Origin: Brachionus manjavacas
Lineage: Eukaryota; Rotifera; Eurotatoria; Ploima; Brachionidae
Length of the DNA stretch: 64,000 nt
Direction: 5' to 3'
Assembly: GCA_019054805.1 (NCBI GenBank)
Contig: JAHQIY010000009.1
Span: 2,728,001 to 2,792,000 of the forward strand
The position numbers were made by a program, and so were the translations under genes. Positions 1 through 64,000 of the stretch are shown here, piece after piece. The notes under the pieces are model-generated. The model saw only the letters and a program-made list of their open reading frames with translations, was not told the origin of the DNA and did no database searches. The first letter of the stretch is position 1; each line of letters begins with the position of its first letter.

Positions 1-138
1 CTAAATCAGCATTTAAACATTCTTTAGTTTATTTTCAAGCTACGAAAAGGCATTCTCTTTAAATCTTTATAAATTTAATTTGATCATTTTTTTCTTTCAA
101 AGAGAAAATTTAAATCAACTAATATTTTTAATTTGCAG

Positions 139-240
139 CAATTAACGAACTCAACTCTATCAGTCAGACACAAATCAAAAGATGGGTACTACGATATTTT
201 TAGTCAAATAATTTCAAGAGATGAGTTAATAATACTTTGA
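139..240 (+). CDS. Possible terminal exon of a gene entering from the left
   Basis: A splice-acceptor-like sequence (TTTTTAATTTGCAG, ending at 138) is followed by 33 open codons and a TGA at 238-240 when read in phase 0. A second frame (phase 2) is open for about 20 codons, so the phase is not settled. The amino acids are unremarkable and I do not recognise a family. It is short, and an AT-rich genome yields such stretches by chance. The rest of the gene would lie upstream of the window. Confidence 0.25.
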   Translation, partial: QLTNSTLSVRHKSKDGYYDIFSQIISRDELIIL

Positions 241-1234
241 AAAGATTACATTATAGGAAAAACTCATTTTTTTTGAGACTTTAAATAAATTCAAGAAAAA
301 ATCCTAATTTTAAGAAATTGGGAAAAATTTCGAGATAAATTCGAGTTTCAGATCAAATATTAAGATCAAAACGATAATTTTAAAATTCTAAAACTTAATT
401 AATCAAGTGCTTTTGATAATTTTTGAAAAATAAATACTAAATATTACTGGATTTGGCTTGTCTAATAATGGTACATAAGCAAATTAACATCAAAGTGATG
501 GATCTCTAATTTATTTAACAAAAAACAATCAATAATTTAAAAGGTTCAGGTTAAGTTAGTTCAGAAATTAAAATTTATAACTTCTTTATCTATTCATTTA
601 AAATAAATAATTTTAATTTACCACTTAAACAAATTAAAAATTTTATAAAATAAATTTTTTTTTTTAAGTCAATTAAAAAAAAATTAAACCTATTAAAGTT
701 CAAATGAAAGGGATATTTTAAAATTTTAAAATATAAAACAACTAAAAATAACTTGACATGTTATGTTAAGTGTTTCTCTATTATTAAAAAAATAGAGAAA
801 AAATTTCATACATTTTATATTTTGATTTTTTGATCCTGATCTCATACTTTTTAATTTTTTATTTTTTCAGTGAATTTTTATTATTTTTTAGGAAAAATTA
901 TAAAAAATTTTGTAATCAAAATTTGAGATTTTCAAAAGAAATAATTTTCAAACAAGTCAAATTTCAAAATATACATCATTTAACATATCTTATGGAAATG
1001 ATAAAATCGATCAGAAATTATAAAAAAAAACTTTCAAAAACAATATTTTGCTAGTAACATTTTTTATAATAACTTTCCGTATGGTAATTTTAACTTAAAA
1101 GATTACATGTTTTTACTAAATTTATGATAATTTTTTTAAAATTGATTTTTTTTTAAATTTCCGCATTTTTTTTTGATTTTCTGTTTTAATTTGTAATTCA
1201 AAAAAAAATTAACTTGATTTAAATAGTTTTTTAT
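241..1234. other. AT-rich non-coding stretch, nothing recognised
   Basis: Very AT-rich sequence with many homopolymer runs. The only open frame of any length (830-1054) encodes a Phe/Lys/Ile-rich low-complexity peptide and is not believable as a gene. No repeat shared with other parts of the window was noticed. Confidence 0.5.
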
Positions 1235-1848
1235 ATTTTTTAGGAAATAATATATCTTGTTAAAATTCTACAAAATTAAAAAAAAAATTTAATGTTCTAT
1301 ATTTAAAAATTTGAAAAATTTAAATATTTTAAGAAAAAGCATTATTTTTAAGAAATTTTGGCAATTCTTTGTAAACGTTAATTTTCGTAATATGACAAAA
1401 TTTTATGATAATTCATGTAAATTACCGTAAACTCAAGATTTTTTTCTTTTAGTATTTATGACAGTTTACTTGAATTATGGTAAAATTTTTTTACATCCTT
1501 CTATCAAATCACTACTGTAATAAATTCGATTAAACTAACTTTTGTTTAATTTTAACATTTAAATGTTTTGTGAAGTTAATTACAATATGATAACAGAAAA
1601 AAATTTTCTTAACTACGTTCTGTAAATGCAGCATAGTGAAACATTCATCAAATATCAAGTTCTGCTAAATTTGCAGAGTTTAGCAGAAATAATTGCGAGA
1701 AACGAGCATCGCGACGAGCTAATAACCAGATGTGCACATAGGAAAATCTAGGATACTGAACGATTTTTCAATTCAAGAATCAAACCCTGCATTCTGATTC
1801 GACGAATACTTCAGCGAAACTATTGGCTATCGGTTTTGTTTAGTAATA
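1235..1848. repeat. Left copy of ~613-bp direct repeat flanking the LINE
   Basis: This 614-bp block is repeated at 6340-6951. By eye the copies differ only in the length of two T runs (near 1440 and 1487). The match begins at ATTTTTTAGG and ends at GTTTAGTAATA, immediately before the LINE's poly(T) (its poly(A) on the minus strand). The block is non-coding and includes a small hairpin at about 1659-1687 (TTCTGCTAAA paired with TTTAGCAGAA). The position of both copies exactly at the element's borders is what a target-site duplication would give, although the length is extreme. Confidence 0.85.
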
Positions 1849-2001
1849 TTTTTTTTTTTTTTTTTTTTTTAAAATATAATTTGGGCCGAGGCCCCAGGCA
1901 GTTCAGAACGATGTAAACCTTCTTTTCAGCCTGCATTCTTTAGATAATAATTTAGAATATAATTTTACAATTGACTATAGAGAATATAAAATTGTGAAAA
2001 G

Positions 2002-2038
<37 letters not shown>

Positions 2039-2065
2039 AAGTAAATGATTGTAAATAAATAGTTT

Positions 2066-3070
2066 TTATTGTGTGAGATCGAACTGTTCTATGACAACGT
2101 CGAAGGGAGTCAAGAATCTTTTATTGTGCGTATTGCATGTGGTTTCTGATATGTAGGTTCTGAGTTCGTCGAAGAGTAGGTCATTTTGTTTTTTTCCGGT
2201 TACGAATTTGAGAAATAGCTGTTTTAGTCGGGTGTCAAGTTTAGTCATGTTGAAGTGTTTGTGTATTGATTCGATTGAAGTTTTGAGTGGGAATTTTTTA
2301 ATAATTTTCAGTATTTTGTTTTGTATTTTTTGTATATCGTTGCTAATTTTTTGGGTGCCAGTGTTAGCGATTACTAGGCAATAGTCGAGCAGGGATCGGA
2401 TAAGTGAATTGTAGACAATTTTGCATAGTTTGGTACCGTTTTTGAATTTGAGATTTTTTATCTTTTTAATTAGATTTATTTTTGTTATTTGTTTTTGGGT
2501 GATAGTTGTAAGATGCTGTTTGTAATTAAGTTTTGGGTCTAGTTTGATTCCGAGGAATGTTGGAAACGGTTCAAGAGGAATTTTTTGATTGTCTAAAAAG
2601 AGTTCGGTTGAGTATTTATCGTTGTATGTTTTTCGATATCCGGCAGTTGTGAATGTAGTGTAGTTGGTCTTGGATTTGTTTATCGTGAAGCCTTTGGTGT
2701 TGCAGAAGTTGTTAATGCTGTTGATGGCTGATTGGATTTTTTGAGTGATTTCTTTAAGGTTACGGCCTGAGGCCCAAATTGCTAGGTCGTCTGCGAAGAG
2801 AGCATGGTTTACTGAAAATGGTATGTGTTTGGAGATTTGGCTAAAGTAAATGATAAAAAGAGTTGGAGAAAGACAGCTTCCTTGTGGAACTCCGCATGTT
2901 ATTTTCCTAGTTGACGAGACAGCGCTGTTGACTCTGACTTGAAAATGTCGGTCTTCAAGAAAGCTAGTTACCCATTTTTTTATGTTTGGACTGATTTGAA
3001 GTGAGCTGATTGAGTCGAGTATTCCTGAATGGGGAGTTTTGTCAAATGCTTTCTCTAAGTCGAAAAACAC
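2066..3070 (-). CDS. LINE ORF2, C-terminal part: reverse transcriptase catalytic core
   Basis: Continues ORF2 after a single-base frame change at about 3070-3079. It begins with VFFDLEKAFD (RT motif A, first catalytic Asp), then GVPQGSCLSP (motif B) and HALFADDLAIW (motif C, the catalytic DD pair), then thumb and C-terminal sequence to a stop at 2066. The first codon of the open frame is GTG, not a real start. No RNase H or CCHC motif follows the RT. Apart from the frame break all key residues are present, so this copy is young or the break is a sequencing error. Confidence 0.88.
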   Translation of the reverse strand: MFFDLEKAFDKTPHSGILDSISSLQISPNIKKWVTSFLEDRHFQVRVNSAVSSTRKITCGVPQGSCLSPTLFIIYFSQISKHIPFSVNHALFADDLAIWASGRNLKEITQKIQSAINSINNFCNTKGFTINKSKTNYTTFTTAGYRKTYNDKYSTELFLDNQKIPLEPFPTFLGIKLDPKLNYKQHLTTITQKQITKINLIKKIKNLKFKNGTKLCKIVYNSLIRSLLDYCLVIANTGTQKISNDIQKIQNKILKIIKKFPLKTSIESIHKHFNMTKLDTRLKQLFLKFVTGKKQNDLLFDELRTYISETTCNTHNKRFLTPFDVVIEQFDLTQ

Positions 3071-3078
3071 GGCTAGTG

Positions 3079-4818
3079 TTAGGTTCTTTTATTAAATCCA
3101 TTAATAATGGATTGGTTTAGTCTGAGGATTTGATCTTGAGTACTTTTGCCTGATCTGAAACCTGATTGTGTTTGTGGCAAAACCTTCTCTTGTTCTATCC
3201 ATGTTTTAAGCTTGTTGTTTATTATTTTTTCAAGCCACTTGCCTATACAGCTTAATAATGAAATAGGTCTGTAAGATGAAAAATTTTCGGATGGTTTGCC
3301 TTTCTTGAGGATCATTGTTATTGTTGATAATTTCCAAATTTTTGGAATGTAACCTAATCTTAATGACGAGTTGAATAGATTTAAAAATTTGAACATGTAG
3401 TTGGTAGGCAAGTTTTTGAGGGCTTTGTTATTAATTCCATCAGGGCCTGGTGACGCTTTGTTACGTGATGATTTTAGTGTATCGATTAGCTCTTTGTTCG
3501 TTATTACTTCGCTTGGTGTTACTATTGGTGCTGGAGTTTGGCTGGCTGGTTCGGGACATAATTCGATGTTGAAAATTTGTTCAAGATTTGATGCAAAAGT
3601 TTCGGCGGTACCCAAATCGGTGGATGTTGTTGTAAAGTTGAATTTTTGGTTGACTTCATGATTGTTTTTTTGCGGTTCCAGTTTGTTTAGAAGCTTCCAG
3701 TGCTTCGTATCCGATTGTTTAAAATTGTTTAGTTCTTTGAATTGAGTGAGTGTTTGGTTTTGGTAAAAGTTTTTTAGCTCTGTTTTGCATTTGCGGTCTA
3801 GTAGATTGGTTAATGTTTTATGAATTGGCGAATTTGTTTTTTGGTACAATCGACGCATTTTTCTTTTCTGCTTGATTAGTTTAAGAAGTTCTGGGGGAAT
3901 GTTTGCTGTCTTGAATTTAGATGTAGTGTTAAAGGTGTGAGTCGCTGTTGATAGGGCGCTTTTTATATCTGCTGTTATTTTAAGTGCTTCTTGGTCTAAA
4001 TGCTTTTCTGTGTAGATTTGCGGTTGATTGGATTCGTTGTTTGAAAGAGTGGTATAGAATTTTGTCCAGTTGATCGATTTGTGAGTTTGTATATTTGTTG
4101 GTGATTGAATATTATTCATTATGGTTAAAGTTGGCTGGTGGTCACTTAAGGATTCGTTCAATACAGTATGAGAGGCGAAGTATTTTGTTAATTGTTGGGA
4201 GCAGATGCTTAGGTCAAGGATGTTTTTGCTTCTCCTGTATGTAGGTTGCTCACAATTTAAGATTGAGAGATGGTTTCTTCGTATAATTTCATCGAGAATC
4301 TTTCCTTTTTTGTTTCCAATTTTACATTTCCAGGATTTGTGTCTTGCATTTAAGTCACCGAGGATAATAAAGTTTGGATAGTCTTTGATTATAGTGTTGA
4401 GTAGACTTTCATCGAGTTGGTTTGATGGGCTTACGTATATACTAAAGATGGCAAGGTATATATTGTTGGTAAGTTTTGTAACTATGCCCGTTACTTCATT
4501 GGTTGAGCTTGAAATGTTTAGTGGTTTAAATGATAAATTACTTCTGATGCAGAGGGCTGTTCCTCCTCCTTTTTGGATTTGGCGATCGTTTCTAAGAATT
4601 GAGTAATTTTCTAATTCCAAATTGATTCCTGGTTTTAGAAATGTTTCATTTAAACTAATTATATCTGGTAGGTGTTTATTTGTCATGTTCAGTAGTTGTA
4701 AGGTTTTGTGGGATTTGACGATTGATTGGCAGTTAAGGTGTAGCATTTTCAGCGGCTTATTGTTGTTCATTTTCATATTCAATGTATGGATCGGACATGT
4801 TTGCATCGAAGCGGTCAT
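3079..4818 (-). CDS. LINE ORF2, N-terminal part: endonuclease and start of RT
   Basis: First 579 residues of ORF2. The exonuclease-endonuclease-phosphatase fold is shown by LHLNCQS near residue 27, LNETF near 56, LGDLNARH near 153 and LSDHQPT near 224, the metal- and phosphate-binding motifs of APE-type LINE endonucleases. RT motifs follow: SYRPISLLS and QSGFRSGKSTQDQ near the end. It overlaps the end of ORF1 by about 60 nt, so translation probably uses re-initiation or a later ATG such as the one at MKMNNN. The frame ends at about 3079 just before the first catalytic Asp of RT, and the protein resumes in another frame at 3070 and below. Role: nicking the target DNA and priming reverse transcription. 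Confidence 0.88.
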   Translation of the reverse strand: MTASMQTCPIHTLNMKMNNNKPLKMLHLNCQSIVKSHKTLQLLNMTNKHLPDIISLNETFLKPGINLELENYSILRNDRQIQKGGGTALCIRSNLSFKPLNISSSTNEVTGIVTKLTNNIYLAIFSIYVSPSNQLDESLLNTIIKDYPNFIILGDLNARHKSWKCKIGNKKGKILDEIIRRNHLSILNCEQPTYRRSKNILDLSICSQQLTKYFASHTVLNESLSDHQPTLTIMNNIQSPTNIQTHKSINWTKFYTTLSNNESNQPQIYTEKHLDQEALKITADIKSALSTATHTFNTTSKFKTANIPPELLKLIKQKRKMRRLYQKTNSPIHKTLTNLLDRKCKTELKNFYQNQTLTQFKELNNFKQSDTKHWKLLNKLEPQKNNHEVNQKFNFTTTSTDLGTAETFASNLEQIFNIELCPEPASQTPAPIVTPSEVITNKELIDTLKSSRNKASPGPDGINNKALKNLPTNYMFKFLNLFNSSLRLGYIPKIWKLSTITMILKKGKPSENFSSYRPISLLSCIGKWLEKIINNKLKTWIEQEKVLPQTQSGFRSGKSTQDQILRLNQSIINGFNKRT

Positions 4819-6331
4819 TTTTTAGACTTGCGAAAAGTATTGGTTCGAGTTCACGACTATATCGTTGCCCAAGATTTGTTGAAATAATATCGAGTAGAGG
4901 TTTTGGGTCTTCGTGGACTGTTGAGGTGATTTTGTTCAAGTTTCTAATTAGGTCTATTATAAATTTAATGATTGAGAGTGTTGAAGGGTTTTGTTGTTGC
5001 TGGCTATTGAAACTGGAATAATTTCTTTGAAAATTATTGCTATTTTGTGTTTTTTTTTTGTAGTCTTTTTTTCTTGTTCGGCTGATTTTGCGATAACTGC
5101 TTCTTGGAGAATTTTGCATGACTTAGAACAGGCTGCGTGATTTTCACCACAGTTTACGCATTTAAATTTGGCTTGGTCTTTTACATGACATGATTTGAAG
5201 TGGTGTTTACCAGAGCATCTGAGACAGGTAGGGTTTTTTTCTATACATTTTTCTTTAGTGTGTCCAAACTTCTGGCAGTTGAAACATTGGTCTGGAGTAG
5301 TCCCGAATTTCCATGGTGTCACTCGAATACGCGAATATCCAATTTTGATGTGTCCGGTTTCAATAATTTGGTTAAATGATTTCCTATCGTTAATTACTGC
5401 TTTTACTAGTGGGAGTTTTTGTTGTGTGGACTTTTTCATCATGCGCAACATGTCGTCTATATTGTATTTTTCTTTTACGTATTCTTTTGCTCTTTGTAAA
5501 GTGACGTCAAAATCAAGATCTACGTTGTGCAGTGCTATATAATGTTTAGATTGATTTGTAATTTGTTGTAGACCGTGGTGGAATGCTTTAGGTGGCCAGT
5601 TTGTTAGTGCTTCGATGTGTTTAGGGTTGTCTGTTTTTATGACCAACTCATTTTTCATGTTGATAAAAGCGGCTGTGACGTCAATTTTCGGTTTTAGTTG
5701 TTTTATTTCGTCTTCTAGTGTAAAATAATTCTTAAAATTACTTGGAAATTCTTTGTTGCTTTTGAATTTAAGAGTGAAAATTTGTTTTTGTTCTTGATGA
5801 CTAAAGGATTTTTGAAGATGGTTTTCGGTAGTTGGTTGGTTTATCTGGTAGTTGTTATTGTTGAACAATGATGTAAAAGTTGGGTAGTTGTTGTAATTTG
5901 ATGATGTGTTATCAATAGTATTTTGGTGCGTGTTGTTTGGAATTTGAGGATGTGGGTTTCTAATAGTTTGATTGGTTGGTTGTGGTTGTCCATTTGGATC
6001 GTAATATAAGTTCGGGGTTTGGTACTGTTGTGTTAAAAGATAGGGGAAGTTCATGTTGTAATTTTGAGAATAAGTGATATCGGAAATTTTTTGGGTTTGC
6101 TTGGATTTGTGGTGTGTTCCTTTGAGGGATTGAGTATGGAGAGGGGCGGTTGCTTTGAAGGTTATTTGAACGAGTCGGGTTTGATTGGCTGTTGTAGTAT
6201 CTTACACTCTGATCTTGAGTCGAATCCAGTGTATCCATACTTTCTTTGACCAACTTAATGGTGTCAGAAAGATTTGTGTTGATAACTTTATTATGCAATC
6301 CGGAGATTTTGTAATATTTCAATTTTTTCAA
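4757..6331 (-). CDS. LINE ORF1, gag-like protein with three zinc knuckles
   Basis: Read in three overlapping frames: 6331 to about 6080, 6054-4957 and 5119-4757. The N-terminal part is Asn/Gln/Pro-rich and probably disordered. The middle frame carries three Cys knuckles in a row: CFNCQKFGHTKEKC, CLRCSGKHHFKSC and CVNCGENHAACSKSC. The C-terminal part is Lys-rich, then a short helical segment ending in an acidic tail. The frame changes coincide with homopolymers (a T6 run near 6090 and a T10 run near 5050 on the plus strand). The likely role is RNA binding and RNP assembly. No ATG starts the first frame, consistent with 5' truncation. Confidence 0.8.
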
Positions 6332-6339
6332 ATTTTTTC

Positions 6340-6951
6340 ATTTTTTAGGAAATAATATATCTTGTTAAAATTCTACAAAATTAAAAAAAAAATTTAATGT
6401 TCTATATTTAAAAATTTGAAAAATTTAAATATTTTAAGAAAAAGCATTATTTTTAAGAAATTTTGGCAATTCTTTGTAAACGTTAATTTTCGTAATATGA
6501 CAAAATTTTATGATAATTCATGTAAATTACCGTAAACTCAAGATTTTTTCTTTTAGTATTTATGACAGTTTACTTGAATTATGGTAAAATTTTTTACATC
6601 CTTCTATCAAATCACTACTGTAATAAATTCGATTAAACTAACTTTTGTTTAATTTTAACATTTAAATGTTTTGTGAAGTTAATTACAATATGATAACAGA
6701 AAAAAATTTTCTTAACTACGTTCTGTAAATGCAGCATAGTGAAACATTCATCAAATATCAAGTTCTGCTAAATTTGCAGAGTTTAGCAGAAATAATTGCG
6801 AGAAACGAGCATCGCGACGAGCTAATAACCAGATGTGCACATAGGAAAATCTAGGATACTGAACGATTTTTCAATTCAAGAATCAAACCCTGCATTCTGA
6901 TTCGACGAATACTTCAGCGAAACTATTGGCTATCGGTTTTGTTTAGTAATA
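6340..6951. repeat. Right copy of ~613-bp direct repeat flanking the LINE
   Basis: 612 bp, nearly identical to 1235-1848 apart from homopolymer lengths. It starts directly after the 5' end of the LINE and runs into unique sequence (AAATCTAACAC) at 6952. See the left copy for interpretation. Confidence 0.85.
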
Positions 6952-7012
6952 AAATCTAACACTTTAATATTAAAATAAAAAGAAATAAAAGAAAACAGCA
7001 GACAATTATTCT

Positions 7013-7070
7013 GAAGGAGCCCTAGCTCGGTACAAAAAACAAATAAATAATAAAATAAAAATAAATAAAT
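7013..7070 (+). repeat. Stem-loop plus TAAATAA tail (3' end of a LINE or SINE)
   Basis: GGAGCCCTAGCTCGGTAC, a short hairpin, is followed by an A run and an (A)ATAAATAAT-type tail. The same design occurs at 10651, 21480 and 31011. This is what remains of a heavily 5'-truncated retrotransposon copy. Confidence 0.5.
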
Positions 7071-7274
7071 TATTGTTCTTACTATTACGTTACAAGACTA
7101 TATTTAGAGAACGAAAAAGTCGAAAAGTAAACAATGAAAAGTTACTGAACTAAATATGCCAATTATATATTTTATAGCCCTCAATAGCCATGGAGCTGCT
7201 AAAAATTGATCAATTTGCAGGTCTTTCTAATTCAATTTATTGCTCAATTAATTCAAAAATATACTTAACTTCAA

Positions 7275-7763
7275 ATATATGGACTTGTGAATAGTGCTGG
7301 TGGATCAATTAAGGATATAATTGTCTCAGAAGACTACAAGCCAGGTGATTTACCGGAAACAGTTATAATCGAATTTTTGGATTATACTGGTCCTCAACTT
7401 TTTGATGAACCCGACAAAAAAAAATTATATCCTAATTAATCCAATAAGTTCGTTTTCTAAAACTAATACCGCTACCAGAACTCAAGTTCCAATTCGAATA
7501 GGATATGGTATGACAATACACAAATCCCAGGGACAGACACTTTAAAAAGCCATGGTAGATCTTGGAAAATCTGAAAGATCACTAGGTCGCATTATCGCGT
7601 TTTAAAAAATATAAATGAATTTTTAATTGTTCCTTTTTCTTACGATAAGCTTACTAAAATTAAAGAAAGTATAAATTTAATTCCAAGACAAACAGAAGAA
7701 TTAAGATTAAATCAGTTAAAAGATACAACATTATCAATATTTAAAAATTTACTGCCTAATTAA
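7275..7763 (+). pseudogene. Helitron/PIF1-type helicase C-terminal relic
   Basis: Three successive frames give a PIF1-like helicase C-terminus: GLVNSAGGSIKDII near 7283 (Helitrons usually show GLVNG at this place), then PIRIGYGMTIHKSQGQTL near 7490-7543 (helicase motif VI), then a Lys/Leu-rich tail ending in a stop near 7762. Frameshifts and an in-frame stop just after the QTL break it. No Rep domain or Helitron ends were seen, so this is a fragment. Confidence 0.65.
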
Positions 7764-8414
7764 TAACATTATATGCTTAAAATGTTTATCAAACATTTTT
7801 TCTACTTTTATTTGATATTTTAAAATCTTATTTCATTTACAATTTGAAAAATAAATATATTTAAATAAAACTTCCTCTACCCTTTTTGAACTGAGCCCAT
7901 CAATGTTTCAACACATTTGTTATAAAATAACGGCTCGTTACTCGCATATACAAAGCTCTGCTTCCTGTATCTTATTTCAATATAATCGAGCGTAGTGCAT
8001 TTTGCAGAGATTTTGTAAAACTTTAGCAGACTTTTACAGTCAATGAAAATTTGAATCTTGCACCATGCTGCATTCACAGAACCAAGTTTAGACCTTAAGA
8101 AAAAAAGTTATGTAATTTTTTTACACTTTGTTGTATTCCTTTGTACTGAACTTTACAAAACCTATTTAAAAGCTAATTTGAAAAATTGAATTCATTTTGA
8201 TGCAAAAAAACAACAAAAATAATGAGACAAGTCATAATGAATGTAAAAAAAACTTTTGACAAAACCAGTGGTGATAATTTTTATTTTTAAATAGAAAAAA
8301 ATTCAATTTAAAATAATTGTAAAAATTTTTATTTTTTTAAAATTAAATTTTATAAATTGTTTAAAATCAAATAAAAAATTTAAAAAAATTATGTTCCTAT
8401 TTTTAGTTGTTTTT
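7764..8414. other. Non-coding stretch between relic and ACYP
   Basis: AT-rich. A 66-codon minus-strand frame at 7877-8077 shows no family resemblance and is probably chance. The 3' UTR of the acylphosphatase gene must lie in the right-hand part. Confidence 0.4.
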
Positions 8415-8714
8415 TTATTTTCGCACATCGAAAGTACTAAATTCTAATTGTTCAAGGAAACGTTCATTTTTGAACTCAGCCTTGTCGATTCTTGATTTTG
8501 GCGAGCCAATTTTTTGCAACCATTCTCTCATTTTTTTGACTGCATCTTCTTTGCCTTGCACTTGGCCCACAACTGTTCCTTTCGACGTGTTCATGACCCA
8601 GCCAACCAGAGACAATTTTTTTCCTTCTTGTTGAGTATACTTTCGAAAAAAAACACCTTGTACCTTTCCAAAAATTTCATAATCTACACTCATTAATTTT
8701 TTAGCAGCTGCCAT
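8415..8714 (-). CDS. ACYP: Acylphosphatase
   Basis: A single-exon 99-residue protein, the usual size for animal acylphosphatases. It hydrolyses the carboxyl-phosphate bond of acyl phosphates such as 1,3-bisphosphoglycerate and acts in the cytosol. Visible signature: [13 protein letters not shown] with the phosphate-binding Arg at residue 24, and [17 protein letters not shown] with the catalytic Asn at residue 42. The ATG at 8714 is the natural start. The gene lies 53 bp downstream of the NT5DC stop on the same strand, and a T8-AG sequence ends 10 nt before the ATG, so it may be expressed from a shared transcript. ACYP1 and ACYP2 types cannot be told apart by eye. Confidence 0.93.
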
Positions 8715-8724
8715 AATTATTAAT

Positions 8725-8734
8725 CTAAAAAAAA
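8725..8734 (-). promoter_or_regulatory. Acceptor-like T-tract/AG before ACYP (trans-splice candidate)
   Basis: On the minus strand the sequence TTTTTTTTAG ends 10 nt before the ACYP ATG, inside the 53-bp gap after NT5DC. It resembles the polypyrimidine-AG acceptors of this genome. It could receive a spliced leader or end a 5'-UTR intron. Not proven. Confidence 0.3.
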
Positions 8735-8767
8735 TTCAAAAAAAAATGGTTGAGATTCAACATTTTT

Positions 8768-11700
8768 CTATAGAACAACATTAATTGACTGCTCGTGGGC
8801 AAGATCTATTCGGCGTGGTATAAAATGAGAATCAATGGGATAATTGAGCAAGTTGGATACATTTGAAGTGTATATGTCAGCGAAGCGGCTGAGGCGTCTG
8901 GAAAAAAATGATGGATTATTGTTAGCGCGGAAAATTGAGCCAAAATACGGATTAAAAGATTGTTTTATCTTAAGCCTCAGATCGTCCCTTTCTTGCAGCC
9001 AAAATGCTCTCATTTCTTGAATGCTGGGCAAGCCGTCCCAAGAAGAGTCGGTCAAAAACATGGACTGCTCTAGCAGATCTTCTAAATTGTTCAACCATGC
9101 GACTGTACGCTGGTACTCAACTGAGTTTAGCACCTTGACTTCATGTTCTACTTCGTTTATTATGGCTCCGGTGCGCAAACCAAACTTTAAAAATGGCTGC
9201 TCCAAATCACCATAGATATGATCGCCAAAGTATAAACACTTATTAGACTGCCATCCGGTAGCTTTGAGCATTTCGTAAAAGTTTCCTTCGTAGTAGACTT
9301 CATGTCGATTCAATTCACTCACTGTATCCCATGATTTCGAATTGGTCTTACAAAAAAAAAGAATAAACAAAAATTAAAAAATTTATGAGAATATTTATTT
9401 TAAAAAAATAATCCATAGTAACGCTGTGCTAGAACCCAAACCAGAATTCGTTATTAGAGAAGAAAGTTCTTTATTAATTTAAACAAAAATTTTTTTTGCT
9501 AATAATTATGTTTAAGATAATTCAAAGGATTTAAAAATATCAAATTATTAAATTTTTACAATTTTTATTTTCCAAAATTTTTAATTTTTAAAAAAAAAAA
9601 TATTTATTTTAAAGTTCAAGTAAATTGCAAAACTATCGTTACTTATTTTGAGACTAAAAAATTAAAAAACAAATATTCTTAATGAATCTATAACTAAAAG
9701 TTTTTTTAAAAATTTTTTTAGATTTATAATAGAAAAGAGAATGGTGAAGTTTGGAGAAAAAATGTTGCAAAATATGTAAATTGAAAACCAGTTTTTTTCA
9801 ATTATTAGCAGTTATTTTAAAAATAAATGCTGAATATTGAACGTAATTTATTAAATGAAAAAAAAGCAAAAAATTTAAAAAATATATATATATAGAAGAA
9901 TAAAGTCAGACTTGTTTATAAGTTACAGTTTTGAGTCTAAGTCACAAAAATTTAAGTCAAAGTCAATGACTTGCACAAAAATATTTATCAAAACCTGCTT
10001 CATCTGGACCATTTGAAAGAATTATTTTCTAAATCTGGTTACATTTACAGAGCACATAGGTCAAGATTAACGGCCAGGAATTTGGAAGCAACTACTTTAT
10101 TGGTATCAAATATGGATTTATTAAGTCATTGACTTGACTTAAGTCTTGTGACTTAAAAACAAATCTCGATAAAGTCGAGTTTGGAATTTGACTTAGAATT
10201 TTTTTTTAAAACTAAAATTCTTTTTCTAAAAATTTTTGTTTTAAATAAAATTTTGTTCGAATTTCTTTGTTTTGAATTACATTTAATCGTTGTTAATTTT
10301 TCTAAGTAATTTTGTGTTATTCTAGAACGATCAGGTCTAATGTTACAGCTTGAAAATAATTAAGTTGACTTGAGTCAAAGTCAGACTTTGATTTTAAAAT
10401 TATTTGACTTTGACTGTTAACGATCCTGTCTTTAAAGTTTGACTTTTGAGCAACTCTGAATCGAATATTCCAAATTTAAAATAAATTAGAGGTATTTTGA
10501 ATAGCATCTGATGTACACTAAAGTTGATGCACTTTTGTGATGTTTATTTAATGAAGATATGATGATATTCACAGCATTTTTACTACTACTAACCTGACAC
10601 TCTTTATTTTGATTTTATTTTAAATTTTTACTTTACTTTTTTTTTAATCTAAAGGAGCTTCTGCTCGTCGCAGATAAAAAAATAAATAAATAATAATAAA
10701 AATAAATTCTTTTTGCCAAATATAAAGTTTAAAATAAATGTCTTTTATTGAAGAAATACCAAATAATATATCATAAGAAATCCTCACAAAAATATTACTT
10801 TAAAATAATTATTAAAATTTATAAATCATAATAAATATTTTGAGGCAAATAAGATTATCCACATAGAGTTTAACAGTGAGTTATGCTTTTATTTATTTTT
10901 AATTTTAAGATGAGACTAAAAATTAGAGTTTAATCAGACTCGTGGTAATAGGCAAATTTAACCCGAAAATTTATATCCCGAAAAAATTTTTAATAAAATT
11001 TTTTTTTAAGTACAAAAGATAAATGCATAACAGGTTGGATAGGTGAAAACGAAGCGCGTCGAATTTTTATTATTTTCCTTCCAACGGTAGCGCTGACCAT
11101 TGAATAATGCGATAGGGTGTCCACTTTTCTGATTATTTGTTCCTTGGTTACTTGGCATAATAGAGACAGTGTTTTGAGTTTGGTCAGAAGACATTTTTAT
11201 TTTATTATTTTAAGTAAATATTTTTTTATCAGTTTATATTTTATTTTATTGAGTATTTGTAAAATTATTTGATAATAATTAGTTAAATAGTTCTCAAAGT
11301 TATAATAATCAGCAATATTTTATTTAACTGAAGAGGTTTATCATTGGCATTTTAAACTTTTAATCTTTATTTTCGAAATAAATTTTTTTTAGCATATATT
11401 TCTTATTTCTTTTTATTTATTATAACAAAATCGAAATATTCCTCTTATTTAACGATTAAGCATTATTATCTTTTTTTTTTTTTAAATCCGGATATATTTC
11501 TTATTTAATAAAACGGGATAAAATATTTTCGGGATAAATTGGCAGGCAATCAGGCTCGCTTTTAAGTCACAAGTTTAAGTATTAAAATTGACTTTACTTA
11601 TTTTTTGAAGTGAAGCCAGTTTTAAGTAAAAATGTGACGGCCACATTTAAACAATAATTTAAAGGGGTATTATTAATCGATCTCTTACATTACTTAAACG

Positions 11701-13289
11701 ATCACTTAACAAAATATATTATTTTATTTTTTCTATTTATAATATTATAAAGTATATGCTTGCACTATTTAAAGTAGTGCAAGCATCAACCAGCAGTGAT
11801 ATAAGTAAGAAAGTAGAAGCTCCACTAAAGAGAGGTAGAGGTAGACGAAGAAAAAACTTATAAGATATTATTTTATTTGAAATTATTTGAAATTTTTTAT
11901 AATTCTTTTTTTTTAAATCAGTTGAATAAATATAAATAAGAGATACTTTAAGTAAAATTAGTTGCTGTTTTATTTAATTTAGGAGACAGATTAATAAATA
12001 TAAGTAAAGGGTATTTGGTAAAATAAGAGATAGAAAAATATTAGAGATCGATAAAATACTTCCCAAATTTAAATAACTCTTGTTATGCTTATCCATTATC
12101 TTATTATTACTAATGTATTCCTTTTTAAATAAAGTAACTCTTGAAAAATACTTGAAATATTAATCTTCAATTTAATTATGAGCAAGAAATACTTATTTTT
12201 TAAAAAAAGTTATCACATGAATTTAAAAAAAAATTTTGAATGCTTAGCCAAAATTTGAGATTAAAAATAATTCGAAGAATTAAATTTTTTAAATTCTTTT
12301 TTAAAAAATTCTCTAGATTTTAAAAATCAAAAATAAAAACTTACTTTAATATTAAATCTGCGGAAGGGTTTGGATCGACTATTGAAAAACTGAGGCTTCC
12401 TGGCACTACAAATGATGAGATCAAACATTTTGCTCCAGTCTTCTCCACACAAAGACTGCATTCCGAAATTGACAAACCAGTAAGGTGAATTAGTGATTAG
12501 GAACACTTTTTTTCCATTTTTTTGTAATCGGGACAAAAACTCTTTCAATTTGGAGTTTTCGTCCTTTATTGGCAGCAAATAGTCATCAATGGACTGAACT
12601 ATACTTCGATGCAGACTGTAATTCCTGTGAATAGAATTCACCGAGTCATGCACATCTTGAAATATGTATTCGGGCTGATACTTAATGCCTTTGTCTAGCA
12701 TGTACTGGAACGTGCAGGCCAATAAGCAAATTTGAGGCAGGCAAAACAAGTCCACAAAATGGTGAAAATTGGGACTTGACTGCGAGAAGCCAATGTCTTC
12801 TACATTAAATCTGCGCCCACCATAATTCTTGATCACTTCAAAATTGGATATTTCGTTCATGCCATGGTACACAGTGCCCAATTGCAGGTTATGGTAGGAA
12901 TCTATTTTCATCAGCCAGCCTTTTTTGATGTCCAGATGAAGACCTCGGATGGGGAAATGGGGCAAATAGTCAACGTTCTTGAGGCCAGCTGGGTATTTGT
13001 GGTGGACTATTAGATAGTCTTTGGCCAAGTCGAAAATGAGCCGGTACAGAGACACATTGTAATAAGCCAAGGTGTAATCATAATCAAATCCGTACACATC
13101 AATGTCCTGTAGGCAAATTTCGTTGTTTGTGAAGACTCCTTTGGGATTTATTTTCTCATCAAAAGCCTCGATTTTGAGGCACTTGTTCTTGAGGTTTTCG
13201 TATTTTAACAACAATATTTGTTTACTAGTCTGTGTTGAGTACCAATGTTTGGTTAAACCACGCCATTCTAAAAGCCTCAAAAGCTTCAT
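8768..13289 (-). CDS. NT5DC2: 5'-nucleotidase domain-containing protein (NT5DC2/3-like HAD phosphatase)
   Basis: Two exons: 13289-12345 and 9346-8768, joined by a phase-0 intron with GTAAGT donor and TTTTTGTAAG acceptor, giving about 507 residues. HAD motifs: FDYDYTL with the nucleophile and acid Asp at about residues 69 and 71, ITNSP near 266, and YFGDHIYGDL with the motif IV Asp near 357. C-terminal YPIDSHFIPRR resembles the end of NT5DC2/NT5DC3. The frame is open upstream to 13331 but only with TTG, so the first in-frame ATG, 13289, is used. Family members are IMP/GMP-type 5'-nucleotidase relatives of uncertain substrate. The intron (9347-12344) is filled with transposon insertions. NUDT2 starts 137 bp away on the other strand. 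NT5DC2 and NT5DC3 are hard to separate by eye. Confidence 0.88.
9907..10167. mobile_element. hAT-type MITE of the AAGTC family, copy 1 (NT5DC intron)
   Basis: Begins CAGACTTG and ends in the degraded CAAATCTC. Flanked by AATAAAGT (9899-9906) and GATAAAGT (10168-10175), an 8-bp target duplication with one mismatch. The interior shares about 120 bp, in opposite orientation, with the copy at 59002-59242. It is full of AAGTC/GACTT subterminal repeats. No coding capacity. Confidence 0.7.
10168..10460. repeat. Degenerate AAGTC-family sequence
   Basis: Contains GAGTTTGGAATTTGACTTAG, several GACTTTGACT and AAAGTCA words, and ends near 10458 with CAACTCTG, the inverse of the CAGAGTTG end seen at 39113. 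No clean target duplication, so it is an old or partial relative of the neighbouring MITE. Confidence 0.4.
10651..10706 (+). repeat. Stem-loop plus AATAAATAAT tail
   Basis: AAAGGAGCTTCTGCTCGTCG forms a GGAGC/GCTCG-type hairpin and is followed by an A run and AATAAATAATAATAA. Same 3'-end design as at 7013, 21480 and 31011. Confidence 0.45.
10951..11543 (-). mobile_element. Short TIR element with a FLYWCH-like mini-ORF
   Basis: Ends are inverted repeats containing CCCGAAAATTTATATCCCG (left) and CGGGATAAAATATTTTCGGG (right). On the minus strand an ORF of 62 codons (11194-11006) contains HPIALFNGQRYRWKENNK, resembling the start of a FLYWCH zinc finger of MULE-type proteins. It is probably an internally deleted MULE. 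No clear target duplication was seen. It lies in the NT5DC intron. Confidence 0.5.
11664..12064 (+). mobile_element. MULE deletion derivative, 9-bp target duplication
   Basis: 401 bp starting GGGGTATTATTAATCGATC and ending with its imperfect inverse. Flanks TAATTTAAA (655-663) and AAATTTAAA (12065-12073) match at 8 of 9 positions, the MULE-type target size. The interior keeps the last ~25 codons of the transposase on the plus strand (…SDISKKVEAPLKRGRGRRRK, stop near 11860), an AT-hook-like basic tail. It shares this part with the larger element at 14286-15470, in inverse orientation. Confidence 0.75.
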
Positions 13290-13915
<626 letters not shown>

Positions 13916-14276
13916 TTATTAAGATATTGAATGATATTTTTAATTATTAAGTTTAATTTTTTGATTGATAAACAAATTAATGTTACATTTAAGATTTTTG
14001 GTTTTTAGTTTATTTTTTCATTCTAATAAATTTTTTATAACAAACACTTTTTGAAAATTTTGTCATTTTAAATCAAATTTTTTTTCTTAATTTTAGCATT
14101 TAAAAAAATGCTGAACGGCATATTGAACTCTTTTAAAAACTGGCAAACAAATTTAATGAAAAAATTGATTGATAAAAAAAATAATTAAGATTTAAAAGAC
14201 TTTTAAAAAAAATTCTCAACTCTTTAAAAATATATTGGAAACAACTAATTAAAATCATTTTTGTCTTTTTCTTATT
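13916..14276. other. 3' flank of NUDT2, nothing recognised
   Basis: AT-rich sequence with possible poly(A) signals (AATAAA near 14025) for NUDT2. No repeat or ORF. Confidence 0.4.
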
Positions 14277-14285
14277 ATTATTAAT

Positions 14286-15470
14286 GGGAGGTATTTAATC
14301 GATCTCTAAAATTACTTAATCGATCACTAATATTTTTCTATCTCTTATTTTACCAAATACCCTTTACTTATATTTATTAATCTGTCTCCTAAATTAAATA
14401 AAACAGCAACTAATTTTACTTAAAGTATCTCTTATTTATATTTATTCAACTGATTTAAAAAAAAAAGAATTATAAAAAATTTCAAATAATTTCAAATAAA
14501 ATAATATCTTATAAGTTTTTTCTTCGTCTACCTCTACCTCTCTTTAGTGGAGCTTCTACTTTCTTACTTATATCACTGCTGGTTGATGCTTGCACTACTT
14601 TTTAAGCTTCCTTATCAATTGTTTTTTTGTTCTTTTTTGTTGGTATAACTGTTTCTTGTGGAGTTTCTTCCTCTACTTCTGTTATCTTTCGCTTTAGAAC
14701 TTGGATTGAGCTGACAACTCTCTCTTCTTTATCTGCTTCTGATTGGTACTCAAGCGCCTTTTTAGACTTACACGGTCTATCTCTTCTAGGTTTTTGTCCA
14801 ATAACTACTTGCTTAGCTTCGATTGGTATTTTGACAAGTTTCATATTTGCATAGATTTTCACTTTTACAAAGTAAATAAATTGCAGCTGCGCATTGAGGT
14901 CCTTTTCTCTTAACTAGGTTGCATCGATAATCAACTCTTAAACCGGCCTCAGTTTCACTACTTTTCATAGAAGACCAAATCTTTTCATTATCTAACCAGT
15001 CTTTGGATGCTTCTTGATCGTCGAATGTTCTCTCATAGATCCAGTTCTTCCTGGTTCTTTTCTTTTTATTGGATCCTTGAACCTCGTCTTCAGATTCTGA
15101 TTCAGAAGTTACATAGTCATCAACTACTCGATACTCACTATCAGACATTTCAATACTTTGATAAAACTTAGATCTCATTAGATCATCTTTAAATATCCAC
15201 AAAAAAAAACTCTCACAGGAGATAATTAAATTAAATCAAGAGATAATTTCAACTGTTCATTAATTAAGTTAAGAGCTATAATTATCATAATCATACTCAT
15301 CTTCAGTAAATTTAGTGACAAAAAAACTCAGGATACATAAATATTTATTATTAGAGACAGTTAATTAATCAAATTAATCGAATAAATAATATTATAAATA
15401 GAAAAAATAAAATAATATATTTTATTAAGTGATCGTTTAAGTAATGTAAGAGATCGATTAATAATACCCC
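14286..15470 (-). mobile_element. MULE with perfect 9-bp target duplication, internally deleted
   Basis: 1185 bp bounded by ATTATTAAT at 14277-14285 and 15471-15479. Terminal inverted repeats share GGTATT…TAATCGATCTCT…ATTACTTAA.CGATCACT. The minus strand codes for an N-terminal FLYWCH-like domain and a C-terminal basic tail, but the DDE catalytic core is missing, so it is non-autonomous. Its 14286-14600 part is the inverse of 11775-12064. Copies in opposite orientation therefore bracket the NT5DC first exon and NUDT2. Confidence 0.85.
14602..15202 (-). pseudogene. MULE transposase remnant (FLYWCH-like N-terminus, basic C-terminus)
   Basis: Two overlapping frames: 15202-14813 (129 codons) and 14862-14602 (86 codons). 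The first has an acidic Ser/Glu stretch, a KKKRTRK basic patch, and W…YRCN…KRKGPQCAAAIYLL, the Cys-bearing strand pattern of FLYWCH fingers in MULE proteins. The second has RRDRPCKSKKALEYQ, typical of the C-terminal side, and stops at 14602, short of the AT-hook tail still readable in the next ~30 codons (KVEAPLKRGRGRRRK). The catalytic region between has been deleted. Confidence 0.6.
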
Positions 15471-15494
15471 ATTATTAATTAAGATTAAATAATT

Positions 15495-15582
15495 TCCAAA
15501 ACTAATCAGAAGTGTGTTGAATGTGGTCTTAGGACTGATTTCACCAAAAAGTAACTAGTGAAAAACTAAAAAACTACTGACA
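15495..15582 (+). repeat. Relic of a repeated zinc-ribbon-like mini-ORF
   Basis: About 90 bp similar to 35133-35252, encoding KCVECGLRTDF where the other copy has KCAECGLRTDFC. A stop codon breaks this copy soon after. Source element unknown. Confidence 0.45.
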
Positions 15583-15680
15583 TAAAATATTTGCAAATAT
15601 ATTCGCTTTGAATTTGATCAGACTTAAGAAAAGGGTCCATTAGAATCTGGCCCTGTTGTTGAAAATCAGAAACTTGTGTA

Positions 15681-16340
15681 ATACAGTAGTGCCTGATTTA
15701 AGAGACCATGTATCGATCAATTTGGATTGACTCAAGAGACCAGGTCTTACTTTTGAAAAAAGTGGGTTTCATGAGTATTAGTAATCCATGGCCTACAAAC
15801 TAAAAAGATTTAATGTCTAGGTTTTAAAATTAATCTGAAAAAAAAATAAATAAAAATTTTCTAGTCTTTATTTTTTTAAATCCGTCAGCCTCTCGAATCC
15901 ACTCTCCAGCATCTTACAGAGAGAGGAAATTGAAGAATCACCAGAGAAATTAACAAAAACATTTTAAAAAAAAAGTCAATACCACCAAGGCTGACCAATT
16001 TATTACAACCAGCCGATGTCTGCTGGTTTAAATCACTAAAATCGAGAATAAAACAATATTGGAATGATTGGTATATTAATGGAAGCATTCAGAAACTGCT
16101 GCTGGCAATCTTAGATTTCTGGTTATGTGAATTAGATAAATTGGATATCCAAAATTTGGAGAAATTTTGATGAAGATCTTAACATAGACAGTTTTGACTC
16201 ATGTGAAATTACAAGTACTTCAAAGTTACATCTGATATTGAATAAAATGATTCATGAAGACTTAGTTTTAAATGAATACCTCGAAGATTTGGATATTCTT
16301 GATGAAAAAAATCAGACTAAATTTTATATCCTTTGTTATG
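15681..16340 (+). pseudogene. pogo/Tigger-type transposase C-terminal relic
   Basis: At 15681 a TA is followed by CAGTAGTGCCTGATTTAAG, resembling a pogo terminal repeat. On the plus strand near 15990-16130 the broken frames read TNLLQPADVCWFKSLK, the conserved C-terminal motif of DDE_1 (Tigger/jerky) transposases, followed by helical sequence with WNDWY. Several frameshifts are present and the right terminus was not found. Confidence 0.6.
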
Positions 16341-16539
16341 AATTTTTTTTTTAATATTAAAGTTTAAATTTTTTTCCGGGTGAGTATTAAAAAAAGGCAT
16401 ATAATTATCACTTATGATATTTTTATACAATTTAAAAACAAAAATACTTGAGTTAGGATTATTTTTATGAGAATTAATAAAAACAAAATTTCTATTTTTA
16501 AGAAAAAAATACCAATTATTAATTTAATTATTTTTGATT

Positions 16540-16585
16540 CCAACAGGTCTACCGCGTTTTCTTTTTGCTACATAGTAATATATAA
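16540..16585 (-). pseudogene. MULE C-terminal AT-hook tail relic
   Basis: The minus strand reads YVAKRKRGRPVGIKNN then stop. The same kind of RGRP-bearing end is found at 11840, 26440 and 60445. Very short, so identification rests on the pattern recurring. Confidence 0.35.
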
Positions 16586-16599
16586 TAATTAATAATTAA

Positions 16600-17680
16600 T
16601 AAATAATTAAAATTTATTACACAAACGCGAACTGGCAGCAAAAAAATGATCACATTTGTAATTTTTAAACCCAATCGCTGCAGTTACAAGTATTGAGCTA
16701 CCACAAGTCACTATTGATTTCAATAAAATGAATCGATTGAACAAATGTGATAAATTCATCAAAAAAGTTAAAATTCACATTCACAATTATTTATTAATTT
16801 TGTAACTGATAATTAAAAAGAATTCTTACTTCAGTATATTTGTTTTTCAAAGAAGGAACTTTCAAGAGGTGATTAGACAGTTGGATTGTTTTTAAACTTA
16901 AAATTTATTATAAATGAAAAAAAAGATTATTTTTTAAGGAAGTGCTTAAAAAAATGTATTTCTAACTTTTTTACAGTTTCTTAATATTTTTAAAGTATAA
17001 ATTTTTTAGAGAACTAATAATTTACTTGAAAAATTTTGATTATTTTTTGTATTTGATAAGAAAAATAAAATTTCAAAATTTAAGGAATTTTAGACTCAAA
17101 GAGTCCAATTCAATGAAAATTTCTTATTTTTTTCAAAAATTTAATGTTAAATATGATGGCTTTGAATTAATGAAAATTTTTAGCAAAATTTTTGCATCAT
17201 AATTTCAATTTTTTACTCACTCAAAATAAACTGATATGGTATTTTCTTAAAGCAATTTATTCAAAATTTGTTTTTACACAGAGAAAACAATTCAGAATTT
17301 ACTTTTTTAATTTATTTTCTGAAAAAAAGCAAAAATCGACGAGAAAATGCAAATATGATTTCAAATTTCGATTTAGATTTTAAATTTTATAAAATTCTTT
17401 ATTTAATTATTTATTGCTACTTCCACCTCTTCATCTCTACTTGTTTACAAATAATCAGACAAAAAAAAATAATTCTGTAATGATTTAAAATTTTCATTTA
17501 TTTTTATTTTTTTAATAAATATTTTATTAGAACATTGTTTGTTCTGTACAAAAATCACAATTTAAATTAAACTAGACTTTGTCAAAATGGCTAAAAAGCT
17601 AACTGCTTCTATTTGCTCTGAACAAAATATTTAAACCAATTTATTTAGAAATTAATTTAAAAAGTTTTGGAAAAAGTGCC
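16600..17680. other. Intergenic, nothing recognised
   Basis: AT-rich. Short frames at 17192-17480 are Phe/Lys-rich low complexity. The promoter of the WD40-EGF gene must lie at the right end; no X-box or TATA box stood out. Confidence 0.4.
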
Positions 17681-19303
17681 ATGAAAATAGAAATTTTAAT
17701 CTTAATTATTTTGATGAGAACCCTCTATGCTCAAAATCAAACCGAAGATAAAGAAGGATGTAATTTTTAATGAAATTTCTTTTTTATGTAAAAAAGACTT
17801 AAGCTATTTCACATAGATTTTGCCAGCTGCTCAGATGATATGAAAATTATTTTATGGAACAAAATGGCTGACCACATCGTACTTGGACAGCACAACGACT
17901 CTGTTAAAAGTATCGAATTACTATCAACAGACATACTAATTTCTGGCTCATTAGATGGATTTATCAAAGTTTGGAATTTGACTTCCTTAAATCTAATCTA
18001 TTCTTTTAACATCGGAAACGGGATAATTAAAATACTTAAACTAAATGAGTCAAATTTTTTAATTGCTTCTATGAATTCTTCATTGTATCATTTTATGCTC
18101 AATGAATATACTGCCCTGGAGAGCTGCTACACGAATCACTCAGAACAAATTACAGGTCTGGAAGTTTTTGATAGTCACATAGTCACTTCTTCACTTGATG
18201 GTAGTCTTAAGTTCTGGAATATGTCTCTAAATGAAATCAAAACCATTTCAATAAATTCATCTATCTATTCACTAGAAGTTGTGGATGGAAGTGAAATTTT
18301 TTGCGGTTCAAATGATGGACAAATATTCATTTATAACTTTAATTTGCAAAAAATTGATGAAACCATTCATGCTGATACAGAAAATGGAACAATATTATCT
18401 ATACTATATTTGAAGAGCGAACCTAATGAAATTATAGGCACAACTACATCAAAATTGATATTTAGGAAAAATTTAAACAATTTGGAAACCAGGAGAAATT
18501 TTAATGGTAAATCAATTTGGAGTCTAGAGAAAATTAGTAATTCCTTTATAGCATGTGGATTGAGTAATGGATCAATTATAACTTTAAATTTTAAAAGCCA
18601 AAGTTCCACTTTTATTAATTTGAATCAGCATAGTAAAATTGTTAACTCAATTAAATCTATTTCTTATGAAAATGCACAAAATTTTCCAGTGTACGCAAAT
18701 TCTTCAAATTCAGTCAACACAACAACAACACTGAGCATTGAGGAAATGGCAATAGAAGAAGTTTTATATTTTCTTAGCTCATCAGCTGATTTAACTGACT
18801 GTCTTGGTAATTGTTCGAACCAAGGAACGTGCAAAAAAAATGATCTAAAATATTACTGTTCATGCGCAGCATATTATGGTGGTTCAACTTGTCAATTAAA
18901 TTTAAAACCATGTTCTTCAAATCCTTGCCTAAACAGCGGTTTGTGTCTCGAAGACTTGGAAAAGTCTACTTATCAGTGTAATTGTACGCGTCTTTTCGAA
19001 GGAAATAATTGTCAGACAAAAGTGGACGTTTGTTCAAATGAAACTTGTTCTTCACAAGGATATTGTGTTGACGAAAGCGATTTGCCAAAGTGTGAGTGCT
19101 TTTATCAATACAGTGGTCAAAAATGTGAAATAGAGTCAAGTGAGAAAAAATTTCAAAAATTTGTGGTCACTACTTCAACAATTATTGCTATTTTATTTTT
19201 AATATCATTTTTTCTTTTACTATTGATCATTGATTTGAGTGAATTGTGCTGCAGAAAAAGCATTAAAAAAAAGCCAAGGAAAAATGGACTTAAATTGGTT
19301 TAA
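17681..19303 (+). CDS. Type I membrane protein: secreted WD40 propeller plus three EGF modules
   Basis: Two exons: 17681-17759 and 17817-19303 (57-nt intron, donor TGTAATTT, acceptor CACATAG), 521 residues. Exon 1 supplies a signal peptide (MKIEILILIILMRTLYAQ). Residues ~30-325 are WD40-like repeats: SCSDDMKIILWN, SGSLDGFIKVWN, TSSLDGSLKFWN, CGSNDGQIFIYN. Three EGF modules follow at ~355-385, 392-425 and 432-463, each with six Cys. A hydrophobic segment at ~475-500 and a short basic tail (RKSIKKKPRKN) complete a type I topology. Many NxS/T sites suggest glycosylation. WD40 domains are normally cytosolic, so an extracellular one is unusual; a role in adhesion or ligand binding is inference. 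I know no named vertebrate orthologue. Confidence 0.85.
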
Positions 19304-19754
19304 AATAATTAATTGGAATAGACTAATAGAATATATTTTTTTAAAGGGAAACTGTTTTTACCAGAACACAGGGTGTTTTAAATAATTTAAAAATAAACCA
19401 GAAAAAATGTTCACTAAATTGATTTGATCGTTTAAAAAAGATGTTTTAATATTTGAATTTTTTCATTTAAAAATTTTTAGTTTATATAATAAATGCTAAA
19501 ATACCCTCCCTACTTTTATTATCTTTAAAAGAATTAAAAACTAAAAATTTTAATTCAGCATAGTGTATTGATCAAAAAATATTTTAAAATTTTTTCTGAT
19601 TAGACTGAAAAAGGTATCAGTACAAATTATCAGTATAACCTAGCTCTCATAAAAATCATCTAAAACTAAATAATCTATGTTTGAAACTATCTATTTAATT
19701 TAAAAAGAGCGACATTTTTCAATATAATTTTCCATATAATTTCAAAATAAAATA
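19304..19754. other. 3' flank of WD40-EGF gene
   Basis: AATAAA near 19391 could be the poly(A) signal. The rest is AT-rich with no feature. Confidence 0.4.
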
Positions 19755-20343
19755 CTGTACTGCCACGATAAACTGTTTTTACGTAATTTAACGTGAAATT
19801 ACCGGAAATTATGTAAATTTACGTAATTTTAGATAAAATTCAGAATTGAAATAATGAAGAGATTTGTAAATGCAAAAGTCAGACTCTAGGATATTATGAA
19901 ATAAAATTTCCTAATGAAATGAAGGAAATAAAAAGTAAGTATTTTAATGAAAAAAAAACAGCTTTAATTGTTTTTACTTAGGAAGATTTGTTGAAGCTAG
20001 TGCAAAAAAATTCAAATAACAAAGAATCATTGAAAAAAGCTGCCAACAGCTATAAAAATGATAAATATAAAAGAAAATAAAATTCCGTAAAAAATTGTAC
20101 AAAATTTACTTTTTTTTACTAAAAATTACCACTATTAAATAAAATTTCACGTAAAATTAAGTGAAAAAAAGCAATTTCTTTTTTTCTCGAATTCAGGCTG
20201 AAAAAATTTAAAAAAAGTCAAAAAATGTCAAAATTCTCAAAAAAAATGGTATTTTTAGGAATTTTTACTTTTTAAAAAAATTTACGTAATTTCCGGTAAT
20301 TTTTCGTGAAATTACGTAAAAAAAGTTTATCATAGCAGTACTA
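19755..20343. mobile_element. Long-TIR MITE (mariner/pogo-like ends)
   Basis: About 590 bp with long imperfect inverted repeats: left GTACTGCCACGATAAACTG then ACGTAATTT…TTACCGGAAATTA, right the inverse (TTTCCGGTAATTT…GTTTATCATAGCAGTAC). TA is present at the borders. The core has a 34-codon open stretch (EDLLKLVQKN… to TAA near 20080) preceded by an intron-like GTAAGT…TTACTTAG, which may be captured or degraded coding sequence. Confidence 0.6.
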
Positions 20344-20640
20344 TATGTCTCAAGCATCTTACAGTTTAAATGCATTGCCAAAATTGTATTTAGTATTTTT
20401 ATAAAAACAATAGAATATACCATATAATTATATATCATAATAAAAAATCAATTATAAATTTTCACTTTATTTTTCAATTAAAAAAAAAACATATTTTGCC
20501 ATGCTTTAATTCTTAGACATCACTTTAGACACAAAACATACATTTAATCCAATGTTGGATGAATTAAAAGAACGATGTAATTCAAATTTATAAAATAAAA
20601 TATCTCTCAAATAGAAAATGGGGTCTTTAACCAAAAACAT
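20344..20640. other. AT-rich spacer
   Basis: No clear feature. The right part may be degraded upstream LINE sequence, because recognisable RT-derived coding begins near 20640. Confidence 0.3.
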
Positions 20641-21081
20641 TAGGTAATTTTTACAAATCCTTGATAGGATCAATCTTGGATTTTTCTTTTCCTTGTTTAA
20701 ACTCATTCTTAGAAACTAACATCAAAAAAATACAAGTTATTCAAAATTCTGCAGTTCGATCTATTTTGAAACTTAAATTTGATACCCCCTCCAATATTAT
20801 ACACCAAGAGGGTTTCAATAAACTAAATCTAAATACAGTCTCAAATCGACTTTTTGAGTTGAGTGAGAGATATGTCAGGTCGGGATTGGGTCATTCTGTT
20901 CCACTGGTCGTCAGACTGGTGGAAGAATATATAGAAGGTTTCGAATCAATATATATCGAATATCAAACTCCATTGTGTAACTTCTACCTAGAAATTATTA
21001 AATATTTAAGCATGTCTAATACTAGCCTACGTTTAAATAAAAATAAATATATCATTTATTACATATCTATTTATCTTTTCT

Positions 21082-21437
21082 GGGGTTGTGAAGTTCGTTT
21101 CAATTCGATCATTTCAATTCAGAAAAATTTGAATAACTTTTTTACTAAAAGAGATAATTCAGTTCTGTAAGATGCTTAATTATAAGCAAATTTGCTTAAT
21201 GCAGTAAAATAAGTCTGCAAAATACTCTGCAATTTTCTGCATTTTGCACCCCATTAAAAAGTATTCCAATCAAGTGTGCAATTACATTGCAGAGTTTTTG
21301 CATATATATATTTTTGGATTAACCAAAGTTGCTTAACCATTAAGCAATTTACAGAACTAAATTATCTCTTTTATTAAAAAAGTTATTCAAGTTTTTCTGA
21401 ATTGAAATGATCGAATTGAAACGAACTTCACAACCCC
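21082..21437. mobile_element. MULE-type MITE with perfect 9-bp target duplication
   Basis: 356 bp with terminal inverted repeats of nearly 100 bp (GGGGTTGTGAAGTTCG at each end, about five mismatches across the arms). Flanked by ATCTTTTCT at 21073-21081 and 21438-21446. The loop contains repeated TGCTTAA and TGCAGA words. Inserted into the LINE fragment, so it is younger than that copy. Confidence 0.85.
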
Positions 21438-21479
21438 ATCTTTTCTTTAATTTATTTTATTTTTTTTTTTTTTTAATTC

Positions 21480-21517
21480 TGAGGGAGCTCAAGCTCGGTA
21501 TAGAAAAAAAAATAAAT
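21480..21517 (+). repeat. LINE 3' stem-loop and tail
   Basis: GAGGGAGCTCAAGCTCGGTA followed by A-rich AATAAAT. Hairpin GGGAGCT/AGCTC. Belongs to the fragment beginning at 20640. Confidence 0.5.
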
Positions 21518-21796
21518 ACTCATTAGCTGAGAGACTTGAATCGATTGAACAAGCTGAAATCAATTATAGCGAACTAGCAATTAAGGAAATTGCTGAATTG
21601 GAAACAAAAATGACAACCAAAATTCCCAAATAACAGGTAAACTGTCGTTACAGTCCAGTCAAAAAAGTATGCATACTCCAGTTTTATCAGTCAATCTTAA
21701 TATCGATTCTGAACAATAAACCACTCAAATTTGGAAAAATTAAGGGATCAATCTAAAAATTAGTTAAAATCCCTTTTTACCAATGTTCAAACAAGT

Positions 21797-23170
21797 ACAG
21801 TAGTTCTTCGGTATAACGAGCAAGTTGGGCGAAAATTTTTGTGCTCGTTATATCGAAATCCCATTGAAAAGGATGGGCAAATTTTATTTTTTATTAAAAT
21901 TTGAATCGATTGAAACATAAGCATACTTTTCAAAATTCAATTTTTTTTCAAACGTCCATATTTGCTTGAAATCATCGATTTCGTTACATTCGCTCTCTAA
22001 ATCGCCATTAAAACCAGCTTTTCGAAAACATCGTTGAATTGTTAGTGACAAGACAATTCTTTGAAAATTGAAGCATTCATCCTTGACTTTTGATTGTGGC
22101 GATAATATACGGGCAGATTAGCTTTTTGAATTGACTCGACGATGACTCTACAACATCTTGGGTTCGCGGAGTGAGATATCACAAGTGGTTTTAATTTTTC
22201 ATTGCCTGACATGTTGCAAGTAAAAAGAATTTAAATTCGATCTTTTGCAACTTTAACATCGTCGGCCTTCATATTCATTTACACGTTTGTTTTGTTCGGC
22301 AAAGCTTTAAAAAATAGGGCGGTTTCGTCGGCGCAAATAGGGTGAAATAAAAAATAGGGCGGTCATATATCATCGATCGCATAATCTTTAATCATATCAG
22401 GAAGAACATTTGAAATCCAATTCTGAACGCTCCCTTGGTCGACCAATCCAGCCTTGCCTATCGTGGTTTTTAACGAAATTCCATTTCTCTCTTTAAACTT
22501 GCACAGCCATCCACTACTAGCTTTGAATTCACGATGGCCTAACATTGTCGCAAACTTTAGAGCCTGTAGTTGAATTTCACTGCCACTAACTGTACAATTA
22601 CTGTATTTTTGAACTTGTTCAAACTAAAAAAACACTGATCTATCGACGTCATCGTAACTTGACAATTTAATTCGTTTTTTTTTCGGGGCCGCATAAATTT
22701 TTTTCGTAGTGTTCTAATATTTTTGCCTTCGACGAGAGAATTGTTGATTTTGTCGATGTGTTTACGTCGTATTCTTTACAATGTGGAGTGGTAGTTATTT
22801 TTTGATCGCAATGTTTTTTTATAATTTCTATTTTAGTCTCAAGCGAGATACACTTTCTTTTTTTTGAGCAAGTTTATCTGTCATTTTTTTCAATTAGATT
22901 AGACAATCAAGTATTTTCAGTTATTTATATTCAATTATAAAAAGAAAATAAATAGTTTTATTTTTATTTTTTTTTAATCTTTTTTCTTAATACACAGGTG
23001 TGAAAGTTTTTTTTTCAAGCTCGTTAGGGGAAGTTTTTTTTCTTGAGAAAATGATTAAGCGGTCTTTCAAAATAAGCTCGTTTTATCAGGTTTTCGTTCT
23101 ATAGAAACTCGTTCTATCGAAAACATTTTTATATCTTTTTGTATTGCTCGTAATCGGTTCCAGGTAAAAT
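21797..23170 (-). mobile_element. pogo/Tigger element, decayed
   Basis: The left end after TA reads CAGTAGTTCTTCGGTATAACG, a typical pogo/Tigger terminus, with CTCGTTATATCGAAA just inside. Diverged CTCGTT(A/C)TATCG words recur at 23060-23120 near the right end. Between them lies a minus-strand Tigger transposase relic. The exact right end is uncertain. Confidence 0.65.
22060..22810 (-). pseudogene. Tigger/jerky-type transposase (CENP-B HTH plus DDE) relic
   Basis: The minus strand reads, in order, an N-terminal HTH region, MLGHREFKASSGWLCKFKER (CENP-B/Tc5 HTH, 22545 and downstream), a linker, CADETALFFKALPNKT (first catalytic Asp of the DDE domain), then NMSGNEKLKPLVISHSANPR. At least three stops or frameshifts separate these, so it is dead. 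Family assignment is firm; the exact subfamily is not. Confidence 0.75.
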
Positions 23171-23189
23171 GTTCGTTACTAAGAGTGTG

Positions 23190-23742
23190 AGCAAATCAAG
23201 CGCGTTTCAGAGTCCGACTAATCACAAACACCAGAGTCGAAAAAACTAAAGGATCTAGCTAATGATCAAGAAAACAGTAACCTTAATGACGTATTTCAAG
23301 ACAACAATATTGAACTCAAAAGGGTTCATCTCTTTGCCAATGAATTAAAAATAGATTTGAATGAACTATGGGTTGATAAAACGGAGAATGGCTTGAAGGT
23401 TATCAAAGCGGTTTACCAAGTACAAATTCACTGCAGTCTTCTCATCAGAATCGTAACTTTAAACAGTGATAACTGGAAATTAGGTGCCTGCTCTTGTTGG
23501 TACTGGCTAAAAAACTACTATAAATTGTTATTTTTTTTAGAGAATTAATGAACTTCAATAATATTGGCATGGATATCCCTCTTAACAATAAACCAATACG
23601 GGTTGCGAAGAAAAAAACAGGACACTGTCTTCAATTAAAACCGTCAGACTGTATTCAAGAGAAAGGGGCGCTATTTTTGAGCCTGAATAATCCTCAAATG
23701 ATGAGGAACCGCACTCAAGACCAGCCAAAAAACAAAAGATAA
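23190..23742 (+). pseudogene. Unrecognised coding-like stretch beside the pogo element
   Basis: Open frames at 23357-23548 (63 codons, read-through leftwards to about 23280) and 23548-23742 (64 codons) have mixed, protein-like composition (LKRVHLFANELKIDLNELW; IPLNNKPIRVAKKKTGHC). A similar coding-like stretch (ERLESIEQAEINYSELA) sits left of the pogo element at about 21530-21640. They may be halves of one older element split by pogo. No family recognised. Confidence 0.25.
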
Positions 23743-23770
23743 ATCTGCCATGTTTACAATAATAACTGGG

Positions 23771-23815
23771 TATTATGAAAAAATGAATTATGAAAAAATG
23801 AATTATGAAAAAATG
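23771..23815. repeat. 15-bp tandem repeat, three units
   Basis: Unit AATTATGAAAAAATG; units 2 and 3 are identical and unit 1 differs at its first base. Confidence 0.8.
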
Positions 23816-24561
23816 TCTCTTTTTTTGTCATATTCTAATAAATAAAATTAAAAAATATAATTTTTATTGTTGATTATAAATTTTATACCATTATTATTGA
23901 CTTTGTCGAATTAAATTAATTTTACTAGATTTGTGAATTAAAAAAATTAGCGCTCAAAATTAAAAAATGAAAATTTTTAAAATTTATCTAATTATTTTCT
24001 TATGGCTGCATATTAACCCGTCATATCAGTAATTAAATTGTCATTTGAAAATAAATAAATCGTCAAATAGATAATTAATTTAAAGATTTTAACTAATTAA
24101 CAGTTTAATTATTTATTTTAATTTAAACTAACAATCGTCTAATCTACAACATACCCAAATCGCTAAAACCAGAGCTCCGACCAGCAACCCATTAAATTTT
24201 TAAATTACAATCAATTTTTTTTGTCGATTCAATAAAATTGATATAAAGGCATTATATTTTTCCATTTCTAAATTGCATGAAAAGTATTAAATTTAAAGAT
24301 TTTTGTTTCAAAAAATAAAATTTTTTTATATTCTATCTATAAAGGAATTCACTTAATTAAATTTTTTTTTTTTTTAATAAATTTTAAAAATTGATGAAAT
24401 GATTCTTTATTAAAAATTGAATTAAAAGACCAAAAATACACTTTTAAAATAAAAATTATTTAGTCATTTAAATTTTTTAAAATTATAACTTAATTCTGCC
24501 AATTTGCAATCATTTTATGGAAAAAAAATCTTGAAAGGAAGAGGCCAAATCCGCTCATTTC
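23816..24561. other. Intergenic, nothing recognised
   Basis: AT-rich spacer between the nested transposons and RSPH14. No ORF or repeat noticed. Confidence 0.4.
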
Positions 24562-24575
24562 GTTACCATGACAAC
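24562..24575 (+). promoter_or_regulatory. X-box (RFX site) upstream of RSPH14
   Basis: GTTACCATGACAAC fits the RFX consensus RYYNYY-N(1-3)-RRNRAC with a 2-nt spacer and sits 72 bp before the ATG, the usual distance for ciliary genes. RFX factors drive core cilium genes across animals. Confidence 0.65.
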
Positions 24576-24646
24576 CGATAAACTATTAAATTTAGATTTT
24601 AAAAATTAAGAGAAAAAATAATTAAAACACACTGTAGCGTATTAGA

Positions 24647-25774
24647 ATGGCGAACTGTTTGATACCAGATCATTATCCGAACCAAATTGACATAACACGT
24701 ACTCCTCTAGCATTTGGAGACCGTGCAGTGCCGCGACTAGTACCAAAACCATTTTTTTTAAACACAAGTCTATTTTCTTAATTTTTAGAATCGGGAGCTT
24801 CAAAATCAAACAACTTTGTTGACAAGACAAAGAGCCTTGAGATCACTATGTGACTACATGCATGACCCAGAACACATTGCTTCTTGTATTGAGGAAAACA
24901 TACCTGATTCCTTAAAAGAGCTGCTAAGCGACTCGGACGCTTTCTGTCGCTACAAATCAGCCGAGTGCTTGTACGTTTTGAGCTGTAATTCAAACGGTAG
25001 ACGTGCCATTGTCGACCAAGGCATTGTCAAAAATTTGTCCGTTCTTTTTGATGACAAAGAAGTGATGGCTCGAAGAAACTCGCACAAAGCTGTCGAGATG
25101 ATTTCCGAGTTTTCGTTTGGCTCTGAAGGAATCGTCAATTTAAAATTGATCAAAACTCTAGTTGACAAATTGAAGACCGAGCTGGACGACATTAGAGACT
25201 TAATTTTAGATACTCTTCACTTTTGTATGCAAGTAGACACAAGTCAGGCTCTGGAGGCTAAGGCGATGGAAGTTTTTACCAACTTGTTGAAGCACGAATC
25301 CCAAGCAATAAGAGCTAAGGCAGCACGTGATATTTTCGATCTGAGTATTCCTTTGGAGGGAAAAAATGAGGCCTTAAAGCTGGAGACCATACCTTTGCTG
25401 GTAAATCTTTTAAAAGATCAAGACCCGACTGTTAGATGCAAAGCTGCTCTGGCCATCGAAGCTATTGCTATCACAACACCTGGAAAATATGGGTGCATTA
25501 AAGCCGGAGCTGTTCCATCTCTAGTTGCGTTAATAGATGATAGTCTAAGTGAAATGAGAGTCAATGCGTTAAAAGTTGTAGTTTTATTTTTTAAGGAAAA
25601 TTTTTATTAAAGTAATTTTTATTAAAGGCGATATCGTGTTTAGCAGAAGCGCCTGAAGGCAGGAAAGTTCTTTTTGAAGATGTGGAAAAGATTAAAAAGT
25701 TAATTGATGATCCTGTGCCGATTGTGTCCAAGCACGCAGAAATTTCTGTTCGAATTATTACTTGGAAGCCTTAA
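24647..25774 (+). CDS. RSPH14: Radial spoke head 14 homologue (armadillo-repeat protein)
   Basis: Three exons: 24647-24739, 24789-25574 and 25628-25774, both introns phase 0 (49 and 53 nt), giving 341 residues against 348 in human. The N-terminus (TPLAFGDRAVPRL then LLTRQRALRSLCDYMHDPEH) matches RSPH14 closely, and LVNLLKDQDPTVRCKAA and SCLAEAPEGRKVL show the armadillo/HEAT helices that fill the protein. It belongs to the radial spoke of motile cilia (also known as RTDR1). The splice sites were chosen to keep the family alignment continuous at RL-NRELQ and LK-AISCLAEAPEG. The X-box 72 bp upstream supports ciliary expression. Confidence 0.92.
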
Positions 25775-26130
25775 TTTTTTTTTATTTATTCATATATTTT
25801 ATATTAATTATTAATTAATAAAAAAATTGTACAAAAAAGAAAAATTTAGCAGCTTTTTATTTTTGGATAAATAAATAGATTAAATTTTTCATTTTATTTT
25901 TGAACAAAAATAACTTTAATTAACATTAAGACTAGTATTTAGTTGGGTATTAAGCCAAAATTCACTTTGGGTATTAGAAAAATTAGCAGAGTGCTTATAA
26001 TATTTAATGAGTGTTGATTAAAATAACCAATTAGTTAAAAATTTAATTTAGGTGTAAAAAATTCAAATCAGTAAAATAAAATAAAATTGTAAAAATGGTA
26101 ATTTATTAAGAGTATTATTTAATCTTTAAC
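25775..26130. other. 3' flank of RSPH14
   Basis: AATAAA-like signals near 25817. Nothing else recognised. Confidence 0.4.
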
Positions 26131-26258
26131 ATGGAGGTCTACAATCACGAAAGAGCTCATAGAAATGGGAATGACATGAGGAGAAGCAAAGTAAAAGACA
26201 AAAGAACGACTTAAGTGGAAATCAAAAGTAATGACCCTATGTTGCACAAGGAGTGAAT
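26131..26258 (+). pseudogene. LINE ORF2 C-terminal relic
   Basis: Reads TWRSTITKELIEMGMT, then EAK, then KERLKWKSKVMTLCCTRSE, with two in-frame stops. This is the C-terminal 'TW…A.DR.KW…' signature of RTE/CR1-like LINE polyproteins. Upstream RT is absent. Confidence 0.5.
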
Positions 26259-26419
26259 AAGGAAAAAAAATTATTTTATTTTGGTGAATTTATTAAATAA
26301 AACATTTGACAACGCCGATAATTCAGAAAAAGTATATCAAAAAAATGGTCAAAATGAACCAAATATGATAGAGGTGTAGGTTCAAAAGTAGCTTATCGAT
26401 TCAGAAAGAAGTAAATCAT

Positions 26420-26512
26420 CCATTAATAGCTAAGTCAGTTCACATCGGACAAAAAAGAAAGAGAGGCAGACCTACATTAGCAAAAAAAGCATTTGTTAGT
26501 GAAAAATTTTTT
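26420..26512 (+). pseudogene. MULE C-terminal relic
   Basis: Reads VHIGQKRKRGRPTLAKKAFV, the basic GRP-containing tail of MULE transposases. The catalytic and SWIM parts are not visible upstream. Confidence 0.45.
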
Positions 26513-27459
26513 TCTGATTATTTTTGTATTTATTTATATTTTTCTCAATAATAATAAAAAAATTTTTGTTAAAAAATAAATACCCAAAAAAATTTTATTT
26601 TAGCATACAAATAATTAATATAAATATTCATTTAATGATAATCCATTCTAAAATAGATTCATTTAATAAGTTTAACAAATGATAGTTTGACATCATGGCA
26701 GAATTATTCTTATCTTTCCATTACAGTACATTTCCTAGAAAACTTTGCATTCAAATCATTTGCTTTGGATTTAAAATGTTTGACTGAAAGTCACCGTGAA
26801 TTTGATATTTGATTCTCTAAAAATCTGATTTTTGTTTTCATTTTTTCTAAAAATCTAATCAAATATTCGAATTATTGAATAATCGAATAAAAAAATCAAA
26901 TTTTGAAATATTCGAATAAAAAAAAAAAAAAAATATATTAAAATACAGATCGAATCAAATGTTTATAATAACAAAAAATACAAAAAAATGACTAAAGTTA
27001 TATTTATCACTAAAGTAGTTATAATTAAGAAGGATTTGTATTAAAATTTTGAAAAGGATTTAATTTCAAAATGAATAATTTTAATTTCGCTTGTTTTATT
27101 AAACTTTAGTGAATTACTTCAAATATTATTAATTTCAACTAATTTTTCAACTGTATGACTATTCGATTATTCGATTATTCAGCTTTTCGGGGAAATAATT
27201 CAGAATAAATTTATTAAGATCTCTCTTTGCGTCTAATTTACCGGATTCCCTAAACCGGGGCTGCGCCTCAGACTCCATTCAATCCCCAGTTTGTTTAAAG
27301 AATCTCAAGACAAAGCTCAAAACGCCTAGCGTCGCCTTTCGCTTAGTCAAACTATGGTTAATTTAAGGGTTAATTTTCTTTAACTAAAATTCTACCGGAA
27401 ATTATTTGAAAATTTAACAATCATTTAATAGTTGAATAATCGAATAATCGAATAATTGG
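26513..27459. other. AT-rich spacer with ATTCGAATAATCGAAT words
   Basis: Words such as GAATAATCGAATAATCGAAT and their inverse occur near 26870-26930, 27160-27185 and 27430-27460. Between the last two, 27240-27300 holds a GC-rich hairpin-like CCGGGGCTGCGCCTC. It may be a small foldback element or another LINE 3' end. No ORF. Confidence 0.35.
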
Positions 27460-27778
27460 TAAATATCGAATTTTGTCCATGACTGGTATCTCCTTACGTC
27501 TGTACTTATCCAGTCTGTTCTTGAAATGGTTGACGGATAGGGATTGAACGATCTCTTGGGATAGGGCGTTCCATGGCATAGTCACTCTATAAGTGTAAAA
27601 GTGCTCTCTCAGTTGGCTGCTGGCTGGGAGTGATCGGACAAAGCTGCGCTGGTTGGAGCCTCTTCTTGTTCTACCTTTGACTTTGACAGACGGGGCTATG
27701 TGCCAGTTCACCATGTTAGTGCCTGTGTAACATTTATAGAATTGAATAAGATCACCTCTAGTCCTCCTGTCCTCTAGG
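27460..27778 (-). pseudogene. CR1/L2-like LINE C-terminal relic
   Basis: The minus strand reads LEDRRTRGDLIQFYKCYTG, then the open frame to 27421 with TRRGSNQRSFVRSLPASSQLR, YRVTMPWNALSQEIVQSLSV and NHFKNRLDKYRR, the usual ending of CR1/L2 reverse transcriptases. Only the C-terminal ~105 residues remain. Confidence 0.65.
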
Positions 27779-27888
27779 TATTAAATTCAATATTTGAATT
27801 TTTTAAAATTCGAAAACTGATTTCGACTTCTTTTAAAATCGATTAATAAATTCGAATTAATTAGAATTCAAATAATTAATTCGAATTT

Positions 27889-28059
27889 GAGACGCATTCC
27901 AAAAAAAAGCATTCTCATTCCGTTCCAATTATTAAATTCCATGTTACGATTCCATTCCGTTCTATTCGACTATCATTCCATCTTAGGTAAGAATGTTTGA
28001 ATAATTAGATGGGACGGAATGGTAATGGAATTAGAATGCTTTTTTTTGGAATGCGTCTC
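27889..28059. mobile_element. Small foldback element (27-bp perfect inverted ends)
   Basis: 171 bp. The first 27 bp (GAGACGCATTCCAAAA…) are the exact inverse of the last 27. ATTCCGTTCC-type words repeat inside and just to the right. No coding sequence. Superfamily unknown because no clean target duplication was seen. Confidence 0.6.
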
Positions 28060-28104
28060 CATTCCGTTCCCTTTAAGGAACGGAACGTTTCACTTTTGCA
28101 AGAA

Positions 28105-28250
28105 CCACTGTAGTTAAAGTATCTAGGCTTATTAAAGAAGAAATTGGTTGTTTTACTATCCGTTGCATGGGACATATACTCCAGCTAATTGTAAAAAAAA
28201 AGTATTAACTGTAACTCATTCCAACCTTGTTTATTTGATTGAGGACGGTT
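28105..28250 (+). pseudogene. hAT-transposase-like relic
   Basis: A short frame reads VVKVSRLIKEEIGCFTIRCM then GHILQLIVKK, resembling the 'C.AH.LqLiv' segment of hAT transposases. Too short to be certain. Confidence 0.35.
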
Positions 28251-29048
28251 AATTAACAAATACTTATTTTGGTTTTAACATTATTTTAATTTATTCTTTT
28301 GTTTTTTATCGGAAAAAAAAATATTTATTAATTGAGGAGTAATGGAGCTAGTCCACCACAGTGTTTAATCTGATTTATGTAACATATCAAGTAAGAGAAG
28401 TTTTTATTTTCATCAGCTAAATATTTTTTTCTCAATAGCTTACGCATCACACTCCTTTTCGCAAAAATATTATTAAATTTTTTTTGATCATCGGTGACCA
28501 TTTCCGTCGCTAATCAAAAGGATTGTCGAAAGCCAGTCAAACTGTCTGTATATCCGAGTTAACAGCAATTGAAAAGAATCTTTTTTTAATTTTTTATTTT
28601 CAAAAATTCATTACAATGATTAAATATTTATTTTTATTAATTTTGTAGCTAAATAAAAAAAAATTAAGAATATCAAATTTAATAAAGTTGAGACTTGAAA
28701 CAAATTAACTTTTAGACATAGACTCTAATTGAACTGTGAATTTTAAATTGAGCGTTGTTTTAACAGGCTCGAAAGCCTAAAACAATGTAAACAGAAAAAT
28801 TTGTCTAAGGATAGGAATAATTGGGATAGATCAAGAGTCAACTGCGACACCAGAAAATGAAAAAAGCTCTAAAAATTAGGCTAAACAATCTCGAGATTTA
28901 TCATTCAAAAAAAAATGTAAGTGCTTTCTTAATAATTTATTATTAATCTACTCTCAACAACAACAACAAAAAGACTGAAATGCCAATCTAACACCAGGTT
29001 AATATTTAAACGAGTTTGTTATTTCAAATCGCATTGTTACGGTCCGAG
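28251..29048. other. Intergenic upstream of the giant coiled-coil gene
   Basis: AT-rich, no clear feature. Its right end contains the promoter of the gene starting at 29158. Confidence 0.4.
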
Positions 29049-29062
29049 GTTGCCATGACGAC
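29049..29062 (+). promoter_or_regulatory. X-box (RFX site) upstream of the giant coiled-coil gene
   Basis: GTTGCCATGACGAC fits RYYNYY-N2-RRNRAC and lies 95 bp before the ATG at 29158, in a locally GC-richer patch. Same spacing and arrangement as at RSPH14. Confidence 0.6.
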
Positions 29063-29157
29063 CGTAATTAATAAAGCAAAAAATTCGAACAAAAAATCCA
29101 TTCAAGCTAACGTTCGCACTAAACACGAAAACTAAAATTTCATAAAATTTTCAACTA

Positions 29158-29601
29158 ATGTCGGACACATCTATCAAGTCGAGCAGCTCGAGTCGCAGCG
29201 TAAGCACAAGCATGCAGATGCAGGGCCTAATCGACGAGTTCAAGCTCTTGTACCACAATAAGCTCAAAAAGCTTGATCTTCAGGAACCCCTAAATGAAGA
29301 AACGGTGAGGTTAAAGTGCAAAACGTTGGAATCTTACGTTAAAGACCTGCTCGAGCAAAATGAAGTACTCGTGCAGACCATTGATGAATTGGAAAAAGAA
29401 GCCAATTGTCGGGTCTCTAAGCTAGAGGGCAAACTGCAAAAGTCCAATGCACAGGTCAAAATATTGGAAAAAAAAATCAATCAGTTGAATGTAAGCATTG
29501 AGAGTTATGAGAGAGAAATGCGCCACAAAAATGACAATATGATTGTGGTACAAAAAGAGCTCGACCGGCTTAAGGAGAGCTATGCCGAAGCAGTCAATAC
29601 T
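29158..29601 (+). CDS. Giant coiled-coil gene, exon 1
   Basis: 148 codons. Starts MSDTSIKSSSSSRSVSTSMQ, a Ser-rich head, then a predicted helical region with KCKTLESYVKDLLEQNE and VLVQTIDELEKEANCRVSKL, the least repetitive and most recognisable part of the protein and therefore the best probe for orthologues. Ends …AEAVNT before GTAAGT. ATG at 29158 is the first in-frame Met. Confidence 0.88.
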
Positions 29602-32600
29602 GTAAGTTGATTTATTTTTTGTCTGCCTTATTGCTGCAAATTTTTCTATTTTTTTTTTTGGTTTTCAGATTAAAAAATAAAAATCTAAAAGTTGAAAAAT
29701 TAAAATAAAATTATGAAAATGAAAAAAAACTAAAAATTAGAAAAAAATTTAAATAAATTTTAGTAATGAAAGGTGTTTAAAAACTGTCAAATTTTTTTAG
29801 GCTTATCTTGGTTTTTTATTTTTAAATTCCCGGTGTTAAAAAAGTTAGATATGATTTATTTCAATTTTTTTCAGAAATATTTTTTTTCTGATTTTTTTCT
29901 TTTATCATGAAAATTTAATTTAAAAAAAAATTAATTTAATATAAAGCTAAGAATTCGTTGGATTGTGTTGTTCTTTTGTGTAATTTTTCCATTTTCTTCC
30001 ATCTATTGCTAGGCATCTCAGCTCTTCATCTGTTAGCCTGTCTCTACAATCTGTAAGTTTTTTGAATCTTGAAATTGAAAATTTAATAAATAAATGTTAT
30101 TTTTTTTGTAAAATTCGAATTCCTTACTTTAAAGACTTATGGCAAAGTTTTACTGAAACTAGAATTTTTTTTCTTTCACTTGAAGGTATCATTTAATTTA
30201 ATTAGAGCTAACTTTTTTTTCTCTCAATAATTATTAAATAGCTCATTAAGTAATGAAACTAAAGTTCACGCTAGAAATTTTTTTTACACCCAGGGTCCCA
30301 AAAACAGCAAACACTTTAAAAAGCTGTTGACTTTTTTTTTTTTATCTAGACAAAATTCTGAACAAATCTATGTTTTTTTTTTTTATTTTTGCTTTATTTT
30401 TTAAAAAAATCTCTTCAAATCATGTGATTTTTAATAAATTTGTCAAATTTGAATTCTTTTATTAGAATTTTTAGATTAAACTAAAGAATTCGATATTTTT
30501 AGGTGCTCAACTACTGTTTTTTTTTATTTTCCTGAAAAATATGCTTAATGGGGTTTTCGAGGGCGTAGATTACGAATTTTGAGTCATAAATAAAGAATAA
30601 CTAAAGTTTTGAATTTCGTGAACTTTAAAAAATCTTTAAGATTTTGATTAATTTTACTGTGAATCCGAATTAAATCAAGCGACCTCAATTCACAGCCTTT
30701 TTAGCTTATATAGAAAATTTACTGAGTGAAAATGAAGTCATAAGGGACTCATTTTTCTAAATTTTCTAAAATTATTAAAAATACATTTGACTGAATATGT
30801 TTCTCTGGACAGATAGGAAGATTCAATAGAAGAGAACCATAAAAAAAAATGAATAATTTTATTATTCAAAAAATACTTATAATAGAGACTAATTAAATAG
30901 AAAATCAAACACTCACTTTCTTTTTCAATTAATATTTTCTTTTCTTTTTTTTTCTTCTTCTTTTTTAAATTTTATTTTGTTTATGATATTTTAGTTTTTA
31001 TTTTTATTTTAAAGGAGCTTTTGCTCGGTACAAAAAACTAATAAATAATAAATATAAATGCTTGTAGAACTTACAAGGGCATTTTAGCACTGGAAATCAA
31101 TACGGGGAAGAGGAAAAGAAAAAAAAAAATAATTTTTTTTCTTTACCTGAGTGTGGGTTTCCATCGCTGTTGTAATGTGGTTTTAGACTCCTAAATCGAT
31201 TTGATGGTGGTTCTCCTTGCAAAGTTGAAGATAGAGGCAAAAAAAAAATATAAAATGAATAATAATTATTGAAATTAAAAAAGGAGAAAAAAAAAAAACA
31301 AAATTAAAATTTAAATTAAATATTTTTTTAGAAAACACTAAAACTTTGTCTTATTTATTACATTTTATTTTCTAAATTTTTATTAACATCGCCTTTAAGG
31401 CGTTCATTGAAATAAATAAATAAATAAATAAAATAAATAAATAAATAATTTGTTGATGGATAAAATTTATGCTAGAAAAAAACAATCAAAAAATGTCAAA
31501 AAAAATAATTTACTTATTCAATACTAAATAAAATTAAAGAATATCTCTTTTTTATCTCTATTTTACTCGATTTAAGGTATTCTCTTTTTTACAATAAAAA
31601 ATTATTGAAATTCTCTTTTATAAACGTTTACCAAAAAGGTGGATAGATAGATAATTTTAGAGAGATGGTTGTCCTCAGGATTGTCCCGAAGCAAGGTCTC
31701 ATTCAAGCTACACTTTTAATAGTGCGAAGAAGAGAGAGGCTCAGTATTTTTTTTTATCAAGCCCCACTTAATTTCAAATTAAGATCAACTATTCTTCTAA
31801 AATAAATATTCAAAAATTTTATTTTAATCGTGTGAACATTTAAAATTTAGAATTTATTTATGATGACCAAATCAGAAAAATTCTTTTGTTTAAATTTGTT
31901 TTCATAATTTTTCCTATTCTTGATAAAATATTTTAATTCAAGTATTAAATTTTAAAATTCGAAAATATCTCAATTTTAGTTTTTGTAATAGTGCTGCTGA
32001 TAAAAAACAAAGAAAAAATTTGTTATTTAGAAACGAAAACAAAATAAGCAAGATAAACAAGCAATGAAGTGGATAAAAGATTTACATTATTATTTAATAC
32101 AATTAATGAGCTATTACATTCTTATTATTTGATAAAAATATCAAATAATATTTGTTTTCCTTGATATGATATATGAGTGCTATTTATTGCACTGTAGATT
32201 TCAGAATTTTTTAAGCTTCAAAAAACATATTTCGAAATTTGAATAATAATAATCTAATAAATAATCTAATCTTGCTAATGATGAAATAACGTTTTTAAAG
32301 ATGTTGAGCATATTTGAAATTTTGAAATCTATCTTGAATTTTACTTTGCTTTTTTTTTATTTTTGAATTTTTGGAGACTAATGGATTAGTAAGAAAAAAG
32401 GACTAGAATGTATCACATTGCCTTCCGTCTAAAGTCAGTCTAAACCAAAATAGTCGAACACTGGAAAGAAAAATAATACTTAAATAATAAAAGACTTTTA
32501 CTTTCTTAAATATATATGTATTTTTATTTAATAGAGAAAATTTAAAAATTTAAAAATTTGATGATGCTAAAAAACTTAAATCCAAAATTAAAATAAATGA

Positions 32601-35600
32601 AAATAATCAAAAATTTAATGATTAGCACATTTGAAAAAAACAAGGAAAACTCGGTTCAAAATTTTGAAGCAAATTTATTTATTTATTATTTATCACGATA
32701 AAAATAATTGTAATTAAAAAAAAGATTTAAGGTATTTTTTAGTTTTAAAATTGATTGCGGATGCATTTTATTTTACTAATAACTCTATGCTTAATTTTTA
32801 AAATACTTGCAAAACTCTGAAAAAATTTTCCGATGATGCAGAATTATTAATGATACTTGGTTGTGTACATGGTCTTTTTAATGTAAAAATTCAAAATTTT
32901 ATTAAAAAAAATATATTTTAAATAATAATTTTGAGCATGATCCATAATTTTCATCATGAAATATTTCAAAAAAAAAGATTTTTTTAAAATTTTTTCCAAA
33001 GATTTAAACTGATTTTTATTTTTTGAAATAAATAAAAAAAATACAAATTTAAAGAAAAAATTAGTTTTTAAATTTCCTCATAGTGGTTATTTGTGAATGA
33101 ATTAGTTTCGGTGTTTGAGTTATTTTTTAAAGTGGTTCCAATTTTTCTAGATTTATACTCAAATTTGTTGTTTTAATAACTAAATAAATACTGCCATATA
33201 ATAAAATTCAGTACGTAAAATCAGAAATAGCAAATAAAAAATCTTTTCACGCTGAGTTCAATTCATCTGAATAAAAGTTTTTAATTTCTAGTTTTAAAAA
33301 ATTAGTTTCTAATATGTTCAATTTCCTTATTGAATTAAGTTATATTTCCGTTCTTTTTTTAAACGAAAAAAATATTAATTTTAAAATATAATAATTTTTA
33401 CGATATGCATAATTTGCATCATTGTGAATTTTAAAAAAAGAAAAAATGAAAAAAATTTATTTCTAAAATTTAAATTTTTGTTCTTATAAAGAAAATCGGC
33501 TAAATTGAGCCTCTGAAAATGTTACACTCAGTAAAGTATTTTAATTTTAATTATTAGAATTTTTTTGCCCAAACTTTAACTAGGTTTTAAATTGAACATA
33601 TCAGCTGATACAATAAACAGAATCAGTTTTGAAATTTTAAGTTATTGAGTTTTTTTGTCCTTCGTTCAAAAAACCCGAAATTTAAAAATTTTTAATTAAT
33701 TTTTTTAAGTGACGCCAAATTCTAAAATTAAAAATTTACTTTAATTTACCAATTATTAATTTTTTAATGTTTACAAAAAAAAATTATAATCCTTAAATTT
33801 ATTTATTTTTTAATTTTCATCATATCCAGAAATGGCGTAAATCGAAAATAATTTTGGCATCTTAAAGTTTATCATCAATTTTTGATAGTCAAACTGAGCA
33901 TCAAATGATCAAGTTTTGATCATAGTAGTAGTAGTAGTAACTATAAGACTGCAGAATAGAAATCTATACTAACGCCTTCCGGCATTTAGCTCTATTAGAG
34001 CTGTGGCAGTCTTTCGTTTCTTTCTTTGTACAATTTCCAACACTAACACTTCTCTGTCGATACCTGCTTTAAAGCCATTTACTGTCTCTGAGTCCGCAAC
34101 ACTTTGCGGTAAAGTCACTCTGTTGGTCAGAAAGTTATATCTTGATCTAGCTTGTTTGCAAATTTCTTTCTCTAGCTTTATGTAATGTTTTTTCTTAGGT
34201 TCAGCTAATCTTGTTGACTATTTTGAACATTTGAATAAGATCTCCTCTTGTCCTACGGTCTTCTAAACTCATTAAGTCCAAAGATAGTCTTTCTTGGTAC
34301 GACTTTTCCTTCAAACTTTGGAAGAATAGCTTCGTCGCTCTTCTTTAGACTCTTTCCATAATATTTATGTTAGCTTTCGTTGAAGGGTTCCAAATACTAG
34401 CAGCGTATTCAGGATGCCCTCTGACAAGTCTCATGTATAAAAGTCTAAAAGTTTCTTTGTCCAAACATACGAACGCATTCCTGATTTGGCCCAATACTCT
34501 GTTGGCTTTAATGCCGCAGATGAACATTGTTTGTTCCATTTTAGGCCACTAGACACAACAACACCGATGTCCTTTTCTTCAACAGTTTCTTTAAGGGTCA
34601 TTGCCCCATCCAAGACTAGAATTGTATATCCTGTTTTATTCCTATTTCGACCAAAACACATTGTTTTACACTTTAATACATTCAGTTCAGTAGACCGTTT
34701 TGTTGTCCATTTTGTTACTTAAATTGAAGAGATCATTTTGAAGTTGAGTCGATCTTAATTCATTCCTATTAAAAAAACCCAATGTTCTCAAGTAAATTGT
34801 TAGTTATGAAATAAATTGTTATCTTTTTATAGAACTGATACATAGCTATATTTTCGGATTTAACACACTCTGTAAAGTCTCTGCAATCTCAACATGCACA
34901 TTGCAGATTGCATACCACCTAAAGGACGGTTTGCAAGTATTTTCACAGCCACATATTGACCTTATTTACACGTAGTAATAAAAAAGAGTTCTTGTGTGTT
35001 AAAAATATAAATTTATTTTTTTTCCAAATTGTCCCATTCCAGAGGAATACGCACTCAGAGTAGGGATACTTAAAAAATACATTTTTTTTGAGCAAGAAAA
35101 TCTCAAGAACTGATCTAATTTTAGAATAAAAAATGCCCAAAACTATTGAAAAGTGTGCTGAATGTGGTCTGAGGACTGATTTCTGCAAAAAAGGAGTTGT
35201 AAAAAAATATCGTCGTCGCATTAGTGAAAAACTTAAAAAATACTTTATATAATGACCGATGTCATTCTTTTACTAAAATCTAAATCTAGGACTAAAATCG
35301 GATCAGTTAAGCATATTATTGCAGTCAATTGATGGTGATTGGCCTTATTCGATATCAAAAAGTTAGGTTATTTTCTTGATTTTGATCTTAAGTTTATGAT
35401 GTTTAAACCTTTTTTTTAGGAAGAAATCTAGTAAAAAAAATGTTCTTGGTAACTACAAAAGGACACATAATTTTTTTAAAAAGTGTGATGTGGTCGTGTT
35501 ATAATTGCTTGCTTCGGACCCTAAAAAGTGTCGCATAAAAACATCCATACCCAACTCTTTCAAAAACTCCACACAGTCCCTGAAGCCTCGATCGACCACA

Positions 35601-38600
35601 AAAATATCACACTTTTTAAAAAAATTTGAAAAATCCTCCTTATTTTTTGAAAATTGATGAATCAAAATTTTAGCATCGTTATTCTTTCTTGAAAAAAGTG
35701 TAATCGAAATATAGAAGAAGTACAAGTTGAATTAAGACTAATTAAAAAAATCGAATTAAAATCTTTAATTATAAAACTGAAATTTTTTGTTTTTTATAAG
35801 CAATGTAAAAAAAGAAGCGGTAACATCAAATTAAGAAAATTTAAATATCATTCTTTTTCTCTTTTTCTTTCTCTCTCTTTTGAAATGTTTAAATGCGTAA
35901 TTTTAGTGAAGTAAATTTTAAAGTAACATTGGATTAAAAAATTGCGTAGTCATTTTAAAAAATATTAAAGAAAAAAAAATTTTATTTTTAGAATTTATTG
36001 AGAGTTTTATAGGTTTAAAAATAATCAAAAAATACCTAAAAAGTTACGTCTTTCATTTATAAAAAAATTATTTTCTACGAAATTTTACAAGAAAATGGTA
36101 ATTAAAATAAAAATAAAATTTTCAAATTTTTTTTATTATTTTCTTAAATTAGATTAACTCAGACACTTATCTAATTGCAAAGATTCAAAAGTATTGTTTA
36201 AATGATCTCCAGAAATGAATTTGTTTCTTAATTAAATTGAATAAAATTCTTTGGTGACGAAATCTTTCAGGTTAATTCATTGTCATTTAATATTTCTGAG
36301 TTTTTCTCGTGGATGATTTTTGTTAAGTCTCATTTTATTCTTTTATAAATTTCCGAAAATAAACCTGAATTCTATAATACTTAAGTATATTTAATTTTTA
36401 AAAAACTTTGAAATACTATTTTAAATAATCAACAGTCTCATTAAATTTTCATAATAGAACCGCACTTTTTATTTAATTTTAGCACTTTTTATCACAAAGC
36501 CATTATAAAAAATTGAATAAAAAATTTGTATTAAAAAAAATTTCCACATAAAAAATATTTTTTCGCTAATAGACTTTATTTTTTCTTAACTGGTATCAAA
36601 CATGCCTTTGGTCCAAAAATTTAATTTTTATTAACCTTAATTATAGCACATACAAATCAAGCAAATCATTGATGATTGCTGCAGCTCGAGGGTCCCGGTT
36701 ACACAACAAAAGTGTTTAGTTCTAAATTAATTTCAACCGAAAATATAAAACATTTTTTACTAAGCTAAAATGATCTTAATTTATATGCAGTCGCAAAAAA
36801 TTGTATCAAGGCAACAAGCCTCGAGGTCTCAGTAAATACAAGTTAACTAGAAATTTTGATTTTGAAAAGGCATCAGCGGGTTAGGTATATAAAGGCCTAC
36901 TTTGCTAAATTCAAATTTGTAAAAAGCTAATATTTCGGAAATAAAATCTTTTGTTAAAAACCTAAAAATTCCCATTGTTTAAATTTGGGTTAATTGAAAT
37001 TCTATTCTAAAGTTCTTGAATCCACATTCCAAGACCTATTTACGGACCAGTGAGCTTATAACATTTTTTTCATTGAAGCTTTCATGTAGATACCAGCCAG
37101 ATGAAACGATATTTTTGAACATGACTTTTCAGAACGAGGTCCATTTAAAAAATTTGGAGGACAGTCTTTCATCAGCCATAAAGACAAAGAACGAGCTGAT
37201 TTTCGAGGTAAGATTGGCAAATAGCCGAATATTCCACATTTTTACTTTGCACAGATTCAAGAGAAAGATCAGCGCATTATTGAACTGCAACACGATTTAA
37301 ACAAATTGAACCACGACCTCACCGAAAAGGACTACCACTGCCGCGAACTAGAGGAAAGACTAAACTCTAAAAAAAAAGTAAAATAAATAAAAGACTCTTC
37401 ATTAAAAATTTTATTTCTATTTTTCTAGCCCGTTGGTAAAAATGAATTCAAACTTCACAAAGAATATTTGGTAATTTAAAAAAAAATCAGACTTGTTTTT
37501 AAGTCACAAGTCTTAAGTCAAGTCAAGTCAACTAATTTTCTGATTTTAAACTAAAAAATAAATATGATTTTTTAATTTAATCCAAAAAAAGTTTAGTTTT
37601 AAAATCAGAAAATTAGTTGACTCAACTAAACTTCACCAAAAAAATGAAAAAAATTTTTAAGACATTTGCCTAGACTTAAAACTGTGACTTAAAAAAAAAT
37701 CTGAAAAAATTATTAGATTTATTTTATTAGATTAATTTATTTTATTTTTTTTAAGAAAAACGAATTGGAAAAAGGGGATATGAATGTAAAGTTGGCTAAT
37801 CTAAACCATGATATATCGTGTTTATTATCGGCTTTCAATCAGGCCAAAAAGACCGGAAATTTTGATCTAAAAAATTTGAATCTCAAGGAAATATCGGTGG
37901 AAAAAATTTTCGAAGATGAACCAAAGCGGGTACACTTTGCCGATACTGGAGCCAATTCGACCGAATATTTTAAGGCCGAGTTGAGACATAAGGAAGATCT
38001 GATCAATTCATTGCAGCAAGAGCTTAAAAATTTGAAAAATCAGTACGAGGGTTTGATTAATGGAGTGAGTTGATTTTTAAATTAGATTTTTTAATTTCAT
38101 AATTTAAAGGAAATTTAAAAAAAAAAATTTTAATTTACAGTGTTGATTTGAGTTTTTAATGTTTAAATTTTTTTTTTTTAATGCGTTTATTTAAAAACTA
38201 GAGCTAGTGATTAGGATACAATTAATGACACAATTAATAAAATTGATGGTCAGGCAATTGTTTGCAAATTTTTTTAACTAATTGATCTTTAACGTTTATA
38301 ATATGAATGATTTTTAAAACAAATTAATTTGATTTTTAAAAAGAAGCTCAAACAATTTGATAAGCTTTTCCAAGATCATTTTTTTAAAGGACGGTTAAAA
38401 TTGATAAAATTTTGAATAAAATAACCTAAAATTTTTAATTTTTTCCCCAAATATTAAAAAAAATTCCAAATTATTAAGTTTAAACATTAAAAAAATTAAT
38501 TAACACAAAATTAAATAGAAATCCTCTATTTTTTACTTATTGACCCTTTTAATTAAAAAAATGATAACAAATTTAAGAAATTATGAGAAGAGAGTGTTGG

Positions 38601-41600
38601 TTAGAAAAAAAGATATTATTCAAAAATCTGCTGAAAATCATGTCAGCTATATTTTTCTAGAAAGCTGTTTATGTCATTGAAGTTATTAGCTTCAATTTTA
38701 AATTTAAATAATTTAAAATTCGAAAAATAATAACTTTTAGAAAGTTTGATTATTGCTTTTTTTTTTAAATAACATTCAAGAGTGGAACAATGATCCTACT
38801 TTGAAGAATCTATTTCTGATATTAATTTTTTTTTTGTATGTGGTATCTTTAATTTTTTACTTCTCCTTAAAGGAGGTTGATTATAAATAAATAAATAAAT
38901 GAAAAATAATCAAAATAAAGCAAAATAAATTAGTATATTTTTACGAATGTATTTAGCTAGAATAGTCTTCTATAGGTAAGTTTTGAAAAATTAACAAAAT
39001 AAGATAATTTAACACTGAACCTTTTGGTGAAGCAGATTTAGATATTACGTCTGATTTTACATTAAGAGCTTTGGCGTCTTTTGAGTGAGTTAATTGTAAA
39101 ATGTAAATTTACCAGAGTTGTTTTTAAGTCAAGTCAATGACTTAAATTTTTTTTCATTTTTTTAGTGAAGTTTAGTCGAGTCAACTAATTTTCTGATTTT
39201 AAAACTAAACTTTTTTTGGATTAAATTAAAAAATAATATTTATTTTTTAGTTTAAAATCAGAAAATTAGTTGACTCGACTAAACTTCACTAAAAAAATGA
39301 AAAAATTTTTTAAGACATTGGCTTTGAATTAATAAAAAAAATTTAAGTCATAACATTGACTTAAATTTTTGTGACTTAGACTTAAAACTGTGACTTAAAA
39401 ACAAGTCTGAAATTTACTTTATGCTTCATAAATTTTGGATAAAACAAAAAGTTGATCACTACTTTATTTTTATTACATAATTCACTTTTTCTTAAATTTG
39501 TTTTCATTTTTTAATAAAAAATGTCAATAACTTAAAGTTCTATTTATTTTAGAGTTAATTTTTTAATGTATAAACTTAATAATTGGGGAATTTATTTAAT
39601 ATTTGGGATATTTTATACAAAATTTTTGGTACTCGAAATAAATTTCTCTTTTTCACAAATAAATTTTAAACGATATTAATAAAGATAATATTTTAGATTG
39701 CAAAATTTTTACCCAATTTACCTATTTTTGAAGAAATTGGACAACTTTGGAAAAAATTTTGATTTAATTTTAGGCTAGTAATATTTTGGTATTAAAGTTC
39801 TAATAAAATAATCAATTAAATTAATGATATTATTAAAAGGAATCAATTTCAAAGTAATTCAAAAATTTTTCAGAATTTTAAAATCGGGTTTCGCCACACA
39901 ACTGAAATTTGATAACTAGATTTTGTCAAAAAAACAAAAATCAATTAAATATATATTAAATTAAAATATGGTTAATTTTAATACTAGTTTTCAATTCAAT
40001 GTGATATTCCTTTTTAAAAAAGTGTCGTTTATAAAAAACCGAGAAATTCTGATTTATAATATGACTAAAAACGAATAAAAAATTTCAGAATCAATACTCT
40101 ATGACAAAAAACTGGTGTAAAGATTTAATTTCTAGATTAAAAAAGGAAAAAAAAAATTTTAATAAATTTTACCTTGAAGTTATTTTTAGAAAAGTAAATG
40201 AGAAAAACTCTTATAACTTTGTAATTTTCGTATATATATTAATTGTATTTTTGAATAATAAAATAACTAAAAAAAAACTTAAATAAAATCTTAGAAAGAA
40301 AATTATATCTTAATTTACTTTCCGGAATAAGATATTGAAAAGTATCTTTTAGCTCAATTTTATAGGTGATTGAAAAGTCATCTATCAGGTTACTGAAAAG
40401 TATCCTATCATTAAAAAATCCTATTGCTTCGTTCTTTGAGGCCTTAGGGACTAGGACAGAGTAGTCTAGTTTTCTCGGTTTATTAAAAAGTATACAAAAA
40501 AGGCATTGAGAAGTGCCATAGGGACCCCTCTTTCGATCGTATATCAGTTAAGCAAATCAATAATTGAAGATCGATCAAAAACCACTCAACCGTGACGAAT
40601 CAGAAACTCATGCGAAGCATTACACTAGTTTTTTAATTTTAAGTTCAAAATTTAGCCAGTCTTGATTTTACATTAAACAAATTTAATTTTTTTTTTCAAA
40701 TCTGAAATTAGAATTCAATTTTAGGTTAATTTTGAAATTTGGAAAAATTAGTTTCCTCTAAAAAGTCATTTATTTCCCAAAAAAACACAAATTTTTTAAT
40801 AGAAATTAATCAAAAAAATTGAATGCCTTATCAATGCTTTTAAGCCGGCAACTTTAATTTCATGATCACTAGATTAGAATCAAAAATAAATGATGAAATA
40901 ACCTTTTTTGAATTATTTTTTAATCAAATACAAAATTTTAATATTTTTATTAAAAGAAAAAATTTTTTTTTTCTAATTTATATTTTATTGATTATTTTTA
41001 GATTTGAAAATTTTAAAATCTACATCAAGGTATCCAAATTGTGGTTTTAAATAATAATTTAAAATAACTAAAATAAATTACAACGAAACTGCTTAATTTT
41101 GGCAAAATTTCAAAAAAATGTTTATGATTTTTTTTTACTACAGATAAAAATTCATTTAATTTTTTTACTTACTAGAGATTAAACATATTATTTTTTAATA
41201 GAGTTTAACCATTTATTAAAAAAGTAATAAAAATACCTTTTTTTTAAATCAAAAATTTAGGTTTGAAATGTAAATTTGATCATGAAATTCATTTTACCTT
41301 TGAACCACTATTAGCATCCGGTTCGATTGATTTTTTTTGTATTTATTCGATTGTAGTTCTTTAGTCATTAAAATTTATATTTACTTATTTAATTTTTTGA
41401 AATAAACTTTGAATTATTGAAAATGTTATTTTTCTAAGTAAGTAATTAATTACTTTTATAAATATTATTATTTATTTCACTTAACTTAAGTCAGAAAAAA
41501 TATTCAGAACTAAAATTAGTAACAGTCTCCTTATTTTTTACCGATAATGATCTAGTGATCGAAAATCCTGGGGATTGATTAATGCATAAACATAAAATTT

Positions 41601-44600
41601 AAGAAAATAAAGAAGAGTATTTTTTTTAAATTTTATCGCATATTTTTAAACTTTAGCATAATAGTTAAATTTTCTTGATTAAGAATTATTTATTTTAAAG
41701 CATTAAATTTTTCAAATTTAACATTTCAAATCAAATTTTTAAAAAATTTCCAGCAAAACTTGATAACTTTTATGTTTTACTATTCCAATTTCGCCAAGGC
41801 TAAACACTTTTTTCCATTGATTTTTGACTTTAAAAAATAAAAATTTAGATTCCTTGTTTTTAAAAATGTTTAAAAAAAACATTTTATTAAGGTTAAAAAA
41901 AATCAAAATGGAAACTTGCAGAGAAAACAATGAAGAAATATTTTTAATATTTTTTATAGTTTTCTTTAAGTCAAAAAATACAAAATATTTTTTTTTCAAA
42001 GACCGAAAAATAATCAAATAATAATATTTTTATATCTAAATTATTCATATTGAAGATTTAATCGTTGAAATATTTTTGTTTTTTTTGGGACTAGACTATT
42101 GATTGTCACTCAAAATTTTTTTGTATTTTTTGCTTGACGATTGCAAAAATAATAATAATAAAACGTTTTGAAAATTTTAAACCACTCCATTCATAATTTA
42201 TTTGAAAAAAAAACAAATCTTTTGGCGATTATATTATCTAAAAGAATAATTTAAATTTTTTTAAGAATATTATTTTCTTTATATTTTATTTCATTGTAAA
42301 AATTAAAATTTTTAGGATCCTTGTTCTGAAATTATTAATATTCCGAAAAAAATTCAAAATCATTTACTTAAGGAATTAAAATTAAAAAAAAAATTTTTCC
42401 AGACTCCTTCAGAATTTTATTCAATTAATCGATTATTTTCAAATTGTAAATTTAATCAAATTTTTTAGTTATAATTTATTTATTGATAAATCAAAAAGTG
42501 TAAATGAATTGAAATAAATATAAATATAAATTAAATTAAATAATAAATAGGCGGCTTACTTAAATCCTCATTTTTTATTTTTAAATGAAAAAAAAAATCA
42601 ATTTGTATTCAAATAATTTATCATGTAAGTTTTATAATTTTGAAAACAAATTTACTTAGTTCAATATGTTTCCAAATTTATTATAGTGAGACTTGTAGTA
42701 GCTTATTAATTTAATATTTTCAGCTCAAAATTATAGTCAAAGTTTTAATTTAAGACATCAAAAATTTTGAAAAATCTATATTTTAATTTAGTTCCAAAAA
42801 TATAATAATTAGATAGCTGAACTGCGAAATGATCAAAATTTCAAAAGAATTTAAATTTAATTCAAAAGCTTTGGCAAAATCATTCCAAAATTACAAAAAA
42901 AAAATCAAAAAAATTTTTTACTTAATTTATTTTTGCTATATAATTTTGGTAGTAAATTTTTTACATTTTCAAGTAAAAACCCTGTTATTTTTTTTAAATG
43001 CAAAAAAACAAATAAATTCAAAATTTTATTAAAATTTCTAAATAAATTAAATAAAATAATAAATTTAATGTATTTTTGATATCGATTTAAGTTATCACAA
43101 AAAGAGACAGTGATCAGCACAATAAAGTCTGACTTATCCTCAGCTCAAAATAAAGAATTGTTGGCAAGTGGGCAAATATATGACAAAGATATGGAGATAA
43201 GGAAGCTAAAAAGTGAACTATGTGAAGAAAAAAGCAAAACAAGCTACTTGAATGAAGAAGTCGTGTGTAAAAAGAAAGAACTGTCCGATTGTAAGCTGGA
43301 ATTGTGTGATCTTAGCTCTGAGCTCAAAAATATACGCAGTGAACTTGTGCGCCGTGACCAGCAAATTAATTTATTAAAAGACAAGATACATGAGCAAAAT
43401 TTAGAAAATTCATCTCTTAAAAAATTAAAAGATGAAATGGGTACGAATAGAGTGCAATTTAATGAAGAGATAAATTCTCAATACGAAAACCGATTAGAAG
43501 AAATGAAGAGCAATGTAGAAGAATTACAAAATGATAAGTTAAAGTTATCGGAAGAAATAAGTCACTTGCAAATAAAGCTAAAGACCAACAGCAGTCAATC
43601 GGGCTCAGGCACGGAATCGTTGCTGAAAGAAATGCGAGCCAGGGATCAGCTCATCCACAAATTGAGGGCAGAAATTTTGGACATTCAAGACAAAAGGGAT
43701 CAGGCTATGGCTGAAGTAAAATTTAAAAAATTAATTTAATTTATTTTTCAATTGATTTTAAAAAGCTTGAAAAAACATCAAATAAATTATCCCAAATCGA
43801 ATACAAATATTTTTTCCTCGAGGAAGAGGTACATTTTTTTTTAAACAAAAATTGACGCATTTAACTTTGAATTTTTCACCCCAAAAAAAAAAAATAAATT
43901 ACCATGCATGTTTTTAATTTGAATTTTTAATAAAAATAATTTTTTCTTTTAAGAACACTCATTTGAATTCGAGGCTAAAACAAAGCCAAAAAGAGATAAG
44001 TGATTGGAAAAAGTCATACGAAGATGAATATGCCAAAGTAATTTTTGACTTTTATTATTGAATTCAAAATCAAAATGCTTGGTTTTTGTTAGAACGAAGC
44101 TAATTTGGCTAAATTTACCATGTATGATGAGACTTTGCGCAATTTAAAAGAACAATTCAATGAGTCACAGGATCAAGTGAATAAAAATTTAAATAAATTT
44201 TTGTTAATTTTTTTAAAAGACTTTTTATTTAGAATCAAAGGCTTACTTTAAGCCTTCAGGGATTACAGGGCTCTTCAAAAGATACGCGCGACAAATTGTC
44301 TGATGAAGTAATTGTTAAATTTTTAAAAGCTTCATTTATTAAAAGATATTTTTATCTAAATATTTTGTAGCACAATTTTTCATAAAAAATCTTAAATCCT
44401 CAAATAAAATCCATTAAATTAGATTTAATTAAATCAGACTTTATTTCAATTAATTATCAAAAAAATAAAATTAATTTCAATTATCGTTTTTTTGTGAAAT
44501 TTAGTACAAAAGAAAAGATTACAATGAAAATATGAAAATAATTCTAATTTCTGCTTAATTTGTATTTTTCAGGTAACGCCTAGACTTACAATAATTTTTT

Positions 44601-47600
44601 TTTTGCACAATGTTCGATTTTCAGATCTAACTATTTTACTCTAGAAAAAAATTTAAAGTTTACTGTTCCACCAAAATTAAAAGCAAACAAAAATTTTTTA
44701 AAAACTAAAATTTTTAAATGGTGAATGGAAAAAAAACATTTTTTTTAGAATAAAATAAATTGTGTCAAAAATTCTTTAATTCAATATTCAATTTAAATAT
44801 TTTTATGCGAATTTTTATTCAATTTGTATTTGAAATTCGCAACGCTTTGATAAATTTTTTACTTTAAATATTAATATAAAAACATAGTTTTTATTTTTAT
44901 TGTTAAAAAGCTTTATTTGATACAAAAAGATTGTGTTATTAAGATTTGTTTGTATTAATTGGATGGATTAATGAGTGTTTTGATTTCTTTTAGTTTTTTA
45001 CTAAATTTCACAAAAACAAGAAAATTATTAGTCTACTTTATCATGTAAAAACTTGGCTTTTTTTCTCTAATATAAAATAAGAAACTTGACTAAAAAACTT
45101 GACTAAAATTGCCTCTATTTTGTTAAAAAATATATCAATTTTAGTATATGCCTGTTTTTTTATTTTTTTTTTATATTACAGGATATGAAAAAAAGAAATG
45201 TTTTTATTAAAATTGATAAATGCAATTAAAATAAAAAAGACTCAAAGTATCAATTAGTTTTTAAATTAAAATAAAACAGCTAAATTGTTTATTGATAAAA
45301 GAAAAAATTTACATTTAATTAAAAAAAGATAAAATTTAAAAAAAAAGAAAAATTAACAATTAGCACATTTTTTTATTTTTGAAATTTTACACTCTTTCCT
45401 TGCATCTTGTGTTTAAATGGGAATAGTAAAAATGTGAAAAAAATTAATTCTTTATTTTAATAGAGATTATATTAATACATTCACATGTTTTAATTGAAAT
45501 TTTAATAAGTTGATGATCGTTTTATTTAAAAAAGATATTAATTTTTTGCTTATGATGAATTTGCAGCCAATTTTATTATATTTGAGGTAATTTTTAATTT
45601 CTGGATTAAATTTCCATAAAGCTTTAATTAATCTTTTATTTAACATTTGAAGATTTTACCAAGAATCTTGTCATTTTGAATGGTATTATTTTGTAAAGAC
45701 ATTGCCACAAAACATTCTCTATCAAAGCCATTTTCATGTTTTTTAAATCCAGATTTGTTTTTAAGTCACAAGTCTTAAGTCAAGTCAAGTCAATGACTCA
45801 AATTTTTTTCTTTTTAAGTCAAAGTTATGACTTGACTGAAGTATTTTTCTCTTTCAAAGTCAAGTCAGTGACCTAAAATTTTTTTTAAATTAAAAAAATT
45901 TCTAAATAAAAGATAATCTTAAAATTACACCGGTCAGAGTTATCTGCATTTATCCATAAGGTTTAGCCTTCAGACAAAAAATTTATTTCGTTGAATAACG
46001 CACATTTAAAAATTGGTGATACATTTCTTAAAGAAATAGAATAAAAAAAAATTTAAGTCAATTCATAACTTTGACTTAGATCTGTTTAAATCATTAGATC
46101 TAACTCCGAAATTAAGTAAAATTAATAATTAAACCAGTTTGTCAAATAATTGATCACCCCAAAAATTCTAAATTTTTTTCAAACACACAATTTTTTTAAT
46201 GGTCTAAGAAGAATTATAGATTTAAAAAAATTTAAAAAAAAGGGAACTTTTTTTCACTAAAATTCAATTATTTTATTTAATTTTTCTAAAGTTAATAAAG
46301 CGTCAAGAAGAAATTTTGAAGCTAAGGGAAGAGATTCAGTCAGTCGAGTTTATACATCAATCAGAGATGAAGGAAAAAAATAATTTAATAGATCAATTGA
46401 ACGCTCAAATAAGGGACAAAAACTCGAAGATATCTCATCAGCTCGAAATAATTGACCAGAACACAATTGATTTATTAAACATTAAATCCAAGTGTGAAGA
46501 ACAGGAAATGGAATTGCAGAAATTCAGGGCTGATTTTAACAAAAATGAGCTAAACTCGTCTCAACTGAATTCAATGACTGCCCAATTGTACTCAAAAGAA
46601 GAGCATGTTAATCAACTCCAGGCCGACAATTGCCATCGACTGAAAATAATTGAAAATTTACAAGGCGATTTACGGGAGCTAAATCACCGATATGAGTCGG
46701 CAATTCAGGAAATAGGACGCTTGGAGTCCAAACTACAAACCCATAACTATGACTTTCGCAATGAAAATGAAATACTCAAGAGCGAGGTTCAAAAAAAAGA
46801 GGACTTGATTTACAAACTTAGAATAGACAAGGAAAACTTGAAGGATCAGATGTCCAAATTAGAAATAAAAATAAATGAATACGAAATTTTGATGACCAAT
46901 TTAAAGCAACAAAATATTACCAACCAGTACACATTGAAGTCCAAAGAGGATCAGATAATTCAGTTTGAGAAGCAAATTGATGACTTGAAGACAAAAATTA
47001 CCAATCTAAATGACGACATAATTCGTCTAGAGGAACAAAATCGGACCCATTTGACAAATATTAATAATTTACAAACAGTAAGAGAGGACATGGAAAATAA
47101 GGTAAGTTTTTTTTAAAATGAAAAAAAATTATTTTTTATAAAATTAAAAATATTAAACTATTTATGTAGTTAATTAGTTATTGCGATCAAATATTCGCTT
47201 TACAACATAAGGAAAATCAAAATGTAAAGTCACAAAAAAATTTTTTTTTGCTTTTTTCTCTATCCCTTGATTGAAAGTTCTATTATTTTTTGTTTTTATT
47301 ATCTTTTTAGTTAAACTGAGCATTTGTATAAATTCAAGAAAAAAAATTAAACATTTAATTTTTAAATGTCTAAAATGGACTCAAATGCTCGGCTTTGCCA
47401 AAACCCTAAATCACCTAAAGAACCGGAGAGTTCATTTTAAAGACCGATCACAAAATTTTAAAATATAATGAACGGGCTTAACTAATTATAAGTGATGAAA
47501 GCATTTATTTTTTAATACAATTTTTTTCGGGATTTAAATAAAACAAAAATCAATTTTACAAAACACAACGAATGCCTCTGCAAATTCATTAAATAATAAA

Positions 47601-50600
47601 CTCGTGAAAAAATAAATTTCTATTAGATTTCAAATATAATAAATTAATTTTTCATAAATTTACTAATTTTTTTTAGTTTGAAATTTAAAGTATTTTTTGG
47701 TGTCCTTGATCAAATGAACCTTTAAGCAAAATATTTATCATTTTCAATTCATTCCGTCAACTAAGTTTAAAAATTTAAAAATAAATCAAATAAATTTTTC
47801 GCTTCTTTTTTAATAAATGGAAACAAGAGACTTTAAATGTTTTTGCATGTTCTTGGTGACTAAACATTAAAGAATCAATAATTTTATTCATTCTGTTTAA
47901 ATAATTGCCTCTTAATTAAACTCTATAAGATATGAATAGGATTCCGCTTCTGAAAAATTTAAGCCGTTTTGAGGGCGGTCTTTTATTGAATAAATTCAAG
48001 AACCAAGAATTTTATAAATTTTTTTTCAATTTATTTTAATTGGTTTTTTGAAAATTTTCAAAATTACACTTTTAAAGAATATGATGATAACTAATCAACC
48101 TTAAAAATTGAATTATTTTGTTTAAAAGTTGTATGGATTTAAAGGCGTTTTAATCCTTAATGAGGATTTTAAATTAGTGTTTAAAGTTTTCAAATAAAGA
48201 ATCAATTAAAGATCAAAAATTAAAATTAAAATTTGTTTTTTATTTATCAAAATAATAGACATTTTATATTTAATTAAAAAAAAATAAAAAATTTAAAAAG
48301 CTTATGTCTTCATTTTTACTGAGATTTTAGCAAATTAAATTTTGATCATGTTATCATGATCATGATTTTCAGAATTAAAGTTTCCAGAATTAAATTACTA
48401 TTTTTAGATTTATAAATGATTACTTCGGTGCTTCTAGTATAGAATAAAATAATTTTATCTATTTATTTATAAAATTTTTCTCTTACAGCTTTTTTATCGA
48501 GAATCTTAACTCTAATTTTGACCTAAAAATTTAAACAGGATTTTTTTTTTCAGTACTTTTCTATGTGTTATGTGCAAGGAGCTACCATAGGTGACCTCCT
48601 AGTAGGTCACCTCCGCAAGCTAGTCTTGCTGTAGCTTTTATATATTATTATTATCTATCAATCAGATATTAAAATTTAGGATATATTTTTATGATGGCAA
48701 TTTTAAAAACCAAGATCTTGATTTTAAATAACTAAAAAGAACAAACTTTTTAATAGATTTTTTTATTGATTAAATTAAGCTTTAAGTACCATGGACAAAA
48801 TCAAATATAATATTGAAAAAAGTATAGAAAAATTAAAAAAAAATTAAATATCCATTTTACAATTAAGTAAAAAATTCATTTTGCTTAATACATTAAAATG
48901 GTTAAGATTATTTAACATTAAAAATTACAGTTAGTCCAAAATTGTGACATCTAAAGCCCCATTCAATCAAAATAAAAAATAAAAAATTGAAAAATCTTTT
49001 AATAATATATTTTATTTATGTAAATTCAAAAGTAATAAAAATTTTCCGGTTCTTTGGGTGTTAGTATTCCTTACTGGTGCATGTTTTCTTCAAACCACTG
49101 CTTAACCCCTTTTTAAATTATTTTTTAAATCACTTGTAATTTGGTGTCTCTAAATTCTTGGAATCTTTGATTAATCACATAACAATCTCTTAAATTAAAA
49201 ATTTGAAATAATCTGATCTTTTCTAATTAAGCTTCAAGCCAAAAATGATATCTTAAATCAAATGAGGAGCACCAACTCAGCGTTGGAAGCAAAAAACAAT
49301 GAAATAAAGAGTCAACTAAATCAAAAAGACGAGTCTATATTAAAACTTACCAATGAACTCGAACGAGTTAAAAATCTGCTCAGTTCCAAGACTAAAGAAG
49401 CAAGTTTATTTAGTAAATATTCAATAAATTAAATTTTTATTTTTAGTGCTCGCAAAAGAATGATATAATTCAAAAGCTAGAGTCGGCACTTGATCGATCC
49501 GAAATCGAGATTGATGATTTAAAAAAAAATTTACACAATGAAGTAAAAAATTAATTTGGGTCTTAGAAAATTAAAGACGTCCACAGATAAATATCACATA
49601 AAACCTCAAAGAGCATTAACCTGAAAATAAAATTTTTCAACTTCCAAAAAAATGTTAAAATAGGAAATTTTAGCTTTTGAAACAAAACCAAATTCTTATT
49701 TTTTTTAAATATCATATCTATCCCAAGGAATCTACATTGCCATGGATAGTATTTACAAATTCAGAAACTAGGAAAAATTTGAATTTAAAGGATTTTAAAT
49801 TTTGGAATTTTAAAAAAGCAAATTTAGTTGTGATACTCTAATTATTGAATAAAATCAGACTTGTTTAAGTCACAGTTTTAAGTCTAAGTCACAAAAATTT
49901 AAGTCAAAGTTATGACTTGACTTTAAATTTTTTTTTTTTATTAAGTCAACTCAATGACTTAGCCGTTCAGCTTGGCGGCCAGAGTTTTGGACTGCCGCGC
50001 TGAAAAAAAGAGGTTAAAATATCAAAAAAATATTAAAAAGTTAATATAATTAAATATGTTTATTAATTAAAAAAAAAAAACCCATATTTTAATTAGAAAA
50101 AAATAAAAAAATAACAACGGTCATTGACTTGACTTAAAAAAAAAAAAAAAATTTAAGTCAGATTGACTTAACTTAAAAAAAAAATAAAAATTTTTAAGTC
50201 ATTGACTTGACTTAAGACTTGTGACTTAAAAACAACTCTGAATAAAATACCCCAAATGTTAAAGTTTTTACCCCAAATTAAAAAAAACCCAAATATTAAA
50301 TAGAACTTTTAAAAACTTTTCAAGGCATTTTTTCAGGGCATTTTTTTCAAAGAAAGATAGAATTTTTGTTAGATAAGCATATCATCTTCTAGTAGATTCT
50401 TTTGTGCACTATTAATTAATATGTGATTAAACCAAGTTTTTTGAGAAAATAAAATATTATGATCAAATTCTTGTGATCATGATCAATATAATTATTTAAA
50501 AATTTTTTTATTTTATTTATAAAATACTTTAATTTATAAAATACAACTAAAAATTAATAAAAATAAATAAAGTTAAAATTTTAAAAATAAAATTTATTTC

Positions 50601-53600
50601 AGAGCCATAAACATAGTTTGTTTATGTAAAACAAACCATGTCAATTTTGTGACCAATTCATAAATTTTAGGCCTAATAAACTCACTAGTTAATTACAAAA
50701 TAAAAAAGCCGAAATTCACCGAACATGATTGTTTTAAAACTTGAAGATACACTTTAGGCCTTAAAAGTCAAAAAAACTCTTTATAAGATTAAATTAATAA
50801 AATGCTTTGTTTTAGTTATTTCAATCTGTTATTATATAATTTTATGTTTTTATTAAATTAATTTTATTCAAACAACTTAGAAATCTTTGGAAAAAATAAG
50901 TACAATATAGAAAAAAAATGTAAGAGTTCAAATTTTTTCAACCACTATGACCTCACAGGTCTTTAAAACTTCTTTCTATTTAAAATAAGAACAAATGGTT
51001 TGTTATGGCTCCTTTTCTAATATATTATTATACAATTATTATTTTTAAAGTAAAAAAATCAATTAAATCACAAGTTTAAAGATAGTGAAAAACATTACAA
51101 AATTTTGGACGTCTGTTACACTTAAAGTCTGGCCACTACTTCAAGCGTAGTTAAAGATAACGAATTTGTTTTAAAATATTTTAATACTTTATTATTTTAA
51201 TAGATATTTTAATTGAATAAAATAAGAGCGAATATACAGCTAAAAATAAAGAATAAGTCACTACAAATTAAAGTGCAGTTCTTAAAGCTAGATTAAAAGT
51301 GAATATAAATTAACCTCACCACAGATTTAGATAAACACTAATTCAGTAATTGAATCAATTTTTCATTAAAAAAAAAACATTCAGGTCTTATAATGGTATT
51401 AAAAAAATTTTATGGGATCTATTTTTTTTTTAAACTTAAAAAACTCAACAAAAATCTCATAATTCTTTGCCAGTAGAGGTCTTAGGGGTCCTGAAGCATT
51501 TAGAGTAAGCTTAAGCCAGAACGGGATTTTTTTATTTTAAATTTCAAATTATGAACTTATTTTGTTAAAAAATTATTTTAAAGATTTAAACAAAAAATCA
51601 TGTAAAAATTTGATTTTAAGATTTTTTATTCTAATTGCCTAAATATCTTTGAAAATTTATTTTTTCTTAAAATCAACCAAAAAAAATTCTCTGGTATTAT
51701 ATGAACAAAAAAAAGACTGTGGAAGTTTTGCATTTTCTGAACTTAATAAAAAATCAATTGAAAAAAATTAATAAATTTTATTAAAAAGCGGACTCTGTCG
51801 AATAAGGAACATTCGAGCTATGAAAAAGAGATAAAAAAATTGACAGACCAGCTTAACAAGATTGATCAGAGTGTAGGTTTTTAATTAAAAGCCAAGTTCT
51901 ACTCTATTTTTTCTTTTAGCTTCAAGCGACCAAAGACGACTTGAATGACTACAAGTCCGAAAATGCGAATCTCTCCTCCAAAATTCAGACTCTAGGCGAA
52001 GAAAAAAATCAGCTTTATGACAAACTACAACAGGTTGAAATTCAGCTTGTACAATCAAATGAAAAGCACCGAGTTTGTCAGCTAGAGGTGACCCAACGGG
52101 ACCAGAACATACTCAAAATTAAGAATGAGTTGAGTTTAATGAATGAAAAGTACGCCAGCAGCCTTGATGAAATCCAAATTCAGCAAGAAGAAATCGACCG
52201 ACTCAATCAAAGGGTCAAGAAACAGTCCTCTGATTTAAAGGAAATGCAGGATTTGAATGACAAATTGGACGAGAAAAATTGCCAAAAAGACAAACTACTA
52301 AAGCAGTATGAGTACGAAATTGAACAAGTCAAGCAGGAAGTCTCAAAAAAAGAGAAACAAAATGAGATCATAAAATCGGACTGGACAGTGAATATTAGAA
52401 ATCACGAGGAAGAGATAAAAGGATACAAACAAAGCTATCAGATTTTGAGCGAGGAACTGAACCGCACCAAATCGGACTTGGCCGATTTTATGAACAAAAT
52501 AACCAATTTAAAGCAAAAAATAAATGATTTGTCCGAGGGGCTGGAGTGCAAGAATACGGAAAATTCAAGTTTAAGGGGCGAAATTGAGCGCTATGAGCAG
52601 GTAACTCGGGACCAGGAGTCCAAAATTTGTCAGCTATCGTCCGATTTGTGTGTGACAAGATCTTATTATGACAATTCTCAAAGTGAAATGGACAAATTGG
52701 GCATCAAATTCCAGGACTTGCAAGACAGGTATCAGACTGTGTTGAATGAGTTGGACAGGGCGGAAAAAGACTGCAAGGCTCAAAATGAACAAGTAGTTGA
52801 GCTCAAGTTTAAGAATGGAGAAAAAGATCAAAGTTTGGAGGCAATCAAAAATGAAAACTTGAGGATAAATCAATTGTTGAATGAAAAATGCTCGGATTTT
52901 AAAAAAATTTGTCAAGATAACGAGTGTTTAAATGAAGAAGTAGAAAAAATAAATCAGGAATATAATAAGTTAATTCAATTGATGGAACAAAGTGAAAATG
53001 CCCTACAAGTAAATCAGACAAAGTTAAATGAAAAAATTGAAGATGTAAGTGCTTTTGTGGATGTACCAAATAATAAAGTTCTTCCATTTTTCAGATTTAA
53101 GGCTTCCTAATCAATTTACCTCAATATCTAAAACAATAAATCTAATTTTTAAGGCTAATACTCAATTAACAATATTAATTTAAGCTAGTTGTTTACACTT
53201 ATGACGTTTTGCTTTTATACATAAGGAAAAACGAATTTACTTAAGACCTTTTTACAATAAAGTATAACTATCTTTTCTGTTGTATAAATATTTATTCATA
53301 AGTATAAAATAATACATAAATGTACATAATGTACATAAAAAGTGTTAATGTCACAAATATATTTTAAAGTTATCTAATCATAACTCAATGGATTCGACTT
53401 TGCCTTCTTTTTGCCAGGTTTAGCTCGAGTAGCTTCTTGAACAAAACCTTTTAGAGTCAGTTTTAATTTTGCTGACAACGCTAAAGCGTGTTTACAGACA
53501 AAATGTCTATAAAAATCTTTACAAGTACAGCTGCAATAATGATGTTTGTGGTATATTAAGTTAATGTCATGCATAAGATAATACTTATTATCATACAAGT

Positions 53601-56600
53601 AACTCTTATCACTATTTCCGTACTTGATAAACAGACAATGATTGAGCTCCTTGGCTCTTGAAATTGTATCGGTGGCTGGTGCTCTAAAATATTTGATTTC
53701 TAAAAACTGTCTTGAATAGTAGTTGACTATTTTGTTCATTACCACTTTTAGCATTTCATGGATCGTGTAGCATATGTAATTTGTATCTAGTAGTTCCTCC
53801 ATTTGAAGTTTATTGTATAAATTTCTGAATCGATGTTTGCTTTTCTTTTCTTAAGTATGTTTAATTTTATTTGTGTATATTTTACTTTATACATGTATAA
53901 TTTAACAATTTTAGTGGCGTGCTAAAAATAACTGTATATTTTACTAAAATTTCAGTAAAACTATTTTTTGTATGTATACTTTCTTTTCTTTGTGTATAAA
54001 AGCAAAATGTCATAAGTGAAAAAGCAGAGACCCAATTTGAATAAGTTAAATTTTATAGAAATAATTAATAGGCATAATAATTTTTTTTTGTTCCAAAAAA
54101 AAAAACTTTTTTGCAGAATGGTAAATTATTATTAAGAATAATTTTTGGGGTCTTGCCTGTTGCCATGTGACCAGTAATAAAATTTATGTGATCAAGAAAA
54201 AGTTTTAAATGTTGAATCAATGTTGGCCAATTTTAATGAAAGTGACGAAGAAAGCTTTGAACAGACAGAAACAATCACACTCAATGTCGCTAATGCAACG
54301 CTAATGCAACAGATTCTGATGATGAAGAAGAAGATGTTGAGTCAACTCTTGGAGAGGTTATTGAAGCCATTAATAAACTTAAGATAATTCTAAAAATAAA
54401 TAAGTTAGAGAAGTATTCAAAATTGCATCAGAAGTTCCAACTGCTTCTGAAGAAACACAATTTGCAGTCAAAAGAGCCCTGAGTAATCTGGACAAGGTAT
54501 CGTTTGTCCAGATTACGGTAAATTGATAAAAAATGAGCGTGGTCTAAAGAAACACATCTCAAAGGTGCATAAATATTACTTTTTATTTTTTTTTTGAAAT
54601 CTAAAAAAAAATTTTTCTTGGTCACATAAATTTTATTATTAATCAAGATATTAAAAAAATCAAAAAAAAAAAATTTATTACTGGTCACATATAAGGTGAC
54701 CAGTCAACAAAAAAATCTGGTCACAAATTATGCAACCAGCTGGTCATATAACAGGCAAGACCCAATTCATATTCTGGTTTGTCCTAGTGTTGCAGTTTAA
54801 AAAATAATGAAATGTACGTAATAAATGATTCATTGATTTATACTTTACTTTTAGTTTTAAAAATCAGAAAACAAAATCGAACAAAATAATTAACACATAT
54901 TGAACTTTCAAAAAAATCAAGAAAATCTGTTCAATTTGTTCCCAAAATTTCCAAAATTATAAAAGAGTGCATTTAAGATATTTAAAAAATAACCGGAAAA
55001 ACTATCAAATTTTATAAAAAGAGATTTTTTGAATTTTATCATTGAGTTTTTTTATTACAAAACCATTTCTTTCATTATTTTTATGGGCTTTGGTTACTCC
55101 AAGTTTTATTGAAATATGTAAAATGAAAAAAAATCTTGCCATATCTCTACTCAGTATCTATGTCTAGAAAAAGACGAAGAGCGTGTGTTAAAGGACAAGA
55201 TTATGGTCCGTCAACAAATTTATTTATTTATTATTTGCAGCAGGGATTTAAAAATTACTCTACTTGATAGTGATCAGGTATCCAAACCGATATCTAAAAT
55301 ACTTCAGAAAAAATACGAAATTTATTTAAATAAGTAACATTTGATAACAATTTTTTTACACCTTGAAATAAAAAACTAATTGTAAAACTATCTAGTTTAG
55401 TTCATTAAATTTATTTTAAATTAATTCACTGTAACCATAATTTAGTTTTTTATTTAAATTAACAAAATTTTGTTGAAAGATATTTTAATTTAAATTCTTG
55501 GAAGAAAAGTAATTTTGACATCCCTAATTTATAGGTTTTGGTTCAAAGGGTTCATGTCTCGTATCCCTAAGTCTCAGTGCTACAAAAATTATCAATTCAA
55601 TAAAATTATTAAAAAAATAGATCTTAGGTTCCATGCTGGTCCATTTTAGCAGAAAAAAAACACCGTTGACATGATCATTGAAATTTAGCATTTATACTTT
55701 TTTTTAAATCAAAAATTAATTTTTAATATTTTTACTGTAAATTTTCCTCAAAAAATTTTTTTTTTAATAAGGGAACTGCAATTTACTGAAAAAAACCTTA
55801 AATAATTTAAATGCTGAAGTAAATGAAAATTTTGAGTATACTTTGTCAAATGGATTGAAAGCTTACTTAAGGTCCCTTAGTCTATTCTTTATCTATTTTA
55901 TGTGCCACAATTTTCCTCACCGCTAATTTTAATAAAAATAAATCAGTTTAGACTAATTTATTAAAAGCCTTACCTTCTGCTTAAACCAGGGCTTCGCTCT
56001 GGACCCCTAATGGCTGCACCCGCTTCTAATTTAGATGAGTTTTTATTAAAAATAGCAGTACCAAAATATTATTTGCCTTGCAAAATGCCAAGTATTGGCA
56101 TAATAAATAAAAGTCTATTTTCAGAACTTTTATGTGTCGACTGAATTTTTAATAGGTAAAATTTTTTATTAAAATTGGTGATTTTTCATAAAATTAATTT
56201 TAAATATTTAAAAAATATTTTGTCTAAATTTTTGAAAGTTAATTAAATAATTTTTTTGATATAAATACATGAAACTTTGATAAAATAGTTTATTTTTTTG
56301 CCAACGAAGAAAGCAGTCGAAAATAAAATTTTTTTTCTGCCTAATTGGCTTTAAAAAAAAATGCATATTTCTAAAAATATAAAAAAATATATTTCCTGCA
56401 TGACAAAAAAAAACTTTAAAAATTTAACAAAGAGTTAATTGATTAATCTTTGAAAATTAGTTATTGATCCTCAAAAACTTTTAGAAAATTATCTCCGCAA
56501 AAATGTCACAAAAAATTCCGAGTTCTTAACAATTCTTTTTTTAATTTCTTAAAAAAAATTTTTAAAGCTACAAAGCAGATTTTCTCGAAAATTCAGGTAT

Positions 56601-59600
56601 ACTTAGACTTACTGCTATAGAATGCATTTAGAACCTGAACAACTACAATATTAATTAATTTTGACTTAATGATTTATTTAATAATCAAATAGAAATATAT
56701 TAATTTCCATAGAAAAAAAAAATAATTTTACATTTATAAATTTTTCACCGAAAAAATCCAAAGCCCAGATAAAAAGTTCCATCAAAATTTGCCTCCCCCT
56801 ATTTATCGCCAAGATTATTTAGAATACCTTAAATTTTTATAAGCCGATTAATCACCACTTATTTACCTTTTAAAAGTGCAATGAGCTGGACGATCGTTTG
56901 GCTAAGTTGACTGCCGAATTCAAGAGCTATCAGCAAAAATTCCAGTACACCGACCAGGACATAGAAGTTCGTGAGAATAAAATAACCCAGCTGGAATATG
57001 AGATCGAAGAGACTAAGAATGAGCTTCAATTAGCCAAGAACCAGTTCCAAGAGTTGCTGAGCTCGAACAACTCGCTCAAGCTCGACTACGAAGACCTGGT
57101 CGAGCAGAAAAAAAGCCGCGACACGGAAAACTCCAACTTGGAGAACACAATCACAGAGCTAGAGATGAATTTCACCCAGACAAGTCAACATCTAAAAAAA
57201 GAAATCTCCCATTTGGAAGTTCAGCTAAACACAATGGGCCTGCAGTACAGCGAGTCGGAAAAACAGTGCGACCAGTTGGCCAGTCAGCTCAAAGAGTCCA
57301 GAGAGAACTCGAACAACTTGGAGACCAGAATCGAGTGCATTCAGCGTGAAATCGATTCGAAAAACGAAGAAATCGACCGCATACAGCTCAATCTCAAAAA
57401 CCTGAGGGAATGCAACATCGAGCTGGAAAAGCTCAACCGCGAAAAAGAAAATTTAGTAACTAGAATAAAAATTAAAAAAAAAATGTCTTTTTTTTTTATT
57501 TATTTTATTTAATTTAGATATCTGAATACATGAATGAAAAGGAGCATTTAAGGGCTGAAGTGAACGAGTGCCGGCATCAACTTCAGCACAGTCTGGGCGA
57601 AAAGGCGCACATCGAAGAACGTTTCATGTTGATAAGCAAAAATTTGGAGCACATTCAGGAGGAAATTCGCCAAAAAGTGTCCGACTATGTGCGGATAGAG
57701 CAGCAGTGCCAGAAACAGCAGACTGAGATCAAGACCTTGAAGGAGCGCAACCGCAGCTATGAAGACGAAATTGGTGATCTGAAAAAATTCAATGACAAGC
57801 TGAAAAAAGATTTGTGCTTGGCCAAAAACGAGTTTGCCAACCTGCAAGAAGAGGACTCAAAGCTCAAGTCAAGCCTGTTCAAGCTGGAGCATGAGCTGGA
57901 TTCGAAGCGGGACCAGGAACGAATTTACGCCAACCAGGTGGCCCAGAACGAGCAGATGATTCATGCGATGCAGAATGAGCTGAAAAATGAGAGGAATAGG
58001 CAGCAAGAGATGCAGCGCTCGATGTCGCAGATGAAGCAGCAGATGACCGAGCTGCATGGACAGAAGGAAATGAGTGACGCGACGGCCAAAGAGCTGGTCA
58101 CCAAGTTAAAGGAAAAGGAGACCAGATTGCACCAAATTGAAGGTGAGTGCGGTCATCTGCAGCAGTCGATCAGGGAGCAGAAAGAGGAAATTGTGGAGCG
58201 AGATGGTCAGATTAAAATTTTGAATGTCAATTTGGCCAACAACGAAAAGCATCGAAAACACTTGGGTGATGAGATAAAAAAGTATGATGAAGCGATTGAG
58301 CAGTTTAAGATTGCGGTGGAAAAAGCTCAACAGCAGTACAGAGATTGCCACAATGAGTATATGGTAGGTCAACAGCAGATTAATGACCTGAAAGTTATGG
58401 TCACTACTATGGAATGCAATCACCGCGAGACCATGAATGTAGTGGCCGAAAAATCCAAAGAAAACGCCCAGCTTAAAAATGAAATCAAAAGTATGAAGCA
58501 AAGTAATGAGTCGATTCTGGACCAGGTACTGATTGAAAATTTTCGAAAAATTGGCTATTTGGTTTTTTATTTTAGATTTCACAGTATGAAGAAAAATACA
58601 AATTCGCCAAAAATGAATTCAAAAAGCTACAGGACGAATTTCAAAAAAATCAACAACAGGTAATTTTTAATTTTGGGATTTTGGTTGGAAAATTTGGTTG
58701 AAAAAATTTCTAAATTAATTTTTTTAAAAATTAAAAATACCAAAATTTATCCAAATCTCAAAGTCAATTGAGTTTTGTGGAAAATTAGAGACAAGTAAAG
58801 TTCAAGAAGTCTAAAACTTAAGTGATCTGAATTAAAACTCAAAAAAAAAATTCGTGCCCTAAGGTGTCCCAAAATCCAGAAATATCTAACCCCTTAAAAA
58901 GTTGTAGTTCTTTCAAACCAAGGTATTCAATGATGAAATTTAAATATTCTATAAAATAATAAATATTCTGAAAGAGGATTCAATTTATCTATACTCTGGT
59001 TCAGACTTGATTTTAAGTCACAAGTCTTAAGTCAAGTCAAGTCAATGATTTAATTTAATAAAGAATTTATTTGATACCAATAAAGTAGTTGCTTCCAAAT
59101 TCCTGGCCATTAATCTTGACCTATGTGCTCTGTAAATGTAACCAGGTTTAGAAAAGAATTCTTTCGACTGGTCCAGATGAAACAGGTATTGATAAAAAAT
59201 TTTGTGACTTAGACTTAAAACTGTGACTTATAAACAAGTCTGCTCTGGTTTCTAAATTTTAATTTGAAAAAAAAGGTTTAAAAATTTTTATTATTGAAAA
59301 AAGCAAAAAAAAACACTTTTTTTAGTCCCAGACTCAATTTTTTTTTTTTTTAAATAAACTAAATAAAATGTTTAGGACAGAAATAAAGATAAAATTCAAC
59401 TAAGTAAAACCATTGATTTTTTCGGAATTTTGTCTAGTTTATTTAAAAAAAAAAATTTGGGCACTAAGTAATTACTGAGTTTTCAGTGTTTTTTGGATTT
59501 TTTTCAATTATATAAATTGGCAAGCCCTTTTTTTTAAATCAAATACACAAACCAGAGTATAGAAAATTTAATGTTCTTTTAGAATATTTATTATTTTAAA

Positions 59601-62600
59601 GAATATTTAAATTTCATCATTGAATACCTTGATCAGAAAGAACTACAACTTTTCTAGGGGTTAGATATTTTTAGACCTTTGGGTCTAAAGTTATTTCTGA
59701 GTTTCCCATAAATTTGAAATTCAGATCACTTAATTTTTGAATTTACGGAACTTTAGCATTAGTAATTTTTTTCCCAGAGCTTTGCTATTTTTTTACCACC
59801 ACGCTGTGCTTTATTTAAAAATTCATTAGAATTCGATGATCATTTTTTGGCATTGGGAATTTTCATACAAAAAATTCCAATACTAAAATTTAATTTGTAA
59901 TAAAAATATTTTTTTTATACTTAAGATTTTCTGTAAGTTTAAAAGCCCAGTTCAAAGAAATTTTTGCCAATAAATTTATTATTTAAAATCAAAGGGTCTT
60001 ATAAAGCTGACGAATAATTTTTCATTTTTTAAAAAAACACAAAAACACAAAAATTTTTTTTTTTTTTATAAATTTTTTTTTTACTTCTCCTTAAAGGAGG
60101 TGAAAAAAAAATTGTAAAAAAAAAAGCAAATCAAAGTTTCATTCATTTATTTCATCAATTAAAGACATTATTACTCAAATTAAAAGTCGAGAATTTGTAG
60201 TTTTACTTTTAGGAGTTGTCTAAGTTCAAAACAAAGTAAAATAATACATGAACTTTGCGATTTACATTGCTTAAAGCACGAAACTAAGGGGACTCGATTT
60301 AAAAAGTTGACTATTTATTTTTCTTCAATTGTTGTTCCTTAAGAATGCGATGAATTAAGCCAGAAATTATCTAGTATAAGATTGGAAAGTGTTCCTAGAG
60401 ACAATCATGTTGAAGACGCAATTAATATCCCAATTAAAAGAACTTGAGGCCGCCCGAAAAAAAATCAAGAATAAGACGAATAAACGAATTTTTTAATTAA
60501 ACTAATTTACTCGAAATTTCGAAAAAAAATATAGAAAACTACTTTAATTTTTCATTTAGAAATTAAAATTAATTAATTTGATAATTTATTTTTTCGTCCA
60601 GGTAAAAATTTTCACGATCAGTTCTTTTTTTGTTACGAACAGTAATTAATTTACCTGGTCGTCAAATTGGCTGTTCGTCAGGTTTATAAGACCCAAATCA
60701 AATTGTATGTTAATTTTAAAATTAGATTTGACAATTAGATTTTTAAAATTAAAACCACCTAAATCAATTTAAGGATCGATGACTTAAATATTTTGAATTT
60801 ACAAATTGCAAAAATTTTCTAATTACATTAAATCATAGTAATAAAAATTAGATAAATTTTTAAAATATTGATATTTTATTTTAACAGTAATATTTCCATG
60901 TTAATGAAAATAAAATTTTTTTGCTGAACTTATTGATGTTTCTTGCCTTTTTTTTCATTTTTTTAAGATTTAAATTTAAAACATTTTTTTATAAAAACCT
61001 TAAGGCTAAGAATTTTAAAAAATCATAAATAATTGCAGAAAGACGAATTCAATTGATGACAAAATAATCATACTTAAAATATTTCTTCTCACAAATTTTT
61101 TTGTTCAAATAAATTTTTTAATTTTCTGTCAAAAGTGTAGATTTCTAATTTCCCCTGAAGTTAAAAATGGTTCTATTGTTAAACCTTTAGCTAAAATGAA
61201 TGCAACCATTAATTGAACATTTAATTTTTTTACTGAAAATATTCGGATGTTTTTCTAATTTTTTTATTTTTGAGAATTATTGGTATTTTTTAAAAAAAAT
61301 TATTTTTATTTTTTAAGAACGAAATTTTAAAATTAAAAAAAATTTTAAAAAGTTGGTGTATTTAAGAATGGTTTGTCTTGATAAAATTTTGTCCTGAATA
61401 ATATTTCTTTGTGTGTATCAATGAGACCTACAATTTTTTATTTCAATGATCTTAATTTAAAGAATTTGTTGATAAATTTTTCTAAAATAAAATCTAATTT
61501 CTGAATTTTTTTTCTAAAAGCTCAAATACTATGATCATGAGTTGAATTCAGCGCGAACACAGTCCAAAAACTACGAGGAAAAAGTGAAGCAACTTTACCA
61601 AGAAGTGTCAAACAAAGATGAACAGATAAACAGCTTTAAAAAAGAGAGTCAAAATGTCCAAGAAAAATACCGCCAAAAATCAGAAGAAGTATTTTTTGGA
61701 TAAAAAGTTGGAAAAAATTTCTATGTTTTGACTAAGGCTCATCGATATGAGAACGAAATTCAAAATTTGAACCAAAAATGTGTCTACTTGGTAGAGGAGA
61801 CAAAAAAATTGGAAATTTCGTTGGAGCGCTCGCGCGAAAATGGCGAAAGGCTGCACAAAGAATCCGAAATGGTCATATCCAACGTGAACCAATGGGTCTC
61901 TGAGCAGCGTAGCAATAGTGAAAAGTTGGCGGGTAAGATACGGGAACAAGCCGCGGCCTTGCTCCAGATGAACCAGGAGAGAGAAAAATTTGTGGCAGAG
62001 CGAGAAATCATGCAGCAACAAATACGCAAACTGAGCCACGAGCTTGATCAGTCCGCTTTGGACAAGGAAAAAATCAAAGCCTTACAAAACCATCTAAACC
62101 AACAGCAGGCCTTGCTACATCAACTTCAGACCCGGCTCAAGGAATACGAGACCAAATTTTTTGTCTCGAACACTGAGGGAAACAAAACCATTGAAGAATT
62201 GCAAAACAGGATCAGATCGAACATTGAGAGCATTCAAATATTGACTAATCAAGTGAATAGTTTACAGCGGGAGAACTTGATCCAAAGGGAACAGTTGGAA
62301 AAAGAAGTCACGCACCGTCAGACTTTGCAGATGCAGTTGGACACCAAGAGCCAGCTGATCAATTCATACAACTCGAGCTCGAGTGGGGCCAAGCGGTCAA
62401 TCAGTCCGGCAAAGCAAACCAAACTATGCAAGCACAATGTAAGTATTTTGGAAAAGTTTTGACAAAAAATTACTCTTTTCAAATTCAGGACAAAAATAAA
62501 AATCGCGGCGACATGAGCCAAGTATGGTTGTTAATTACTAGGGTTTTTGGATAACTTTGATTTTTTTAGATAAAATTGCATGATTAGATTTTAAAAGTAG

Positions 62601-62838
62601 ATTTTTTTTACTGAGATTTTAAATTTTATTGTTGAAAGGATTCACCTGACATTGGCTACACGTCATCTCCCAGCCGGTCAACTTCTCACCAAATGCGAGC
62701 ACCACTTAAAGAAAAAGTTGTTTTTTTTTTAAATTTTTTTAGGCTTGTTTAAAATTTGTTTTTTTTTAATTCAAGATTAATAACTACACTGACGAAACCG
62801 AGAATACCGACAGCGAACAATGGCGAAACGGAAATTGA
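29158..62838 (+). CDS. Giant coiled-coil protein, 23 exons, ~2301 residues, probably ciliary/centriolar
   Basis: Exons: 29158-29601, 37133-37207, 37255-37377, 37429-37470, 37756-38064, 43107-43715, 43766-43828, 43954-44037, 44093-44176, 44233-44307, 46292-47101, 49232-49399, 49447-49542, 51789-51872, 51920-53044, 56877-57455, 57518-58525, 58576-58659, 61521-61688, 61737-62438, 62489-62521, 62639-62716, 62776-62838. Every exon is a multiple of three and every join keeps one open frame, which is strong evidence for the model. The protein has a Ser-rich N-terminus, then heptad-rich Glu/Lys/Gln/Leu coiled coil almost throughout, then a Ser/Pro-rich disordered tail of about 80 residues. I recognise no enzyme or targeting domain and cannot name the orthologue; sperm-tail or centrosomal coiled-coil proteins (PMFBP1-type) are candidates by architecture only. 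An X-box 95 bp upstream points to cilia. Extra small exons in the long introns cannot be excluded. Confidence 0.85.
29955..30050 (-). pseudogene. LINE ORF2 C-terminal relic, or a nested terminal exon
   Basis: The minus strand reads CRDRLTDEELRCLAIDGRKW then KNYTKEQHNPTNS and a stop, preceded by an ACTTACAG acceptor-like site. The 'DR…KW' ending is that of RTE/CR1-like LINEs. A host exon on the opposite strand is a weaker alternative. Confidence 0.35.
31011..31056 (+). repeat. Stem-loop plus TAATAAATAATAAATA tail
   Basis: AAAGGAGCTTTTGCTCGGTA, then CAAAAAACTAATAAATAATAA. Very close to the motif at 7013 (…GCTCGGTACAAAAAAC…), so both ends come from the same retroelement family. Confidence 0.55.
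31390..31448 (+). repeat. CGCCTTTAAGGCG stem-loop plus (AAAT)n tail
   Basis: A 13-bp near-palindrome followed within 10 bp by nine or more AAAT/AATA units. Another LINE/SINE 3' end design. Confidence 0.5.
33923..34755 (-). pseudogene. CR1/L2-like LINE, C-terminal RT fragment with 3' end
   Basis: On the minus strand, from 34755: QLQNDLFNLSNKMDN, LKCKTMCFGRNRNKTGYT, EEKDIGVVVSSGLKWNKQCS, then in the next frame KANRVLGQIRNAFVCLDKET, LVRGHPEYAASIWNPSTKAN, RRTRGDLIQMFKIVNK and VNGFKAG. These are the CR1/L2 post-catalytic motifs. At least two frameshifts. The 3' UTR has a GCCGGAAGGC hairpin and a (TAC)n microsatellite tail at 33923-33938. Catalytic RT motifs are absent. Confidence 0.75.
35133..35252 (+). 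CDS. 39-codon zinc-ribbon-like mini-ORF of a repeat
   Basis: MPKTIEKCAECGLRTDFCKK, then basic VKKYRRRISEKLKK and stop. Three Cys in CxxC…C spacing followed by a basic tail. A relic of the same sequence lies at 15495-15582, so it belongs to a repeated element. Function unknown; it could be an N-terminal DNA-binding exon of a transposase. Confidence 0.4.
   Translation: MPKTIEKCAECGLRTDFCKKGVVKKYRRRISEKLKKYFI
35453..35725 (-). pseudogene. DDE-type transposase fragment
   Basis: A 90-codon minus-strand frame contains CDIFVVDRGFRDCVEFLKEL, like the second catalytic Asp segment of DDE_Tnp_4/Harbinger-related transposases (D.GFRD). No other catalytic motifs remain. Confidence 0.45.
37133..38064 (+). 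CDS. Giant coiled-coil gene, exons 2-5
   Basis: Exons 37133-37207 (25 codons), 37255-37377 (41), 37429-37470 (14) and 37756-38064 (103). Translations include NEVHLKNLEDSLSSAIKTKN, IQEKDQRIIELQHDLNKL and a segment with DEPKRVHFADTGANSTEYF that breaks the coiled coil. Introns 2 and 3 are 47 and 51 nt. Intron 4 is 285 nt because a hAT MITE sits in it. Exon 5 ends …YEGLING before GTGAGT. Confidence 0.82.
37488..37703. mobile_element. hAT-type MITE, AAGTC family, copy in intron 4
   Basis: CAGACTTGTTTTTAAGTCAC at the left, …TGACTTAAAAAAAAATCTG at the right. The core is itself an inverted repeat (AACTAATTTTCTGATTTTAA and its inverse). Flanks are A-rich (AAAAAAAT and AAAAAATT), compatible with an 8-bp duplication. 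Non-coding. Confidence 0.7.
38860..38901 (+). repeat. CTCCTTAAAGGAGG stem-loop plus (AAAT)n tail
   Basis: TTACTTCTCCTTAAAGGAGG followed by TTGATTATAAATAAATAAAT. The same TTACTTCTCCTTAAAGGAGG occurs at 60082, so this is a dispersed retroelement 3' end. Confidence 0.55.
39113..39409. mobile_element. hAT-type MITE, AAGTC family, perfect 8-bp target duplication
   Basis: 297 bp from CAGAGTTG to CAAGTCTG. Flanked by AAATTTAC at 39105-39112 and 39410-39417. The terminal CAGAGTTG matches the usual hAT terminus. The core again has an inverted repeat around AACTAATTTTCTGATTTTAA. Confidence 0.85.
40331..40520. repeat. Degenerate tandem repeat (ATTGAAAAGTATC-like units)
   Basis: Units TATTGAAAAGTATC, GATTGAAAAGTCATC, TTACTGAAAAGTATCC, TATTAAAAAGTATAC and CATTGAGAAGTGCC occur at irregular 25-50 bp spacing. 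The block continues into GC-richer sequence with AGGGACCCC. Source unknown. Confidence 0.4.
43107..44307 (+). CDS. Giant coiled-coil gene, exons 6-10
   Basis: Exons 43107-43715 (203 codons, 29 heptads), 43766-43828 (21), 43954-44037 (28), 44093-44176 (28) and 44233-44307 (25). Introns are 50, 125, 55 and 56 nt. The acceptor of exon 6 is AAAGAG at 43101-43106, chosen because the alternatives hit a stop. Classical heptads throughout, e.g. ELCDLSSELKNIRSELVRRD and KKLKDEMGTNRVQFNEEINS. Confidence 0.85.
44308..46291. other. Intron 10 (2.0 kb)
   Basis: AT-rich, with one hAT MITE (45750-46084). Nothing else recognised. Confidence 0.6.
45750..46084. mobile_element. hAT-type MITE, AAGTC family, perfect 8-bp target duplication
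   Basis: 335 bp from CAGATTTGTTTTTAAGTCAC to …TGACTTAGATCTG. Flanked by TTTAAATC at 45742-45749 and 46085-46092. Internal part differs from the other copies, so the family is held together by its ends. Confidence 0.83.
46292..47101 (+). CDS. Giant coiled-coil gene, exon 11
   Basis: 270 codons, acceptor TTTTTCTAAAG and donor GTAAGT. Continuous coiled coil starting LIKRQEEILKLREEIQSVEF and ending TVREDMENK. Confidence 0.88.
47102..49231. other. Intron 11 (2.1 kb)
   Basis: A 65-codon frame at 47271-47468 contains SRKKIKHLIFKCLKWTQMLG; no family recognised. A structured retroelement tail lies at 48571-48660. Otherwise AT-rich. Confidence 0.5.
48571..48660 (+). repeat. Strong stem-loop with ATT-rich tail
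   Basis: GGTGACCT-CCTAGT-AGGTCACC (48590-48611) is a perfect 8-bp stem with a 6-nt loop. GCAAG…CTTGC forms a second stem, then TATATTATTATTAT follows. It looks like the 3' end of a LINE family different from the GGAGC type. Confidence 0.5.
49232..49542 (+). CDS. Giant coiled-coil gene, exons 12-13 with a GC-AG intron
   Basis: Exons 49232-49399 (56 codons, 8 heptads) and 49447-49542 (32 codons). The 47-nt intron starts GCAAGT instead of GT and ends TTTTTAG. Using the nearby GT shifts the frame into a stop, so the GC donor is supported by phase. Sequences: LQAKNDILNQMRSTNSALEA and CSQKNDIIQKLESALDRSEI. Confidence 0.83.
49856..50240. mobile_element. hAT-type MITE, AAGTC family, perfect 8-bp target duplication
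   Basis: 385 bp from CAGACTTG to CAACTCTG. Flanked by AATAAAAT at 49848-49855 and 50241-50248. The interior has unique sequence (TTCAGCTTGGCGGCCAGAG) and many AAGTCA/TGACTT words. Confidence 0.85.
51414..51740. repeat. ~300-bp dispersed repeat, copy 1
   Basis: Strongly similar in the same orientation to 63649-64000 (e.g. CTTTGCCAGTAGAGGTCT and TAAGCTTAAGCCAGAACGGG). Copy 1 lacks about 16 bp present in copy 2 near its right end. No ORF and no inverted ends. It stops less than 50 bp before exon 14. Confidence 0.75.
51789..53044 (+). CDS. Giant coiled-coil gene, exons 14-15
   Basis: Exons 51789-51872 (28 codons) and 51920-53044 (375 codons), 47-nt intron. Uninterrupted heptads rich in Lys/Glu/Asn/Gln, e.g. 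QLSSDLCVTRSYYDNSQSEM. Donor of exon 15 is GATGTAAGTG. Confidence 0.88.
53196..54018 (-). mobile_element. MULE derivative carrying a SWIM-domain fragment
   Basis: Inverted ends of about 26 bp: CACTTATGACGTTTTGC…TATACA at the left and TGTATAAAAGCAAAATGTC…AAGTG at the right. The only ORF (53374-53802, minus) is the C-terminal part of a MULE transposase. No matching 9-bp flanks were seen, so the insertion is old or the ends are slightly mis-set. Confidence 0.65.
53374..53802 (-). CDS. MULE transposase C-terminal fragment with SWIM zinc finger
   Basis: 142 codons from an ATG at 53802. Residues ~95-113 read YCSCTCKDFYRHFVCKHALA, the CxCx(n)CxH SWIM zinc finger found at the C-terminus of Mutator-like transposases, followed by a Lys-rich end (RAKPGKKKAKSN). 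The DDE core is missing. The frame is intact, so the fragment may still be translated or have been kept, but a decayed transposon is the simpler reading. Confidence 0.65.
   Translation of the reverse strand: MEELLDTNYICYTIHEMLKVVMNKIVNYYSRQFLEIKYFRAPATDTISRAKELNHCLFIKYGNSDKSYLYDNKYYLMHDINLIYHKHHYCSCTCKDFYRHFVCKHALALSAKLKLTLKGFVQEATRAKPGKKKAKSNPLSYD
54148..54763. mobile_element. TIR element with a C2H2-finger relic
   Basis: Ends GGGTCTTGCCTGTT and AACAGGCAAGACCC are exact inverses. Subterminal arms (CAGTAATAAAATTTATGTGA and inverse) also pair. The plus-strand core has broken frames including FNESDEESFEQTETI and CPDYGKLIKNERGLKKHISK, a degraded C2H2 zinc finger. Possible 8-bp flanks (AATTTTTG / AATTCATA) match poorly. 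Confidence 0.6.
56877..58659 (+). CDS. Giant coiled-coil gene, exons 16-18
   Basis: Exons 56877-57455 (193 codons), 57518-58525 (336 codons, 48 heptads) and 58576-58659 (28 codons), with introns of 62 and 50 nt. GC content is visibly higher here than elsewhere in the gene. Sequences such as CNELDDRLAKLTAEFKSYQQ and ISEYMNEKEHLRAEVNECRH are uninterrupted coiled coil. Confidence 0.88.
58770..59735. repeat. Large inverted repeat (foldback) with nested MITE
   Basis: The left arm (about 58770-59001) and right arm (about 59550-59735) are imperfect inverses, e.g. AAGGTATTCAATGATGAAAT and TATACTCTGGTT on the left. The right border of the MITE target site coincides with the inner end of the left arm. 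A third, weaker relative of the arm lies near 59440-59490 (GGGCACTAAGTAATTACTGA). Confidence 0.65.
59002..59242. mobile_element. hAT-type MITE, AAGTC family, perfect 8-bp target duplication
   Basis: 241 bp from CAGACTTGATTTTAAGTCAC to …TAAACAAGTCTG. Flanked by CTCTGGTT at 58994-59001 and 59243-59250. Its core is the inverse of the core of the copy at 9907-10167. Confidence 0.87.
60082..60110 (+). repeat. CTCCTTAAAGGAGG stem-loop with A tail
   Basis: TTACTTCTCCTTAAAGGAGG, as at 38858, followed by an A run. Confidence 0.45.
60355..60472 (+). pseudogene. MULE C-terminal relic
   Basis: Reads RLESVPRDNHVEDAINIPIK, then RT, stop, GRPKKNQE, stop. The basic GRP tail resembles those at 11840, 16560 and 26450. 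Confidence 0.4.
61521..62838 (+). CDS. Giant coiled-coil gene, exons 19-23 and stop
   Basis: Exons 61521-61688 (56 codons, 8 heptads), 61737-62438 (234), 62489-62521 (11), 62639-62716 (26) and 62776-62838 (20 plus TGA). Coiled coil runs to about 62340, then a Ser-rich disordered end: NSYNSSSSGAKRSISPAKQT, DSPDIGYTSSPSRSTSHQMR and DETENTDSEQWRNGN. SP/TP sites suggest phosphorylation. Confidence 0.85.
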
Positions 62839-63379
62839 ATTTTTGTATTTTTTTAAAATTTGTTTAATTTTTTATTTGAAATTTTGGATCAATAAGTTAA
62901 ATGTGCCAGGATAATTTCAAAAATTATAAGTTTATTATTTTTTTTATGAATTATCAATATGAATCTAAATTTTTAAGTATTTTAAATTTTTATAAATGTT
63001 CTACAATTAGAATAATATTTTTTTTCTATTTTAATAAAAATTTACTCAATGAAATTTTTGTCTATTTTAACCAGAGTTGTTCAAAAGTCATCAAGTCAAA
63101 GTCAAGTCTTTCGACCTCTTGAAAATTTGACTTGTATATTTGAAGTTTAAAGTGATTTTACTATAAAAAAGAAAGCCCCAAAATTTATTTTTCAAATCGA
63201 TCAAATTTATTTTAAATTTTTGATGATCTACAGTTTTTAGGCTTGATTACTAATCACTCATTTATTTTTTAAAAGTCAAATATAATTAAATTTAAAATAA
63301 AAAAATATTTTAATTTTTTTTGTATTTTTAATTTTGCATCATTATTAAAAATAATAAAAAGAAACAAAAAAATCCAAAA

Positions 63380-63430
63380 TTTATTTATTTATTCATTAAA
63401 TGAATTAACCTCCTTTTTAAGCAGAAGGAT
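63380..63430 (-). repeat. Minus-strand stem-loop plus (AAAT)n tail
   Basis: On the minus strand: CCTTCTGCTTAAAAAGGAGG, then TTAATTCATTTAATGAATAA and AATAAATAAAT. Same design as the other hairpin tails, in the opposite orientation. Confidence 0.4.
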
Positions 63431-63648
63431 ATTTAAAAGCTCCAAAAAAAAGAAAATAAAGATAAAAATTGAATTATTAAATGAGAATTAAAAAAAAACA
63501 CAAAAATTTAAAAAAGCGTCTTTAGATAATTAAATAAAATACATTTTAGTCTATTAGTAGAAAATTTAGAAAGAAAATAAAGACTTAGAAAATGGATCTC
63601 ATTTTTTAGCAGTTAAATAATTTAAATTAAAAAAAATTTAAATTTTGG

Positions 63649-64000
63649 GATCTTATTTTTATATAAGACTCTATAAAGCTCAACAAAAATCTCATGATTC
63701 TTTGCCAGTAGAGGTCTAAGGGCTCCTGAAGCATTTAGAGTAAGCTTAAGCCAGAACGGGATTTTTTTTATTTTAAATTTCAAATTATGAACTTATTTTG
63801 TTAAAAAATTATTTTAAAGATTTAAACAAAAAGTCATGTAAAAATTTGATTTTAAGATTTTTTATTCTAATTGCCTAAATATCTTTGAAAATTTAATTTT
63901 TCTTAAAATCAACCAAAAAAAATTCTCTGGTATTATCTGAACTTGACAGGAGCAACTAAAAAAAAGACTGCAGAATTTTTTCATTTTCTAAACTTATTTA
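63649..64000. repeat. ~300-bp dispersed repeat, copy 2 (cut by window end)
   Basis: Same-orientation copy of 51414-51740. Similarity continues to the last base, so the repeat probably extends beyond the window. Confidence 0.75.

Follow-up and report, generated by a model that had tools for sequence, protein, structure and literature searches.

The window analysed here is a stretch of 64,000 nucleotides of Brachionus manjavacas DNA (contig JAHQIY010000009.1, positions 2,728,001 to 2,792,000, contig C9 below), and unprefixed coordinates are positions within it. Near its start lies a LINE on the minus strand, with its 5' end at 6339 and its 3' end at 1849, between two copies of a long direct repeat. 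The features of the locus are as follows, in the direction of the element.

6340..6951, minus strand: 5'-side copy of the target duplication, 612 bp, adjoining the 5' end of the LINE.
1849..6339, minus strand: LINE, 4,491 bp including the tail, shortened at the 5' end by about 50 bp relative to the family; near-identical copies on contigs C7, C4 and C13.
4957..6331, minus strand: ORF1 region, in two overlapping frames (4957-6054 and 5960-6331), with CCHC-type zinc knuckles recognised by eye.
3079..4818, minus strand: ORF2, part 1, with a predicted AP-endonuclease-like domain and the start of the reverse transcriptase.
2066..3070, minus strand: ORF2, part 2, the remaining reverse transcriptase in a different frame (PF00078, 1.9e-23).
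1871..2065, minus strand: 3' UTR, with an internal T-run.
1849..1870, minus strand: poly(A) tail of 22 A (the T-run 1849-1870 of the forward strand), directly against one copy of the duplication.
1235..1848, minus strand: 3'-side copy of the target duplication, 614 bp, immediately after the poly(A) tail.

The first part of ORF2 matches the Pfam families PF14529 (1.2e-20), PF03372 (6.9e-9) and PF00078 (9.6e-9), and human LINE-1 ORF2p, at 1.8e-8, is one of the five PDB sequences that it matched. The Pfam search found no family match for the ORF1 region. Copies of the family have a common 3' end, and their 5' starts range from full length to element position 4366. By its predicted AP-like endonuclease and reverse transcriptase, its A-rich 3' end and the variable 5' truncation, the element is an APE-type LINE; within that group it may be "jockey-like". 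Two other copies, L043 and L045, extend further at the 5' end by the missing 50 bp or so, so the element in the window is slightly 5'-truncated.

The two copies of the flanking repeat were compared by pairwise alignment. Over 612 aligned bases they have 0 mismatches, and their sole differences are two 1-base gaps, both in T-runs. This agrees with the preliminary description, which had reported copies of about 613 bp abutting the poly(A) and the 5' end of the LINE and differing only in homopolymers. In the 114-Mb assembly (61 contigs, searched with simple repeats skipped) the 612-bp repeat has two full-length matches, both at this site, and the next-best match is 130 bases at 87%, among the best 40 of 509 candidates. 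About 6 extra bases were seen by eye at the 5' junction. As read from the assembled sequence, the 612-bp duplication that bounds the LINE is confirmed as a real feature.

Other direct repeats in the window are shorter. Among those longer than 60 bp, with a low-complexity filter on, the next is 305 bp at 94% identity and the one after it 76 bp at 91%. The copies of the 305-bp repeat, at 51405-51706 and 63640-63942, lie among coiled-coil-like reading frames. At 7010-7075, and also near the family copies L057 and L061, a recurring motif was seen by eye, CTGAAGGAGC..CTAGCTCGGTACA with tails of the AAATAAATA type behind it; it resembles the 3' terminus of a further retroelement family.

The last 160 bp of the 3' UTR match 25 places in the genome at 87% identity or more, the one in the window included. 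These 25, with one internal fragment (L047), make up the 26 family places surveyed, namely the window copy and L043-L067; three weak 3'-end matches at 80-81% (C12:1604422, C6:4401470 and C5:6537012) were left outside the survey. The near-full-length relatives are L043 (C7), L044 (C4) and L045 (C13). Together with the window copy they differ pairwise by 0-2 substitutions per 4.4-4.5 kb, and the indels among them sit in homopolymer runs, one being a G inside a T-run. Since four near-full copies differ by so little, the family is young; judged by this near-identity, it has been active recently and the insertion in the window is recent. L046 (C29) is a truncated 3.2-kb copy with 13 substitutions against each of the near-full copies. 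Two near-identical fragments, L048 and L049 (C2:337431-346752), lie about 8.6 kb apart in an apparent tandem segmental duplication.

Two other copies in the survey have long flanking duplications. That of L045 is about 1,631 bp long, with 0 substitutions and homopolymer indels only between its copies; three mismatches in the BLAST alignment of the flanks fall beyond the junction. The whole segment occurs twice in the genome, its first 800 bp or so also match a dispersed repeat, and nothing else matched the other 830 bp or so, all among the best 40 of 288 candidates. The dispersed repeat (L045:850-1650, the first half of the duplication) lies in dozens of places in the genome and is DNA transposon-like by eye. 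L046 has a flanking duplication of 80 bp.

Most of the other readable copies have short repeats. L043 and L044, both near full length, have exact flanking repeats of 12 bp and 13 bp respectively. In ten short 3' fragments (L050-L054, L056-L059 and L065) the repeats are 8-13 bp long, and some of their bases are common to the A tail or the end of the element. Junction repeats were scored at 25 of the 26 places, omitting L049, the tandem twin of L048. Repeats of at least 10 bp were found in 13/25 true flank pairs versus 0/600 mismatched pairs, and repeats of at least 8 bp in 14/25 versus 7/600. The copies with short duplications exhibit the ordinary course of insertion. At L047, L055, L060-L064 and L066 the junctions show no repeat that reaches 8 bp. 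The places other than the three with long duplications have no near-identical long duplication at their junctions in the 1.1-5.2 kb of flank compared per side. The flanks of L061 match over 150 bp at 78%, in a stretch that ends 3 bases from the 5' junction and starts 197 bases past the tail, which is read as another repeat family, without an origin in target duplication. By eye, the two flanks of L066, a short copy, resemble inverted repeats and not direct ones. The reading also covered two other LINE elements: L068 has a 12-bp duplication, and no long flanking repeat was seen at L069, whose ends are approximate. As read from these junctions, target duplications in the family are variable and mostly short, as in APE-type LINEs.

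Given L045 and L046, a one-off event at the window locus was rejected. Three unrelated loci have duplications of three lengths, and LINE ends bound each of them, which speaks against LTRs, against a tandem duplication present beforehand and against an isolated error of assembly. On the assembled sequence, long duplication seems to be something that the insertion process produces repeatedly, and not a single accident. The preliminary description had proposed a very long target duplication made by the insertion of the LINE, and the 80, 612 and roughly 1,631 bp found at three loci support it. A survey of the family, which it had called for, found that the copies are not all short in their duplications: three have 80 to about 1,631 bp, and most readable ones 8-13 bp. 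The rival histories that it named, a mis-join of two haplotypes and an earlier tandem duplication, now require independent coincidences at loci that are unrelated.

What seems to have happened in the window, very probably, is target-primed reverse transcription by a recently active APE-type LINE, with the second 3' end about 612 bp away. The endonuclease of the LINE would nick one strand, and the free 3' end would prime cDNA synthesis starting from the poly(A) end. The second strand would then not be broken about 10 bp away, unlike in most readable copies; instead a second 3' end, about 612 bp downstream, would take up the far end of the cDNA. Fill-in on both sides would duplicate the whole stretch between the breaks, and across the loci the distance from the first nick to the second break would be 80 to about 1,600 bp. 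For target-primed reverse transcription, the length of the duplication is described as the distance between the two breaks (PMC2666801).

The nick sites were read by eye in the copies with a readable start of the duplication, omitting L067, where the query word had matched the wrong place. The base just before the duplication is A in 12 of these 15 copies (A makes up 37% of the bases in the window), and in 11 of the 12 that A is preceded by C or T. This fits an endonuclease preference. The first nick of L045, also read by eye, fits the Y|A step, so the first nick there was probably normal. In the window copy, where the first nick is GATTT|TATTAC, the Y|A step that most other copies have is missing, unless the junction carries a surplus T.

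At the 3' junctions poly(A) is followed by target in the normal way. The distant end, we infer, would have arisen without another cut by the endonuclease of the LINE, at an unrelated nick, at a replication gap or at a sister chromatid that had broken. Another endonuclease cut would leave just the sequence that a nick at a distance or the end of a sister chromatid leaves, so these origins are inseparable by sequence. An unrelated nick reached by strand displacement is among the possibilities discussed for cells deficient in NER (PMC5223499), and how LINEs break the second strand is described as poorly understood (PMC6895275).

Other histories would leave a LINE between two identical segments. 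Two LINE copies could have inserted about 612 bp apart on two haplotypes, with a switch inside the LINE, by assembly or by real crossing-over, giving the order X-LINE-X. Such a switch predicts exact LINE ends on both sides, as observed, and the assembly has homopolymer noise and is hence imperfect. The same coincidence is nevertheless required at C9 (612 bp) and at C13 (about 1,631 bp), in a family with four near-full-length copies, and a rough estimate puts it below 1e-3 per such pair without an insertion hotspot, so this history is improbable. A tandem duplication could also have come first, with the LINE then landing on its junction. Tandem segmental duplications do occur in this genome, as the L048 and L049 fragments in their apparent tandem repeat indicate, but at all three loci the LINE would have to land no more than a few bases from the junction, and there are 0 substitutions between the copies and no leftover repeat sequence between LINE and duplication. 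This order of events appears very unlikely. Equally slight is the chance that the assembly mis-joined an empty and an insertion-bearing haplotype. The copies do differ in homopolymers only, as consensus noise would give, but the single false junction of a mis-join would be expected to fall anywhere, and not precisely on the poly(A) end or the 5' end, and the pattern is seen again at C13 and C29 with other lengths. That the repeats are the LTRs of a retrotransposon is barely credible and was rejected: there is a reverse-transcriptase gene between two long identical direct repeats, but the repeat belongs to the site (two full-length matches among the best 40 of 509 candidates, neither at another element copy), the predicted proteins are an AP-endonuclease and a reverse transcriptase and come with a poly(A) tail, and the flanks differ between copies, with no terminal repeats common to all.

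The lengths of duplication and insert were compared, omitting L048 (10 bp), which lies in a tandem segmental duplication, and L067 (11 bp), whose repeat overlaps the end of the element. Among the 5 inserts of 3 kb or more, 3 have duplications of at least 80 bp, versus 0 of the 10 short inserts whose repeat is clear (Fisher p = 0.022, with length cut-offs picked after inspection of the data, short inserts that are mostly older, at 87-93% identity, and a possible survivor bias, as long duplications may remove themselves by recombination). Among the youngest copies, at 97% or more (five long ones, and L050, L056 and L059 as the short ones), the counts are 3/5 versus 0/3, which is non-significant (p about 0.18, calculated by hand). 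The link between long insert and long duplication is suggestive only. As a weak parallel, duplications of 9 bp or less in human L1 are reported to be commoner in truncated than in full-length copies (PMC2912911).

A more general reading is offered tentatively, as possible and somewhat doubtful: in the germline, long inserts of an active LINE family may often end at a distant host break, making duplications of 80 bp to a kilobase or more a regular outcome, and more so with longer cDNA. If this is true, every such insertion duplicates the sequence it lands in, and recombination between the copies could later remove the insertion cleanly. The family is also a probable example of a LINE that makes small duplications on the scale of genes. 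Being natural and young, and with target duplications that measure about 12, 80, 612 and 1,631 bp, it offers a germline case in which duplication length can be related to insert length, site and repair genes.

A long LINE target duplication is already known as an outcome. Less expected are long duplications in natural germline copies, at three of five inserts of 3 kb or more. Among the matches listed in open-licence literature, no title or opening abstract was found that describes a natural LINE with kilobase duplications; in the literature found, duplications of kilobase size are those of engineered insertions in cell culture or of tumours (PMC2666801, PMC5223499, PMC7058536). One such case is ZfL2-2, a zebrafish LINE, for which 1 of 25 insertions in wild-type chicken DT40 cells is reported with a 1,228-bp duplication (PMC2666801). 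The rotifer family resembles it in that a LINE insertion yields a kilobase-scale duplication. It is unlike it in frequency, the event being rare in DT40 cells and duplications of at least 80 bp being found here at three of the five long inserts.

Human cells deficient in NER offer another comparison. L1 target duplications there are reported to range from 2 bp to several kb, with cases of 545-769 bp and 1.5-1.7 kb among them, and those longer than 100 bp make up 4/7 events in XPA-, 21/23 in XPC- and 22/28 in XPD-deficient cells, against 3/9 in complemented cells and at most 10% in HeLa (PMC5223499). The same source states that copies with long duplications may be lost through recombination. 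The rotifer family resembles the events it describes, LINE insertions of which many have poly(A), in its long target duplications; unlike those events, of an engineered L1 in cultured mutant cells, its copies are natural germline ones. Duplications of more than 100 bp with LINE ends at both junctions are present in the window and at L045. In the rotifer genome the XPA_C, Rad10 (ERCC1-type) and BHD_3 domains were each found once over the cut-off, and for each of them 0 of 14 control genomes were positive. BHD_3 we take to be XPC. Because the predicted domains of all three are present, simple absence of XPA, ERCC1 and XPC-type genes is unsupported as a form of host NER loss behind the duplications.

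In cancers, tandem duplication mediated by L1 is described with one L1 at the junction of the duplicated segment, and a sister-chromatid model is proposed for it (PMC7058536). The window locus is similar in that a LINE insertion sits at the junction of a duplicated segment, and unlike it in that the cancer duplication is somatic and spans 22.6 Mb. Within rotifers, the R9 element of bdelloids is cited with a 126-bp duplication (in PMC6895275 and PMC2861651) and is, by the title of its paper, rDNA-specific. An R9-like, site-specific element with a fixed target and a fixed duplication was considered and rejected, as sites and lengths differ among the copies. The family described here is like R9 in having an unusually long LINE duplication, and unlike it in its insertion sites, which are unrelated, and in its variable duplication length (80, 612 and about 1,631 bp).
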